Below are positions 1 to 64,000 of a stretch of DNA of 64,000 bases, one piece after another. Source of the stretch: Desulfatitalea tepidiphila (GTDB lineage Bacteria > Desulfobacterota > Desulfobacteria > Desulfobacterales > Desulfosarcinaceae); NCBI RefSeq assembly GCF_001293685.1, contig NZ_BCAG01000001.1, forward strand, positions 124,001 to 188,000. The letters run 5' to 3'. Position 1 is the stretch's first letter; every line of letters starts with the position of its first letter. Both the position numbers and the translations under genes were made by a program. The notes below the pieces were generated by a model. It was not told the DNA's origin. It was given only the letters and a program-made list of their open reading frames with translations, and did no database searches.

Positions 1-2
1 TC

Positions 3-677
3 GGCGGAGAGGATGAAGAACAGGCCGTCGATGCGTCCCCGGATGTTTCGGACCAGGACGATACGGAGGCGGCGGCTTATCCCCTGTGGGTCAGCGTGAC
101 CGCCCTGGGGTTTCTGGTGGCCCTGGTGCCGCTGGCCGTCCTTTACGGGCGCTTCATTTCTCCCTGGATCGTGCCCGGATTGATGATTTTTTTCCTGGCA
201 TTCGGCGCCCTGAGGCGGGTGCGGGTCTACGAAGTGCTGGTGGAGGGGGCCAAGGAGGGGTTTCAGGTGGCCCTGCGCATCATTCCCTACCTGGTGGCCA
301 TTCTGGTGGCGGTGGGCATGCTGCGCGCCTCCGGCGCCATGGACGCCCTGGTGGGGCTCCTGGGGGCGGTCACCGAACCGCTGGGACTGCCGGCCGAGGC
401 GCTGCCCATGGCCTTGATGCGGCCCCTGTCCGGATCCGGCGCCTACGGCATCATGGCGGCCATTATCAATGATCCGGCCATCGGGCCGGACAGTTATACC
501 GGCTATCTGGTCAGCACCTTGCAAGGTTCCACCGAGACGACCTTCTATGTGCTGGCGGTCTATTACGGCGCTGTCCAGATCCGGCGCATCCGTCACACCC
601 TGGCCGCGGCATTGACCGCCGATCTGGCCGGCGTGGTCTGCGCGATCCTGGCGTGTCTCTACGTATTTGGTTTCTAA
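3..677 (+). CDS. SpmB-like nucleoside-recognition (Gate) domain membrane protein, 5' end outside window
   Basis: The frame is open from the window edge, so the true start lies upstream; 224 residues are visible. The first ~30 residues are acidic and linker-like, then several hydrophobic segments follow. This is the pattern of a spore-maturation-protein-B/Gate domain, including the glycine-rich stretch PLSGSGAYGIMAAI. An acidic linker before an SpmB-type domain suggests the C-terminal half of an SpmA-SpmB fusion, but the N-terminal half cannot be seen. The role in non-sporulating bacteria is unknown; a transport or small-molecule gating role is inferred from the family. It ends 22 bp before the start of the SDR gene on the same strand. 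Confidence 0.7.
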   Translation, partial: GGEDEEQAVDASPDVSDQDDTEAAAYPLWVSVTALGFLVALVPLAVLYGRFISPWIVPGLMIFFLAFGALRRVRVYEVLVEGAKEGFQVALRIIPYLVAILVAVGMLRASGAMDALVGLLGAVTEPLGLPAEALPMALMRPLSGSGAYGIMAAIINDPAIGPDSYTGYLVSTLQGSTETTFYVLAVYYGAVQIRRIRHTLAAALTADLAGVVCAILACLYVFGF

Positions 678-699
678 CGGAATGAGAAAGGAGAAATCC

Positions 700-1461
700 A
701 TGACTGTTCGCTTCGATCTATCAGGAAAAGTGGCCATCGTCACCGGCGGCGGCAGAGGCATTGGACGGGCGATCGCCCTGGGGCTGGCCAAGGCCGGCGC
801 CGCGGTGGTCGTCGCCAGCCGCACGGCCGATCAGATCAACGCCGTGGCCGAGGAGATCCGGGCCAATGGCGCCCAGGCGCTGCCACTGGTGACCGATTTG
901 ACCGACGGCGCCCAACTCGAACGACTGGCCGCCGAAACCGTTCAGCAATTCGGTCGTATCGATATCCTGGTGAACAATGCGGCCCGCAGCTTCATGCGCA
1001 GCCTGATGGACCTGCGCGAGGACGGCTGGGACAAGGTGTTCGACACCAATGTCAAGGCGGTGTGGTTGCTGAGCCGCGCGGTGGCGCGTCAGATGATGGC
1101 CCAGAAAAGCGGCCGGATCATCAACATCACCACCGTGGGCGCGGAAAAGGCGGAACTGGGCATGGCCGCCTACGGGTGCAGCAAAGCGGCCCTGAAGATG
1201 CTCACCCGCTGCATGGCCCGCGAGTGGGCCGCGCTCGGTATCCAGGTCAATGCGGTGGGGCCGGGCCTGACCCGCACCGACTTCAGCAAGCCGATCTGGT
1301 CCAATCCGGACATCGAAAAGCACGTCACCGCGATGCTGCCCATGGGACGCATCGGCGAGCCGGAAGAGATCGTTCCGGCCGTGCTCTTTCTGGCCTCGGA
1401 GGCTGCCAGCTATATGACCGGCCATACCATCTACGTCGATGGGGGCGCGCTGACGACGTAG
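700..1461 (+). CDS. SDR-family NAD(P)-dependent oxidoreductase
   Basis: A 253-residue short-chain dehydrogenase/reductase. The start is ATG at 700, six bases after an AAAGGAG ribosome-binding site at 687-693. The N-terminal cofactor motif TGGGRGIG is at residues 15-22, the NNAA motif at 92-95, the structural Asn at 117, and the YxxxK catalytic pair at Y158/K162. The residue 13 before the catalytic Tyr, normally Ser, is Thr145. The C-terminus (DGG near the end) is typical of classical SDRs of the FabG/gluconate dehydrogenase type. The substrate cannot be assigned from sequence. It closely follows the SpmB-like gene and may be co-transcribed with it. Confidence 0.85.
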   Translation: MTVRFDLSGKVAIVTGGGRGIGRAIALGLAKAGAAVVVASRTADQINAVAEEIRANGAQALPLVTDLTDGAQLERLAAETVQQFGRIDILVNNAARSFMRSLMDLREDGWDKVFDTNVKAVWLLSRAVARQMMAQKSGRIINITTVGAEKAELGMAAYGCSKAALKMLTRCMAREWAALGIQVNAVGPGLTRTDFSKPIWSNPDIEKHVTAMLPMGRIGEPEEIVPAVLFLASEAASYMTGHTIYVDGGALTT

Positions 1462-1469
1462 TGCCAAGC

Positions 1470-1722
1470 CAGCGTTTCTAAGTGAATGCGTTTCATTAAA
1501 CCCGGCGTGTGTGGTACAGGTGGCCGATGCCACACGCCAAGCGGTCGAGTGCCGGTAAAATGCACGGCGGGCGGCCCAGAAACTCGCTACGCTCAAACAG
1601 TCTGGGCCGCTTGTCCGCCGTTTGCATTCGAAAGGCACTAAGACCGCAGGCGTACGTGGCCCTGGCCACCTGCTCCCCCCACGCCTGCCATCTCCGCTGC
1701 CATTCGATTCTATTATCAAAAA
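1470..1722 (+). repeat. MITE-like repeat element, copy 1, right end missing
   Basis: Begins CAGCGTTTCTAAGTGAATGC, matching the left terminal inverted repeat of the full copies. It keeps the central GC-rich hairpin and the following GTGGCC/GGCCAC hairpin, then loses similarity shortly after the ATCAAAAAACA stretch near 1715. The right inverted repeat is absent, so no target-site duplication can be assigned. It fills the space between the SDR gene and the convergent PagL-like gene, and probably lost its right end next to the PagL 3' end. Short reading frames within it are not conserved in the other copies. Confidence 0.8.
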
Positions 1723-1749
1723 ACATATATCATGGATCGATCACCACGG

Positions 1750-2334
1750 TTAGAAGCGGTAGATCAGTTCGAGCATGTGGGTGTTGAGCCCCGGGTTTTC
1801 CATGAATAGACCGGCATTGGACATGTGCTGAAAGCTGTAGCCGATGATGAACGACATGGAAAGTATGTAGTCGATGCCCACGGTCGAGGTGAACTGGAGC
1901 GATCCGCCGAAGTCTTCCGAGTCCAATTTAGATCGGGAAAGATAGGTCACGTGCACACCGGCAAAGAGGGCGAGCCGTTTGCCGGGGCTGAGCAGGTAAA
2001 GACCCGGTCCCGCCGAACCCACGAAGGTGTTTTCATCGGAAAGCAGGAAGCCTGCGTTGATCCCCAAAAAAGGGCCGACCAACCAATGCGCGTCCGATTC
2101 CCAGGTATAGGGCAGCCCACAGGCCAAAAAGAGTTCTGATTTTGTGAATTGCTCGCTGTTCCGCGTGTCGCCGACACCCGTGCGCACGCCGGCGGCCAGC
2201 CAGTTGATGTCTTCCGCGTGGACAGGGGAGTGGCCGGCCGCTGCAACGAGAATCGCCAGGGCCGGAGCCAACAGCATTCGAACCCGGTTGGTTCGGAAGA
2301 ACCCTCCTGGTGAGTCTGTGATGAACCCCCACAT
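1750..2334 (-). CDS. PagL-like lipid A 3-O-deacylase / acyloxyacyl hydrolase family outer-membrane protein
   Basis: About 194 residues from ATG 2334, which has a weak AGGA five bases upstream; an internal ATG at 2277 is an alternative. A hydrophobic signal peptide ends VHA before AEDINW. The mature part alternates like a small beta-barrel. The C-terminal region carries the PagL signature: a His-x-Ser-Asn motif (FQHMSNAG), an ENPGLNTHM segment, and a terminal aromatic (IYRF) typical of outer-membrane proteins. PagL enzymes remove the 3-O acyl chain from lipid A using a His-Ser-Glu triad; His and Ser are clear here, the acidic residue is not assigned with certainty. It is isolated, flanked on both sides by copies of the repeat element. 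Confidence 0.72.
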   Translation of the reverse strand: MWGFITDSPGGFFRTNRVRMLLAPALAILVAAAGHSPVHAEDINWLAAGVRTGVGDTRNSEQFTKSELFLACGLPYTWESDAHWLVGPFLGINAGFLLSDENTFVGSAGPGLYLLSPGKRLALFAGVHVTYLSRSKLDSEDFGGSLQFTSTVGIDYILSMSFIIGYSFQHMSNAGLFMENPGLNTHMLELIYRF

Positions 2335-2429
2335 GACGGTCCTGCACAATAATGTTGGGTTGGTGATCGAGAGTTTCGATTGAACCAATTGATGTTTAAG
2401 GCAATTCCAGACGTAAGTCAATTGAAATG

Positions 2430-2753
2430 AATTCTTAACAGCGACTCTAACTGAACGCGATTCATTAAACCCGTCGTGGTTGGAACAGGTGGCCGATGCC
2501 ACACGCCAAGCGGTCAAGAGCCAGTAAAATGCACGGCGGGCGAGCCAGAAACTCGCTGCGCTCAAACAGTCTGGACCGCTTGTCCGCCGTTTGCATTCAA
2601 CTGGCTCTAAGACCGCTGGCTCACGTGGCCCTGGCCACCTGCCCCATCCACGCCTGCCATATCCCTTGCGATGCGAATTTTTGTATCAAAAAACTTTTAA
2701 AAGACGCGCCCGTCAAGAGGAATCGCATTCAGTTGGAATTGCTGAATTCTTAA
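2430..2753 (+). repeat. MITE-like repeat element, copy 2, full length with perfect 9-bp target-site duplication
   Basis: The element occupies 2439-2744 (306 bp). The ends are imperfect inverted repeats (left CAGCGACTCTAACTG, right reverse-complement CAGCAATTCCAACTG; 21 of 25 positions agree). The direct repeat AATTCTTAA lies immediately outside both ends (2430-2438 and 2745-2753), the expected footprint of a transposition event. The interior contains the family's long central hairpin, whose arms start AATGCA/TGCATT, and flanking arms AGAGCCAGT/ACTGGCTCT that pair perfectly in this copy. No conserved coding frame is present. It fills most of the gap between the PagL-like gene and uvrA. Confidence 0.9.
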
Positions 2754-2853
2754 AAATCAACCCGGTGCCATCGGCCGTTTCTGCCTTATTTTGTTTGTTC
2801 GGCTCGAACCGCGGCAATACCGTTTACCCTGAACCGTCATGCAGGAACACAAG

Positions 2854-5800
2854 ATGACCGCCTCCATTCAACTTCGCGGCGTCCGGCAGAACAATCTTAA
2901 AGACGTCGACATCGATATCCCTCTGAACCGCATCACCGTGGTGACCGGCGTGAGCGGTTCGGGCAAATCCTCCCTGGCCTTCGATACCCTTTACGCCGAA
3001 GGCCAGCGGCGCTACGTCGAAACCTTTTCGCCCTACGCGCGGCAATTCATGGACCGCATGGACCGCCCCCAGGTCGATCGGATCCTGGGCGTGCCGCCGG
3101 CCATCGCCATCGACCGCAAGGACCCGGTGCGCACCTCGCGTTCGTCCGTGGGGACCATGACCGAACTGACCGATTACGTGAAGTTGATCTTCGCCCGCCG
3201 GGGGGTGTTGCACTGCCGTCGATGCCGCCGGCCGGTGCGGCCCGATGCGCCTGAACAGATCGTCGGGCGTCTGATCGACGAAACCGACGGGCGGCGCCTG
3301 ACCATCACCTTTCCCTACCACTGCCCGGATGGGCCCAAAGCAGGTCGCAAGACCTTGATGCGCCTGGGATACGACCGTGTATGGGTCAAGGAAGAGGTCC
3401 AAAGCCTGATGGATTTGCCGGACAACGCCTTGGAGACGGCCCTGGATGTGGTGGCCGACCGTACGACGGCGGATGCCGGTCGACGGCAGCGGCTGGTCGA
3501 TTCTCTGGAAACCGCTTTCCGCTTCGGCGGCGGCCGGGCAGATGTGTGGATCGCGGGCGGCGGCCGACAGGCTTATTCCAACCGCATACACTGCGCCCAC
3601 TGCGACATCGATTATGTCGCTCCGTTGCCCAATCTCTTTTCGTTCAACAGCCCCCTGGGCGCCTGCGACACCTGTCGGGGATTCGGGCGGGTGATCGACA
3701 TGGATCTGGACCTGATCATTCCCGATCCGGCGCGCTCGCTGGAACAGGGGGCCATCAAACCTTTCGGCGGAGCGGCCGAGGGGCGCTTCGAGTACCGGGA
3801 TTTGAGCGGATTCTGCCGCGAACGGGGCATTGCCATGGATGCCCCCTTCCGCCGGTTGCCGGCTGATCAGCGACAAGCGATCATCGACGGTGACGACGGT
3901 TATTACGGCATCCGCGGCTATTTTCAATGGCTGGAGAGCCGCAGTTACAAGATGCATGTGCGCGTCTTCCTGTCGCGTTATCGCAGCTACGATCTCTGTC
4001 CGGCCTGCCACGGCACCCGCTTCAAGCCCGAGACTCTGCTGTACCGCATCGAGGGCCGCACCATCGCCGAAGTCTATGCCCTCAACGTGGATCAGGCCCT
4101 GGCCTTTTTCGACGACCTGGAACGTTGCGTCCGGGACGAAGCCGACGTCCTTGTGCTCGGGGAGATCACGGGGCGCCTGCGGTATCTGCGGGATGTGGGG
4201 CTGGGCTACCTGACCCTGGATCGCCAGTCTCGCACCCTGTCGGGCGGCGAGGTGCAGCGGGTGGCCCTCGCATCGGCCCTTGGTGCATCCCTGGTCAACA
4301 CCCTCTATGTACTCGACGAGCCGAGCATCGGCCTGCACCCCAGGGACAACGAGCGACTGGCCCGCATTCTGCAGCGGCTCCGCGACCTGCCCAACACCAT
4401 CGTGGTGGTGGAGCACGATCCGGCCATCATCCGGGCGGCCGACTACCTGCTCGATATGGGCCCCCGGGCCGGCGAGCAGGGCGGGCGTGTCATGTACTTC
4501 GGTCCCGTGGCAGAGGCCGGGACCTCCTTGACCGGCCAATATCTTTCGGGAGAAAAAACCATTCCCATGCCGGTTCGACGCCGGACGCCCAGACGCGGCC
4601 AATGGCTCACCGTGCGCGGGGCGGCCGAGCACAACCTGAAATCCATAGACGTGAGGCTTCCCTTGGGGATGCTGGTGTGCCTGACCGGCGTGAGCGGTTC
4701 GGGCAAGTCCACCCTGGCCGAGGAGATTCTCTATAAAGGGGTCAAGCGCCGGCTCGGCGAGGGCGAAGGCCGGCCGGGCAGGTTCCGCCGGATCGACGGC
4801 GGTGAAAAGATACGGCAGGTCGAACTGGTCGATCAGCGGCCCATCGGCCGCACGCCGCGGGCCAATGTGCTGACCTACACCAAGGCGATGGACCCGATCC
4901 GCCGGTTGTTGGCCGCCACGGAGACGGCCGTTGCCCGGGGATTTGGTCCCGGTCACTTCTCGTTCAACGTGGCCGGCGGCCGCTGCGAGACCTGCAAGGG
5001 CGAAGGTTACGAGACCGTGGAGATGCAATTTCTCTCCGATGTCTTTATTTCGTGCCCCGACTGCCAGGGCAAACGTTTCAAGCCCGAGGTGCTGGAGGTC
5101 GTCTACCGGGAGCATAATATCCACCAGATCCTGCAGCTGACCGTGGATGAGGCCTTGGTGTTCTTCGGCGATCAATCCAGAATCGTCGCCGCCCTGCAGC
5201 CGCTTGCCGATGTGGGGCTGGGCTATCTGAGGCTGGGGCAGCCGATTTCGACCTTTTCGGGCGGCGAGGCCCAGCGCCTCAAGCTTTCACGCTACCTGGG
5301 GGTCGGCCGCCAGGCGCGGCTGCTGATTTTTGACGAGCCCACCACCGGTCTGCACCTGGCCGATATCGCCACCTTGCTGCAGGTGATGCAGCGCCTGGTG
5401 GACGAGGGCAACAGCATCCTGATCATCGAGCACCACCTGGATGTGATCAAATCTGCCGACTGGGTCATCGACCTGGGGCCCGAGGGCGGCGACGGCGGCG
5501 GACGGGTGGTGGCCGTCGGCCCGCCCGAAACCATTGCCGCTGCGCCCGCGTCGCACACCGGCCGATTTTTGAAGCCCTGCCTGGAGGGCCGTATCGAAGC
5601 CGCGGCGCGGGTTGCGCCGCCGGCCGCTTCGGACAATGGCGGTGCGATCCAAGTGCGCGGCGCACGGGAGCACAACCTGAAAAATGTGGACCTGGCCGTT
5701 CCCCACAACCAGTTGGTGGTGTTGACCGGGGTGAGCGGCTCGGGCAAGTCCACATTGGCGTTCGACATCCTGTTCGCCGAAGGGCAACGCCGCTACCTGG

Positions 5801-8142
5801 AGAGCCTGGCGCCTTACGTGCGCCAATATATGAAGATCCTCGAGCGGCCCGAAGTGGATCTGGTCACCGGTCTGTCGCCCACCGTGGCCATCGAACAACG
5901 CATCAGCCACACCAGCCGGCGGTCGACCGTGGCGACCTTGACCGAGATTTATCATTTTCTGCGCCTGCTCTACTCCAAGCTGGGCAATGCCCATTGCCCG
6001 GGATGCTTGCGGCCCCTGTCGCGTCAGAGCGAAGCGGAGGTCAAAGAACGGATCGCCGGCCGCTACGGTCGAAGAGGGGTATTGCTCTTGGCGCCCAAGA
6101 TCGCCGGGCGCAAGGGCTATCACAAAGAGGTGCTCGCCCGAGCCCTGAAACTCGGATACGACCGTGCCCGCGTAGACGGCCAGATGGTGGCGCTGACGCC
6201 GGGCATGGCCTTGAGCCGCTACCATGACCATTCCATCGATCTGGTGGTGGGTGAAATTCCCAACGGACGGGGCGCAGAAGCGCGCCTGACGGATCTGGTG
6301 AACACGGCGCTGAAAGAAGGGGACGGGACCCTGATCGTGCTCGATCCGGAAAGCGGCCGGGAGGAGCTGTCCAGCGTACACGGCCGCTGCCCCTCCTGCG
6401 GCCTGGGCGCGGTTCAGGGCGATCCACGGCTTTTTTCCTTCAATTCCCCCCAGGGCGCCTGCCCGCGTTGCGATGGATTGGGGGTTGTGGGCGTGGACGA
6501 GTTCCGGGAGGGAAAAGATGCCAAGATCTGCCCCGACTGCCAGGGCAGCCGATTGCGGCCGGAAGCCTTGTCGGTGCAGGTTCAGGGGCGCACCATCTGG
6601 GACTTGGTGCGGCAACCGGCCGGTGAACTGCTCCCCATCCTGGATCGCCTGTCGTTCCCCGAACAACAGGGTCCCCTGGCAGACCCCATTTTGAGCGAGC
6701 TCAAGACCCGCCTGGCCTTGATGAACCGGCTGGGCCTGGGCTATTTGGCCCTCTCGCGCTCGGGCGACACCCTTTCGGGCGGTGAGGCGCAACGGGTGCG
6801 GCTGGCGGCCCAGCTCGGTTCCAACCTCACCGGCGTCACCTATATCCTGGATGAGCCCACCATCGGCCTGCACGCGCGGGACAACCATATCCTGGTGGAG
6901 GCCCTGGGCGACCTGCGCGACCGGGGCAACACCGTCATCGTGGTCGAGCACGACGAAGAGACCATCCGGGCCGCAGACACGATCATCGACCTGGGGCCCG
7001 GGGCCGGTGCCAACGGCGGGCGCGTGGTGGCCGCGGGCGGCCTGGACGACCTGCGGCGCGAGCCCGCTTCGGTCACCGGAGCGGTGCTCGAGCGCGGCCG
7101 AACCCGGATCACCAGCCGGATGCGCCCCTGCCGGCGGGGTCCGGCATTGAAGATCGTCGGCGCCTCGGCCAACAATCTCAAAGGCATCGACGTGCGCCTG
7201 CCCCTCAACCGACTGATCTGCGTGACCGGCGTGAGCGGTTCGGGAAAGTCCAGCCTGGTCAAGAAGACCCTCTACCAGGGACTTCATCAGCGGCTGCGAG
7301 GCCAGTCGCTGTCCAGTGACACGTGCAAGGGCATGGAAGGCTGGCAGGCGCTGACTCGCGTCCTGGAAGTGGACCACACCCCCATCGGCCGGACGCCCCG
7401 ATCGGTGCCGGCCTCCTACGTGGGCTTTCTCACCGACATCCGTAATCTCTTCGCCCAGGTACCGGAGGCGCGGGCCAGGGGATACGGAGCGGCCCGTTTC
7501 TCATTCAATGTGGAAGAGGGCCGTTGTCCGGCCTGCAAGGGACAGGGACGTCCCAAGGTGGAGATGGCCTTTCTGCCCGATGTGTATGTGCCTTGCGAGG
7601 TGTGCGGCGGAGCGCGCTACAATGCGGAGACGCTGGCGATTCGATACAAAGGCAGGCACATGGCCGAGGTGTTGCAGATGACCTTTGCCGAGGCCTTGCA
7701 GTTCTTCTCGGCCATACCGAAGATTCGCCAGGCGGTGCAGTTCGTCTGCGACATCGGGCTGGGTTACCTGCAGCTGGGCCAGCCCAGCCCCACCCTGTCG
7801 GGCGGGGAGGCCCAACGCATCAAGCTGGCCCGGGAGATGGCCCAACGCGCCAACGGTCCGACCCTTTATCTTCTGGACGAGCCCAGCACCGGTCTGCATC
7901 CCGCCGATGTGCACCTGTTGATCGACGTGCTTCAGGGGCTGGTGGCACAGGGACATACGGTGGTGACCATCGAACACAATATGGAGATCATCAATGCGGC
8001 CGATTATCTCATCGACCTGGGGCCCGAGGGCGGAGCAGCCGGTGGAAAGCTGGTGGCCGTGGGCTCACCCCGGGAGATGCTGGGCAAGACGAAGAGATCG
8101 CACACCGCCCGCTACCTCGAGCGATATCTGGATGGGCATTGA
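2854..8142 (+). CDS. uvrA: Tandem (four-ABC-module) excinuclease UvrA
   Basis: 1762 residues, about twice the usual ~940 of UvrA. Two UvrA-like units are fused head to tail. Four P-loops, all GVSGSGKS, lie near residues 32, 612, 959 and 1459. Four signature motifs follow (LSGGEVQRV, FSGGEAQRL, LSGGEAQRV, LSGGEAQRI). Paired CxxC zinc-binding motifs occur in each unit, for example HCRRC, CETC/CPDC and CPAC/CEVC. UvrA recognises bulky DNA lesions and loads UvrB; canonical UvrA works as a dimer. ATG 2854 is preferred over ATG 2839 because AGGAA sits about six bases before it. Double-length UvrA is known in chlamydiae and some other lineages, so the length is not an assembly error in itself. No other uvr gene is nearby. 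Confidence 0.92.
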   Translation: MTASIQLRGVRQNNLKDVDIDIPLNRITVVTGVSGSGKSSLAFDTLYAEGQRRYVETFSPYARQFMDRMDRPQVDRILGVPPAIAIDRKDPVRTSRSSVGTMTELTDYVKLIFARRGVLHCRRCRRPVRPDAPEQIVGRLIDETDGRRLTITFPYHCPDGPKAGRKTLMRLGYDRVWVKEEVQSLMDLPDNALETALDVVADRTTADAGRRQRLVDSLETAFRFGGGRADVWIAGGGRQAYSNRIHCAHCDIDYVAPLPNLFSFNSPLGACDTCRGFGRVIDMDLDLIIPDPARSLEQGAIKPFGGAAEGRFEYRDLSGFCRERGIAMDAPFRRLPADQRQAIIDGDDGYYGIRGYFQWLESRSYKMHVRVFLSRYRSYDLCPACHGTRFKPETLLYRIEGRTIAEVYALNVDQALAFFDDLERCVRDEADVLVLGEITGRLRYLRDVGLGYLTLDRQSRTLSGGEVQRVALASALGASLVNTLYVLDEPSIGLHPRDNERLARILQRLRDLPNTIVVVEHDPAIIRAADYLLDMGPRAGEQGGRVMYFGPVAEAGTSLTGQYLSGEKTIPMPVRRRTPRRGQWLTVRGAAEHNLKSIDVRLPLGMLVCLTGVSGSGKSTLAEEILYKGVKRRLGEGEGRPGRFRRIDGGEKIRQVELVDQRPIGRTPRANVLTYTKAMDPIRRLLAATETAVARGFGPGHFSFNVAGGRCETCKGEGYETVEMQFLSDVFISCPDCQGKRFKPEVLEVVYREHNIHQILQLTVDEALVFFGDQSRIVAALQPLADVGLGYLRLGQPISTFSGGEAQRLKLSRYLGVGRQARLLIFDEPTTGLHLADIATLLQVMQRLVDEGNSILIIEHHLDVIKSADWVIDLGPEGGDGGGRVVAVGPPETIAAAPASHTGRFLKPCLEGRIEAAARVAPPAASDNGGAIQVRGAREHNLKNVDLAVPHNQLVVLTGVSGSGKSTLAFDILFAEGQRRYLESLAPYVRQYMKILERPEVDLVTGLSPTVAIEQRISHTSRRSTVATLTEIYHFLRLLYSKLGNAHCPGCLRPLSRQSEAEVKERIAGRYGRRGVLLLAPKIAGRKGYHKEVLARALKLGYDRARVDGQMVALTPGMALSRYHDHSIDLVVGEIPNGRGAEARLTDLVNTALKEGDGTLIVLDPESGREELSSVHGRCPSCGLGAVQGDPRLFSFNSPQGACPRCDGLGVVGVDEFREGKDAKICPDCQGSRLRPEALSVQVQGRTIWDLVRQPAGELLPILDRLSFPEQQGPLADPILSELKTRLALMNRLGLGYLALSRSGDTLSGGEAQRVRLAAQLGSNLTGVTYILDEPTIGLHARDNHILVEALGDLRDRGNTVIVVEHDEETIRAADTIIDLGPGAGANGGRVVAAGGLDDLRREPASVTGAVLERGRTRITSRMRPCRRGPALKIVGASANNLKGIDVRLPLNRLICVTGVSGSGKSSLVKKTLYQGLHQRLRGQSLSSDTCKGMEGWQALTRVLEVDHTPIGRTPRSVPASYVGFLTDIRNLFAQVPEARARGYGAARFSFNVEEGRCPACKGQGRPKVEMAFLPDVYVPCEVCGGARYNAETLAIRYKGRHMAEVLQMTFAEALQFFSAIPKIRQAVQFVCDIGLGYLQLGQPSPTLSGGEAQRIKLAREMAQRANGPTLYLLDEPSTGLHPADVHLLIDVLQGLVAQGHTVVTIEHNMEIINAADYLIDLGPEGGAAGGKLVAVGSPREMLGKTKRSHTARYLERYLDGH

Positions 8143-8280
8143 TCGACAGGCTGGGTTGATTTACGATCTGTTGCCATGTTCACAATAGAAAAATGTCCGT
8201 CGCAGAGGGCTCAACAAGAAGTTCAACGGATTCAAAGGGCCGTGTCGCTGATTCATCCTTCATAAGCTTCGATTCAAGAC

Positions 8281-8664
8281 ATGGATATTTACGTTAAGCG
8301 AGTATACGACCGAGCGGCTTCGGAAGACGGATTTCGAATTCTGGTCGATCGGCTGTGGCCAAGAGGGCTGTCAAAAACGACTGCGAAGATAGATTTGTGG
8401 CTGAAGTCCCTGGCGCCTTCAAATGATCTCCGGAAATGGTACCAGCATGATTCCGAGAAGTGGCCGGAATTCAAACAGCGATATTTCGCCGAATTGGATT
8501 CAAACGAGGATTCTGTCAACGAGATTATCGGTCATTTGAAGAAGGGCAGAGTTTGCTTGTTGTATTCATCAAAGGAGTCCCAATACAACAATGCCGTAGC
8601 CTTGAAAGATTACCTGAACAACCTGGTAAAGCAGTGGCGCGGTGCGCAGATCCGGTATTCGTGA
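8281..8664 (+). CDS. DUF488 (YeaO-like) family protein
   Basis: 127 residues with the DUF488/YeaO hallmarks: an N-terminal IYVKRVYD segment, the motif [14 protein letters not shown], and later RYFAEL and LLYSSKE. The biochemical function of this family is not established. There is no strong ribosome-binding site before the ATG, and the base composition is noticeably lower in GC than uvrA upstream and the kinase downstream. This is consistent with independent acquisition, but the evidence is weak. The 138 bases between uvrA and this gene hold nothing I recognise. Confidence 0.8.
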
Positions 8665-8728
8665 AACTGATATGGCTCACCTTCACGAAACCTGAGGGCG
8701 AGCCCCTCGCGACCAGCCACGCCGATAT

Positions 8729-11254
8729 CTAATGTCCGTTGTTCAGCACCTCTTCCAGCGCCGCGGACAAGGCCGCCACGGAGAACGGTTTGGGAAGAAA
8801 GCTCTCTGCGCCGGCATTGATGATCTCCCGGGCCGGGCCGTCGAGGGTGAAGCCGCTGCAGACGATTACCTTCAGGTCGGGCCGCAACTCCTTGAGCTTG
8901 GGATAGATCTGGTTGCCGCTCATGTCCGGAAGCACGACATCCAGGAGGGCAAATGCGATGGCATCCGGATACTCTTGTGCAAGCTGCAAGGCCTCCTTGC
9001 CCGATTTGGCCTCCAGGACCCCGTATCCCAATTTTTCGACAATGGCCCGGTTGACCTCCATGACCAGCTCTTCGTCTTCGATGATCAGCGCCACTCCGGT
9101 GCCATGGCCGGTGTGCAGCGGTTTGACCGTGTCGCCGGGTGCCGCGTCGGCAGCGCTGGCGCACGGCAGGTAGATGGACACCGTGGTGCCCTTGCCCAGC
9201 TCGGATGCCACGTAGACAAAACCGCCGTGCTTTTTGACGATGCCATACACGGCCGCCATGCCGAGGCCCCGCCCCTGGAATTTGGTCGTATAAAACGGCT
9301 CGAAGACGCGTTCGAGGGTCTTTTGATCCATGCCTTTACCGGTATCGGTAATGCTGAGCAGGACATGCCTTCCCGGCTTGAGGCCTTGATATTTGATGCA
9401 GTCGTCCGGCAGCACGTCGACGTTGCGCAGTGTGACGCGCACCGTGCCTTTCTCTTCGATGGCCTCGGAGGCATTGGACAAAATGGCGGCCAGCAGCATC
9501 TGCATCTGGGTGCTGTCCACTTCGATGGGATCGGTGGACTCTTCCAATTCCGTCTCGAGCTCCACGTAGGGCGACAGGCTGTGGTTGACCAGGCTCAGGG
9601 TTTCGCGAACGAAATGGTGGGAGGCCACGGTCTGGGTCTGGAATTTGCCGCCGCGGGCATAGGCCAGCAATTGACTCGTCAATTGGACCATTTTATGGCC
9701 CGCCTGCTGGATGGGTTCCACGAACCGCATGATTTTGGCGTCGGCCAGACCGTCCATCTGGATCAGTTCCAGATTGCCGAGGATGACGGCCAGGGCATTG
9801 TTGAACTGGTGGGCGATCCCGCCAGCCAATGTCGCAATGGACTCCATTTTCTGGGCTTGTTGCAGGCGCGCCGCCAGCCGGCGTTGATCCTTTTCGGCCT
9901 CCCGATTCAGGGTGACGTCCACGATGAAGGCCAATGCGCCAGAATAGTTGCCGCGCGTGTCGCGTTGGGCGATGGCGCTGAGCAGGATGTCTTTGATCTC
10001 CCCCTGCCGGGTAACAAATTGATAGGGGCGATTTTTGATAGAACCGGACTTGTAAAATGCGGGGAAAGAGTTCTCTATGGCGTCGCGGCGGCTCTGGGAG
10101 GTGAAAAAATCAAAGGCGGATCGGCCGATGACCTCTTCCCGCTGGTATCCCATGGTTTCCAGCCACATGTTGCTCACGCTGGTGATGCGGTCCTCGCTGT
10201 CGAGGGAGTAGAGCATGACCGAAGCGTTTTGATAAAGATCCTTGTAGCGCTGTTCGCTCTCCTGGAGCGCCCTGGCCGTCTGCTTCTCGCGGGTCACATC
10301 CCTGGCGCAGCCCACCGTCCCGATCAACTGACCATTATCGTCCCAGAAGGGCGCCTTATGGACATCGAGCATCAGGTAATGATTGCGGATCAGGCCCTCT
10401 TCGAGAAAACGGCCGGCCGATTTGCGCAGCTTGGTGATTTCGTCCGAGTTGATGGCGCCGTCGCCAAAGGTGTGCTGGTGGCCGAGTTTCCGCTCCTTCT
10501 CGGCAAAATACGCTTCGGTGTTGCCGATGGCCTCATCGGGATGGCGGCATTGGAGCAGTTTGTCGCACAGGGCCTGGTTGGCGAACATGTAACGGTCGTC
10601 CAGGTCCTTGGCCCAGATCAGGTCCGGGACGTTGTCGGCCATCAGGCGCAACATTTTGTGGAGCCGGCGATGCTTGGCTTCGCTCTGGCGCAATGCCGCC
10701 TGGGCCTGTTTGCGATCCTCTTCGAGGGAGAGGAATTTCGCCAGGGTACTGATGATGTAGATGTCGATCTCATTGAACTGCCGAACCTGCGTGTCCACGA
10801 TGCACAGGGCGCCGATGACGCTCTCCCGGCAATACACCGGATATCCCAGGTAGCTCTTCAGACCATATTGGCGGACATAGGGATCGCTTTCGTAAAAGGG
10901 GGTGCGGGTGAGGTCCTCGAGGATCACGGGCCGGTTGCCGCTCTGGATGGTCGCTTCGAAACAGATATGTCCGGCGGCTTTGTCCTTGGCCGGAAACCCC
11001 GGGGGCAGATTGTATCCGGACCAGCAGGCCAGCGAAGCTTCGTGATCGTCGATGCGGTTGTAGAGCGAACAGGCGCTGCCGAGCAATTGGTAGGCTTGCT
11101 GAACGATGATGTGAATATTCTGCTCGGGGTCAGGGCCCATCAGGCTGAACAACTCGCCCAGCTTTTTCAATTTTTGGGAGACTTGAGGATCATTGGGAGC
11201 ATCGGCGGGAGCATCGGCCGTTGCGGGCGGCGATTTGGGGGATTTGGGATGCAT
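8729..11254 (-). CDS. Hybrid sensor histidine kinase (GAF-PAS-PAS-HisKA-HATPase-REC)
   Basis: 841 residues from ATG 11254, chosen because GGAGGG lies about nine bases upstream; an ATG at 11275 would place the start before that site. Order: a short Pro/Ala-rich N-terminus, GAF domain (~40-190), PAS (~205-330), second PAS (~345-460), HisKA with GGIAHQFNNAL as phospho-acceptor region, HATPase_c with DTGKGM and a GRGLGM glycine box, then a C-terminal receiver domain with IIEDEE, the phospho-acceptor Asp in LLDVVLPDM, and Lys in PKPF. No membrane segment is seen, so it is probably cytoplasmic. No DNA-binding output domain is attached and no dedicated regulator is adjacent; it is an orphan kinase here. 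Confidence 0.9.
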   Translation of the reverse strand: MHPKSPKSPPATADAPADAPNDPQVSQKLKKLGELFSLMGPDPEQNIHIIVQQAYQLLGSACSLYNRIDDHEASLACWSGYNLPPGFPAKDKAAGHICFEATIQSGNRPVILEDLTRTPFYESDPYVRQYGLKSYLGYPVYCRESVIGALCIVDTQVRQFNEIDIYIISTLAKFLSLEEDRKQAQAALRQSEAKHRRLHKMLRLMADNVPDLIWAKDLDDRYMFANQALCDKLLQCRHPDEAIGNTEAYFAEKERKLGHQHTFGDGAINSDEITKLRKSAGRFLEEGLIRNHYLMLDVHKAPFWDDNGQLIGTVGCARDVTREKQTARALQESEQRYKDLYQNASVMLYSLDSEDRITSVSNMWLETMGYQREEVIGRSAFDFFTSQSRRDAIENSFPAFYKSGSIKNRPYQFVTRQGEIKDILLSAIAQRDTRGNYSGALAFIVDVTLNREAEKDQRRLAARLQQAQKMESIATLAGGIAHQFNNALAVILGNLELIQMDGLADAKIMRFVEPIQQAGHKMVQLTSQLLAYARGGKFQTQTVASHHFVRETLSLVNHSLSPYVELETELEESTDPIEVDSTQMQMLLAAILSNASEAIEEKGTVRVTLRNVDVLPDDCIKYQGLKPGRHVLLSITDTGKGMDQKTLERVFEPFYTTKFQGRGLGMAAVYGIVKKHGGFVYVASELGKGTTVSIYLPCASAADAAPGDTVKPLHTGHGTGVALIIEDEELVMEVNRAIVEKLGYGVLEAKSGKEALQLAQEYPDAIAFALLDVVLPDMSGNQIYPKLKELRPDLKVIVCSGFTLDGPAREIINAGAESFLPKPFSVAALSAALEEVLNNGH

Positions 11255-11582
11255 ACGGGTTGACCCTCCAGACAATGGACGCGAAATCTAGTTTAAATTT
11301 CATATCGCGATATAAAAAACAAGCAAAATTTTATTTCAAACCTTGTATCAAAACAAAGAGTTATGGGAGGTGTGGGGGTGACTCCCCGTTTTGTATCCAT
11401 TGCCGCCAGGTGCGGCCCTGGCATATTGAGGGGACCGGCGTCCCCTTTACAGCCGTTTGGATTCATGGCACAAAGGCTATGGGCGGTTCTTATCCAACTG
11501 CCTGTATTTTTGTCCAAACGGTGTTGTGGCGGCCTTCCGGGGCCATGAATGTTCGATGCAGATTCGATGTAAAGAGGTGGCG
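11255..11582. other. Divergent intergenic region with palindrome and clustered small hairpins
   Basis: This 328-base gap separates the hybrid kinase (minus strand) from the FAH-family gene (plus strand), so it must carry promoters in both directions. A perfect 12-bp palindrome ATATCGCGATAT is at 11302-11313, about 48 bases upstream of the kinase start. Between 11365 and 11448 three short GC-rich inverted repeats follow one another: GGGG/CCCC around 11375-11387, GCCGC/GCGGC at 11402-11416, and GGGGAC/GTCCCC at 11430-11445 followed by three T. No convincing promoter boxes and no recognised riboswitch were found. Confidence 0.4.
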
Positions 11583-12422
11583 ATGAGACTCATCCGAATG
11601 GGAGCGCCCGGCCGTGAGCGCCCCGGATTGTCGATCGACGGCAAGGTGGTGGACCTGCGCGTGCTTTTTCCGGAAATCCCGGATATCGACGAGCAGTTTT
11701 TCAGGCAGGGGTGGCTGGAACGTCTGGCCGGACTCGACCTGTCGGCCCATGCCCGTGAATCCAAGGAACGCTGGGGGCCGCCCATCGCACGACCCTCCAA
11801 GATCATCTGCCTGGGGAAGAATTATGCCGAGCATGCCCGTGAAGGCGGTTTCGAGACGCCGGCCAGCCCGTTGATTTTTTCAAAGACGCCCAACACGCTC
11901 AATGGTCCGTTCGACCCGATCCTGCTGCCGCGCAGCTCCGGAAAGGTCGACTGGGAGGTGGAGTTGGCCCTCGTCATCGGAAAAGCGGGCAAGCGTATCG
12001 TGCGCGCGCAAGCCTTGTCCCACGTGGCCGGTGTGACGGTGATGAACGATGTGTCCGGGCGCGAGGCGCAATTCGCCGACTCCCAATGGTTTCGGGGAAA
12101 GGCGTTCGACACCTTCGCCCCCATGGGCCCGGCCCTGGTGACTCTCGACGAGATCGGCGATCCCCACGATCTGCGTCTGACCGCCACGGTGAACGGCCGG
12201 ATCATGCAGGACGGCCACACCCGCGACCTGATTTTCGACCTTCCCGCCCTGATCGCCAACATCAGCGAAGACATCACTCTCGTGCCAGGGGACGTGATTT
12301 CCACCGGCACGCCGGCCGGCGTGGGGATTTTCCGCGATCCGCCCATCGTTCTGGACGAGGGCGATGAAGTCTCCTGCTGGATCGAGAAAATAGGGGCCAT
12401 TACCAATCGCGTGGTGCGGTGA
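11583..12422 (+). CDS. Fumarylacetoacetate hydrolase (FAH) family protein
   Basis: 279 residues from ATG 11583, preceded by AGAGGTGG. The C-terminal FAH domain carries the metal-binding pattern: E125 and E127 in DWEVELALVIGK and D156 in MNDVSGRE, with the later GTPAGVG loop. The first ~70 residues resemble the small N-terminal domain of the 2-keto-4-pentenoate hydratase / 2-hydroxyhepta-2,4-diene-1,7-dioate isomerase and acylpyruvase group. The family cleaves or hydrates C-C bonds in 2-keto acids with a divalent metal. The exact substrate is undetermined. There is no clear pathway partner beside it. Confidence 0.85.
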   Translation: MRLIRMGAPGRERPGLSIDGKVVDLRVLFPEIPDIDEQFFRQGWLERLAGLDLSAHARESKERWGPPIARPSKIICLGKNYAEHAREGGFETPASPLIFSKTPNTLNGPFDPILLPRSSGKVDWEVELALVIGKAGKRIVRAQALSHVAGVTVMNDVSGREAQFADSQWFRGKAFDTFAPMGPALVTLDEIGDPHDLRLTATVNGRIMQDGHTRDLIFDLPALIANISEDITLVPGDVISTGTPAGVGIFRDPPIVLDEGDEVSCWIEKIGAITNRVVR

Positions 12423-12498
12423 CGGGGTGGCGCTGGATATCATCAATGATTCGTTGTATATCACATCCTTTTAAAACCCATGACAAAGGTTTTGGACG

Positions 12499-15400
12499 AT
12501 GAATCGCAAATCGGGATTTGCCTGGCTCCTGGTGGGCCTGTTGCTGGTGTTCACCTCCGTGGCGGATGCGGCCATGGCGCCCGGCGACATCCCTCCGGGT
12601 CTTGAGGCTTGGGCGCCGTGGGTGCTGCATGGCCAATCCGAAGCGCTATGCCCCACCGATTACGATGACGGTACGGTGGCGCGTTGCCAGTGGCCATCGC
12701 GATTGCACCTCGAATTTTCGTCTGATCAAGGGACCTTCGAACAGCGGTGGCTCATGTTTGCCGAAGGGTGGGTCGTTTTGCCGGGCAATGCCGATTTGTG
12801 GCCCGACAGCGTCACGGTGGACGGGCAATCCGTGGCCGTGATTCATCGAAACGACGCACCCATGATCCGGTTGTCGCCCGGCGATCATCGGATCATGGGA
12901 CGATTCATCTGGCAACAGCGTCCGGAGATGATCCAGGTGCCTCCCGAACTGGGGTTGCTGGAACTCAACATCGACGGGCGCCGGATCCGTACCACGACCA
13001 TCGATGCCCAGGGACGGCTCTGGCTACAGGAGGGAGCGTCCGCCGGAGGCCGTGAAGAGCGCATCGCCTTGCGGCTGTTCCGTCTGCTGGACGATACCAT
13101 TCCCATGCAGGTCACCACGCACCTGCGCCTCGACATATCGGGCAATTCGCGTGAAATCGAACTTCCCGGGGTATTGTTGGAAAACAGCATCCCCATGGAC
13201 ATCAAGAGCCTACTGCCGGCGCGGCTGGATGCCAATGGGCGGTTGACGGTGCAGGCCAGGGCCGGACGATGGGAGATTTCCATCGTTGCTCGCATGTCCG
13301 GCCCGCAATTCAAAATCAACGCCGGTCCCTGCCCCTATGGGGATGAGGTCTGGTCCTTTCAACCCCGGCACGCGTTGCGCATGGTGGAGGTTCTCGATGT
13401 GGCGCCGGTGGAGCCCGGTCAGACCGACATGCCGGATGCCTGGCGCGGTTATCCGGCCTATTTGTTGAAATCGGGCGGCGCCATGACCCTCAAGGAGATC
13501 CGCAGGGGCGATCCGGATCCGGCGCCGGATCAACTCGTCCTGCATCGGACCTGGTGGCTCGATTTCGATGGCGCCGGATTTACCCTTCGTGACGCGATCA
13601 GCGGCACCCTCAGCCGCCAGTGGTCGCTGGCCGTCAACGCGCCCATGGTCCTGGGACGGGTGGCCGTGGACGGAGAGGAGCGGGTGATCACGGAACAGGG
13701 CCCCGAAAAGAAGATGGGCGTCGAGTTGCGCCGGGGCCATCTGTCCATGGAAGCGGACAGCCGCCTGCCAGATCGCCCGGCGGCGATGTCCGCCGTGGGA
13801 TGGGACCACGATTTCCAGACCGTCACGGGCGTTCTTCACCTGCCGCCGGGATGGCGTATTTTTTCGGCGTCGGGCGTCGACTGGCTCTCTGATACCTGGC
13901 TGAAACGCTGGTCGCTGCTCGATCTGTTCCTTCTGTTGATCATCGCCCTGGCGGTAGCCAAACTGCGGGCCTGGTACTGGGGGATAGCGGCCCTGGTGAC
14001 CATGACGCTCATATGGCACGAAACCGGCGCCCCGCGTTGGGTCTGGCTCCATTTGTTGGCCGTGCTGGCCTTGTGGCCCCTGCTGCCGGCTGGTTGGTTC
14101 AGGCGTCTGGTGACGATGTGGGGCATCGGCGCCGTGGCGGTTTTGTTGATCACGGCCATCCCTTTCGTGGTGCAGGAGATCCGCTGGGGCCTGTACCCCC
14201 AACTGGCCCCTCATGCCGATCGGCCCATTCCGGCCCGAACGCAGCTGTCGAACCTGGCGCCCCCCGCTCCCATGGTCGAGCGCATGGACGAATCGGACAT
14301 GAGTTCCAGGATGATGGCCAAGGCAGGACGGGCGCAGACCCCGTCCGCCGCGGTTTCCGTTCCCGTGAAGGAGGCTGATCTGATCGACCATGATCCCGAT
14401 GCACTGATTCCCACCGGACCCGGCCTGCCGGACTGGCAGTGGCGATCGGTTCAACTGCGCTGGAGCGGCCCGGTATCCAAGGCGCAAGACATTCGGTTCT
14501 ATCTGCTCTCACCGATCGTGAATTTTATCCTGGCCATGCTCAGGGTCGCTTTTCTGATCTTGTTGATGTGGATCCTGTTCGATTGGCGATCGTGGTGGCG
14601 GCCATGGTGGCAGCGGGTCCGCGACAGGTTCAATGCAACCGCGGCGGTGGTATGGGTTGTTTTGTGCCTCGGCATGCTTCGGCCGGAGGCGTATGCGGCC
14701 GATGCATCGATCTTTCCACCGCCGGCTCTTCTGGAGGAGCTCCGCCAGCGTCTCCTGGAGAAGCCCGATTGCCTGCCCCACTGTGCCGAGATTGCACGCA
14801 TGGAGGTGGTCGCATCCGGAGACGACCTGCAGGTGATGTTGAAAATTCACTGTGCTGATCGCATGGCTGTCCCGTTACCGGTCAACCGAAGGTCGTGGCT
14901 GCCCGATCAGATCCTGCTGGATAACGCACCGATCAGCGGGTTGCGCGTCGACGACCAAGGCCAGATGTGGGCCCTGGTGCCTTCGGGCGTCCACACCCTG
15001 AATCTGACCGCCGATGTGGCAGCGGTATCGGTGATTCAGATGCCGCTGCCGCTCCGACCGCACAACGCCTCCTATGCGGCGTCAGGGTGGCGCCTGGACG
15101 GCATCGATCCCAATGGCCATACCGGATCCAGTATCCAATTGACCCGTTTGAAGAACGACCGGTCGCCATCGGCAGATCGTCCCGCCGGCAGCCTCCCGCC
15201 GTTTTTACAGGTCGAGCGGCTGCTGCGGTTGGGACTGACCTGGCAGGTAACGACCACGGTGACGCGGTTGACCCCCACCGGTGCGCCCATCGTGGTGACG
15301 CTGCCCTTGATGGCCGATGAATCGATCACCACTTCCGGCGTCCAGGTCGACCAGGGGCAGGCCCTGATCAACATGGCACCGTCCGAAAGGATGGTGACCT

Positions 15401-16560
15401 TCGACTCTGTCTTAACCATCGCGCCCATAATCGAATTGACAGCGCCAAAGGCCGTTCCGTGGACCGAAACATGGATCCTGGATGCGGGTGCTATCTGGCA
15501 TTGCGAAACGGAGGGCATTGCGGCCGTCCACCATCAGGACGCCGCCGGTCAGTGGCGCCCGCGCTGGCAGCCCTGGCCCGGTGAAAAAATCACGATCCGG
15601 GTAAATCGTCCGGAGGCCGTACCCGGGCAGATCAAGACCATCGATGGCGCCGACCTGGTGTTGACGCCGGGGCAGCGTTTCGGCCAGGGCGAGCTGCGCA
15701 TGCGGATACGGACCAGCCGCGGGGGGCAGCATACGATGGAGCTGCCGTCCAATGCCAATTTGCAGCAGGTGACGGTCGGCGGTAGAACGCTTCCCGTGCG
15801 CCAGGACGGACCCTATGTGACCGTGCCCCTGCAACCGGGGGCCCAGGCGGTGGCGGTCCGGTGGCAGCAGCTGTCATCCTTCGGCACTTTTTTCAAAGTT
15901 CCCGAGGTGAAATTGGGCCAACCGGCGGTCAATGCCCGGGTAACGGTGAACGTGCCGGCCCAACGCTGGATCCTGATGGTCGGCGGTCCCCGTTGGGGGC
16001 CGGCGGTGCTCTTCTGGAGTTATCTGATCGCCATCGTCCTTGCGGCCCTGGTTCTGGCGCGTTTGCCCCTGACGCCGCTGAGGAGCTGGCAATGGCTGCT
16101 GCTGGGGTTGGGATTGACCCAGGTCCCACCGGCCATGGCATTGATCATCGTGGGGTGGCTGCTGGCCCTGGGCCTGCGGGCGAAGTCTCCTCTGCCGCAG
16201 CACTGGCTGCCGTTCAACGCCATTCAAATCGGGCTGGTCGCATGGACATTGGCCGCCCTGGCGGCCCTCTTTGCAGCGGTCAAGGCCGGCCTGCTGGGCC
16301 AGCCGGAGATGCAGATCGCCGGCAACCAATCGAGCCACATGGTGCTCAAGTGGACCCAGGACCACATCGCGGGGAACATGCCGCAACCCTGGCTGATCAG
16401 CCTGCCGGTGTGGCTGTTCAACCTGCTGATGCTGGTCTGGTCCTTATGGTTGGCATGGGCTCTTTTGGGTTGGTTGAAGTGGGGATGGCACTGTTGGGTC
16501 AAGGACGGCGGCTGGCGCAAGGTATCCCTGCGGCGCAACGCAGGTGCATCGCCGCACTAG
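12499..16560 (+). CDS. Large membrane protein of unknown function with two-fold internal repeat
   Basis: 1353 residues; I do not recognise a named family. A signal peptide (residues 1-25, ending VADA) is followed by a large, probably periplasmic, beta-rich region. A membrane cluster lies around residues 472-560, single segments near 668-695 and 717-735 (the latter resembling an internal signal sequence), a second periplasmic-type region ~735-1165, and a C-terminal membrane cluster ~1170-1330. The two exported regions look related. Residues ~88-150 (LPGNADLWPDSVTVDG, then LSPGDHRIMG) mirror the part of the second region reading LPVNRRSWLPDQILLDN, then VPSGVHTLNL. It lies alone between the FAH gene and recN. 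A cell-envelope role is inference only. Confidence 0.75.
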   Translation: MNRKSGFAWLLVGLLLVFTSVADAAMAPGDIPPGLEAWAPWVLHGQSEALCPTDYDDGTVARCQWPSRLHLEFSSDQGTFEQRWLMFAEGWVVLPGNADLWPDSVTVDGQSVAVIHRNDAPMIRLSPGDHRIMGRFIWQQRPEMIQVPPELGLLELNIDGRRIRTTTIDAQGRLWLQEGASAGGREERIALRLFRLLDDTIPMQVTTHLRLDISGNSREIELPGVLLENSIPMDIKSLLPARLDANGRLTVQARAGRWEISIVARMSGPQFKINAGPCPYGDEVWSFQPRHALRMVEVLDVAPVEPGQTDMPDAWRGYPAYLLKSGGAMTLKEIRRGDPDPAPDQLVLHRTWWLDFDGAGFTLRDAISGTLSRQWSLAVNAPMVLGRVAVDGEERVITEQGPEKKMGVELRRGHLSMEADSRLPDRPAAMSAVGWDHDFQTVTGVLHLPPGWRIFSASGVDWLSDTWLKRWSLLDLFLLLIIALAVAKLRAWYWGIAALVTMTLIWHETGAPRWVWLHLLAVLALWPLLPAGWFRRLVTMWGIGAVAVLLITAIPFVVQEIRWGLYPQLAPHADRPIPARTQLSNLAPPAPMVERMDESDMSSRMMAKAGRAQTPSAAVSVPVKEADLIDHDPDALIPTGPGLPDWQWRSVQLRWSGPVSKAQDIRFYLLSPIVNFILAMLRVAFLILLMWILFDWRSWWRPWWQRVRDRFNATAAVVWVVLCLGMLRPEAYAADASIFPPPALLEELRQRLLEKPDCLPHCAEIARMEVVASGDDLQVMLKIHCADRMAVPLPVNRRSWLPDQILLDNAPISGLRVDDQGQMWALVPSGVHTLNLTADVAAVSVIQMPLPLRPHNASYAASGWRLDGIDPNGHTGSSIQLTRLKNDRSPSADRPAGSLPPFLQVERLLRLGLTWQVTTTVTRLTPTGAPIVVTLPLMADESITTSGVQVDQGQALINMAPSERMVTFDSVLTIAPIIELTAPKAVPWTETWILDAGAIWHCETEGIAAVHHQDAAGQWRPRWQPWPGEKITIRVNRPEAVPGQIKTIDGADLVLTPGQRFGQGELRMRIRTSRGGQHTMELPSNANLQQVTVGGRTLPVRQDGPYVTVPLQPGAQAVAVRWQQLSSFGTFFKVPEVKLGQPAVNARVTVNVPAQRWILMVGGPRWGPAVLFWSYLIAIVLAALVLARLPLTPLRSWQWLLLGLGLTQVPPAMALIIVGWLLALGLRAKSPLPQHWLPFNAIQIGLVAWTLAALAALFAAVKAGLLGQPEMQIAGNQSSHMVLKWTQDHIAGNMPQPWLISLPVWLFNLLMLVWSLWLAWALLGWLKWGWHCWVKDGGWRKVSLRRNAGASPH

Positions 16561-16625
16561 GTACACGCAGGCATAAATAAGCTGACCTATATGTCGCCCC
16601 ATACAGCCAATGGAATGGATACTTA

Positions 16626-16729
16626 GCGTACTCGTACGCGTACTTCAGCGCAGCGGTACTCGTACTCGATCCATCCTGGAATCGTTGACACAAGCAGGGG
16701 GATCTTTCGAGTGCGAGTACGAATACGAC
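16626..16729. repeat. GTACTCGTAC-rich inverted repeat cluster
   Basis: The gap between the large membrane protein and recN contains a perfect palindrome GTACGCGTAC (16634-16643). It also contains a 14-bp inverted repeat: GTACTCGTACTCGA at 16656-16669 against TCGAGTGCGAGTAC at 16707-16720, one mismatch, 37-base loop. The unit GTACTCGTAC recurs in the segment. It lies about 70 bases before recN. It is unlike the MITE-like family in sequence. Function unknown; a regulatory site or a small dispersed repeat are both possible. Confidence 0.5.
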
Positions 16730-16795
16730 TGCAAGCAAGTGGCCCATTATGTCAGCGTAATATAGTGCACTAGGCAGGAGGCAGGGCGTCGACAT

Positions 16796-18499
16796 ATGCT
16801 CCAGGAACTCACCATTCGCAATTTCGCCATTATCGAGGATCTCAGCATTCGTTTTTCCCCGGGGTTGACGATCCTCAGCGGTGAAACCGGAGCGGGAAAG
16901 TCGATCATCATCAATGCCGTGAATTTATTGCTGGGCAGCCGGGCATCGGCCGCCCTGATCCGCACCGGCGCAGAAAGCGCCGAACTCGAGGCGCTGTTCG
17001 ACATTCCTGCCGGCAGCGAGATCGCCCGACGGATGGTCGATGCAGGGTATGACGCCGGCGATGGGCTGCTGGTGCGACGGATCATCTCCAATCAGGATCG
17101 TCATCGCATCTATATCAACGGCCGACTGGCCACCATGCAGCTGCTCGGCGACCTGACCGCCCGACTGGCCAGCATTGCGGGGCAGCACGCCCACCAGGGC
17201 TTGCTCAGGGAGGAGGAGCATCTTTCCATTCTCGACCAGTTCGGCGATTTGTTGCCGCTGCGCGGCCGTTACGCGGAGAGCCACGCCCGTATATTGCCCC
17301 TGATCCGCGAAGAGCAGGCGCTGCTCGAGCGCCAGCGTCGCCAGGACGAGCAATCCGAACTGCTGCGGTTTCAGCTGCAGGAGATCGAAGCGGCGGACCT
17401 GCAAGTCGATGAGGATGCAACCCTTGAAAAAGAGCGCCTGCGCCTCAAGAACGGAGAGGAGCTGTTTCAAACCGTGCAGCAGTGCATCGAAGCGCTTTAC
17501 AGCGGCGACGGTGCCGTGTTTGAAATCCTCGGCCAGCTGGCCAAGGCACTTTCGCGAGTGGGGCGCATCGACGACCAATTGCAGGACCGTTCCGGCGAAC
17601 TGGAAGAGGTGACCTACCGGGTGGAAGATCTGGCCGGTCGCCTGCGGGACTATCTGCGGCACATCGACCTGGATCCCGGCCGGCTGGAGACTGTCGAGGC
17701 GCGCCTGGATACGGTGAACAAGCTCAAACGCAAATACGGCGGGTCCCTGGAAGCGGTTCACGCCCACGCCGAAGATATCGCCTGCCAATTAAAAGAGATC
17801 GACACCCTGGACGAGCGGCTATCCGAAATCAGAGCCGAACTGCAGCGCAACCACCAGGCGCTTTGCGGTCTGGCTGAAACATTGTCCGACAAACGCCGCA
17901 AGGCGGCTGAGCTGTTGTCTCAAAAGGTGGAGCGGGAGCTGGCCGATCTGAAGATGGCCGGCACCCGGTTCGTAGTGGACATACAGCCGGTGGACCAGCT
18001 CAGGGAGACCGGTCCGTTCCTGGCCAACAAGGGCCTTGCGCTGACAGAAAGCGGTTCGGACCGGGTGGTCTTCACGATGGCTCCCAATGTCGGAGAGGCG
18101 ATCAAACCGTTGGCCAGCATCGCTTCGGGCGGGGAGTTGTCCCGGGTGATGCTGGCCCTGAAAGCCATTCTGGCCCATAGCGATGCCTTGGAAACCGTGG
18201 TGTTCGACGAAGTCGATGCCGGCATCGGCGGCGGCGTCGCCGATGTGGTGGGAAAAAAGCTGGCCCATCTGGCCCGTCACCATCAGATTCTGTGCATCAC
18301 CCATCTGCCGCAAATCGCAAGGTATGGCGATCATCATTTTAATATCGTGAAAAGCGTTTCCCGGGGCCGAACCCGGACAACCATCATGCCGCTGGCGCCC
18401 GAAGCGCGGGTCGAAGAACTGGCCCGCATGCTGGGCGGCGAAAAGATCACGGCCACCACCCTGGCCCACGCCCGTGAGATGCTCTCCACGGGCCGATAA
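16796..18499 (+). CDS. recN: DNA repair protein RecN
   Basis: 567 residues, the usual RecN length. The Walker A motif GETGAGKS is at residues 29-36. Long coiled-coil stretches rich in Glu, Arg and Gln occupy ~150-380, and the C-terminal ABC signature ASGGELSRVMLALK is near residue 440, followed by the VVFDEVDAGIGG Walker B/D-loop. RecN is an SMC-like ATPase that acts on double-strand-break ends before homologous recombination. ATG 16796 is preceded by AGGAGG at a longer-than-usual distance (14 bases) and by AGGG closer in. Transcribed alone; the next gene begins 180 bases downstream. Confidence 0.93.
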   Translation: MLQELTIRNFAIIEDLSIRFSPGLTILSGETGAGKSIIINAVNLLLGSRASAALIRTGAESAELEALFDIPAGSEIARRMVDAGYDAGDGLLVRRIISNQDRHRIYINGRLATMQLLGDLTARLASIAGQHAHQGLLREEEHLSILDQFGDLLPLRGRYAESHARILPLIREEQALLERQRRQDEQSELLRFQLQEIEAADLQVDEDATLEKERLRLKNGEELFQTVQQCIEALYSGDGAVFEILGQLAKALSRVGRIDDQLQDRSGELEEVTYRVEDLAGRLRDYLRHIDLDPGRLETVEARLDTVNKLKRKYGGSLEAVHAHAEDIACQLKEIDTLDERLSEIRAELQRNHQALCGLAETLSDKRRKAAELLSQKVERELADLKMAGTRFVVDIQPVDQLRETGPFLANKGLALTESGSDRVVFTMAPNVGEAIKPLASIASGGELSRVMLALKAILAHSDALETVVFDEVDAGIGGGVADVVGKKLAHLARHHQILCITHLPQIARYGDHHFNIVKSVSRGRTRTTIMPLAPEARVEELARMLGGEKITATTLAHAREMLSTGR

Positions 18500-18678
18500 A
18501 CCATGCCCTTCCGAACACGGCATTCGCCGTCTATTGTGAACGAACCGAAATTGTAAATCCCGGATCTGCCCTGGCGGTCGCGCAGGGCCGCCGTTGTCGA
18601 TCCGGATGAACGACTTGCGCCTTGTCATCGTGATGAGCCGCCGGTCTCATCTGCAATCTTTTCACCAAAGGGGTTGCC

Positions 18679-20877
18679 ATGTTTTTCGACCGATTGTTGT
18701 ACAGCCTGCCGCCGCTCTTCACCGCGGTGCTGCTGGGCGCAATGGCAGCACACATCGTTCTTGGCCGGCACAAAGGAAAGTCCCACCGCCTGTTTGCCGC
18801 GCTCTGTTTTTTTGGAAGCTTGCTCTACATCGACATGTTGATCAATTTCAATGCACCGTCTGCACGGGTGGCGTTGATGGCCAGCCGCATCGGCCACCTG
18901 TTTCACCCTTTTTTACTTCCATTGTTCATCCACTTCTTCCACCTGTATCTTGGGATGGATCGCCGGCGTCATGTGGTCCCATTCGCCTACGGCTACGCCG
19001 CCCTGGTGGCGGCCTGCGCGCCGTGGGGAGGATGGATCATCGCGGATACCCGTTTTTTCGCTTTCGGTTACTTCGGCCAGGGCGGGCCCTTGTTCATCCT
19101 GATGGGAATCGGCGCCGTTCTTGCCACCGGTTACAACGTCGTCATAATATATCGGGCCATTCGTCGCGAATCGCGCAGTATCTACAAAAACAAACTTCAC
19201 TATCTATTCATCGGCTTCGGCCTGCTGGGGATACTGACCACGCTGAACTGCCTGACCCTCTTCGGTGTGCCGGTCTACCCACCCGGCGCTTTTGGGTTTA
19301 TTCCATTGATCATATTTGCGGCTGGCTTTTTCCGCTACGATCTGCTCGATTCCGGTGTGTTCCTGCGCAAAGGTTTCGTATACCTGACCATGACGATGGT
19401 GTTGGCGGCCGTTTATCTTCTGATGGCTTATGTCTTGCCTTTGCCTGCCATGGAAATTCGATTCAGCGCGGCCCATCTTATGGCCCTTCTGTTTTTGATT
19501 CCCGCGGCCATGGCCTCCGGACCTCTGGCCGGATGGCTCCAACAAGGCATGGATCGCATGCGGCTCAAGGGTTCGTTCGATCATCGCATGACCTTGAACC
19601 ACATCAGCCAGACCATTGCATCTATTCTCGACCGGCAAAAGATCACCCAACTGTTGCAGGGAACCATCATCGACGCCATGCAGGTGACGCATTGCACGCT
19701 CTTTCTCGCCGATCCAGCCGTCAATGGCTATCGTGCGATTGCCGCGGCAGGAGACGGCACAGACCAGTGGCAGGATGCGTTTCTGGCCGAAGAATCCTGT
19801 CTCGTGTCGGCCCTGCAAGGCCGGTCCCTTCCCATTTTAAAGCAAAAACTGCTGGGAGCGGCCCGTGCAGGCAAAACCGTCGGGGTGCTGTCGCAGATGC
19901 GTTGGCTACGTGGAGAGGCCGTTTTCCCTATGTGTTTCAGGGAGCGTTTGAAAGGTTTTCTGGTGCTGGGCGAAAAGCGCAGCGGCCGGATAATTTCCGC
20001 CGAGGACCTGGACCTGCTGTTGCCCTTGTGCCATCAAAGCGCTCTTGCCATTCAAAATGCCCAGGCCTACCAGGCGCTTCGCGAGCTGAATCAGACATTG
20101 GAAGCGCAGGTGGCCGCGCGCACCGAAGCTCTGGAAACCGCCCTTGCGGAAAAAGAGCGTTCCCAGGAACAACTGATCCGCTCCGAAAGCCTGGCCGCGC
20201 TGGGGCAGCTCGTGGCCGGTGTGGCCCATGAACTGAACAATCCGCTCGCCAGCGTGACCAGCCTGCTCCAATCGATTGCCGAGGAGCTGTCCGAGTGGGA
20301 TCGGAACCGACCGCTCGATCCCGATCTGCTGGACGACCTGCATTTCGCCGACAAGGAACTGGCCCGCGCCAAATCCATCATCGCCAGCCTCCTGGGCCTC
20401 TCACGCCAGACGCAGACCTACGAGGAATCGGTGGACATGACGTCGGTGGTCCAGGATGCCCTGCGGGTATTGCACAATCAATACAAGCACCGGCAGATGC
20501 ACATTGAAACCGATCTCGATCCGGAACTGCCCAGGCTGCAGGGCAATTTTGCCCATCTGGGGCAAGTGGCCCTGAACATCATTCAAAATGCGATTCAGGC
20601 GTTGGCGGATCGTGGCGGTCAAGTCTGCTTGCGCACCTGGCACGATGCGGCCGGTGGGCATGTGGTCTTCCAGTGCCGGGACAATGGATCGGGCATCGCG
20701 GCCGCTATCCGCCCAGATGTTTTTAAGCCGTTTTTTACCACCAAACCCGTTGGTCGGGGAACCGGGTTGGGGCTGTACATTTGTCACCAGATCCTTCAAC
20801 GCCATGGGGGCACCATCGCATTGGCGGCTGCCGACCCGCGCGGCACCGTAGTTACGGTTCGCTTGCCCGTTGGGTAA
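18679..20877 (+). CDS. Membrane sensor histidine kinase (7TM N-terminus, GAF, HisKA, HATPase)
   Basis: 732 residues; ATG 18679 follows AAAGGGG. The first ~215 residues contain about seven hydrophobic helices of the histidine-kinase N-terminal 7TM type. A further hydrophobic region precedes a GAF-like domain (~300-450). A short coiled coil (LNQTLEAQVAARTEALETAL) leads to HisKA with the phospho-acceptor His near residue 517 in GVAHELNNPLASV. HATPase motifs are complete: NIIQNAIQAL, DNGSGI, FKPFFTTK and GRGTGLGLYI. No partner regulator is adjacent, so its target is unknown. Confidence 0.9.
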   Translation: MFFDRLLYSLPPLFTAVLLGAMAAHIVLGRHKGKSHRLFAALCFFGSLLYIDMLINFNAPSARVALMASRIGHLFHPFLLPLFIHFFHLYLGMDRRRHVVPFAYGYAALVAACAPWGGWIIADTRFFAFGYFGQGGPLFILMGIGAVLATGYNVVIIYRAIRRESRSIYKNKLHYLFIGFGLLGILTTLNCLTLFGVPVYPPGAFGFIPLIIFAAGFFRYDLLDSGVFLRKGFVYLTMTMVLAAVYLLMAYVLPLPAMEIRFSAAHLMALLFLIPAAMASGPLAGWLQQGMDRMRLKGSFDHRMTLNHISQTIASILDRQKITQLLQGTIIDAMQVTHCTLFLADPAVNGYRAIAAAGDGTDQWQDAFLAEESCLVSALQGRSLPILKQKLLGAARAGKTVGVLSQMRWLRGEAVFPMCFRERLKGFLVLGEKRSGRIISAEDLDLLLPLCHQSALAIQNAQAYQALRELNQTLEAQVAARTEALETALAEKERSQEQLIRSESLAALGQLVAGVAHELNNPLASVTSLLQSIAEELSEWDRNRPLDPDLLDDLHFADKELARAKSIIASLLGLSRQTQTYEESVDMTSVVQDALRVLHNQYKHRQMHIETDLDPELPRLQGNFAHLGQVALNIIQNAIQALADRGGQVCLRTWHDAAGGHVVFQCRDNGSGIAAAIRPDVFKPFFTTKPVGRGTGLGLYICHQILQRHGGTIALAAADPRGTVVTVRLPVG

Positions 20878-20915
20878 ATGACGGAATACGGGGGTGAGGC
20901 ATTACGCGTTTGGAA

Positions 20916-21238
20916 ATGCCTTTGCAGCAATTCTAACTGAATGTGATTCACCTTGAAGGGCATGCATTACAGAAGGCGTTTGATAAAAAATTCGCACGTC
21001 AACGGTTGAGGCAGGCCCGGGTGGGGCAGGTTGCCAGGGCCACGTGAGCCTGCGCTCTTAGAGCCAGTTAAATGCAAACGGCGGACAAGCGGCCCAGACT
21101 GTTTGAGCGCAGCGAGTTTCCGGGTCGCCCGCCGTGCATTTTACCGGCACTTGACCGCTTGGCGTGTGGCATCGGCCACCTGTCCCACCCGGGCCGGAGT
21201 TGGTGAATGGCATTCAGTTAGAATCCTTCATGCCTTTG
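20916..21238 (-). repeat. MITE-like repeat element, copy 3, full length with perfect 9-bp target-site duplication
   Basis: The element is 20925-21229 (305 bp), inverted relative to copy 2. The left end as written starts CAGCAATTCTAACTGAATG; the right end reads as its imperfect reverse complement (22 of 28 positions). The 9-bp direct repeat ATGCCTTTG flanks it exactly at 20916-20924 and 21230-21238. The central hairpin and the TGTGGCATCGGCCAC segment are conserved. It separates the 7TM kinase from the FmdB/Fur-FeoA run and sits just upstream of that run's promoter region. Confidence 0.9.
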
Positions 21239-21263
21239 ACCACGGCTTGACAAGCCCCGGTTA

Positions 21264-21294
21264 TTGATAATAGAAAGAAAAGTTCTAATTATCA
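21264..21294 (+). promoter_or_regulatory. Fur-box-like inverted repeat upstream of fmdB/fur-feoA
   Basis: TTGATAATAGAA at 21264-21275 and TTCTAATTATCA at 21283-21294 form an AT-rich inverted repeat with a GATAAT core like that of Fur boxes. A TTGACA hexamer lies just upstream at 21247-21252, although no -10 hexamer at normal spacing is obvious. The site is 20 bases before the FmdB-like ATG and ~330 bases before the Fur-FeoA gene, so feedback control by the Fur-FeoA protein is plausible. The recognition helix of that protein is divergent, which weakens the inference. Confidence 0.4.
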
Positions 21295-21314
21295 CGATGG
21301 TAAAAGGAGCAGAA

Positions 21315-21566
21315 ATGCCGATATATGAATTCAAGTGTCTGAAGTGTGAAACCTTCATGGAAGTGCTGGTCATGGGGACGGGTGAGGAAAAGGTGCCCAT
21401 GCGTTGTAAGAAGTGTGGCTCGGAGGAACTGGAGCGTGTCATCAGCGCGACCAATTTCAGCGTGGGTGCAGGGGGAAACGGCGCCAAGTCAGGCCCGTCC
21501 GCCATTTCGCGTACCTGCTCCAGCGGATCGTGCACCACTTGGAATTTGCCTGGACACAGCAAATAG
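21315..21566 (+). CDS. FmdB-family zinc ribbon protein
   Basis: 83 residues from ATG 21315, preceded by AAAGGAG. The N-terminus MPIYEFKCLKC is the FmdB hallmark, and a second CKKCG pair completes a four-cysteine zinc ribbon. The C-terminal tail is Gly/Ser-rich with an extra CSSGSC pair. FmdB-type proteins are small putative regulators or metal-binding proteins of unproven function. The first gene of a same-strand run with the Fur-FeoA fusion, 54 bases upstream of it. Confidence 0.85.
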   Translation: MPIYEFKCLKCETFMEVLVMGTGEEKVPMRCKKCGSEELERVISATNFSVGAGGNGAKSGPSAISRTCSSGSCTTWNLPGHSK

Positions 21567-21620
21567 TTCAGCTTTGAGCGATGCGGATCTCACATGCTAC
21601 CCTGAAGAGGTCGTCCGGTA

Positions 21621-22340
21621 ATGACGTCAGTGGCCATCCATAAACGGGAGAAGGAACAATTCATCAAGCTGTTCAAGGGCGATCGTATCGATCGCTTCGA
21701 GGATCGTTTGGCTGTTTTGGAAGTTTTTTTGAACATCGAAAAGCATGTGACGGCCCAGGAGTTGACGCAGGCCGTGCACACGGCGGGCCATCACCTGGAG
21801 GAGACGTTCGTTCAGGAAACCATCGAGATGATGTGCCACTACGGCTTTGCCCAGGCCAGCCGGTTCGACAACGGGCAGGTGCGATACGAGCACCGTCATC
21901 TCGGGCAGCACCACGATCACCTGGTTTGCACCAAATGCCGAAAAATCATCGAGTTCGAGAACGATGCCATCGAAAATCTGCAGGAGCAGATCGCCTCGAC
22001 CTATGGCTTCCATATGTTGCAGCACAAAATGGAGCTTTACGGGATCTGCCGGGAATGCCTGGCGCGCCGTGAGGATCTTCTGTCCCTCGACGCCGCCCGC
22101 CCCGGTGAGCGATTGAAGGTGGTGGCCTTCAGGGGCGGCGGCCGTTTGAAAATGCGCTTGTTGACCATGGGGTTGCGTATCGGAGACGAGATCGAGGTGA
22201 TCACCAACATCAACCGAGGACAAGTCGTGATTGCCTCAGACTTCAATCGACTGGTCCTCGGGCAGGGGTTGGCGAGCAAAATCATGGTGTCAGCCTTGAC
22301 CCGTGAAGAGAGGCCGGGCAGCTTAAAGGTCCAGCCCTGA
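21621..22340 (+). CDS. Fur-FeoA fusion: Fur-family regulator with C-terminal FeoA domain
   Basis: 239 residues. Residues ~20-150 are Fur-like: a winged-helix region, then a metal-binding dimerisation domain with the GQHHDHLVC segment and two CxxC pairs at C103/C106 and C143/C146. Residues ~155-228 are a FeoA/SH3-like domain (LKVVAFRGGGRLKMRLLTMG, then IGDEIEV and NRLVLG). The helix that normally contains TVYRTL in Fur is instead EETFVQETIEMM, so DNA specificity probably differs from that of E. coli Fur. The N-terminal ~20 residues are an extension. By analogy with DtxR regulators, which carry an SH3/FeoA-like third domain, the fusion may couple metal sensing to DNA binding. Metal and targets are not determined. 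Confidence 0.82.
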   Translation: MTSVAIHKREKEQFIKLFKGDRIDRFEDRLAVLEVFLNIEKHVTAQELTQAVHTAGHHLEETFVQETIEMMCHYGFAQASRFDNGQVRYEHRHLGQHHDHLVCTKCRKIIEFENDAIENLQEQIASTYGFHMLQHKMELYGICRECLARREDLLSLDAARPGERLKVVAFRGGGRLKMRLLTMGLRIGDEIEVITNINRGQVVIASDFNRLVLGQGLASKIMVSALTREERPGSLKVQP

Positions 22341-22375
22341 GCAATACGTGATGGGAGATAACGATTGGATTTACA

Positions 22376-22822
22376 ATGAGATTAGCGCACATCACAAAAG
22401 TCGTGTTGATCGGCATGTGGGTCGCCCTGGCGGTAGGGCAGGCTGCAGCGGCCGAGCGCATGGCCGCCAAGGAAGACATCGTCAACATCCGATCCGGTCC
22501 GGGGACCAACCATGACACTTTATGGCAAATCGAAAAATATCATCCGGTATTGATTGTTGAAAAAAAAGGCGAATGGTACCGATTCAAGGACTTCGAAGGG
22601 GATCAGGGGTGGATCCATGCCGCCTTGCTCGATCAGACACCCACGGTGATCGTTCGCGTATCCCGCTGCAATGTGCGTTCGGGTCCGGGGACGAACCATG
22701 GCATCGCCTTCATCGTGGATCGCGGAATCCCCTTCAAAGTGTTGCAAAAGAAGGACCGCTGGTTGGAAATCCAACACGCGGATGGAGACAAAGGATGGGT
22801 ACTGGAGACGCTGGTATGGTGA
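22376..22822 (+). CDS. Exported protein with two bacterial SH3 domains
   Basis: 148 residues with a signal peptide ending AAA-ER near residue 25. Two SH3b repeats follow, each beginning with the typical VNIRSGPGTNHDTLW or CNVRSGPGTNHGIAF motif and ending in a GWI/GWV tryptophan motif. Such domains usually bind peptidoglycan or protein partners in the periplasm. No catalytic domain is attached. The gene overlaps the following PfkB gene by seven bases, suggesting translational coupling. Confidence 0.82.
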   Translation: MRLAHITKVVLIGMWVALAVGQAAAAERMAAKEDIVNIRSGPGTNHDTLWQIEKYHPVLIVEKKGEWYRFKDFEGDQGWIHAALLDQTPTVIVRVSRCNVRSGPGTNHGIAFIVDRGIPFKVLQKKDRWLEIQHADGDKGWVLETLVW

Positions 22823-23829
22823 ACATGACCCGGATTTACGACCGCTTGAATCCGGAAAGACGGAAGGTGACCGGTGTGGGTTCGGCCCTGGTGGACATTT
22901 TGGCCCGCGAAGATGATGCCTTTCTACAGCGGGTGGGCGCCATCAAGGGCGGCATGACCTATGTGGACAGGGAGTTTATCGATCGGACCGTCCAGCAGGC
23001 GAGCAATCCGCCGCAAATCGTTCCCGGGGGATCGGCGTGCAATACGGTGGTGGGTATCGGCCGCCTGGGCGGGCACGCTCAATTCGTGGGAAAGTGCGGC
23101 AACGGCCCCATGGGCCGGTTGTTCCGTGACGATTTGACCAGACAAGGCGTCCACTCTTTTTTGTTGAATTCCGATTCCCCCACCGGCCGGGTGCTTTCCA
23201 TCGTCTCACCGGATGCTCAAAGGTCCATGTTTACCTATCTGGGGGCTTCCGCCGAAGCGCGGCCCGAGGAGATGACCCCGGCCTGTTTCGAGGAGGCGGC
23301 CATCGTGCATATCGAAGGCTATCTGCTCTTCAATCGGGACTTGATCCGGGCCGCGTTGAAAGCGGCCCGCGATGCCGGAGCGCTGATTTCTCTCGATCTG
23401 GCCAGCTTCAACGTGGTCGAAGAGGCCAGGGATATTCTGCCTGAGTTGATCGCGGAGTATGTGGACATCTTACTGGCCAATGAGGATGAGTCCCATGCCT
23501 ACACCGGAACCCGGGACGAATCGAAGGCGATATCCATCCTGGCGTCCCAAGTACCGCTGGCCGTATTGAAACTCGGCGCCCGGGGGAGCCTGATCGGCAC
23601 GAACGGCGATGTTCTGGCTGTCAGCGCTTTGGGAAACGGCGAAGCCCAGGATACGACGGGTGCCGGTGATTTGTGGGCATCCGGTTTTCTGTACGGTCTG
23701 GTGAACCGGATGCCGCTCGATCGCTGTGGACGGTTGGCATCGCTTTGTGGCTATGAGGTGTGCCAGGTCGTAGGGGCAAATATTCCGGAAACGCGCTGGA
23801 CGGCGATCCGAAAACAGATGGAGGGCTAA
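22816..23829 (+). CDS. PfkB-family carbohydrate/nucleoside kinase
   Basis: 337 residues from ATG 22816, which overlaps the stop of the SH3 gene; ATG 22825 is an alternative. The N-terminal GSALVDIL region, the PGGSACNTVVGIGRLGG glycine motif, and the C-terminal DTTGAGDLWASGF motif (catalytic Asp near 285) define the ribokinase/PfkB fold. The layout is closest to adenosine-kinase-like sugar kinases of Gram-negative bacteria. The substrate cannot be fixed from sequence. The stop overlaps the ATG of the next gene (TAATG). Confidence 0.85.
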   Translation: MVNMTRIYDRLNPERRKVTGVGSALVDILAREDDAFLQRVGAIKGGMTYVDREFIDRTVQQASNPPQIVPGGSACNTVVGIGRLGGHAQFVGKCGNGPMGRLFRDDLTRQGVHSFLLNSDSPTGRVLSIVSPDAQRSMFTYLGASAEARPEEMTPACFEEAAIVHIEGYLLFNRDLIRAALKAARDAGALISLDLASFNVVEEARDILPELIAEYVDILLANEDESHAYTGTRDESKAISILASQVPLAVLKLGARGSLIGTNGDVLAVSALGNGEAQDTTGAGDLWASGFLYGLVNRMPLDRCGRLASLCGYEVCQVVGANIPETRWTAIRKQMEG

Positions 23830-24536
23830 TGGCCGGGAAAAAGATCACGCGCAAGGAACTTGTCAAAAAACCCGATGAATTTTTGACGCTGACCGGCAAG
23901 GTCGTGCAGTGGGCCAGGGCCAATGCCAAGCCCCTGGCTTACGGCATCGGCGCCTTTTTCGTTTTTCTCATCCTCGTGGCCGGATATCGATTGTATTCCG
24001 AAAACCGAGAGCGAGCCGCTGCGGCCCTGCTGAGCCGGGGCATGACCGCCTATGCGGAGGCCGTCAAGGCGGGCAATTCACCGGCCGAGGCCCTTGCCGC
24101 GGCCGAGCCTGAATTGCAGCGGCTGGTGGATGGTTACGGCCGTTATGACGCCGGTCGCCTGGCAGGTGTTTTTTTGGCCCACATCAGTTTGTCTGCAAAC
24201 ATGCCGGATCAAGCCATCGCGCTTTACAGCGAGGCTCTCGATCGGCTCGAGGGACATTCGAGTCTGGGCAACACGATCCTTAACGGGTTGGCCATGGCTT
24301 ACCTGCAAAAGGGAGACGCGTCCGCTGCGATCGAGGCCTTTGAAAAGGTCCTGGCCAGCGGCAGCACCGTACTCAAAGACAACGCCCTCTTCCAGTTGGG
24401 ACAGTTGTATCGGACCAGCGGGGACGGGGCGAAAAGCAGGCAAACCTTCGAACGGCTGGCGGCCGATTTTCCGAATTCCATTTATGTCGATATCGCCCGT
24501 GAAACCGCCGCAGCAACTGAAAAAATTGCGGGATAA
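23829..24536 (+). CDS. Membrane-anchored TPR protein (YfgM-like)
   Basis: 235 residues. A charged N-terminus is followed by one transmembrane helix (residues ~38-56, AYGIGAFFVFLILVAGYRLY) and a periplasmic region of TPR-like helices (for example ALFQLGQLYRTSGD). This layout matches YfgM/TPR_21 proteins, which associate with the Sec translocon and periplasmic chaperones; the assignment rests on topology and repeat type. The start overlaps the kinase stop, so it belongs to the same transcript. It faces the minus-strand regulator gene, 45 bases away, with no clear terminator hairpin between them. Confidence 0.72.
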   Translation: MAGKKITRKELVKKPDEFLTLTGKVVQWARANAKPLAYGIGAFFVFLILVAGYRLYSENRERAAAALLSRGMTAYAEAVKAGNSPAEALAAAEPELQRLVDGYGRYDAGRLAGVFLAHISLSANMPDQAIALYSEALDRLEGHSSLGNTILNGLAMAYLQKGDASAAIEAFEKVLASGSTVLKDNALFQLGQLYRTSGDGAKSRQTFERLAADFPNSIYVDIARETAAATEKIAG

Positions 24537-24581
24537 GCCGTTTTTTACGGCGTCGTCCGGCGATGACTTTTTGCATGGCCA

Positions 24582-25982
24582 TCACTCTTCGGGCTGGATG
24601 AACTCCGCCACATCGATCCCGTATTTCTTCAGCTTCTGATTCAGACCGCTTTTGCCGATGCCCAGAAGAGACGCCGCATGGGACTGGACATATCCGGCCT
24701 GTTGAAGCGCCTGCAGGATCATCTGCTTTTCCACATGGGCCAGCGTTTCGTAAAGGGTGGCTTTGGGGGAGAGGCCCTCAAGATTGAGTTTGTTGTTCTG
24801 GGTTACATTATTCCTGAAGTCCAGGGGCAAGTCATCGACGGTGATCGTCTCCCCGGCGCACATGACCATGGCGCGCTCGATGACATTTTCGAGTTCCCGC
24901 ACATTGCCCGGCCAGCCATATTGGTAAAAGAGGCGTTCGACCTCCTTTTCCAGCCGTGTGACCGGTTTTTCATCTGGTCGTTCTTCCGCATATTTGGCTA
25001 TAAAATGGGCCGTCAGCGGGCGGATGTCCTCCAGCCGGTCGCGCAGGGGCGGCAGGACGATATGGACGACATTGAGGCGGTAAAAAAGGTCCTCCCGGAA
25101 ACGTCCCTTGGCGATTTCGTCTCTCAGGGATTTGTTGGTCGCGGCAATGAGCCGGATATTGACCGAAATGGGACGAATGCCGCCCACCCTCTCAAAGACC
25201 TTCTCCTGTAGCACGCGCAGTAACTTGACCTGCAGCGAAGAAGAAAGTTCCCCGATTTCATCCAAGAACAGGGTGCCCTGGTCGGCCAGCTCGAAACGTC
25301 CCTTTTTCATGGAGACCGCGCCGGTGAAGGCCCCCTTTTCATGGCCGAAGAGCTCGCTTTCCAGCAGACTCTCGGCCAGCGCCGAGCAGTTGACCGCCAC
25401 AAAGGGCTGATTGCGGCGCGGGCTGTTGAAGTGGATCGATTTGGCCACCAACTCCTTGCCGGTGCCGCTTGGCCCTTCGATGAGTACCGTGGCCGTGGCC
25501 GGCGCCACCTTGCGAATGGTTTCGAAGATATCCTGCATGGCCTTGCTCTTGCCGATCAGGTTGCCGAAGCTGTAAAGGTTCTCCACGGCGCTGCGCAACT
25601 GCCGATTTTCCTTGACCACCCGATACATGGCAATGGCTTTGTTGACATAGAGAATCAGCTGTTCGTTGTCAAAAGGCTTGAGGATGTAGCTGTAGGCCCC
25701 TTTCTGCATGGCTTCCACCGCTTTTTCGACGGTTCCGTAAGCGGTCATCATGATGACCGGCAGCTCCGCATCGATGGTTTTAATCTTCTGGAGCAGCTCG
25801 ATGCCGTCCATCTTGGGCATTTTCATGTCGGTAAGGACGAGGTCCACATCGGAGTGTTCCAGAACCGCCAGGGCCTCGTGGCCGCTATTGGCCGTCAGCG
25901 TTTCAAAACCCTCCTCCTGCAATACCGCGCTGAGTACCAGCGGATAGTTTTTTTCATCATCGACGATGAGAATCGTGTCCAT
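24582..25982 (-). CDS. Sigma-54-dependent response regulator, NtrC/PilR type
   Basis: 466 residues. The receiver domain is 1-120 with the phospho-acceptor D52 (LTDMKMP) and Lys in YILKPF. The AAA+ domain has Walker A GPSGTGKE, the sigma-54-contacting loop GAFTGA, and Walker B FLDEIGEL. The C-terminus is a Fis-type helix-turn-helix (SHAASLLGIGKSGLNQKL). This architecture activates sigma-54 promoters on phosphorylation. The kinase gene lies four bases upstream in the same operon. Its position divergent to pilMNOPQ suggests a PilR-like role, but this is context only. Confidence 0.93.
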   Translation of the reverse strand: MDTILIVDDEKNYPLVLSAVLQEEGFETLTANSGHEALAVLEHSDVDLVLTDMKMPKMDGIELLQKIKTIDAELPVIMMTAYGTVEKAVEAMQKGAYSYILKPFDNEQLILYVNKAIAMYRVVKENRQLRSAVENLYSFGNLIGKSKAMQDIFETIRKVAPATATVLIEGPSGTGKELVAKSIHFNSPRRNQPFVAVNCSALAESLLESELFGHEKGAFTGAVSMKKGRFELADQGTLFLDEIGELSSSLQVKLLRVLQEKVFERVGGIRPISVNIRLIAATNKSLRDEIAKGRFREDLFYRLNVVHIVLPPLRDRLEDIRPLTAHFIAKYAEERPDEKPVTRLEKEVERLFYQYGWPGNVRELENVIERAMVMCAGETITVDDLPLDFRNNVTQNNKLNLEGLSPKATLYETLAHVEKQMILQALQQAGYVQSHAASLLGIGKSGLNQKLKKYGIDVAEFIQPEE

Positions 25983-25986
25983 ATCG

Positions 25987-27441
25987 CTATCCCTCTTCTA
26001 TAGGCAGCCGGATCGTCACACGCGCGCCGCCCTCCGGACGGTTTTCGATGCGCACCGCCCCCTGGTGGGCCTCGATGATGTTTTTGACGATGCCCAATCC
26101 CAGTCCGGTTCCCTTATCCTTGGTGGTGAAAAAGGGGTCCCAGATTTTTTCCATGTCCGTATCCGAGATCCCTGCGCCCTGGTCTTCGACGGCGATCCAG
26201 AGGCTGTTGTTCGCCGATTTGGCTTTCACCGTGATGTCGCCGCCGTCGGGCATGGACTGCATGGCATTGATGAAAACATTTAAAAAGGCCTGATGGAGCA
26301 TGTCCGCATCGGCCATGATGATCGGCAGTTCACCTTCGAAATTGGCATGGATATGGAAGCCGTCGGCTTGTGCCTGGGTTTCCAGAAGGCGAATATTTTT
26401 ATCAATCACATCTTCGATGCGGCAGGCAAAGCGATTGGGGTTTTTGGGTTTGGCAAAGTTCAAAAAGTCGGTGATGATATGGTTCAGGCGCGTCGATTCT
26501 TCGATGATGATGTTGGGGATCTGGATCATCGGATCGGTGGCGGGTATTTTTTTTCGCAGCAATTCCGCAGAACTACTGATGATTCCGAGCGGATTGCGGA
26601 TCTCGTGGGACACCCCGGCCACCATTTCACCCAGCGACGAGAGATGCTTGGCGCGGCTGAGCTGTTCTTTGAGCTTGAGTTGCTCCTGGGCTCTTTTCTG
26701 GATGATCCCCTCGCCGCGTTTGACCACGAAGATCATGACCAGAAAGAGGATGATCATCACAACGCTGATGGTGATCATGGTCATGATCTGGTAGCGAAAT
26801 ATCTCTTTATAATCGTTGGAAAGATCCTGGACGATCTCCACCACCCCCAGCACCTCGCCCGCCACCGGGCTGAGGGGTTTTTCCATGCGCAAGGCGGCGA
26901 AAGTGATGATTTTAATCTCTTCGGGCAGCCCGAAAAACAGCTCCCAGAAGCTGCCTTTTTGAATCAGCCTGGAGGTCGGCCGCCCTTCCAGGGCGTTCTG
27001 GTGGCTCGTGCCGCCGAGATTTTCGAGTCCGATCAACTCCTTGGAAAAGCTGTAAGCGATGACATCGCGGACGCCGTAGATGTTGACCATATCCACCTTG
27101 AAACTGTGCAGGGTGCTGCGCACCACGCTGTCCATGCGCTCGTACTGGTCCTTGTGTCGCAATTCGATCTTCCCGAACTTGATGCCCACCGGCAGAATGA
27201 ATTGCATGAAGACCTGGTGGTTGAGATTTTCAATGAGTAAAAGGGCATAGGCTTCGCTCTTGGAGAATTGCATGGTGCGAATCCAATGCGTGTTGAGGAT
27301 GGAAAGAATGATTGTGCCGAAGAAAATCAGGACCAGGCTCGAAAGCGAAAAATATTTCACCAGTCGAAAAGGCTTGGCGCGTTCGGACGAGGGGGGCGGT
27401 GATGCCGCCGGCAGCTTCAGTTCATTTAAAAAGGGTCGCAT
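25987..27441 (-). CDS. Membrane sensor histidine kinase, partner of the NtrC/PilR-type regulator
   Basis: 484 residues. Two transmembrane helices (~30-50 and ~235-260) bracket a periplasmic sensor region of ~180 residues. The cytoplasmic part has a coiled coil, HisKA with GVSHEIRNPLGIISS, and HATPase_c with NAMQSMPDGG, DQGAGI, FFTTK and GTGLGL. It is translated just before the regulator gene and forms a two-component pair with it. Unlike classical PilS, which has six helices and a PAS domain, this sensor has a periplasmic domain and no PAS, so the signal is probably different. Confidence 0.9.
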   Translation of the reverse strand: MRPFLNELKLPAASPPPSSERAKPFRLVKYFSLSSLVLIFFGTIILSILNTHWIRTMQFSKSEAYALLLIENLNHQVFMQFILPVGIKFGKIELRHKDQYERMDSVVRSTLHSFKVDMVNIYGVRDVIAYSFSKELIGLENLGGTSHQNALEGRPTSRLIQKGSFWELFFGLPEEIKIITFAALRMEKPLSPVAGEVLGVVEIVQDLSNDYKEIFRYQIMTMITISVVMIILFLVMIFVVKRGEGIIQKRAQEQLKLKEQLSRAKHLSSLGEMVAGVSHEIRNPLGIISSSAELLRKKIPATDPMIQIPNIIIEESTRLNHIITDFLNFAKPKNPNRFACRIEDVIDKNIRLLETQAQADGFHIHANFEGELPIIMADADMLHQAFLNVFINAMQSMPDGGDITVKAKSANNSLWIAVEDQGAGISDTDMEKIWDPFFTTKDKGTGLGLGIVKNIIEAHQGAVRIENRPEGGARVTIRLPIEEG

Positions 27442-27678
27442 ATACCTCTATGGCTGGCACACGGTCTTGCGAGCAGGACGGTGCCGGTCGCGATAGCGAT
27501 GGACGACGCGTCCCCTTTGTTGACGCTCGGCCCACGTGACCGTCCAATTGTTGACCTTCATGGCGACACGGTATTGTTATACGATTCTATACGCCTGTGA
27601 CATCTATTTATATATAACTTAGGGATCTTTGGGGCATCACATGCGATTTGTTCACGTTATTCATGCTTTTCTTCAAAA

Positions 27679-27693
27679 TGGCCTAAAGTTTGC
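27679..27693 (+). promoter_or_regulatory. Candidate sigma-54 (-24/-12) promoter for the XRE-pil operon
   Basis: TGGCCTAAAGTTTGC has GG at 27680-27681 and GC at 27692-27693, separated by exactly ten bases, and matches TGGC and TTGC of the TGGCAC-N5-TTGC consensus. It reads toward the pilus genes and lies next to a divergently encoded sigma-54 activator with an intact GAFTGA loop. No expression evidence is available. Confidence 0.42.
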
Positions 27694-27822
27694 AAATTCG
27701 TGGTCGATGACTTGGATATGCGCTGCCGCGAAATGAATCGAACCGAAACGAAGCGCGCGTGACCCCAGCACCGGAAAAGCCAATGGCCATAAAAACAAAT
27801 CTTAGCGCATCATATCCAATGG

Positions 27823-27860
27823 CACAATATATTGTTGTGTCAAAAAGTGTCACACAATAT
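27823..27860. promoter_or_regulatory. CACAATAT palindrome cluster, possible operator
   Basis: CACAATAT occurs at 27823-27830 and again at 27853-27860. Between them ATATTG and TGTG (27829-27839) form inverted matches to both, giving two overlapping imperfect palindromes. The site lies about 110 bases before the XRE gene, a reasonable place for an autoregulatory operator. Confidence 0.35.
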
Positions 27861-27969
27861 GGCCTAAATAAACAAAATTATATATAAATTATGCATAATT
27901 TCACTTGACACCCAAATTTGCTTCAATGAGGATAAAGCTAACATCAGAGTATCGTTAAAGGAGATGGTT

Positions 27970-28221
27970 TTGGTCGATGGCCAATACGCAAATTCTAAAA
28001 TACGGATAGGCAAAAAATTGAACATGGCTAAGAATTCATTAAAAAAAATTCGCGAATCTCTTTTGATGAGCAAATCCGAATTAGCCAGAGAAGCAAATGT
28101 GTCACCGATCACCATTACGCGAATCGAGCAGGGAAAACCTTGTCGGATGGAAACCAAGCGTAAGATATTACTGGCCCTTGGATACGGTTTGTCGGACGCG
28201 AAAAAAATCTTTGGCGAGTGA
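27970..28221 (+). CDS. Small XRE/Cro-type helix-turn-helix regulator at the head of the pil operon
   Basis: 83 residues from a TTG at 27970, preferred because AAAGGAG (27957-27963) ends six bases before it; ATG 27964 is too close to that site, and ATG 28024 (MAKNSL) would give 65 residues without a good site. The helix-turn-helix is ARE-ANVSPITITRIEQGKP, followed by MKRKILLALGYGLSD-like helices. The stop is nine bases before pilM, so it is almost certainly co-transcribed. Codon use is more AT-rich than in pilM. Target DNA is unknown; the CACAATAT cluster upstream is a candidate. Confidence 0.78.
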   Translation: MVDGQYANSKIRIGKKLNMAKNSLKKIRESLLMSKSELAREANVSPITITRIEQGKPCRMETKRKILLALGYGLSDAKKIFGE

Positions 28222-28230
28222 GAGTAGACT

Positions 28231-29286
28231 ATGTTTGGTACCAAGAATCGATTGGTGGGACTCGATATCGGCTCCAAGGCCATTAAGGCTGCCGAGATAA
28301 TCGAAGGCAAAAAAGGCTACACCCTGTCCAAATTCGGGATGATCGACATCGCACCGGGTTTGATCGAAGACGGCGCCATCAAGGACCCGGAGGCGGTGGC
28401 GGAAGTGTTGCGTAACCTTTTCAAATCCTATGGCATCAAAAACCATAGCGTGGCCATCTCCATTGGCGGCTATTCGGTGATCGTTAAGAAGATCAGCGTG
28501 CAAACCGCCAGCGAGGAGCAGCTTCAGGACACCATCCACTTCGAGGCCGAGCAATATATTCCCTTCGATATCAACGACGTCAATCTCGACTTCCAAATTC
28601 TGGGCGAAAGCGAAAACAATCCCAACCAGATGAATGTGCTTCTGGTGGCCGCCAAGAAAGAGATGGTCAACGACTATGTCCATCTGGCCGAACTGGCCGG
28701 ACTGGAGCCGCGCGTCATCGATGTGGACGCTTTCGCCTTGCAGAATGTCTTTGAAATCAACTACGAGCCCCAGTCCGATGAGAATATCGCCTTGATCGAC
28801 ATCGGGGCCAGCAAAACTTCTCTGAACATTCTCAAGGGGGGCATTTCGGTCTTCATGCGCGATGTGTCCCTTGGTTGCGGGCAGATCAATCAGAAAATCG
28901 CCAACTTGATCGATTGCTCCAGCGAAGAGTCCGAGGCGATCAAATTCGGTGAAGGCAGCGACAAAATTTCGGCCGAGGACCTTTCGGATATCATCTCGTC
29001 GGTGGTCACAGATTGGTGCACGGAGATCAGACGGGCCCTGGACTTTTTCTACTCCACCTACCCCGACGATCATATCAAGAAAATCGTTCTCAGCGGCGGC
29101 GGCGGCAATATCCAGGAACTGCGTCAACTGCTGGCGGTGGAGACGTCGGCCGAGGTGAGTACCATCAACCCGTTCCAGCATTTTTATGTCGACAGTGAAA
29201 AATTCGATACCGAGTATCTTGAAAAAATCGCCCCCCAGGCATCCATTTGCATGGGGCTGGCCACCCGCAAAATGGATGACAAATGA
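28231..29286 (+). CDS. pilM: Type IV pilus assembly protein PilM
   Basis: 351 residues with the actin/FtsA-like ATPase fold. Seen are the phosphate-1 motif LVGLDIGSKAIKAAEI, a second phosphate-binding region LIDIGASKTSLNIL, and the adenosine motif VLSGGGGNIQEL. PilM sits on the cytoplasmic face of the inner membrane and binds the N-terminal tail of PilN, linking the alignment complex to the pilus motor. The stop overlaps the pilN start by four bases (ATGA). Confidence 0.95.
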   Translation: MFGTKNRLVGLDIGSKAIKAAEIIEGKKGYTLSKFGMIDIAPGLIEDGAIKDPEAVAEVLRNLFKSYGIKNHSVAISIGGYSVIVKKISVQTASEEQLQDTIHFEAEQYIPFDINDVNLDFQILGESENNPNQMNVLLVAAKKEMVNDYVHLAELAGLEPRVIDVDAFALQNVFEINYEPQSDENIALIDIGASKTSLNILKGGISVFMRDVSLGCGQINQKIANLIDCSSEESEAIKFGEGSDKISAEDLSDIISSVVTDWCTEIRRALDFFYSTYPDDHIKKIVLSGGGGNIQELRQLLAVETSAEVSTINPFQHFYVDSEKFDTEYLEKIAPQASICMGLATRKMDDK

Positions 29287-29867
29287 TACGCATCAATTTA
29301 CTTCCATATCGTGCAGCCCGGAAAAAAGAGAACATTCGCTACCAGGTGAATGTGTTCCTTATGTCGGTGGTTTTTGTGGGCCTGCTGATCTTTTGGGCCA
29401 ACTCCTATCTCAACGGAAAGGTGGATGACCTCAATAGCGAGATCGCCAGCACCCGCGAACAGGTGGCCAAATATCAGCAGATCAACAAAGAGATCGAAGA
29501 GATCAAGAAGAATCTGGCCGTCCTGGACAAGAAGATCCAGGTGATCGAATCGCTGGAAAGGGACCGCAAGGCGCCCGTTGAAAACCTGGATGCGCTCTAT
29601 CAGGTCGTGGTGGAGAAACGCATGTGGTACACCCAGGTCGAGGAGCAAGGCGGTGGCTTCAAGGTGAGCGGCATCGCCGTGGACAACCAGACCGTGGCCG
29701 ACTACATGACGCGCGTCGAAAAGTCGGAGCGATTTCAGGCGGTGCGTCTGGCGGCGATCAAGCATCAGACGATCAAGGCCGGAAAAGAGCTGAGCCTCAA
29801 GCAGTTCGATGTCAACTTTCAGGTAAAGCCACCCGAACAAGCGACCGGTGAGGTTAAACAGAAATGA
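29283..29867 (+). CDS. pilN: Type IV pilus assembly protein PilN
   Basis: 194 residues. The cytoplasmic N-terminal motif MIRINLLPYR is the conserved PilM-binding tail. One transmembrane helix (~24-44) follows, then a coiled coil (~45-95) and a ferredoxin-like periplasmic domain. It forms heterodimers with PilO in the inner-membrane alignment complex. It overlaps both neighbours by four bases, typical of a translationally coupled operon. Confidence 0.94.
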   Translation: MIRINLLPYRAARKKENIRYQVNVFLMSVVFVGLLIFWANSYLNGKVDDLNSEIASTREQVAKYQQINKEIEEIKKNLAVLDKKIQVIESLERDRKAPVENLDALYQVVVEKRMWYTQVEEQGGGFKVSGIAVDNQTVADYMTRVEKSERFQAVRLAAIKHQTIKAGKELSLKQFDVNFQVKPPEQATGEVKQK

Positions 29868-30508
29868 AAAAAGGCAACACGTCAAGCAGCGCACTGACGT
29901 CCCTGTTTGAAAAGATTGAAGGGTTGAGCAAACCCCAGCGCATCGGCATTTATGCGGGTGTCCTGGTGGTGATCATCGGGTTGTCGATCTGGCTGCTTCT
30001 CTATCCCAAGTACGACAAAATCGGCACCTTGGAAAAACAGCTCGCTTCGGTTCAACAGGAGCTGGCCAAGGCCAAAAAGAATGCGGCCGAGCTCAACGAC
30101 TGGCGCAACAAGATGAAGCATAAAGAGGCCCAGTACAAACAGGTGATGCGGGCCCTGCCGGAAAACGAGGAGATTCCCTCGCTTATCACCGGTATTTCCC
30201 AGGCAGGTAAGGATGCCGGATTGGAATTTCTGCTCTTTCAACCCAAACCGGAGAGCCGCAAGGATTTTTATGCCGAGATTCCCGTGGATATCAGCGTGAC
30301 CGGTACCTATCACCAAATGGTGGTATTCATGGATAAGGTCGCCAACCTGCCGCGCATTGTCAATGTCCGGAATATCAAGATGGCACCCCAATCTAAAAAA
30401 GACGGGGGCAACACCTTGACCACGGTCTGCCAGGCCGTGACATACAAATTTGTCGAACAAGCCCCTGTGCAACCCAAAAAGGGCGGAACCAAGAAGAAAA
30501 AGAGATAG
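29864..30508 (+). CDS. pilO: Type IV pilus assembly protein PilO
   Basis: 214 residues: a short cytoplasmic tail, one membrane helix (~30-48, YAGVLVVIIGLSIWLLLYP), a coiled coil (~52-90) and a periplasmic ferredoxin-like domain (YHQMVVFMDKVANLPRIVNV). The C-terminal tail is Lys-rich. PilO pairs with PilN and contacts PilP. The 4-base overlap with pilN and the direct junction to pilP support one operon. Confidence 0.94.
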   Translation: MKKGNTSSSALTSLFEKIEGLSKPQRIGIYAGVLVVIIGLSIWLLLYPKYDKIGTLEKQLASVQQELAKAKKNAAELNDWRNKMKHKEAQYKQVMRALPENEEIPSLITGISQAGKDAGLEFLLFQPKPESRKDFYAEIPVDISVTGTYHQMVVFMDKVANLPRIVNVRNIKMAPQSKKDGGNTLTTVCQAVTYKFVEQAPVQPKKGGTKKKKR

Positions 30509-30520
30509 GTGACGGCGAAT

Positions 30521-31174
30521 ATGAAGAGGCAACTGATGGTACTGCTGTTCAGGTGGGGAGCGATCTTGATGCTGATCAGCCTGCTCGGATGCGGCGAGAA
30601 GGCGCCTCCAGCCCCCCAGCCCAAAGCCACGAGCAAGAAGATTTCGGTGAAGCCGACACCGGTTCCGGCCCCGGTCTCATCCGGTCCGCAGACCGACGTG
30701 TCTCCCCAGGCGCAACCTTCGGCTCCCGATGTCGCGCCGGTTGCGGCCCCCTCTGCCGAAACTTCCGAGTTGATCCAGGCGGCTATGCAAATCGCAGGCA
30801 GTTACAATCCCGATGGGCGTTTCGATCCTTTCGAACCGCTTTTCAAGGAACAGCCCGATCTTCAGGAAACACCCAAGGCGACGGGCAAGCGAGAAAAGCG
30901 TACACCCCAAACGCCTCTGGAGCGCGTGGCACTCAGCCAGCTCAAGGTGACGGCCATCATCCGATCACCCAGCGGAAACCGTGCCCTGGTGGAAGACGCC
31001 ACCGGCAAGGGCTATGTGGTCAAAAAGGGCACCTATGTCGGATTGAATGCGGGGCAGGTGGTCGATATCGACAAGGACCGCATCGTGATCGAGGAAGAGG
31101 TCGAGAACGTGATGGGAGAGCTAAGGATCGAAAATTCGGAGTTGAAACTTCAGAAACCTGCTGGAGAGTTTTAA
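30521..31174 (+). CDS. pilP: Type IV pilus assembly lipoprotein PilP
   Basis: 217 residues from ATG 30521, which has AGGTGA at good spacing; a GTG at 30509 immediately after the pilO stop is a less likely start. The signal peptide ends in a lipobox (ISLLGC), so the mature protein is a lipoprotein. A Pro/Ala-rich linker follows. The C-terminal domain (VALSQLKVTAIIRSPSGNRA, then GYVVKKGTYVG) is the HR/PilP beta-sandwich that binds the N0 domain of PilQ. Confidence 0.92.
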   Translation: MKRQLMVLLFRWGAILMLISLLGCGEKAPPAPQPKATSKKISVKPTPVPAPVSSGPQTDVSPQAQPSAPDVAPVAAPSAETSELIQAAMQIAGSYNPDGRFDPFEPLFKEQPDLQETPKATGKREKRTPQTPLERVALSQLKVTAIIRSPSGNRALVEDATGKGYVVKKGTYVGLNAGQVVDIDKDRIVIEEEVENVMGELRIENSELKLQKPAGEF

Positions 31175-31175
31175 T

Positions 31176-33554
31176 ATGACAACGAAAATTGCAAGAATCG
31201 CGGCCCTGATTGTATTCACCCTCGGCATGGCGGTCATGTTCTTCGGATGCGCGTCCCAGCCTGGCCCCGAGGCGGCTGCGGCACCCGAGGCATCGGCGCC
31301 TTTGACGGCCATATCATCGATTGCAGCCGTTGAGACAGATGAGGGCGTCCAGGTGACCATTACGGCCGACCGGCCCCTGACCTTTTCTTCCCTGAAGCAA
31401 CCCGATCCCTTGGCCGTGGTGCTCTATTTTCCCGAGACCACCGCCGGGCAGGCCCAGATCAACCGGCCCAATTCGATCGATATGATCCCATTGATTTCGG
31501 CGCGCCAGGGCAATGGTCAGCGTACGGCGCGGGTCGAAATCCAGCTGGCCGGAGACGCCAGTTACACAGCGGTCCAGGAAGGCAATACGGTTCAGGTGCG
31601 CTTTGCCCGGTCGGCCGAAGCCGCCGGAGCCAAGGCCGATGCTGCACCGGCTGTGGCGACCGCCGCTGCTTCGGCAGAGCCCCTCTCCCAAGAGACGGCA
31701 GCCCGCACATCGTCCGCCCAACCGATCGTCAAGAGCAGCAGTAAAGCGCCTGCTTCCGGGGCCTGGGTCAACAAGATCGATTTTCTCAGCGAGGCCGAGG
31801 GAAAGTCCACCCTGGTGGTCGGCACCACTCATGCCGTGGACTACCGCCTCGAAAAGGTCGGCCCGCGGCAGCTCCAGATCCGGCTGCTCAACACGCGCAT
31901 TCCCTCCTATCGGCAGCGGCCCCTGATCACCACCCGTTTTACCAGCGCCGTGGACCGGATTATGCCCACACAATCGTCCCAAGCGAAAAACGAATCCATC
32001 GTCTCCATCGAGCTGCGCGAAGCGGTACCCTACGTGGCAGAGCAGGCCGACAACCTGTTGATGGTCCATTTCGAATCGTCCAGCGTGCCGCCCAAGCCGC
32101 TCGAACAGGCCAATCTGCCGGATTGGAAGCGTGTGCTCAGCGATGCTGAAACCCAGCCGTTGCCCAGCAGCGAGGGCGCACTGGCCCCCATACCGGCGCC
32201 AGTCACCGCCGGCGCCCCAAACCGTGCCGCCATGCCAGATGCAACACCTGAAATGATGAGCGTGGCAGACAAGGCGCAAGCCGATGACGCCGAGCTTCAA
32301 TCCATGCTCGGCTATCAACGCAAGGTGTTCACCGGGGAAAAAATCGCCCTGGACTTTTACGAAACCGATATCAAAAATGTCTTCCGCATCCTGCGGGAGG
32401 TGAGCGGCAAGAACTTTGCCATCGACAAGGATGTCACGGGTAAGGTGACCATGACCCTGGACAAACCGGTGCCCTGGGATCAGGTGCTCGACCTGGTGCT
32501 CCGCATGAACCAGTTGGGCATGGCCAAGGAGGGAGACATCGTTCGTATTGCTACCCTGGAAACGCTCAAGGCCGAGGAAGACCTGCGAAAAGCCAAGTTA
32601 GAAGCCTACCGTAAGGCGCGCGAGGAGGTCAAGGCGCTGGAGCCGCTGATCACCAAGTACATCCCGGTTAGCTATTCGAATGCCGCCGGCGAGATTCAAC
32701 CGCATATCAAGAATATTTTGACTAAGGATCGCGGCAGCGTCAGCGTGGACGCGAAAAACAACCAGATCATCATCACCGATACGGCGGAAATCGTGCGGCA
32801 GGCCCAGGAGATTGTGCGCCGCATCGACAAGGTGACCGCCCAGGTGGTGATCGAAGCGCGTGTGGTCGAAGTGAGCGATACCTTTTCGAGGGAGCTGGGC
32901 ATTACCTGGGATCTCGCATTTGGTCCGGACAGCCTTGGGAGTTGGGAATTCGGTACCGATGCAAGCATGAATTTCCCATCCGAGGGTAATAATGATATCG
33001 GCATCAGTTTCTCTCGCCTGACCGGCGTGCCGTTTGTCATCAATGCGCGTCTCAATGCCCTTGAAACCATGGGAGAAGGACGAATTCTCTCGTCACCTAA
33101 AATCCTGACTCTGGATAACAAGAAGGCCAAGATCAAACAGGGCGTCGAGTATCCCTACCTGGAACGCGACTCTTCCGGTGGGTCCTCTGTAAAATTCAAG
33201 AATATCGACTTGCTGCTCGAAGTGACGCCGCATGTCACTCCTGACAATCGCATTTCGATGAGCATCTATATCACCAAAAACGATGTGGCTGGCATCACCG
33301 CGGGTGTCCCCTCGGTTTCCACCAACGAAGCCGAGACCGAGCTACTGGTCAATGACGGTGATACCATTGTGATCGGTGGAATCATAAAGTCTTCGGAAAA
33401 CAAGGGGCAAAACAGTTTCCCAGGCTTGGGTAGAATCCCCTTGCTGGGATGGCTTTTCAAGAATACAACCCGGAGTACACAAAGTAACGAACTGTTAATT
33501 TTCATGACCCCGAGGATCGTAACGTTGGAGCAAGCGACGGCGTTGAATCCGTAA
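31176..33554 (+). CDS. pilQ: Type IV pilus secretin PilQ
   Basis: 792 residues. The N-terminus has a lipoprotein-like signal (VMFFGC). Two AMIN-type peptidoglycan-binding regions (~45-130 and ~190-290) precede an STN/N0 domain (IALDFYETDIKNVFRILREV), an N1/KH-like domain, and the secretin pore domain with the VPFVINARLNALETMGEGRILSSP segment and the C-terminal LLIFMTPRIV motif. It forms the outer-membrane channel for the pilus. It starts two bases after the pilP stop and ends the operon. Confidence 0.95.
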   Translation: MTTKIARIAALIVFTLGMAVMFFGCASQPGPEAAAAPEASAPLTAISSIAAVETDEGVQVTITADRPLTFSSLKQPDPLAVVLYFPETTAGQAQINRPNSIDMIPLISARQGNGQRTARVEIQLAGDASYTAVQEGNTVQVRFARSAEAAGAKADAAPAVATAAASAEPLSQETAARTSSAQPIVKSSSKAPASGAWVNKIDFLSEAEGKSTLVVGTTHAVDYRLEKVGPRQLQIRLLNTRIPSYRQRPLITTRFTSAVDRIMPTQSSQAKNESIVSIELREAVPYVAEQADNLLMVHFESSSVPPKPLEQANLPDWKRVLSDAETQPLPSSEGALAPIPAPVTAGAPNRAAMPDATPEMMSVADKAQADDAELQSMLGYQRKVFTGEKIALDFYETDIKNVFRILREVSGKNFAIDKDVTGKVTMTLDKPVPWDQVLDLVLRMNQLGMAKEGDIVRIATLETLKAEEDLRKAKLEAYRKAREEVKALEPLITKYIPVSYSNAAGEIQPHIKNILTKDRGSVSVDAKNNQIIITDTAEIVRQAQEIVRRIDKVTAQVVIEARVVEVSDTFSRELGITWDLAFGPDSLGSWEFGTDASMNFPSEGNNDIGISFSRLTGVPFVINARLNALETMGEGRILSSPKILTLDNKKAKIKQGVEYPYLERDSSGGSSVKFKNIDLLLEVTPHVTPDNRISMSIYITKNDVAGITAGVPSVSTNEAETELLVNDGDTIVIGGIIKSSENKGQNSFPGLGRIPLLGWLFKNTTRSTQSNELLIFMTPRIVTLEQATALNP

Positions 33555-33687
33555 GGAAGGCTGTTAAAGTATAAGCACTCTGAATCGATAGGCTGAGAGA
33601 GTGCTGAAAAGAATAGGCCTACAAGGCCCGAAATGAAGAGGGAGATACGCCACCATTTATAATTGTTGGTGTATTCCTCAGAAAATT

Positions 33688-33742
33688 GCAGGGACAAAAA
33701 ACGTTTCCACGCTATCAGCATGGGAACGTTTTTTGTCCCTGC
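33688..33742. terminator. Long hairpin between convergent pilQ and pilW-like genes, probable bidirectional terminator
   Basis: Two 21-base arms (33688-33708 and 33722-33742) are complementary at 20 positions, the remaining one being a possible G-U pair, with a 13-base loop. The arms contain runs of A and T (ACAAAAAACG / CGTTTTTTGT) that give U-rich tails on either strand. Position between two convergent genes fits transcription termination. Confidence 0.7.
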
Positions 33743-33803
33743 CTTGGATTCTATACAGAGCTTATTTCATTTTTGATTGTGCCCTAAACCCTGTTAGGGA
33801 CAA

Positions 33804-34562
33804 TTATCGCCCGATTCCCAACCGTTGTTTTGCCTTCAGAGTCAATTCACTTTCTGGCGATGATAAAGAAATCACCGTCTCATACGAGGCACGAGCCTGC
33901 TCGATCTGACCGGTCAGAAGATAAGCTTCCCCCAGATGAAAATGAATCTCTGGGACATTGGGTGCCAGCTGGACGGCCTGTTCCAGGTAACGCAGGGCCA
34001 GGCGCCCCTGGTTCATGGCCAGGTAGGTACGGCCGGTGCCAAATAGGGCGTTGACCAGGTCGGGTTGCAGCTTGAGCGCTTCCTTGTAGTACTGTAACGA
34101 TGTCGGGTAGTCGCCTTTCCGGTAGTAGGCCAGTCCCAAATTGGAGAGCGGAAACTGGGGCGTGGCGTAGAGGGCGTCTTTGGTGATTTCCTTGAAGGTT
34201 TCGATGGCCCGGTCCCACTCCTCAACAGTCAGGTAAGCAACCCCCAGGTTGTTACGGGCCGGGGTGTAACTCGGCTTCAGGGCCACGGCCTTCTGAAAGT
34301 GGCTGATGGCATCTGGCATGCGCTTTTTGGCCATGTAGCACAATCCCATGCTGTTGTGCACGAAAGGGTCTTCGGGGTTCAGCGATTCGGCCTTGGTGAG
34401 TTCGCGCAGAGCCGATGTGTAATCGCCCTGTCGCATATAGGCTTCGCCGATCTCTCGTGTGGCGGAGGCCAGGGCTTCATCGTGTTGGGTTTGCTGTCCG
34501 CCACAGGACCATAACAGGCCGGTGAGCAACAAGGTCGATAGGATCAGGCTAAATTGCTTCAT
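33804..34562 (-). CDS. TPR lipoprotein, PilW/PilF-like pilotin
   Basis: 252 residues from ATG 34562. The lipobox LLWSC near residue 20 predicts a lipoprotein. About six TPR repeats follow, for example IGEAYMRQGDYTSALRELTK, MGLCYMAKKRMPDAISHF and HLGEAYLLTGQIEQARASYE. This matches PilW/PilF, the outer-membrane lipoprotein needed for secretin multimerisation and pilus stability. Position next to pilQ (convergent) supports a pilus role. An upstream frame extension to 34664 lacks a signal sequence and is not used. Confidence 0.8.
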   Translation of the reverse strand: MKQFSLILSTLLLTGLLWSCGGQQTQHDEALASATREIGEAYMRQGDYTSALRELTKAESLNPEDPFVHNSMGLCYMAKKRMPDAISHFQKAVALKPSYTPARNNLGVAYLTVEEWDRAIETFKEITKDALYATPQFPLSNLGLAYYRKGDYPTSLQYYKEALKLQPDLVNALFGTGRTYLAMNQGRLALRYLEQAVQLAPNVPEIHFHLGEAYLLTGQIEQARASYETVISLSSPESELTLKAKQRLGIGR

Positions 34563-34608
34563 TGTCGGCCTGCTGGGTTTAAAGGGCTGCCGAGTTTTGC
34601 GAGAAGTG

Positions 34609-34632
34609 GAACGTATGAACGTATGAACGTAT
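34609..34632. repeat. 8-bp tandem repeat (GAACGTAT x3) upstream of the pilW-like gene
   Basis: Three exact, contiguous copies of GAACGTAT, followed by a degenerate unit GAAAGTGA. The tract lies 47-70 bases upstream of the ATG at 34562 on the minus strand, within the likely promoter or 5' leader. Copy-number changes in such a tract could alter expression, but variation cannot be seen from one sequence. Confidence 0.75.
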
Positions 34633-34707
34633 GAAAGTGAAGGTATTCTGTCGATGTTTATCATGATGACTCCGTATGGCGTGTCGAAGATTGCGAAACG
34701 GCTTGGG

Positions 34708-36521
34708 CTACCATGTGATCACTGCGATGCCCTCGGCGCTGATCAGGTCGGTCACGGCTGAATGCAGGTCCGCGGCCGAGAGCAGGGCGCGGTTGGCCTG
34801 GGCGTCCGTATATAGAATACCCTGAACCGTGACCAAGGTGTTGTACTCGGACGAGCGCCGAGCGGCCGGCAGGGTCGGGTTTTCAGTGTAGGAAAACCCC
34901 AGACCATCCAATATCTTGCGGACCATGGCCGTGAAGGTGTCGTCGGCGCTGATTTGAACCACCTGCATGCCCGATGCGCCGATGGCTTTGACCGCGTCCC
35001 CGTAAAGATCGCCGAAATCCACCAGGATCTCTTTTCCGCCGGGTGCCGTAACCAGATTGGCATAGGCCTGGATCTGGATGCCGGCATAGGGGAAGGTGAC
35101 GGCCACATCGGGCGCGTAGGTAAATCCGAGCGCCCGGCAGAGACGCTGGGCAAAATCCTTCTGGCCGGTCGGGGCGATGGCGAGAATGTTTTTCACGAGG
35201 TGCCGTTGACCAACGGCAGCCGGGTCGGCCGTGACAGCCTGGCCACCGGGGAACACCTCTTTGAGTTCGATGCCGTTCTGGGCGAGGTAGCGGCGAATGG
35301 ATTCCGGGGTCTGCTCTTCCGGTCCGGCGATGGGCGTGATGCAGAGCCATCGCTGATCGGCCAGCGTTTTGACCCACTTGGCGTGAACCGTCACCTGCAC
35401 CCCCGCGGCGGTGAAGCCAACCTCGCTCCGGGTCTGATCCTCTGCCCCGCCAATGGCGTCGAAGATGGCGGCGACAATCTCTTCCACCGACGCCTGCTCA
35501 TCGTAGGTGACCACTTTGCCTTCCGGCCAGTTGGGTTTGAGGGTTTCCGGGTCGATGCCCATAATGCGGCCGTCTCGCGTGAAGAGCATCTTTTGCTCGG
35601 GAAGCGTCAGCATGGGGTGTTGGGAAAGGTCGACTTCAAAGTCGTCGCCAGTAGGCCGTGGGATGAAATAAGTGCCCTTCTCGTTGAGTTGACCGCCGAC
35701 CGTGGCGGCCGCTTGGGCCAGGGCGCCGGGTGGCGCTTCGGGATCGGACGTCGGCAACCCGCTGGTGGGCAATGGCCGGCCCGCTGCTCCTGCGGCCCCG
35801 GCAGTGCCCATGTCGATGGTCTCGCGCAGGTTGCCTTCCGCGTCGTACATGGCGGCGTACCACTCTTTTTCGCGGATGGCCGGGTCGGGCATGTAGACAT
35901 TCTGCCCCGCATAAATCCTATCGAGGTTTTCGATTTGTGGATTGGCGGCCTGGAACAGCTTGACGCCCTCCTGGTAGGCGCGGCTGCCAAAGCGGCCGTA
36001 GTATTTGGCAATCAACTGGGAAACCGTGTCACCACGCTGCACGGTGTAAGGCATGGCGTTTTGCAGCACGGCCTCGGTCACCTTGGCCAGGGTGACGAAA
36101 GGGATGGTGACCACGCCGCTGGCCTGGCCGGACAAGGTGCCGTGCTCGAGTTTGCGCAACGGGATATCGACGGCCTGGCCCGGCCGGAGAAGATTGATGT
36201 CGGTGACATGGGGGTTGAGACGCTGAAAAATGCCTAAAAAATCCCGAAAATCTGCGTGGGCGATCTCTCCTTTTTGACGGAAGATTTTGAGAATCCAGTC
36301 GTTTTTCTGGACCACGTACGGTTCACAGAGGATATCCCATCCGCGGTCGTAGCGCACGATGTAGTTTTTGTAGATCATGCTGCTGGCGTCGGCCGGGCGG
36401 CCTGCCCCGCTCAGCGGCAACAACAAGGCCAGTGGCAACAACAAAACCAGCGGCAACAGCCGCCGAACCAGCCGGTGATCTCCGAGAGCGATATCCGTAG
36501 TGGATTTGGTTTTAAGCGTCA

Positions 36522-36525
<4 letters not shown>
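34708..36525 (-). CDS. LysM-domain exported protein of unknown function
   Basis: 605 residues. A long hydrophobic N-terminus (LLPLVLLLPLALLLPLSG) serves as signal peptide or anchor. Two LysM-like regions lie near ~58-125 and ~163-217; the second is clear (PYTVQRGDTVSQLIAKYYG through IYAGQNVYMP). LysM binds peptidoglycan glycan. The remaining ~380 residues match no family I know. Its ATG overlaps the thrC stop by four bases, so it is co-transcribed with serS and thrC. The pilW-like gene follows on the same strand after 145 bases; a role in envelope or pilus anchoring is only inferred. Confidence 0.75.
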
Positions 36526-39355
<2,830 letters not shown>

Positions 39356-39370
39356 TTATGCGGAAAAAGA

Positions 39371-39408
39371 TGGCCTCGGTCTTGCCAGCCAACGAGGAAG
39401 ACGAGGCC
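39371..39408 (-). terminator. Terminator-like hairpin in the serS leader, possible attenuator
   Basis: Arms 39372-39383 and 39398-39408 pair over 11 bp with one bulged G. On the minus strand the stem is followed by ATCTTTTT. This resembles an intrinsic terminator placed about 60 bases before the serS ATG. No gene lies directly upstream on the minus strand, so conditional termination of the serS transcript is a possible role. Specifier-type T-box features were not recognised. Confidence 0.4.
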
Positions 39409-39533
39409 AAACGTGAACAATGGCTCAGAATATACTGTAGGCATATGATTTAGTCAATGATCATTATGAGTTGACCTTGTCCGAGGTTGCCGCAAACGGT
39501 CTTTTTTTCACACCCAGTTTACCGGAGAACGCA

Positions 39534-40121
39534 ATGGAGGAAATTCGAGAGAAGAAGCAGGACATCCGCAACGAAGTGGCACGCAAGATCTCCGCTTTGT
39601 CTGCCGATGAGGTGACCCAGCGCACCCGCGCAATAGAGAACCGGTTGTTTGAATTCGCTAATTTTTTAGAGTCCCGTATCGTTCTGTTGTACACCCCTGC
39701 CCCGAACGAAGTAGATACGCTGGAAATCATTCGAAGAAGCTACCTGTACGGCAAGATCATCGTGTTGCCCGCATTCGATCCCAATTCGCGCAGCATGCGC
39801 CTGTTCAAGGTCGACGATTTGAACCGGGACCTGGCTCAAGGCACACGGGGCAATCTGGAGCCCAACCCCAAAAGATGCAAGTCGGTGCCCATCGATTGCC
39901 TGGATATCGCCATCATTCCCGGCGTGGCCATGGACGAAAAGGGAGGTCGCGTCGGACAGGGCAATGGCTATTACGACCGGTTGATTCCGGACCTGCCCAT
40001 TACCACCCGCAAGGTGGGGTTGGTCTATGAACTGCAGATTGTCTCGTCGGTTCCTCTGGAAAGCCACGATAAGCATGTGGATATCGTCATTACCGAAGAT
40101 CGGGTAATTTACAAGATCTAA
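39534..40121 (+). CDS. 5-formyltetrahydrofolate cyclo-ligase family protein
   Basis: 195 residues from ATG 39534 with GGAG seven bases upstream. The N-terminal basic region (KKQDIRNEV) and the C-terminal KGGRVGQGNGYYDR motif are the ATP/folate-binding signatures of 5,10-methenyl-THF synthetase. It converts 5-formyl-THF to 5,10-methenyl-THF. I looked for a 6S RNA gene upstream, which neighbours this gene in many proteobacteria, and did not find a convincing one. Confidence 0.9.
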   Translation: MEEIREKKQDIRNEVARKISALSADEVTQRTRAIENRLFEFANFLESRIVLLYTPAPNEVDTLEIIRRSYLYGKIIVLPAFDPNSRSMRLFKVDDLNRDLAQGTRGNLEPNPKRCKSVPIDCLDIAIIPGVAMDEKGGRVGQGNGYYDRLIPDLPITTRKVGLVYELQIVSSVPLESHDKHVDIVITEDRVIYKI

Positions 40122-40243
40122 CCGGGAGGATCTATTCGGGTAAAAACCAAGGAGATTGAACAGTTGCGGGGTCCTGGGGCCTCAATATGCGCTTGACCGT
40201 GTGCCGATGCTCTGATAGACGGTGGCCGGGAGTGGAAACGCCG

Positions 40244-40888
40244 ATGAAGTTTGATCGTTTACGCAACGACATGGTCGAGAAGCAGATCGAGGCCCGGGGT
40301 ATCACGGACCCCAACGTGTTGGCGGCCATGCGCAAAGTGCCGCGACATCTCTTCGTCAGTGAAGCCCTGATGGATCAGGCCTATAGCGATTTTCCCCTGC
40401 CCATCGGCGAGCAGCAGACCATCTCCCAGCCCTACATCGTGGCCGAAATGACCCAGGCCCTCCAGCTGACCAAGGACGATCGCGTTCTTGAGATCGGCAC
40501 CGGATCGGGATACCAGGCGGCGATTCTGGCCCAGATCGCCTTTCGGGTCTACACCATCGAACGCATTCACAGCCTCTATGTCAAGGCGCGCAAGCTTTTC
40601 GACCAACTCGGATACCATAACATTGTCACCCGTTATTCCGACGGTACATCGGGATGGCGGGACGAGAGTCCTTTCGATGCGATCATCGTGACGGCCGGGG
40701 CGCCTGAAATCCCCGCCGTCCTGGTCAACCAGTTGGCGGTTGGCGGCCGAATGGTGATTCCCGTGGGCAACCAGTACAGCCAGGATCTGGTCCGGCTGGT
40801 TCGCGATGAGAGAGGAATCCACCAAGTCAATCTCGGCGGCTGCCGTTTTGTCAAGTTGATTGGGGAGCACGGCTGGAGAGAGCCATAG
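40244..40888 (+). CDS. pcm: Protein-L-isoaspartate O-methyltransferase
   Basis: 214 residues from ATG 40244, the family's usual length; the upstream in-frame ATG at 40187 would add 19 atypical residues. Motifs: the N-terminal [11 protein letters not shown], the [13 protein letters not shown] segment, the SAM-binding [13 protein letters not shown], and the C-terminal LVRLVR. Repairs isoaspartyl residues in aged proteins. The stop directly abuts the ATG of the yqaA-like gene. Confidence 0.95.
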
Positions 40889-41470
40889 ATGTTGCGACGG
40901 CTGTACGACTGGGTGCTTCATTGGGCCGAGACACCTTACAGCACATGGGCCCTTTTTTTTCTCTCCCTGGCCGAGGCCTCGTTTTTCCCAATCCCCCCGG
41001 ATGTGCTTCTTATCGCTCTGGCCGTGGCCAAGCCCGCCAAGGCATTCCGCTATGCATGGGTGTGCGCGTTGGGATCGCTCATTGGCGGCTGTATCGGATA
41101 CGCCATCGGCTATGGCTTCATGACCGGCATCGGCCAGCGCATCGTGGAGCTTTACGGCTTTGCCGACAAGGTCGACTATATCGGTGATCTATACCGGCGT
41201 TACAACGCGTGGGCCGTGGGCATTGCCGGGTTCACACCGATTCCCTACAAAGTGTTTACCATCGCGGCCGGGATGTTCCGGATCGACTTCGCCGTTTTTG
41301 TGCTGGCCTCGCTGGTTTCCCGTTCGGCGCGTTTTTTTCTGGTCGCCGGCTTGATTTACAAATTCGGTCCCGGCATCCAGAGGGTGATCGATCGCTATTT
41401 CGACCTCATGGCGGTCACCTTCGTGGTGTTGCTGGTCCTCGGTTTTGTCGGGATCAAATACATCTTTTAG
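40889..41470 (+). CDS. YqaA/DedA-like (VTT domain) inner-membrane protein
   Basis: 193 residues with about four to five hydrophobic helices. The SNARE-associated/VTT domain is indicated by FFPIPPDVLLIALA, the GSLIGGCIGYAIG glycine motif, and AGFTPIPYKVFTIAAGMF. YqaA and DedA proteins contribute to membrane homeostasis; some family members flip lipids. It begins one base after the pcm stop, so the two are co-transcribed. Confidence 0.87.
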   Translation: MLRRLYDWVLHWAETPYSTWALFFLSLAEASFFPIPPDVLLIALAVAKPAKAFRYAWVCALGSLIGGCIGYAIGYGFMTGIGQRIVELYGFADKVDYIGDLYRRYNAWAVGIAGFTPIPYKVFTIAAGMFRIDFAVFVLASLVSRSARFFLVAGLIYKFGPGIQRVIDRYFDLMAVTFVVLLVLGFVGIKYIF

Positions 41471-41482
41471 CCCGCAAACCCC

Positions 41483-42808
41483 TCAGAGATCCTTGACCAG
41501 GCGATTGGCCGGTGCCTTCCGGATGTCATGTTCCAGTTTGTCCAACACGTCCATCATGCGTTCAACCCCATGCCCGACTGGCGCCCTCCGCTCCTCCGGG
41601 GCTGCGTCGCCCATGGGCAACAGGACATCGGCCACCGTTATGCCATGAATATCCCGGGCCGGTTGATAGCCGATCTCTTCCGCCGTTTCCATTTCGACCG
41701 CGGAAACGATGTTGCTTTGGACCAATTGATCGATCAATAGCGCGACCAGTCCGGAGGGCCACGCGAGACGCTCCGCAATTTCCCGGATGGGAAGAGGCGG
41801 GCCGCCGTTTTCAAAATTGGAAACGATCAACCGCAGTACCGTCAGGGTATGCGATTTTCGCGTGCGTAAATTCATTTCCTGGAAATCGACCTGCATGGCA
41901 TACGCATCCACATGCTGATGGGCATAGGCGAATTGCGCACCCATGAGCACGATCATCCAACTGAAATACATCCAGATGAGGAAAAAGGGCAGCGCGGCGA
42001 AGCTGCCGTAAATGGCGTTATAGTTGGACAGAAACACCTGGAGGTGGATATAGGCCCATTGGGTGATTTGAAACAGCGTACCGGCGAAGATACCGGCCAG
42101 CAGGGCCGAGGAAAACCGAACGCGCGTGTTGGGCAGAACGATATAAATGAGAATGAACAGGAGCCAGGTCAATGCGAAGGGCAGCCATCTGAGCATCAGA
42201 AAGATCACCGGGCTGGCCATTTTGAGCAGGGCCAACCGGCCGGTGATGGCCTCGACCTGGGCCATGATGAAGAGGTTGATGCTGCTCGAAAGGATGACCA
42301 GCAGCGGGCCGATGACCAGGATGGCCAGATAGTCGGTAAATTTGCGGACGAACGAGCGGGATTGGACCTTCCAGATGTCGTTGAGCGTGTCCTCGATGTG
42401 GTTGAGGACCTTGACGGCCGACCAGAACAGCACCACCACCCCGATACCGGCGATCAATCCGCCCTGTGTATTGGCCAACAGCGAGCGGGCAAACGTGATA
42501 ATTTTGTCCACGACCACTTCCTGGCCGGCCAAATGCTGATAAAACATCTTTTCCAGGCGTTGTTCCAGGCCAAACCCCTTGGCGATGCCAAAGGCCATGG
42601 CGGCCACCGGAACGACGGCCAGCAGGCTGTAGAACGTCAGGGCCGACGCCCGCAAGGCGCAGTCGTCGCGTACGTAGCCTTGAACGGTCAACAGCAGGAC
42701 CCGCATGGGTTTGAGCAAGAGGGCCCTGACCGTGGGGAGATCGCTCTTGTCCAGACGCCAGATTTCGGTTTCGAGGAACCGGATGATGCGGGTTTTGGCC
42801 TTTTTCAT
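41483..42808 (-). CDS. YihY/BrkB-family inner-membrane protein
   Basis: 441 residues from ATG 42808 (MKKAKTRIIRF); the frame extends to an ATG at 42901 with an extra hydrophobic segment, and neither start has a clear ribosome-binding site. About six membrane helices span ~70-340, with the family signature DDCALRASALTFYSLLAVVP and later LPFFLIWMYFSWMIVLMGAQFAY. A cytoplasmic C-terminal region resembling a winged helix (IREIAERLAWPSGLVALLIDQL) follows, as in longer family members. Function unproven. Downstream of aceB-aceA on the same strand. Confidence 0.85.
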   Translation of the reverse strand: MKKAKTRIIRFLETEIWRLDKSDLPTVRALLLKPMRVLLLTVQGYVRDDCALRASALTFYSLLAVVPVAAMAFGIAKGFGLEQRLEKMFYQHLAGQEVVVDKIITFARSLLANTQGGLIAGIGVVVLFWSAVKVLNHIEDTLNDIWKVQSRSFVRKFTDYLAILVIGPLLVILSSSINLFIMAQVEAITGRLALLKMASPVIFLMLRWLPFALTWLLFILIYIVLPNTRVRFSSALLAGIFAGTLFQITQWAYIHLQVFLSNYNAIYGSFAALPFFLIWMYFSWMIVLMGAQFAYAHQHVDAYAMQVDFQEMNLRTRKSHTLTVLRLIVSNFENGGPPLPIREIAERLAWPSGLVALLIDQLVQSNIVSAVEMETAEEIGYQPARDIHGITVADVLLPMGDAAPEERRAPVGHGVERMMDVLDKLEHDIRKAPANRLVKDL

Positions 42809-42919
42809 TGCGATATCGATGTTCGCCTGGCCGGCGGAGAACCGCACGGCGCAGGCGAGAAAGGCGGTGCACAGAACAACACCGAGGATCTTTACGCCCA
42901 TGGTGGGCGCGCCGAGAAG

Positions 42920-44257
42920 CTAGAACTGGGCCTCTTCGGTGGATCCTTTCAGGGCCGAAACCGAAGATAGGCCTTCGGTGATGCTGTTGAGCACACGGTC
43001 GAAATAGCCGGTGCCCACGAATTTCTGGTGGGTGGTGGCCATGTAGCCGTCCTCTTTGCCATGGGCGAACTCCGCCTGCTGAAAACGGGCGTATGCGGCC
43101 ATGCCTTCGGTTTTGTAGCTGTGGGCCAGGTCGAACATGCCCAGGTTCAGGGTATGGAAGCCGGCCAGGGTCACGAACTGGAATTTGTAGCCCATTTCGG
43201 CCAATTCATTTTGAAAATTGGCGATAACCTTGTCGTCCAGGTGCGCCTTCCAGTTGAAAGAGGGCGAGCAGTTGTAGGCCAGGAGCTTGCCGGGAAATTT
43301 GGCATGAATGCCTTCGGCGAAGCGCCGGGCCTCAATGATGTCGGGTTTCTGGGTCTCGCACCAGATGATGTCGGCATAGGGGGCGTAGGCCAGACCGCGG
43401 GCAATGGCCAGGTCGATGCCGGCGTTGATATAGTAAAACCCCTCGGAGGATCGCGGTTGATCGAGCAGAAACGGCTTGTCCCGTTCGTCGATGTCGCTGG
43501 TCAGCAGACGGGCGGCCTCGGCGTCGGTGCGGGCGATGAGCACGGTGGGCACGCCGCAGATGTCCGCTGCCAGACGAGCGGCGATCAGCTTGGTGATGAA
43601 CTCCTGGGCCGGCACAAGTACCTTGCCGCCCATGTGACCGCATTTTTTGGCCGAAGCCAGTTGATCTTCGAAGTGAACTCCGGCGGCGCCGGCCTCGATC
43701 ATGTCACGCATCAGTTCGAACGCATTGAGCGGCCCGCCGAAGCCGGCCTCCGCATCGGCCACGATGGGGGCGTACCAATAGGGACCGTTTTTGCGGCCGT
43801 CGAGCACCTGGATCTGATCGGCGCGCCGAAGGGCGTTGTTGATTTTGCGCACCACGGACGGCACGCTGTTGGCCGGGTAGAGGCTTTGGTCGGGATACAT
43901 CTGGCCGGCCAGATTGTTGTCGGCCGCCACCTGCCAACCGCTCAGGTAGATGGCCTTCAAACCGGCCTCGACCTGCTGAACCGCCTGGTTCCCGGTCAGG
44001 GCGCCCAGGGCCGGGATATACTTTTCCGTGTGCAGCAGTTGCCAGAGTCGCTGAGCACCGGCGTCGGCCAGGGTGTTTTCGATCTTCAGGGTGCCGCGCA
44101 ATTTCAATACGTCTTCGGCGCTATAGGGCCGGACGATGCCCGTCCAACGGGGATCGTTTTCCCATACATATTCCAGTGCGGAAATCTCGTCGGGAAATAT
44201 TTCATGGCAAGAGAGCCGATCGCAAAGGGCCTGGGCTTTTTCAGCGATGGTTTGCAT
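42920..44257 (-). CDS. aceA: Isocitrate lyase
   Basis: 445 residues, bacterial type. The catalytic loop KKCGHMGG has the active-site Cys at 206. [10 protein letters not shown] (Mg-binding) and the NCSPSFNW motif are present. Cleaves isocitrate to glyoxylate and succinate. It lies 17 bases downstream of aceB and is surely co-transcribed. Together with aceB it allows net carbon assimilation from acetyl-CoA. Confidence 0.97.
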
Positions 44258-44274
44258 AAACGAACTCCTTTCCT

Positions 44275-45873
<1,599 letters not shown>

Positions 45874-45903
45874 GGTAGGCCTCCGGAAGGTCCTGTCGGG
45901 TTA

Positions 45904-45923
45904 AGGCCGCCGGGTGGCGGCCT
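45904..45923. other. Hairpin in the aceB leader
   Basis: AGGCCGCC at 45904-45911 and GGCGGCCT at 45916-45923 form a perfect 8-bp stem with a GGGT loop, 31 bases before the aceB ATG on the minus strand. No T-run follows on that strand, so it is not a standard terminator. Further upstream, ATGCGGTGGGC is repeated in tandem at 45991-46012. The rest of the 265-base gap to aceK holds nothing else I recognise apart from the repeat fragment at its end. Confidence 0.45.
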
Positions 45924-46120
45924 GAGTCCAGATGGTGCATTCAAAGGCGGAACGATGGCTAACGATCGCCGTGAAGGTCAGTCGATTGGCATGCGGTGGG
46001 CATGCGGTGGGCGGAAAAGCCCCACGGATTGCAGTGGCATTCAGATAGTTACCAACCCGGCGATGGAACTATAATAAGCGATGGCTTCTGGATGTCAACC
46101 AGGCTGTTTTTCACCCGGGG

Positions 46121-46171
46121 ATCCTAACTGAATGCTCCTTATGGGATCCGGTCCGGTTGGGACAGGTGGCC
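46121..46171 (+). repeat. Fragment of the MITE-like repeat fused to the aceK 3' end
   Basis: Starts ATCCTAACTGAATGC, the left-end sequence of the element, and continues with a degenerate match including GGTTGGGACAGGTGGCC. Similarity stops near 46171, so only the first ~50 bases of a copy remain. The aceK stop codon (46139-46141 on the minus strand) and about its last ten codons lie inside the fragment. Confidence 0.65.
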
Positions 46172-47902
46172 GGGCCGCAACCGTTGCGCTTGATTGTAGG
46201 GCAGGATCGGGGTCAGCGCACCGGAGCGGATCTGCTCCTGGCTCTCGATCCAGAATTCGGGGGTCAATAGATCGGCGTGGTGTTTCATGAAGATGTCCCG
46301 CAGATCCGCGGGCATGGCCAGGAAACGGGCGAATTCCTCGGGAAACACGTCGTTTTCCGCCACCATGTACCACGGTTCGGCAGCCATTTCGTCTTCGTAC
46401 GCCCGGGCCTGGGGCAGCCAACGGAAATGGCAGTCGGTCAGCGGGCACAATTCGTCGTAGTCGTAAAAAATGACCCGTCCCAACTGGGTGACCCCGAAAT
46501 TTTTAAGCAGCATATCCCCTGGAAACACATTGATGTGCGCCAGGTCCTTGATCGCCCGGCCATAATCGATGACGGCCGCCTTGGCATCGGCGGCATCGGC
46601 TTGTTTGAGATAGACGTCCAGGGGAATGAGACGTCTTTCCACGTAGACATGGTGCAGGACGACCCGGTTGCCGTCGACGGTGGCGGTGCGCCGGGCACCG
46701 GTTTCAATTTCATTCAACAAATCCGGGGTAAAGCAGCAATCCTCGATTTCCAGGTTTTCGAAGGTCTGCACATCGATCAGGCGTCCGGCCCGGTCGTGCC
46801 TGAAAACATAGTCGTACTTTTCCATCACCTGCTGCGGGGTGGCGTGCTTGGGAGAGGCGAAGCGGTCTCGGATCAGTTTGTAGATCAGGTTGTCCTGGGG
46901 CATGTTGAAGGCGATCATGACCATGCCCCGCTGTCCGGGGGAAAATTGGAAGCGATCCAGGCCGCAGACCTCCCGGTGGGCGATCAGGTCCCGGTACAGT
47001 TCGGTCTTGCCGTGCTTGTTGTATCCCAGTCCGATATAGAGTTCGGCGATGCGCTTGGTGGGCATCAGTTCTTTTAAAAAGCGCACCAACTCGCCGGGAC
47101 ATGCGGTTTGAACATGAAAATAGGTGTGACTGAAGCTGAACAGGACCCGAACTTCTTCGGTTCTGAGCAACAGGGCATCCACGTAAAGCCCGTCGGGACC
47201 GTTGCCTAACGCGAAAACCAGCGGCATCTGAACATTCGCCATACGCATGCGGCCGATCAGGTAGGCCCCCATCTCCCGGTAAAACGGGGAGGCAACCATG
47301 TCGATGCGCAGGGTCGTTCGCCAATGACCTCCGCCAATGGACTTGAGGCGAAGATTGATGCGTTCGGCGCACAGGCGGGCATCGGTCGCAACATCCGCAA
47401 AAGGCGTGCACAGTCTGAAACGGTCGATCAGGCCCTTGATGGTCTCATCGGTCACCTTGGAAACCTCCAGAGAGAACATCAGGGGGGCATGATCGGGCGG
47501 GGTGTCGGGCGAGGGTTGAGGGGCAATGAATTCAAGATCCGGATCGATGCCGACCGTTTGCAGGATCCGGCGGTTGACCGAGTTGTAGAAGGTGCAGGCC
47601 AGTTCGGCGTCATGACGATGATGCGCCCGTTCCTGGAAGTATTGCTTTATCTTCCGCCATACGGCAGGATTCTGGACCTGCGGGCCTGACAAATCGATGA
47701 GTTTTCGAGACGTGTCTACCACCACCTTGGTGTACAAATCGAGTCGCCGAGCCGTATCCTGGCGCATGCCGAGCCAGTCGCGCCGCTCGAAACGGACCGC
47801 GGCGCGTTGGGAGATATACGAAAATGCACGTGTGTACTTCCCATAACCATTCCACACCAGATCGGATGCTTGGGCGACCTGCGCTTGTCTGTCGGGATGC
47901 AT
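46139..47902 (-). CDS. aceK: Isocitrate dehydrogenase kinase/phosphatase
   Basis: 587 residues from ATG 47902, close to the usual AceK size. Recognised by RFQFSPGQRGMVMIAF, the ATP-binding region KYDYVFRHDRAGRLIDVQTF, and the kinase catalytic part INVFPGDMLLKNFGV...IFYDYDELCPLTDC. AceK phosphorylates and inactivates isocitrate dehydrogenase, diverting isocitrate into the glyoxylate bypass, so the nearby aceB-aceA genes fit. The C-terminal residues (GHLSQPDRIP) are encoded by a repeat fragment and are unlikely to be ancestral. A small zinc-ribbon gene is 23 bases upstream. Confidence 0.94.
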   Translation of the reverse strand: MHPDRQAQVAQASDLVWNGYGKYTRAFSYISQRAAVRFERRDWLGMRQDTARRLDLYTKVVVDTSRKLIDLSGPQVQNPAVWRKIKQYFQERAHHRHDAELACTFYNSVNRRILQTVGIDPDLEFIAPQPSPDTPPDHAPLMFSLEVSKVTDETIKGLIDRFRLCTPFADVATDARLCAERINLRLKSIGGGHWRTTLRIDMVASPFYREMGAYLIGRMRMANVQMPLVFALGNGPDGLYVDALLLRTEEVRVLFSFSHTYFHVQTACPGELVRFLKELMPTKRIAELYIGLGYNKHGKTELYRDLIAHREVCGLDRFQFSPGQRGMVMIAFNMPQDNLIYKLIRDRFASPKHATPQQVMEKYDYVFRHDRAGRLIDVQTFENLEIEDCCFTPDLLNEIETGARRTATVDGNRVVLHHVYVERRLIPLDVYLKQADAADAKAAVIDYGRAIKDLAHINVFPGDMLLKNFGVTQLGRVIFYDYDELCPLTDCHFRWLPQARAYEDEMAAEPWYMVAENDVFPEEFARFLAMPADLRDIFMKHHADLLTPEFWIESQEQIRSGALTPILPYNQAQRLRPGHLSQPDRIP

Positions 47903-47925
47903 TCGAATTGACCTGCCTTTTCTGG

Positions 47926-48147
47926 CTAGCCGATGGCCGCCGGTCTGCAGAGCAACTCTGCATCGGTGGCGATTCTTCCGCAACCGTCGCACACATATTT
48001 CATAGCGGATAATTTGGATTTGCACACATGGATCGGATCAGTATCCGGTGCGCCGCAAAAACGGCACCGCTGCCTGTCGTTGCAGGGGTTGCACAAATGT
48101 CCGGGCACCTTGGCGACGGCGCCGCAACGTTTGCATGTATAGCTCAT
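47926..48147 (-). CDS. Small multi-zinc-ribbon protein upstream of aceK
   Basis: 73 residues from ATG 48147, with AAAGGAG six bases upstream. Eleven Cys/His-type ligands occur in CxxC sets: C5/C8, C19/C22, C28/C31, then H40/C42 and C53/C56, with C67. This suggests two or three zinc ribbons. I do not recognise a named family. It is 23 bases before aceK on the same strand and likely in the same transcript. Confidence 0.65.
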   Translation of the reverse strand: MSYTCKRCGAVAKVPGHLCNPCNDRQRCRFCGAPDTDPIHVCKSKLSAMKYVCDGCGRIATDAELLCRPAAIG

Positions 48148-48343
48148 GGCACACTCCTTTCGCCCATGCCGTATCAGGTCATTTGGAATATGCGACGCGT
48201 GTTGGTTCACACGTACCCTCCGGTCATGGAGCCCTGGTAGTTTGATTTAATTTAATTTTATATTATAGGTGTCTAAAAAGTGATCGCAAGGGGGGCCGGC
48301 GCTTTGGCGTCGGGCTCCGGTAAACCATAAAAGGATACGAATC

Positions 48344-48622
48344 ATGAGTTCTAAAGAGAAGATGCAACCCTTGGAAAAGCTCGAAGCCTTCGAATCCTAT
48401 GCGGACTTCCTGCGCTATGTGGAGGCGCGATTCGATTTGCGACCAGGTGAACCGGAGGCTTTATACAGCGTCCTGGTCAAGCTTCAGAACGTCGGTGCGG
48501 ATCCGCTCAAGGCCATGGAGGATTGCATTTACAAGATGGCCAAGCACGATTGCCACGATATGCTGCGTTTTATGATGCACGTGGAGAACATGGATCTTGC
48601 AAAGTTGAAGGAGGATCCATGA
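48344..48622 (+). CDS. Small conserved-looking protein of unknown function
   Basis: 92 residues, AAAAGG about ten bases before the ATG. The sequence is acidic and helical (EKLEAFESYADFLRYVEARF) with a Cys/His cluster (CIYKMAKHDCHDML). No signal peptide or membrane helix. I do not recognise the family. The good ribosome-binding site and codon use support a real gene. It stands alone, 153 bases upstream of trpB2. Confidence 0.6.
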   Translation: MSSKEKMQPLEKLEAFESYADFLRYVEARFDLRPGEPEALYSVLVKLQNVGADPLKAMEDCIYKMAKHDCHDMLRFMMHVENMDLAKLKEDP

Positions 48623-48775
48623 GACGAGAGACCCCTCTGGAAACGGCTTCGGACGATCCAAATTTACCTTGACACCCGGCTGCTTTTCATTGTTTTTAGG
48701 GTTGCGCGAAAAAAATCGCCATGAACATCATCGGCCCGAAATAACGCCCTTACCGACGACCAAGGAGGCTGTTTA

Positions 48776-50152
48776 ATGAAAGCGAAAAGCGTCATCCTGC
48801 CCGCAAACGAGATTCCCCGCCAATGGTACAATATCCTCGCCGACATCAAGATGAATCCACCTCTGGGACCGGATGGCAAACCCATTCAGCCCGACGCCCT
48901 GGCACCGGTGTTCCCCATGAATCTCATCGAGCAGGAGGTCAGCACCGAGCGTTGGATCGACATACCCGAACCGGTGCTCGATGTGCTCTCCATCTGGCGG
49001 CCGGGCGCCCTGACCCGCGCCGACCGTTTCGAGAAGGCGCTCGGAACGCCGGCCCGGATCTATTTCAAATATGAAGGCGCCAGCCCTCCGGGCAGCCACA
49101 AGCCCAACACGGCGGTTCCCCAGGCCTATTATAATAAGGTGTTCGGCATCGAACGCATGACCACCGAGACGGGTGCCGGCCAATGGGGCAGCGCGTTGGC
49201 TTTTGCCTGCTCTCAATTCGGACTGGCCTGCAAGGTCTTCATGGTGCGCATCAGCTTCGATCAAAAACCCTACCGCAAGGCCATGATGGAGACCTGGGGC
49301 GGAGAGTGCGTGGCCAGCCCCAGCAACGAAACCAAAGCCGGCCAGGAGGCCTTGGCCAAGGACCCCAATACGCCGGGCAGCCTGGGCATTGCCATCAGCG
49401 AGGCCATCGAGCAGGCGGTCGGCGATTCCACCGGCAAGACCCGCTACTCGTTGGGCAGCGTGCTCAACCATGTCATGCTTCACCAGACCATCATCGGCCT
49501 GGAGGCCAAAAAACAGCTCGCCATGATCGGCGAGTACCCGGACATCATTATCGGATGCGCCGGCGGCGGCAGCAACTTTGCCGGACTGGCCTTTCCCTTT
49601 GTCCTGGACAAGATCAACGGCAAGCAGATCGAGATCCTCCCGGTCGAGCCCATGGCCTGCCCCACCCTGACCAAAGCACCGTTCGTATACGATCATGGCG
49701 ACACGGCCCGTTATACCCCGCTTCTGCCCATGTACAGCCTGGGGCACGCCTTCGTACCGGCCCCCATCCATGCCGGAGGGTTACGCTATCATGGCATGGC
49801 GCCGACCGTCAGCCAGTTGGTCGATGAAGGTATCCTTACCCCCAAATCGGTGGTTCAAAGCGACTGCTTCAAAGCTGGCATCCTCTGGGCGCGCACCGAA
49901 GGGGTCATCCCGGCCCCCGAAACCACCAACGCCCTGGCCCAGGTGGTGATCGAGGCCAACAAGGCCAAGGAGGAGGGCAAGGAGAAGGTGATCGTTTTCA
50001 ACTTCAGCGGCCATGGCCTGCTCGATCTGACCGGATATGAAAAATTTCTGCACGGGGACCTGAAGGATTTTGCCCTCAGCGAAGACGACCTGGGGAAATC
50101 CATGTCTGTCTTTGCCGGTTACCCCAAACCGCAGCATATCAAGAGTTTTTAA
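48776..50152 (+). CDS. trpB: Tryptophan synthase beta chain, TrpB2 type
   Basis: 458 residues, longer than TrpB1 and typical of the TrpB2 class. PLP Lys is K109 in [18 protein letters not shown] and the phosphate-binding GCAGGGSNF are present. A strong AAGGAGG lies before the ATG. TrpB2 joins indole and serine to give tryptophan and often occurs without a neighbouring trpA, as here. The 153-base leader has a TTGACA at 48669-48674 but no good -10. Confidence 0.93.
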
Positions 50153-50232
50153 CCTTCGAGAATCGCGAGGCGGCGGCCGGAGCGTAAGGGCGCGCGCCCT
50201 GATGCCGGCCGCCGCTGTGAAAGTGCCGTCCC

Positions 50233-50493
50233 ATGCTCTACGACGAAAAAGAGAGGCGCTGCCCGCGATTGGGCAGCGTGGTGTCCTTCCGATTTTGTCG
50301 CACCAGCGAAAACGGCCGGCCCTGCTTCAAGGTGCTCGACTGCTGGTGGGAATCTTTCGATGTAACGGCCTATTTCAAGGCCTGCTTGAGCCCCGAGGCG
50401 TTCGATCGTCTCGCCCATCCGGCCCCGCCCAACAAAGTCGCCAGCCTCCTGGATGTGATTCGCCAGGCCCAGGCGCGCGTGGAGGAAAAATAG
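50233..50493 (+). CDS. Hypothetical protein, 86 residues
   Basis: Small soluble protein with two Cys near the N-terminus (RRCPRLG, FRFCRTSENGRPCFKVLDCWW) and no membrane segment. It lies 80 bases after trpB2 on the same strand and ends 15 bases before the convergent DOMON-like gene. The Cys and Trp pattern (CFKVLDCWWESFDV) recalls small metal- or cofactor-binding proteins, but I do not recognise the family. Confidence 0.6.
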   Translation: MLYDEKERRCPRLGSVVSFRFCRTSENGRPCFKVLDCWWESFDVTAYFKACLSPEAFDRLAHPAPPNKVASLLDVIRQAQARVEEK

Positions 50494-50507
50494 CCGATGG
50501 GGTCACC

Positions 50508-51047
50508 TTAAAGCTCGAGCCGAAAGCCCGCGGGATGGTGAAAGTCGGGTTTGTCCCCTCCATGGACCAGGGCCCAGTAGGATTTTTCCCCCGTCGCTGC
50601 TACGAGAACGGCGCTGAGGGCCAATCGGATCGGCCGGCCCTCGAGCTTCAGTTTTTTCAGATCAATATCCACGGTGAGCCGCATTGCCTTTCGCAGGGGC
50701 AACATCTCCATTGGAAACCCGTCAAATGCCGCTTCCGGATGCATCCCCTGTCGGTAGTCGTCGAAATGATAGACGTTCCAATGCCCTGCCGGTGAAAAGT
50801 TGAATTCCCAGTAGGCGGATGCGGTCTGCGCACCGATGAAACACTCGAAGCAGGTGTCCTCCCACAGCCCCTGCCTGCGCTCGGGATGGGTGACAACGGA
50901 CGGCAGGCGCAGCCGGTGGATGGGGCCTGTGAGCTCGAAGGCGAGGCTCAACCTGTCGCCAATGCGTTCTACCAGGCCGGTCAGGGCGAAGGTTGCCGTA
51001 TCCTGATCCGGCCGAAACTGTTGCAGCATAGCCCGCGCTTGTGGCAT
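50508..51047 (-). CDS. DOMON-like domain protein
   Basis: 179 residues from ATG 51047 with AAAGGAGG seven bases upstream. A beta-rich domain contains GLWEDTCFECFIG, YWEFNFSPAGHWNVYHFDDY and RLALSAVL, typical of DOMON-like sequences seen near MurB-type or unknown proteins. DOMON folds bind haem or sugars; no ligand can be assigned here. No signal peptide, so cytoplasmic. Repeat copy 4 begins 36 bases upstream of its start. Confidence 0.72.
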   Translation of the reverse strand: MPQARAMLQQFRPDQDTATFALTGLVERIGDRLSLAFELTGPIHRLRLPSVVTHPERRQGLWEDTCFECFIGAQTASAYWEFNFSPAGHWNVYHFDDYRQGMHPEAAFDGFPMEMLPLRKAMRLTVDIDLKKLKLEGRPIRLALSAVLVAATGEKSYWALVHGGDKPDFHHPAGFRLEL

Positions 51048-51074
51048 CGGTCCTCCTTTGGTTTTTTGGATTCT

Positions 51075-51397
51075 CTGAATATCCAGCAATTCTAATTGAA
51101 TGTGATTCACCGTGAAGGGCGCGCCTTCCAAATGATTTTTGATAAAAAGACCGCACGGCAACGGACATGGCAGGCGTGGGTGGGGCAGGTGGCCAGGGCC
51201 ACATACGCCTGCGGTCCTAGTGCCGGTTTAATGCAAACGGCGGACGAGCGGCCCAGACTGTTTGAGCGCAGCGAGTTTCTGGGCCGCCCGCCGTGCATTT
51301 TAACGGCATTCGACCGCTTGGCGTGTGGCATCGGCCACCTGTTCAATCCACGCCGGGTTTAATGAATAACGTTCAGTTAGGATCGCTGATGAATAAC
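51075..51397 (-). repeat. MITE-like repeat element, copy 4, full length with decayed target-site duplication
   Basis: The element is 51084-51388 (305 bp), same orientation as copy 3. The ends are CAGCAATTCTAATTGAATG and the imperfect reverse complement ending GGATCGCTG (21 of 28 positions). The flanking nonamers CTGAATATC (51075-51083) and ATGAATAAC (51389-51397) agree at seven of nine positions, consistent with an old duplication. The central hairpin spans 51230-51299. The 126 bases from here to the dehydrogenase gene hold nothing recognised. Confidence 0.85.
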
Positions 51398-51523
51398 GTT
51401 CATTTTGTCACTCACGGTCCGCACGAATGCTTGACCCTGCGGCATGAATCCCATATATAGGCACGATTTATCAAAATCGAGGATCGACGCCAAGCCGCGA
51501 TGGATCCGAACAGGGAGATCAAG

Positions 51524-52606
51524 ATGGGAAAAACGTATCAGATAGCCGTCATCCCGGGAGATGGCACCGGTCCGGAAGTGGTGGATGAAGGCCGCAAAGC
51601 CTTGAAGGCCGCCGCGGCCAAATTTGACTTTAAACTGGAAATGACCGATTTCGACTATGGCGGTGAGCGTTACCTGCGTACCGGCGAGATACTGCCGGAC
51701 AACGCCGCCGATGAGCTGCGCCGATTTGATGCGATCTATCTGGGGGCCATCGGCCATCCGGGCGTCAAACCGGGTATTTTGGAGAAGGGCATTCTGCTGC
51801 GGTTGCGCTTCGAGCTGGATCAATACATCAACTTGCGGCCGGTGCGCCTATATCCGGGAGTGGAAACACCGTTGAAGGGCAAAGGACCCGAGCACATCGA
51901 CTATGCGGTGGTGCGCGAAAATTCGGGCGGTATCTACACCGGCACGGGCGGCATTTCGATGAAGGGCACCCCCCACGAGGTGGCCGTGCAAAGCATGGTC
52001 TACAACCGTTTTCAAGTGGAGCGCTGCCTGCGCTATGCCTTCGACTATACCCGTAAGTTCGGCAAGAAGGCGCGCGGCAAAGGCGACGCCAACACCCTGG
52101 CCCTGGTGGGCAAGACCAACGTGCTGACGTTTGTGTTCGATCTGTGGGAAAGGGCGTTTCATGAAATCGGGGAGCGGGATTACCCGGATGTCAAACGCGA
52201 ATATTACCACGTGGATGCGACCTGCATGTACATGGTCAAGAGCCCGGAATGGTTCGACGTGCTGGTCACCTCCAACATGTTCGGGGATATCATCACCGAT
52301 CTTGGTGCCGAGACCCAGGGCGGCATGGGCATCGCCGCCGGAGGCAACATCAATCCCGAAGGCGTGAGCATGTTCGAGCCCATCGGCGGGTCGGCCCCCA
52401 AGTACACGGGCATGAACATCATCAACCCTCTGGCGGCCATCTGTTCCAGTGCCATGATGCTGGAAACCCTCGGCGAGATCGATGCGGCCCGGGCCATCGA
52501 GGAGGCGGTCAAGGATGTGACGGCCAACAAGATCAAAAGCCTGGCGGCGGGGAAGATGGGTTTCAGCACCAGCGAAGTGGGAGACATGGTGGCCGAACGG
52601 GTATAG
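51524..52606 (+). CDS. Isopropylmalate/isocitrate dehydrogenase family protein (3-isopropylmalate dehydrogenase-like)
   Basis: 360 residues from ATG 51524, preceded by GGGAG. N-terminal IAVIPGDGTGPEV, the substrate loop YAVVRENSGGIYTGTGG, the metal-binding NMFGDIITDLGAETQGGMGIA, and the nucleotide-binding EPIGGSAPKYTGMNIINPLA identify the beta-hydroxyacid decarboxylating dehydrogenase family. The second Asp-rich region suggests NAD as cofactor. LeuB-type activity (leucine pathway) is the most likely; isocitrate, tartrate or homoisocitrate dehydrogenase activity cannot be excluded. Monocistronic, ending in a strong terminator. Confidence 0.87.
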   Translation: MGKTYQIAVIPGDGTGPEVVDEGRKALKAAAAKFDFKLEMTDFDYGGERYLRTGEILPDNAADELRRFDAIYLGAIGHPGVKPGILEKGILLRLRFELDQYINLRPVRLYPGVETPLKGKGPEHIDYAVVRENSGGIYTGTGGISMKGTPHEVAVQSMVYNRFQVERCLRYAFDYTRKFGKKARGKGDANTLALVGKTNVLTFVFDLWERAFHEIGERDYPDVKREYYHVDATCMYMVKSPEWFDVLVTSNMFGDIITDLGAETQGGMGIAAGGNINPEGVSMFEPIGGSAPKYTGMNIINPLAAICSSAMMLETLGEIDAARAIEEAVKDVTANKIKSLAAGKMGFSTSEVGDMVAERV

Positions 52607-52630
52607 CTCGTCGGCAGCGTGAGATGATCG

Positions 52631-52661
52631 AAAAAAGGGCGGTCCCGCGACCGCCTTTTTT
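52631..52661. terminator. Rho-independent terminator after the dehydrogenase gene
   Basis: GGCGGTC and GACCGCC form a 7-bp GC stem with a CCGC loop, flanked by six A upstream and six T downstream, so it can act on both strands. It follows the stop at 52606 by 24 bases. Confidence 0.9.
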
Positions 52662-52738
52662 GTTATAGGGGTAATGCGTTTGCAGAGGTTGCAGGGGGGT
52701 ACCGAACCCGTCCGGGGGTGGGACCGCGAGGTGTGATG

Positions 52739-54268
52739 ATGGATGCCGCGCCGTTTTTGACATTGGAAGATGTGACCGTGCGTTTGCGGGATCGCTGGTT
52801 GCTCGCAGATACCCAATGGCAGATCCGGTGTGGTGAGAATTGGGTGGTATGGGGGCCCAACGGCGCAGGCAAGACGACCCTGGCCAGGATACTCACCGGC
52901 GAGGTGGCGGTGGTCAAGGGGTGGGTCCGGCGCCATTACGAGCAGGACCCGGCCGTGTGCGCGGGGCGTCGAGCAGTGGCCCTGGTCTCTTCCGAGCAGT
53001 ACCATCGGATCTACCGGCAGGAGCAACTGTTCGATGAATTCCGCCATTTCAGCGGACGGTTGGATCAAACCACCGCGGCCGCCGACGTGTTGCGGGGCGT
53101 TACGGAGCGATACGGTAAAACGCCATCTGCGGCCTTCCATGGGACCCAGATACCCGAGATTCTGGATCTGGCGGCGATCTTGAGCAAACCGATTCAGGCG
53201 CTCTCTTCCGGTGAGATGCGCAAGCTGCTCATCGCCTGCGGCCTGGCCGCCGAACCTTGCCTGCTGATTCTCGACGAGCCGTTCAACGGCCTGGACAAAC
53301 CCTCCCGGGCGAATCTGTTGCGGCTGCTCGAACAACGGATCGTGTCCGGGACCCAGATGGTGCTGATCGTGCATCGCAGAGAGGAGATACCCGTCTTTTT
53401 TTCGCACCTGCTGCAGGTGAAGGACGGACGGGTGGTCTGGCAGGGGCCCATGGCCGATGCTGCGGTGCTGCGTTCGCCAGACGAGGCCAAAGCCGGTGAC
53501 GGCGGCCGAATCCCAGATCGATCCAAAGACCGATCAGCAACTCGATCCTTAAATCGGGTCGATGCCGGCGAGCCGTTGATCCGGATGCGCGAGGCGACCG
53601 TCCGCTTCGGTGGCCACGTCGTCCTGGATCGGGTCGACTGGACCGTGCGTGCCGGAGAAAACTGGGCGGTCCTGGGACCCAACGGCGCCGGCAAGAGCAC
53701 CCTGCTCCAATTGATCACCGGCGACCAGCTGCAGGCCTATGCCAACGACATTCACCTGTTCGGGCGCCCCAAGGGCTCGGGAGAGTCGATCTGGGAGATC
53801 AAGGAACACATCGGCTATGTGGCGGACGAGTTGCAGGCCCGCTATCAGCGCAGGATCACCGCTTTCGATGTCATCTGTTCGGGTTTTTTCGACTCGGTCG
53901 GTCTGTACCGTTATTGCAGCGACGCACAGCGCGAGGCCGGCAGCCACTGGGTGCATGTCCTGCATCTGGAAGAGCTGGCCGACCGACCCATGGCGCAGCT
54001 CTCATTCGGTCAGCAGCGGTTGATTCTCATCGCCCGGGCCATGGTCAAGACGCCCCGCCTGTTGATCCTGGACGAACCGTGCAACGGCCTGGATATGAGC
54101 AACCGCCGCCGGGTCCTCGACATGGTAAAGGCCATCGCCGCTTCCGGGCATACCAACCTGCTTTATATCAGCCATCGGCCGGACGAGATGCCGGCCTGCA
54201 TTACCCATTGTCTTCAATTGGACGCCGGGCGCGTCATTCACGCGGGTCCTATCGAAGGGTGCCGATAG
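52739..54268 (+). CDS. Double ABC ATPase, ModF-like
   Basis: 509 residues from ATG 52739, with GAGGTG five bases upstream (ATG 52736 also possible). Two ABC domains: Walker A GPNGAGKTT (~N-terminal) and GPNGAGKST (~residue 315), signature motifs LSSGEMRK and LSFGQQRL, Walker B LLILDEPFNGLD and LLILDEPCNGLD. The divergent signatures and lack of membrane domain match ModF/PhrA proteins, associated with molybdate metabolism in some bacteria. No modABC genes are beside it, so the molybdate link is unsupported locally. Confidence 0.83.
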   Translation: MDAAPFLTLEDVTVRLRDRWLLADTQWQIRCGENWVVWGPNGAGKTTLARILTGEVAVVKGWVRRHYEQDPAVCAGRRAVALVSSEQYHRIYRQEQLFDEFRHFSGRLDQTTAAADVLRGVTERYGKTPSAAFHGTQIPEILDLAAILSKPIQALSSGEMRKLLIACGLAAEPCLLILDEPFNGLDKPSRANLLRLLEQRIVSGTQMVLIVHRREEIPVFFSHLLQVKDGRVVWQGPMADAAVLRSPDEAKAGDGGRIPDRSKDRSATRSLNRVDAGEPLIRMREATVRFGGHVVLDRVDWTVRAGENWAVLGPNGAGKSTLLQLITGDQLQAYANDIHLFGRPKGSGESIWEIKEHIGYVADELQARYQRRITAFDVICSGFFDSVGLYRYCSDAQREAGSHWVHVLHLEELADRPMAQLSFGQQRLILIARAMVKTPRLLILDEPCNGLDMSNRRRVLDMVKAIAASGHTNLLYISHRPDEMPACITHCLQLDAGRVIHAGPIEGCR

Positions 54269-54316
54269 AGGTCAACGCCCATATCGGGCCACCTGGCTAT
54301 TTGTGGAGGGACACTG

Positions 54317-56800
54317 CTAACAACTGTTCCGCATCCGCGTGTTGATCTCCAGGTTCTCCAGGGCCAGCCGGAAAGCATCCGCCAGGCAGGGGTGTTCGGC
54401 GATGTAGGCTTCGCTGAAGTGTCGCACCTCTGTTTCCCGGCCCAGCCCGCCGAACGGGATGATGGCCGTGATGACCCGTTCGTAGAGCAGGGGATGAAAA
54501 TCTTCGAGGGCATTGAGGTTTTCCAGGTACCAGGGCCACAACTGGGTTTGAAGGGTCGGGTTGGCGGCCATTGCCACGATGGGCATGAAACGGTTGCGCG
54601 GCGGCACGCTGGCAAGGGTATGCGCCAGGGCCTTGCGGGCCGCTTGCCAATCCTGAAAGCCGCCGAACGCGGCCAGGATGTTCATGCGTTCATGTTCGCT
54701 GGGCGATTGTTCGAAGCGGCGGATCAGCCAGCCCAAGGCCTGTTCGCCCCGGGTCCAGGCGCCGATCTGCATCACCGCCTTGGCGATATCCGGATGGGTG
54801 GGATGGCCGGCCGTCAGGGCGTCGAACTGTTCGCATGCGAAATCGATGGCGCTATCCAACCCCCAGACCGCCGCCTGCCATAGCAGTTGGTCGCGGAGAA
54901 TGGCCGTGGTGTGAGGTTCGTCTTCGGCCGGCCGCAGGCCGCAATGGCTCAGGGCCCGGTCGGCCAAGGCCTTGCCTGCGGCTGCGACCGCCGGCCGCCG
55001 GGCCTCGGATGCGATCAGCAGGGCCTGAAAAAGGTTGCCCGCCATGCTGGTCAACGGCAAAAAGGCGGTCTCGTTTCCGTAGCGGCCCAATGCATCGAGC
55101 CAGGCGCCCAACTCGACCCGGGCCTGCCGGACCAGGGCATACAGATCGTTCTGCAGCCCCCAGCGATCCTCGACATCCATGACCTGACCGGCCACGAGTT
55201 CGCCCAGAGCCGCCCAATTCTCCTTGTCCTCGTAGTGCACACGGTAGAATCCCGACTGACGGCTGTTGAGTTTATACGCCCGGCAATCGGGCGGCAGGGG
55301 CAGCGTGGCCCGTTCCGTATCCATCAACAGGGAGAGCGTTTCGGCTGGGCGGTCGCCGGTCCATACCGTGATAGTGAGGGGAATATGCCACACCTGATCA
55401 CCGGGCATGTCCAGATAGGTGAAACGTTGCTGTCGCAAAACCAGTTCGTTGCCGCTGCGGGAAACCGTGACCAGGGGATGGCCAGGCTGGCCGATCCAAT
55501 TCTGCATCATGGCCGTGATGGGTTGGGCCGATACCTTTTCAAACGCCTGCCACAGATGGTAACTTTCGGCGCAATCGTACTGATGGTCGCCGAGATAGGA
55601 GCGGACGCCCTGCTGGTAGGTCTCGGTTCCGATGTACCCTTCGATCATGCGCAATATACTGGCGCCTTTGTTGTAAATGATCGGCGCGGTGCTGGAGTTG
55701 ATGACCACGTGCTCGCCGCCGGGAATTTCGATGGCAAAGGTTTCCTTCAAGCCGTCGCGGGTCAGGGCGGTGGCGGTTTCGGTGGTCAGGAACTGCTCCC
55801 AAATGCCCCAGTCGGGATGGTAGTGGGCCACCACGCCATAGCCGAAATAGGTGGCAAAGCTTTCGTTGAGCCACAGATATTTCCAGTCGGCGGGCGTCAC
55901 CAGATTCCCGAACCATTGGTGGGCGATTTCATGAGCGATCACCTCGCAGATGCGTTCGATGCCGGCCTTGGAGGTGTGTTCGGGGAAGTTGAGCAGCAGA
56001 TTTTCCCGAAAGGTGATGGCCCCCCAGTTTTCCATGGCCCCAAAGGCAAAATCGGGCACGGCGATCAAGTCCATCTTGGGCAGCGGATAGTCGATGCCGT
56101 AGTAGCGTTCGCAATATTGCAGCGCCTTGCGGCCGAAGTCCAGGCCGAGGCCGGTGGTGTGGGCCATGCCCGGCAGGTGCGCCAGGCGCACCCGTGCGTC
56201 TTTCCTGTCCCGCTGCAGTTCGAAATCCCCCAGACCGAAAAAGACGAGATAGGTGGACATCACCGGCGTGGGCTGAAACGTGACCCGCTTGCGCCCGTTA
56301 TCCAGCTGTTCTTCCTTCATGGGCAGGGTGTTGGCCAATACCGTCAGGTGGTCCGGTACGGTCATGGTGAGCTCGAAAACCGCCTTCTGGCGTGGGTGAT
56401 CCATGCAGGGAAACGCCTGCCGCGCCGAGCTTTCCTGGAACTGGGTCACGGCCAGAAGGTGGGTGCGGCCGTCATAGGTGGCCTGGCTGCGGTAAAACCC
56501 GGCCATGCGGTCGTTGATGATGCCCTGGTATTGGATGTGGAGCTCGAAGCGGCCGGTTTGGGGTTCGGGCAGGCGAACGGTCAGAGTCTCACTGGCAGGG
56601 TCCAGCGCAAATGGAAGGTCGACCCGGCGCTCGCCTTTGTCCATTTGACACGTCCAAATGGCCAGCTCCAGCGCATTCAAGATCACATGATCGACGGGCG
56701 CATCCGTTTCAAACGTGACGGCGACCTGCCCGTCGAACCGAAATTGGCTTAAATCCGGCGTGATGTGGATGGCATAACGCACCGGTCGTAAGTAGGACAT
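54317..56800 (-). CDS. Aminopeptidase N-type M1 metallopeptidase
   Basis: 827 residues. The substrate-binding GAMEN motif is near residue 253, and the zinc site HEIAHQWFGN begins near 286, with the downstream Glu in WLNESFATYFGY. The N-terminal beta-domain and the C-terminal helical ERAP1-like domain are both present. Cytoplasmic, no signal peptide. Releases N-terminal amino acids from peptides. Its GGAGGTCG region before the ATG serves as ribosome-binding site. The 140-base gap to the next gene is a divergent promoter region. Confidence 0.95.
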   Translation of the reverse strand: MSYLRPVRYAIHITPDLSQFRFDGQVAVTFETDAPVDHVILNALELAIWTCQMDKGERRVDLPFALDPASETLTVRLPEPQTGRFELHIQYQGIINDRMAGFYRSQATYDGRTHLLAVTQFQESSARQAFPCMDHPRQKAVFELTMTVPDHLTVLANTLPMKEEQLDNGRKRVTFQPTPVMSTYLVFFGLGDFELQRDRKDARVRLAHLPGMAHTTGLGLDFGRKALQYCERYYGIDYPLPKMDLIAVPDFAFGAMENWGAITFRENLLLNFPEHTSKAGIERICEVIAHEIAHQWFGNLVTPADWKYLWLNESFATYFGYGVVAHYHPDWGIWEQFLTTETATALTRDGLKETFAIEIPGGEHVVINSSTAPIIYNKGASILRMIEGYIGTETYQQGVRSYLGDHQYDCAESYHLWQAFEKVSAQPITAMMQNWIGQPGHPLVTVSRSGNELVLRQQRFTYLDMPGDQVWHIPLTITVWTGDRPAETLSLLMDTERATLPLPPDCRAYKLNSRQSGFYRVHYEDKENWAALGELVAGQVMDVEDRWGLQNDLYALVRQARVELGAWLDALGRYGNETAFLPLTSMAGNLFQALLIASEARRPAVAAAGKALADRALSHCGLRPAEDEPHTTAILRDQLLWQAAVWGLDSAIDFACEQFDALTAGHPTHPDIAKAVMQIGAWTRGEQALGWLIRRFEQSPSEHERMNILAAFGGFQDWQAARKALAHTLASVPPRNRFMPIVAMAANPTLQTQLWPWYLENLNALEDFHPLLYERVITAIIPFGGLGRETEVRHFSEAYIAEHPCLADAFRLALENLEINTRMRNSC

Positions 56801-56940
56801 GGGCGACCTCCTTTATTCTAACCTCTCCCCATCGCAAAGCCGAAAGGGCGAGGTTCTCCTTGCAAACCAAAGCCTGCTGGCGTATGGTAAACACTCCTTA
56901 TCCGAAACAATGCCAATTTCCAAACGCGTTTTCGTAGCCT

Positions 56941-57837
56941 ATGGACAAAACCGTCAAAATTCTCATCATCCTCTTTGCCGCCCTGGGCCTCGGCCTGCTC
57001 GGATATTACCTGGTGAACCAGTGGCACACCCGCGCCATCGAGGCGGCCGTGGAACAAGAAAAGGACGCCTGCCTGAAAAAGATCGCCAAGCTCGAGGCAG
57101 ATATCCGCAAACTGGCCGAGGAGGCCGATCTTCAGTCGCAAGGGTTGGCCGGCAAATCCGATTTGACGCCCGTGTTCGGTCCGGACAAACCCATGACGGC
57201 GGGCGTGGACGACGCCGTGAACTGCCAGAAGGTCACGGCCCAGACAGTGGCCTTTTTTCAATATCTGGACAGCAAGGCCTATCTGATTTGGCCTGGTATC
57301 AATATGCGGGCCGAAGCGCTCTTCGACGATGTCTTCAAACGGTTGGCCGCCAACCCACCGACCAACGTGGGCGAGATGGACAACCTGTACGCTCTGATGC
57401 GGAATGTGACCCACTTTTACCGGGTGCTGGGCCGCGATCGCATCAACCTGATCAAGGAGATTCTCACCAGCGAATCGGCGGTGGTGGAACCGGCCATGGC
57501 CGTTTTGTTTACCTGGATGACCGTCTGCGACCGCATCCATCCCAAGACCCGGGAGCCCGAGCGGCTCAATACCCTTTACCAATACGCCTCTTTTTTTCTC
57601 AACACGTTGGGCGGGCGCAGCTATCTGCTGCGTCGAGACAGCAAATTGCGCATGTTGGTCAACTACTATGCCTTGCGTATTCTGGACATGGCCAACGATG
57701 CCAGCCTCAACGCTTACGGGCTCGATATCCGGCCGCATCTCGACTATGTTTTTTACGACATCAACAACCAGAAGGGCCTGATGTACCGTCAGCGCTATCT
57801 TTCCCGTCTCGCCGCACTCAAAGACAAGTACCAATAA
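56941..57837 (+). CDS. Membrane-anchored protein of unknown function
   Basis: 298 residues. One N-terminal membrane helix (~6-27, ILIILFAALGLGLLGYYLV) followed by a short coiled coil (~40-65) and a helical periplasmic domain. No known motif is recognised. Likely anchored in the inner membrane with the body outside. It ends 21 bases before the convergent ABC-F gene. Confidence 0.65.
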   Translation: MDKTVKILIILFAALGLGLLGYYLVNQWHTRAIEAAVEQEKDACLKKIAKLEADIRKLAEEADLQSQGLAGKSDLTPVFGPDKPMTAGVDDAVNCQKVTAQTVAFFQYLDSKAYLIWPGINMRAEALFDDVFKRLAANPPTNVGEMDNLYALMRNVTHFYRVLGRDRINLIKEILTSESAVVEPAMAVLFTWMTVCDRIHPKTREPERLNTLYQYASFFLNTLGGRSYLLRRDSKLRMLVNYYALRILDMANDASLNAYGLDIRPHLDYVFYDINNQKGLMYRQRYLSRLAALKDKYQ

Positions 57838-57858
57838 GCATCGTCTGCTGTTTTTACG

Positions 57859-59721
57859 CTACTCTTCCAGTCCGGCCAGCTTTTCGGATAATTGTGCGTC
57901 CAGCGTCTCTTTTTGCTTGTAAAGGGTGTCGAGCGAAGCGAATTGGGTTTCGATCGCAGCCGTGCATTTGTGGATGTCCCGGGAGAGTTGGGCGATACGG
58001 TCGCCATTCTGCGCCTGGGCGGCCGTGACCATCTCTTCGTTGAGCTTCGCCAGGCGCTTTTCTTCGGTTTCTATGGCGGCCTCGGTGGTTTGAATGTCGC
58101 TTTCCAACCCCTTGCGCGTCTTGGCGTCCGCGCTCATGATGGTCGAACGCATGCGCCGCATCTCTTTTTTGGTCATCCTGGGCTGGTCCGGCGCACGGGC
58201 AATCTCTGATTCCACCGTTTTACCGGCCGGGTTGGGGTCGTCTCCCCAGCCGCCCTTTTCCAGAAAGTCCTGATAGCTGCCTTCGAACAGGGTGACCTGG
58301 TTTTCATGAAAGACGATCAGGCGCTGGGCAAGGGCGTGCAGAAACATCTCGTTATGGGTCACCATGATCACGGCGCCGTCGAAGTTGTCGATGGCGGCCA
58401 TCAGGGCGTCGCACGACTCCATATCCAGGTGGTTGCTCGGTTCGTCCAGCAGCAGGAGGTTCAACGGCGTGGCCAGCAGCTTGCCCAGCATGACCCGGGC
58501 CTTTTCACCGCCGGAAAGCACCTCGATTTTTTTCAGGGCCGCGTCGCCCTCGAACAACATGGCGCCGCATATGTTACGCGCCTGCTGCCGGTTGAGATCC
58601 CCATGGCAGAGCAGGATCTCCTCTTCGACCGTGTGGCGGTCGTTGAGGGTCTGGATATTGGTCTGCTCGTAAAAGCCCGTGACCACGCCGGGGTGGAACA
58701 CGATCTCACCTTTCACGGGTTTCAGGTTGCCGGCTAGCAGTTGCAGCAGGGTCGTCTTGCCCTGGCCGTTGGGCCCCACCACGCAGAGGCGGTCACCGGC
58801 GTGCAGCACGAAATCCAGATCGCTGAACAGCCTGGGGCGGTTGGCATAGCCAAAGGTCAATCCCCGCACCCCCAGGACCTGCTTGCCGCGAAAGGGCAGG
58901 CAGCGGAAGGAAAAGTCCAGGTCCCGCATCTGGGTCAATTTCTGCTTCTTTTCGAGCTTCTCCAGGGCCTTGATTCGCGACTGGACCAGGCCGGCCAGGC
59001 GCGCCTTGGCGCGGAAGCGGGTGATGAACTGTTCGATCTCCTTGGCGCGCCGTTCGTCGTTCTGGCGCGTCTTTTCATAGATCTCCTCGTCCTGGGCGAT
59101 CTGGGCATAATATTTTTCTGTGCTGCCGGCGATCTTGCGCAATTTCTGGCGATGGATGCCCACGGTGTGCGTGACGATGCGGTCCATGAAGCTGCGGTCA
59201 TGGGTGATGAGCATCAGTTCATGGGGCCAGTTGGTCAGGAAGCGTTCGATCCATCGGATGGAGGTGATATCCAGGTAGTTGGTCGGCTCGTCCAGCAGCA
59301 GCAGGTCGGGTTCGGACACCAGGACCTTGGCCAGATTGAGCCGGACCTGAAATCCGCCCGAAAACTCCTTGGGATGCCGCTGCATATCGGTATCGGAAAA
59401 CCCCAGGCCCGCCAGGATCTTCTCCACCAACCAGTGGTGGTCGCTCCGGTCTTCCGGCAGCCCCAGCATCCCCTCTTCCAGGACCGTGGCCTGGGTAAAT
59501 GCCAACTGCTGCTGGACATGGCCGATGCGATATCCCTTCGGAGCCGTCACGGTGCCGCCGTCATACTCCTCCTCGCCGATGAGAATGCGGAAAAGGGTGG
59601 TTTTGCCGTGGCCGTTGCGTCCCACCAGGCCCACGCGTTCACGCTTGTTGATCTTGAAGCCGGCCTGGTCGAAAAGCACTTGGCCGCCGAATGTTTTGGT
59701 CAGGTTTTCTACTGCAATCAT
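57859..59721 (-). CDS. ABC-F family ATPase (Uup/EttA-like)
   Basis: 620 residues from ATG 59721 (MIAVENLTKTFGG), the typical family N-terminus; an upstream ATG at 59784 adds 21 atypical residues. Two ABC modules with Walker A GRNGHGKTT and GPNGQGKTT, signatures FSGGFQVRL and LSGGEKARV, the inter-domain linker with EKLEKKQKL, and a C-terminal coiled coil (~540-620). ABC-F proteins act on the ribosome in translation or resistance. The C-terminal coiled coil is closer to Uup than to EttA. No linked resistance gene. Confidence 0.92.
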   Translation of the reverse strand: MIAVENLTKTFGGQVLFDQAGFKINKRERVGLVGRNGHGKTTLFRILIGEEEYDGGTVTAPKGYRIGHVQQQLAFTQATVLEEGMLGLPEDRSDHHWLVEKILAGLGFSDTDMQRHPKEFSGGFQVRLNLAKVLVSEPDLLLLDEPTNYLDITSIRWIERFLTNWPHELMLITHDRSFMDRIVTHTVGIHRQKLRKIAGSTEKYYAQIAQDEEIYEKTRQNDERRAKEIEQFITRFRAKARLAGLVQSRIKALEKLEKKQKLTQMRDLDFSFRCLPFRGKQVLGVRGLTFGYANRPRLFSDLDFVLHAGDRLCVVGPNGQGKTTLLQLLAGNLKPVKGEIVFHPGVVTGFYEQTNIQTLNDRHTVEEEILLCHGDLNRQQARNICGAMLFEGDAALKKIEVLSGGEKARVMLGKLLATPLNLLLLDEPSNHLDMESCDALMAAIDNFDGAVIMVTHNEMFLHALAQRLIVFHENQVTLFEGSYQDFLEKGGWGDDPNPAGKTVESEIARAPDQPRMTKKEMRRMRSTIMSADAKTRKGLESDIQTTEAAIETEEKRLAKLNEEMVTAAQAQNGDRIAQLSRDIHKCTAAIETQFASLDTLYKQKETLDAQLSEKLAGLEE

Positions 59722-59900
59722 GGAGGTCGTTTCTATCGTGAATTCATTCTGGCCTGATCCGCAACCCCTTCGAAGATAAGGCACCCGATCCTTTTAGCCT
59801 ACGTTACAATGGAAATAAAGCCCATTTCCGTGCGATGGATGCAAGTCCGGGATCCGGGGATGGCATATGTCACGAACTCATGGACCGGCGCGACCCAGCG
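59722..59900. other. Intergenic region upstream of the ABC-F gene
   Basis: Apart from the repeat fragment beginning at 59901, I see nothing recognisable here. It must contain the promoter of the ABC-F gene and the 3' end of the sugar-kinase-like transcript. Confidence 0.3.
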
Positions 59901-60003
59901 ATTGAAACTGAACGCCAAGCATTAAATCCGGCGTGGGTGGAACAGGTGGCCGATGCCACACGCCGAGCGGTCAATTGCCGGTAAAATGCAATCGGCGGGC
60001 GAG
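59901..60003 (+). repeat. Fragment of the MITE-like repeat fused to the 3' end of the sugar-kinase-like gene
   Basis: From 59901 the sequence matches the left part of the element: GAAACTGAACGCC, then GGAACAGGTGGCCGATGCCA and CGGTAAAATGCA. Similarity ends near 60003, about a third of the way into the element. The stop codon (59971-59973, minus strand) and last ~10 codons (ARRLHFTGN) of the kinase-like gene are inside it. In the full copies the same bases (TGCATTTTACCGG) are non-coding. Confidence 0.75.
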
Positions 60004-60837
60004 GGCTTCGGGAATGTGGACGATCAGTTCGGCGATCTGGGTGGCGGGGGTGGGATCGGCCAGGGAACCGGCCAGACGGTTGGCCTGGGCAGCCAGAAGG
60101 GCGGCCCGGGTGGGGGCGTAACCGGCGGCGCACAAAACGGTCAGCAGTCCGGTCAGGGTGTCGCCGGTACCGCCGATGGCCTCCATGGCCTCGAAACTGG
60201 GGTGATTCACGGTGGCCGCGATGCGACCTTGTTCCACGATATAGTCGGTGGCGCCCTTGACGAGAAGATGACGGGCGGCATTCCCGTGTTGATAGGCGCG
60301 CTGGATCAGTTCAGGCAGGTTGTCGTTCTGGTGCAGGATGAAGCCGCGGGTATAAAACGGATGGGGGGCGGTCTCGTCGGCCAGGAAGGCCAGTTCGCCC
60401 GCATCCGGGGTGAAGAAATCGTAAGCCGGCGCCTGGCCGCTCATCTTGGCGGCATACATGAAACCGGCGTCGGCGATCAACAGCGGGCGTTGCCGCATGA
60501 GTTCGATGGCGAACAGCACCCGGTTGTGCCAGTCCACATCGGGTTGCAGATAGTGGAAGGTCAACACCGTGAACGGCCATCGGTCCAGCTCGTTTTCAAG
60601 AAACTGATACAGGCGCCGGCTGCCTGCCCCCTTTCCGATATCGCCGACCAGAATGCCGTGAATGGGCGGTGCGCCGATGCTTTCGCCGGCTTTCAAGGCG
60701 GCGCCGAGCAGGGCGGGCGTGCCGCGGTTGACGGTTACACGCCGGCCGTCGATGATCAGGCTGTCTCCGTCCCATTTCACCACTCCGCAGGTCAAGGGGA
60801 AATCCGGGTCTGGTACAGTGCCGATGATACCGATCAT
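59971..60837 (-). CDS. Ribokinase-like/NnrD-like ATP-binding protein of the YedE cassette
   Basis: 288 residues. The C-terminal GGTGDTLTGLLTVL is the anion-hole motif of NAD(P)HX dehydratase and ribokinase-fold proteins. The N-terminal half (IIDGRRVTVNRGTPALLGAA) does not match canonical NnrD closely, so a specialised kinase-like enzyme is possible. Its ATG overlaps the DUF3343 gene stop by four bases, placing it in one operon with DUF3343, TusA and YedE. The C-terminus is encoded by a repeat fragment and may have replaced the ancestral end. Confidence 0.72.
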   Translation of the reverse strand: MIGIIGTVPDPDFPLTCGVVKWDGDSLIIDGRRVTVNRGTPALLGAALKAGESIGAPPIHGILVGDIGKGAGSRRLYQFLENELDRWPFTVLTFHYLQPDVDWHNRVLFAIELMRQRPLLIADAGFMYAAKMSGQAPAYDFFTPDAGELAFLADETAPHPFYTRGFILHQNDNLPELIQRAYQHGNAARHLLVKGATDYIVEQGRIAATVNHPSFEAMEAIGGTGDTLTGLLTVLCAAGYAPTRAALLAAQANRLAGSLADPTPATQIAELIVHIPEALARRLHFTGN

Positions 60838-61388
60838 TTTCGTTGCAGCTCCTCATAAGCCAGCTGCAGGGCATAGCCGCACAGGGTGTGGCCCAGATCG
60901 CGCGGCCGGGGTGAATCGCTCAACGTTTTCCCCACCATCTTTTCGGCCAGATAGGGCACGTCCGGACAGCCACCGCCCGAGATGTTGACGATGGTGCGGG
61001 TCTGCTTGAAAATGGTGATTTTCATGTTGGCCGCCCGTACCATGAGATACTCTCCGAAGTCCTTGGTGTGAAACAGGTCGACGGGGGTGAGCAGGGGAGC
61101 GCTGACCGGTACCACACTCAACGGCGCCAGCTCGGCCAGGTGCAGTTCCCGGACGATGTTGAGCCCTTCGATGAGCGGGAACTCGATGACCAGGTCGCAG
61201 CCGGTGCGGATCTCCGGGGGCGGCCCCATGACCCGCACCGGCCAGCCGGCCTGTTTTAGTATCTTCTCCGCCTGGATCACCTCGCTGGTGTTTTCGAACA
61301 CCAGGATGCCGCGATCGGACGATGATTCCCTTTGGGGTTCCGCCGGGGTCCCAGGCCCCGGCAATTTTCGTTTCAACCAGCCGATCAT
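60834..61388 (-). CDS. DUF3343-domain protein with Cys-containing C-terminal extension
   Basis: 184 residues. Residues ~27-110 are DUF3343 (RGILVFENTSEVIQAEKIL, then IRTGCDLVIEFPL), a domain often found with YedF and YedE in sulfur or selenium contexts. The remaining ~75 residues carry ISGGGCPDVPYLAEKM and a second Cys in LCGYALQLAYEEL, a possible redox or ligand site. Located six bases after tusA and overlapping the next gene. A role in handling a thiol- or selenol-bound group is inference from context. Confidence 0.75.
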   Translation of the reverse strand: MIGWLKRKLPGPGTPAEPQRESSSDRGILVFENTSEVIQAEKILKQAGWPVRVMGPPPEIRTGCDLVIEFPLIEGLNIVRELHLAELAPLSVVPVSAPLLTPVDLFHTKDFGEYLMVRAANMKITIFKQTRTIVNISGGGCPDVPYLAEKMVGKTLSDSPRPRDLGHTLCGYALQLAYEELQRK

Positions 61389-61394
61389 GGATAT

Positions 61395-61613
61395 TTATCC
61401 CTTGGTGATGGCGATCCGGTACCCTTCGCCCTCCGGCGTGACCTCACCCACCCGGCAACCTTGGCTTTCGGCGGCCCGTGTCACGTTTTCCCGGGATGTA
61501 TCGGTATCCACCAGGACCACGATCTCTTTGTCCTTGCCGTTTTTGATTTCGTTCAGAGTCATGATGACCGGTTGAGGGCAGGATAGCCCTCGCGCATCGA
61601 CGGTTGTAGGCAT
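61395..61613 (-). CDS. TusA-family sulfurtransferase
   Basis: 72 residues. N-terminal MPTTVDARGLSCPQPVIMTL contains the active-site Cys of the CPxP motif. TusA proteins relay persulfide sulfur or, as YedF, accompany selenium genes. It lies between yedE (10 bases upstream) and DUF3343 (6 bases downstream), all on the minus strand. Confidence 0.92.
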   Translation of the reverse strand: MPTTVDARGLSCPQPVIMTLNEIKNGKDKEIVVLVDTDTSRENVTRAAESQGCRVGEVTPEGEGYRIAITKG

Positions 61614-61623
61614 GCAAACCTCC

Positions 61624-62715
61624 TTATACGCTTTTCTTGCGCATGGTAAACCCTATGAACAGACAAGACAACAGGCCAATGACCACGGCGGCGATGCCAT
61701 GGGGCCCGACCCCTTGGGGGGAGCTGGCCAATCCGAAGTTGTGCGCGATTCCGGCGCCCACGATCATGCCCATCACGAATACGGCCGCATCACCGTCTCC
61801 TTCGCCGGCCAGAAACAGCTGGCGCCCGGGACATCCCCCGGCCAACGCAAATGCCAGACCGGCCAGGGCCATACCGGCGAAATTCCAGATGTGCATGGTG
61901 TGGGCCACCGGTTGCCCGGTAAAACCGGCGTTGAACTGCCCCAGGATCAGATTGGTCACGAAGGCCACCACCACGAGGGCGACGAAGCCGGAGAGCAGAT
62001 GGGTCTGCCCAAACAGCACGGTGTCTCGAATGGCGCCCATGGTGCAGAAGCGGCTCCGCTGGGCAAGAAAACCGACGGCCAATCCGACCACCAGCGCCAG
62101 CAGCAGCGGCGCATGCATGGCGCCCGGCCCTTTGACACTATAGAACAACACACCGCTGCTGGGCTGGTCCTTGATTTGGGGAAAGACCAGCACCAGAGCC
62201 AGGAATCCGATCATGATCAGCGGCAGCATCCAGCCCACGGCGGCGTGGGTCGCCTGGGTGCGGCCCAGGTTGTAGCCCTTTTTGAGAAAGAGGGTGCCGA
62301 TCCAGATGCCGAAGGTCAAACCCAACAAACCCAGAATCGCATTGCCGTCTCCGCCGGCCAGGCGCAGCACGGCCCGCCACGGACAACCGAGGAAGACCAG
62401 GGCGCCGATCATGGCAAAGACGCCCAGCACGAACCGAACGATGGGTGCCGATCCGACCCGGGGCCGATACTCTCTGAAAAGATAGGCGGCGATCAGCGAA
62501 CCGATCACGAAGCCGATGATTTCCGGGCGCATGTACTGCACCACCGCTGCACGGTGCAGGCCTAAGGCACCGGCGATATCGCGTTCGAAACAGGCCACGC
62601 AGATGCCCATGTTGCCCGGGTTGCCCAGTTTCTGAAGCAACGGGGCCAGAATGCCGATCACAGCGCCGACGCCGATGATTCCCCATCGCGTCGCAAAAAT
62701 GTTTCTCCCCTGCAT
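61624..62715 (-). CDS. YedE/YeeE-family (sulf_transp) membrane transporter
   Basis: 363 residues from ATG 62715, with AGGAGG eight bases upstream. About nine to ten membrane helices in two related halves. Conserved Cys positions include GICVACFERD, FLGCPWR, RSRFCTMGAIRD and GGCPGRQLF, typical of YedE/YeeE transporters of thiosulfate or a proposed selenium species. First gene of the four-gene cassette yedE-tusA-DUF3343-kinase. The presence of TusA and DUF3343 favours the selenium/sulfur-trafficking type. Confidence 0.9.
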   Translation of the reverse strand: MQGRNIFATRWGIIGVGAVIGILAPLLQKLGNPGNMGICVACFERDIAGALGLHRAAVVQYMRPEIIGFVIGSLIAAYLFREYRPRVGSAPIVRFVLGVFAMIGALVFLGCPWRAVLRLAGGDGNAILGLLGLTFGIWIGTLFLKKGYNLGRTQATHAAVGWMLPLIMIGFLALVLVFPQIKDQPSSGVLFYSVKGPGAMHAPLLLALVVGLAVGFLAQRSRFCTMGAIRDTVLFGQTHLLSGFVALVVVAFVTNLILGQFNAGFTGQPVAHTMHIWNFAGMALAGLAFALAGGCPGRQLFLAGEGDGDAAVFVMGMIVGAGIAHNFGLASSPQGVGPHGIAAVVIGLLSCLFIGFTMRKKSV

Positions 62716-62903
62716 CAATTCAACCTCCTTTTTTGATGTCCCACTCCGTTTCATCCTGACATATGTAAAGACGGCCTCTTACGATTCAGATGCTTGATTT
62801 CTTCTATTGCTCGAAAAAGAGTTTTTGGCTCCCTTTGAAGGTGCCGCTGCATGCGTTCCTGTCTGTCCCGGATTGCCCGAGGGCGCCATCGGTCTTCCAC
62901 CGT

Positions 62904-63662
62904 TTACTGCGACTCCAGAGCCAGCAAGGCCGCACCCAGGGCCCCGGCAAATTGTGAGTGCTCGTGGTAAAGGACGGTTCGGCCCAGTTTCTGCGCCAGC
63001 AGGGCACGCAGGCACGGGTTTTTGGCGACCCCACCGGTAAATACAATATCCCCTGAGGGGGATACCCGTTGGATCATGGCCGCCACCCGGCGCATGACAC
63101 TGGCGTGAAGGCCCAGGGCGATTTGGCGGCGATCTTGACCTTTGGCAATCAGCGAAGTGACCTCCGATTCGGCGAAGACCGTGCACATGCTCGAAATGGT
63201 GATTTCTTTTTCCGCCAGAAGCGCTTCGTCACCGAAAGCATCGATCTCAAAACCCAATGTGCGCGCCATGATCTCAAGGAATTTACCGGTGCCGGCGGCG
63301 CAGCGGTCGTTCATTTCAAATTTTTTCACTTTTCCGTTGTCGAACAAGGCGATGGCCTTGCTGTCCTGGCCGCCGATATCGAGCACGCTGCGAGCTTCGG
63401 GGAAAAGTGTGCGGGCTCCCCGGGCGTGCGCCTTGATCTCGGTCACCGTTGGAGCTTCGAATGCTATTTCCAGAAGATTACGACCGTAACCGGTAGCCAT
63501 GATGCGGTCGCATTCGATGCCATTGAGCAGGCGTTTGGTGTCGCTCATGGGGTCAAAGCCGGTATCGGTCTTCAGGCGATGGGTGATTTCTCCGGTTGAA
63601 TCCACCACCACGAGTTCAATCGTTCGGGAGCCGATGTCGATGCCGGCAAAACGGTCGTTCAT
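62904..63662 (-). CDS. BadF/HgdC-type activase for 2-hydroxyacyl-CoA dehydratase
   Basis: 252 residues from ATG 63662. ASKHA-fold motifs: FAGIDIGSRTIELVVVD, LDIGGQDSKAI, FTGGVAKN. The two Cys that hold the bridging [4Fe-4S] cluster in dimeric activases are in MNDRCAAGTGKF and SSMCTVFAESEV. It transfers electrons, driven by ATP, to the dehydratase encoded immediately upstream (8-base gap). It might instead activate a benzoyl-CoA reductase-like enzyme. Confidence 0.92.
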   Translation of the reverse strand: MNDRFAGIDIGSRTIELVVVDSTGEITHRLKTDTGFDPMSDTKRLLNGIECDRIMATGYGRNLLEIAFEAPTVTEIKAHARGARTLFPEARSVLDIGGQDSKAIALFDNGKVKKFEMNDRCAAGTGKFLEIMARTLGFEIDAFGDEALLAEKEITISSMCTVFAESEVTSLIAKGQDRRQIALGLHASVMRRVAAMIQRVSPSGDIVFTGGVAKNPCLRALLAQKLGRTVLYHEHSQFAGALGAALLALESQ

Positions 63663-63669
63663 CCTTTTG

Positions 63670-64000
63670 CTATCCTTTGATTTGTTCGATGAACGCTTCC
63701 ACGCGCGTCTTGAGCTGCCCGGCATCTTCCATGCTGTAGTCGGTCTCGATGCGCAGGCAGGGGATATTTTTTTTCTCGAGGGCCTTCTCCACGGGTATGG
63801 CTTCCATCAGGTAGGGCTGGCAGAACTGCAAGCCGTAATGGATGACGCCGTCGGCCTTGTAGGCGGCGGCCATCTCTTCGATATGGGCCAGGCGATCGGG
63901 GTTGGGGGTGAAGATGGCGCAATCCACCTGGTAATAGCGATCCACGATGGCGGCCATCATCTCCTCGACCGTTTGGCCCGATGCGTCGGTGAGGTTGCGG
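63670..64000 (-). CDS. 2-hydroxyacyl-CoA dehydratase / benzoyl-CoA reductase family subunit, 5' part outside window
   Basis: The last ~109 residues are visible; the frame is open to the window edge. Seen are DCAIFTPNPDRL, HYGLQFCQPYLMEAIPVEKAL, and CLRIETDYSMEDAGQLKTRVEAF, the conserved C-terminal part of HgdB/FldC/BcrC-type subunits with a cluster-ligand Cys in QFCQPY. Members dehydrate 2-hydroxyacyl-CoA by ketyl-radical chemistry or reduce aromatic rings. It pairs with the downstream activase gene. Confidence 0.88.
   Translation of the reverse strand, partial: RNLTDASGQTVEEMMAAIVDRYYQVDCAIFTPNPDRLAHIEEMAAAYKADGVIHYGLQFCQPYLMEAIPVEKALEKKNIPCLRIETDYSMEDAGQLKTRVEAFIEQIKG

Follow-up and report, generated by a model that had tools for sequence, protein, structure and literature searches.

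Element 2, a 306-bp repeat in the window (the whole 64-kb stretch of Desulfatitalea DNA that was analysed), is a MITE. This is established by its anatomy, by the target-site duplications of the family, by an empty site in a related genome and by a transposon with the same ends. The explanation that best accounts for the whole, to which we give a probability of about 0.9, is that the MITE was mobilised in trans by a transposase of the kind that this transposon encodes, and, more tentatively, that a hairpin module gained transposon ends. (Our confidence moved from 0.92 to 0.90, and that in a host element, considered below, rose slightly, because the core of the element changes slowly and because the insertion sequences with the closest ends lack duplications.)

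The sequence-only reading had described an element of about 306 bp with imperfect terminal inverted repeats, a perfect 9-bp target-site duplication and no reading frame conserved between copies, and each of these points was borne out. The coordinates are exact (Table 1), with AATTCTTAA at 2430–2438 and again at 2745–2753, and the two ends, CAGCGACTCTAACTGAA and CAGCAATTCCAACTGAA, are identical at 14 of 17 positions. The element folds into one long imperfect hairpin of −152.5 kcal/mol, compared to a mean of −91.1 kcal/mol for shuffled sequences (n = 100, z = −11.8). The longest Met-started ORFs of 46 copies range from 34 to 95 aa and are spread over five frames, with no reading frame in common.

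Table 1. Coordinates of element 2, its parts and the other copies in the window.
Feature	Position	Strand	Basis
Left target-site duplication AATTCTTAA, 9 bp	2430..2438		sequence; single copy at the empty site of G007
MITE copy 2 (element 2), 306 bp, one long imperfect palindrome	2439..2744	+	ends, copies, fold, target-site duplications
Left terminal inverted repeat CAGCGACTCTAACTGAA	2439..2455	+	sequence, genome end counts, insertion sequence ends
Conserved core hairpin (element positions 48-205)	2486..2643	+	per-column conservation, 46 copies; loop not found in the group's insertion sequences
Apical loop ACTGTTTGAGCGCAGCGAGTTT (minus-strand writing), common to several phyla	2549..2570	-	loop scans
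Right terminal inverted repeat CAGCAATTCCAACTGAA (minus strand)	2728..2744	-	sequence, genome end counts
Right target-site duplication AATTCTTAA, 9 bp	2745..2753		sequence; empty site of G007
Copy 1, older, right end decayed	1470..1737	+	orthologous place in G007 also occupied
Copy 3, full length, perfect 9-bp duplication CAAAGGCAT (minus strand)	20925..21229	-	same as locus L033
Copy 4, full length, duplication 7/9	51084..51388	-	sequence, scoring of target-site duplications
Truncated copy, ends at ...TAAAATGCA	59896..59990	+	sequence
Short remnant of left end	46116..46172	+	sequence

Besides element 2, the window holds three near-complete copies and two remnants. The truncated copy that stops at window position 59990 shares its break base with another truncated copy (L057:1595); both stop at the inner hairpin's foot, with ...TAAAATGCA as their last bases, and continue into other sequence beyond it. 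(To the right of element 2, at 2839–8142 on the plus strand, lies a single 1,767-aa frame with UvrA-like repeats and four Walker-A-like stretches (direct repeats D4, D6, D7 and D9), which looks like two UvrA proteins joined head to tail.)

An orthologous locus without element 2, which a mobile element should leave in some relative, exists in G007, a Desulfatitalea genome (73% complete) with about 92% DNA identity to the window. In particular, G007 aligns to window positions 1400–2438 and 2740–3400 as one continuous stretch at about 92% identity, with element 2 absent and one copy of AATTCTTAA where the two parts meet. (Sequence beside the site is matched by all 11 genomes of the genus; besides G000, the window's own genome, only G007, 1 of the 10 relatives, matches from the first base of the query.) The insertion of element 2 postdates the split from this relative. 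Copy 1, which lies 969 bp from element 2, is present at the same place in G007, and thus an old and a newer insertion stand side by side. A second insertion of G000 (L011) is also absent from G007, several others are common to both genomes, whole or truncated, and at one shared site (L026/L396) a full copy in G000 corresponds to a 68-bp internal-deletion form in G007. Such 68-bp mini-elements, in which both ends are kept and the core is missing, occur at L034:1501-1568 and L396:1576-1643, and a 437-bp copy with an 8/9 duplication (L023:1324-1760) carries an extra internal insert with inverted ends of its own (CCGTAAAAAG). We entertained two further rearrangements between the genomes and rejected both: an apparent core deletion in G007 (L385) is an assembly gap of NN, and an apparent inversion (L076/L423) is better explained by two neighbouring insertions with different duplications. 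The NN in the former copy (1547-1772) falls at the hairpin, and several copies in G274 lie no more than 70 bases from a contig start. The palindromic centre thus seems to break assemblies, so that fragmented genomes may hold more copies than were counted.

Many genomic copies with similar ends and 9-bp duplications had been expected, and G000 (5.6 Mb, 98% complete) holds them. Allowing one mismatch at most, 136 matches to the end motif were counted, compared to 0 for a reversed-pattern control, and a DNA search returned 201 first-look candidates, 40 of which were scored and all 40 of which were copies. (These 40 gave 44 rows, the four extra ones being a copy matching its own opposite arm.) The family in Desulfatitalea perhaps numbers about 200 copies. 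Among 47 paired elements of 250–340 bp, at least 7 of 9 bases of the duplication are kept in 35 (12 perfect, 11 at 8/9 and 12 at 7/9) and fewer than 7 in the other 12; when left and right flanks were paired across elements as a control, 7 or more bases matched in 0.18%. (The 47 were taken from the window and from loci picked by best match or intact ends, are part of the 201 candidates, and include five G007 copies and at least two spurious end re-pairings, all of which were kept.) MITE insertions favour intergenic sequence: according to a crude ORF caller, 14 of 35 insertion points fall within called ORFs, compared to 256 of 282 random window positions.

A parent transposon had also been predicted, with matching ends on either side of a transposase. 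None was found in G000; however, when 146 relatives were scanned, an exact pair of the end motifs turned up 1,712 bp apart in G041, a genome from another family of the same order. That the best-matching transposon lies outside the bacterial family to which the host of the MITE belongs, albeit in the same order, counts against our best explanation. Both ends of this insertion sequence match the consensus right end of the MITE at 17 of 17 positions and the consensus left end at 16 of 17, and the next 30 bp inside the left end match the two MITE ends at 17 and 15 positions, those inside the right end at 7 and 6, where about 7.5 are expected by chance. Taken together with the empty site and the duplications at 35 of 47 elements, the same-ended transposon supports the claim that element 2 is a non-autonomous mobile element of the MITE kind.

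The insertion sequence of G041 encodes a transposase-like protein (434 aa taken from a frame of 448 aa) that gives weak though consistent matches to the Pfam models DDE_Tnp_1_assoc (PF13808, E 4e-6) and DDE_Tnp_1 (PF01609, E 4.8e-5). At 23.6 bits the PF01609 match is just above its cut-off of 23, whereas at 27.2 bits the PF13808 match falls below its cut-off of 32.3, which leaves the protein outside ISAs1 by this measure. The PF01609 domain is also present in families other than IS4. Against NCBIfam the protein gave weak IS701 and IS1380 matches only, and 1 of 14 plasmid homologues is annotated as 'ISNCY family transposase'. Judged by its domain matches, the protein is IS4/ISAs1-like but outside any named family so far, and G041-type insertion sequences are possibly a separate group. 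The closest relatives of the transposase have stretches in common, among them D[GD][ST]-x-YF, D-x-L and RWK[IV]ENE, which by their position would be the catalytic D, D and E. (The alignment had eleven rows, two of which, L193 and L196, were in wrong frames.)

Homologues of the G041 transposase were present at E 1e-10 in 26 of the 146 relatives and in neither G000 (98% complete) nor G007 (73% complete). Within the genus, G001 carries a decayed insertion sequence whose end is similar, matching at 15 and 16 of 17 positions. A search of the genus for an ISAs1 parent by way of PF13808 was unproductive: 2 of 11 genomes matched, one of them over the cut-off, and G000 did not. (The PF13808 copy of G004 lies within a 2.1-kb stretch with fold-back ends, and the 15 best inverted pairs around it include no CAG end.)

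Perfect 9-bp duplications flank 4 of 18 transposase loci (L188 and L208 in G023, L196 in G258 and L197 in G206), and the transposases at these loci have 29–36% protein identity to that of G041. At the four insertion sequences with the most MITE-like ends we found no duplication, the number of matching bases out of nine being 1 for L181 (G041), 3 for L182 (G017), 0 for L183 (G308) and 4 for L185 (G310). The last two end in CAGCAATTCTCGGTGAA, which is the end of a 251-bp MITE in G005 and G009, and one G009 copy of that MITE (L068) has a perfect 9-bp duplication. The 306-bp and the 251-bp MITE, two families in one genus, thus correspond to two branches of one group of insertion sequences. ISAs1 elements have 8–10-bp duplications and CAGGG-type ends. 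The parent group is like such insertion sequences (DDE_Tnp_1 plus DDE_Tnp_1_assoc) in its DDE-type protein and, at 4 of 18 loci though at none of the four with the closest ends, in its 9-bp duplications; its CAG-starting ends (CAGCAATTC..) are partly alike, and it is unlike them in its sub-threshold PF13808 match.

The interior of the MITE is unlike the transposon. Derivation from a parent by internal deletion is common for MITE interiors but not required, and it is not what we found in seven insertion sequences of the group, where the best match to the loop was 13–14 of 21 bases; a looser scan of loci L139–L210 returned one string with several mismatches, which lies outside the insertion sequence of L182. 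Moreover, the same loop occurs in different outer arms within the genus, which argues that the hairpin behaves as a module. In addition to the 306-bp MITE and the 251-bp MITE with another insertion sequence end, a 308-bp element of G001 (L066:1362-1669) has the same loop between other CAG ends, CAGGGCAATCGCATTTGG, with GCTGCCTGCG repeated over 10 bp on its flanks, and is perhaps a third MITE shell for the hairpin. In G008 and G010 the loop sits in palindromes of about 179–185 bp that have the ends of neither the 306-bp nor the 251-bp MITE.

Beyond the genus the loop is present without the Desulfatitalea MITE ends. The 22-base centre, with at most one mismatch, was found in 17 of 291 genomes of the class, belonging to 11 of 123 genera, with 0 among the rows shown for its reversed control. 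When named genomes were scanned for the 21-base pattern CTGTTTGAGCGNAGCGAGTTT, for which about 0.1 matches are expected by chance in uniform sequence, at least 116 stretches were returned; the 80 listed belong, according to their record titles, to Bacteroidota, Bacillota, Nitrospirota, Pseudomonadota and Desulfobacterota. All 14 named genomes that were counted, which had been chosen for having a match, hold between 1 and 19 loop copies, and the control gave 0. Next to the loop, the eight adjacent bases pair at 6.9 of 8 positions compared to 3.3 of 8 after the arms of different elements were exchanged (97 distinct arm pairs from 230 occurrences, the family's own copies included). In plasmid and phage records there was no match to a 126-base core at E 0.1. 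Six 17-base loop and motif strings were absent from the searchable literature, which leaves figures and most subscription papers outside its reach, and absence from literature and databases is no proof that the loop is undescribed.

The arrangement of the loop varies among its hosts. In Bacteroides luti (NZ_FQTV01000003.1; L238 and L254) all 17 copies lie in one 58-kb stretch at about 78–137 kb, many of them 1.1–2.2 kb apart and with alternating strands in the first part of the stretch. Integron-like marking of cassettes was considered for this genome and found unsupported, since the intervening genes look ordinary and mutually unlike (one 8-kb stretch, by eye). Inverted pairs of loop hairpins about 230–300 bp apart occur in Parabacteroides massiliensis (C1:477629/477863) and Curvibacter (C1:591839/592073).

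These distributions bear on the alternative that fares best, according to which the loop found across phyla belongs to a mobile hairpin in its own right, moved by an enzyme or other factor of its own, to which transposon ends were added later in Desulfatitalea, giving two systems of mobility. The different shells within one genus and the copies outside it speak for this; however, among the 106 occurrences of the loop in G000, all 13 that were listed lie inside MITE copies, with no sign of independent movement. We regard the alternative as unlikely, though it carries real weight.

According to a second alternative, the repeat serves the host in the main, as a regulatory or RNA element (a terminator, an mRNA stabiliser or a small RNA), and its repeat nature is secondary. 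It could draw on the bias towards the space between genes, on the conservation of the loop across phyla and on the constancy of the core. In 46 copies (a sample that was partly end-selected) per-column conservation is 0.90–0.99 in core segments and 0.82–0.87 in outer ones. Between G000 and G007, three clean shared copies differ at 23 of 473 core positions compared to 38 of 385 outer positions and 167 of 1756 positions in the 300-bp flanks (Fisher p 0.005 for core versus outer and 0.001 for core versus flanks). The rate of change in the core is thus roughly half that of the adjoining sequence, and for this reason the idea that the core evolved neutrally once inserted was dropped. Copy 1 alone shows no such difference (10 of 158 versus 6 of 102). 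(Three rows of shared copies were left out, two as different insertions, L377/L011 and L076/L423, and one as truncated and carrying an insert, L380/L023.) The core is therefore held more constant than the rest among copies and, more weakly, after insertion, possibly through a need of the element itself, host use of some copies or gene conversion.

An RNA constraint should favour G.T mispairs on one strand. Mispairs in the loop-proximal stem comprise 20 G.T and 21 A.C, which argues against a host RNA element and makes the constraint look like one on DNA rather than RNA; the counts are small, and amount to a hint. (In our own 46 copies, forced loop pairs inflate G.T, and the remaining mispairs lean towards A.C when read on the plus strand, equivalent to a lean towards G.T on the strand of the loop.) Nor does Rfam hold a family for the element: at gathering score the whole window gave no match and 11 loci from other phyla gave an unrelated glycine riboswitch only, while the models below threshold were of miRNA and lncRNA that fit long hairpins, the best being MIR1437 (E 2.3e-6; 43.9 bits versus a gathering score of 168). 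The duplications and the empty site mark insertion. We consider a host element improbable; nonetheless, the opposition of mobile to regulatory in the sequence-only reading goes too far, since the hairpin occurs well beyond the transposon and its core changes slowly at the three shared copies.

Movement of the element as single-stranded DNA by a Y1/HUH (RAYT-like) enzyme acting through the hairpin, with the 9-bp repeats incidental, is very improbable: a conserved loop on a covarying stem is what a hairpin read single-stranded would have, and Y1_Tnp genes occur in 7 of 12 genomes tested, but most paired copies carry 9-bp duplications, which are the mark of DDE transposition, the hairpin was found at 0 of 20 Y1 loci (up to 1.5 kb on each side), on which ground linkage to RAYT genes was rejected, and 5 of the 12 hairpin-bearing genomes gave no Y1 match (three of the five being less than 90% complete).

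Among known repeats, the Chunjie MITE of Geobacter uraniireducens is non-coding and folds stably. According to a review, it has 38 copies of 178–235 bp and 57 partial ones, and is short and intergenic with terminal inverted repeats and direct repeats (PMC10969869). The Desulfatitalea element is like it in these described features, but differs in that a same-ended transposon has been identified and in that its centre is a cross-phylum hairpin. MITEs similar in size and placement are well known from bacteria (PMC10969869, PMC3733652), and shorter palindromes are the subject of a third source (PMC12306157). The element also resembles REP/BIME repeats with RAYT in being palindromic, intergenic and of high copy number; unlike them, it is longer, has 9-bp duplications and has no linked Y1 gene. 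REPs are described as carrying a GTAG or CGTC tag (PMC3733652), whereas no such tag stands out by eye in the Desulfatitalea loop.

With respect to the mechanism, the MITE shares its ends with insertion sequences about 1.7 kb long, which encode a DDE_Tnp_1-type transposase. We suggest that a transposase of the G041 group bound the MITE ends in trans and inserted the element at a 9-bp staggered cut, and that autonomous copies were probably lost from G000 later. Weighing against this are the lack of a transposase relative in G000 at E 1e-10, the missing duplications at the insertion sequences with the closest ends and the 12 of 47 paired elements that keep fewer than 7 of 9 duplicated bases. More tentatively, the hairpin may be an older repeat unit that some factor recognises as folded DNA, and that may have gained transposon ends and then spread by them. 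This functional reading of the hairpin draws on its conservation. In its broadest form it would hold that a DNA hairpin signal not described before is common to five phyla or more, with the loop CTGTTTGAGCGNAGCGAGTTT fixed on stems that vary freely but stay complementary, in repeats that have no recognised mover, that a mobile or cellular factor reads the loop as single-stranded DNA, and that the signal was captured between transposon ends at least twice in Desulfatitalea, a proposal that we judge to have somewhat better than a one-in-three chance.

As a MITE, the element is of an ordinary kind, yet it makes an unusually complete case, with an empty site, old shared copies and a same-ended transposon outside the genome. 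The surprise is the shared hairpin rather than the MITE, and the question that it poses is why unrelated phyla have repeats in which an identical hairpin tip sits on covarying stems. Were a protein to read the loop, it would represent a new class of single-strand DNA signal, and perhaps a REP-like spread without a known enzyme.
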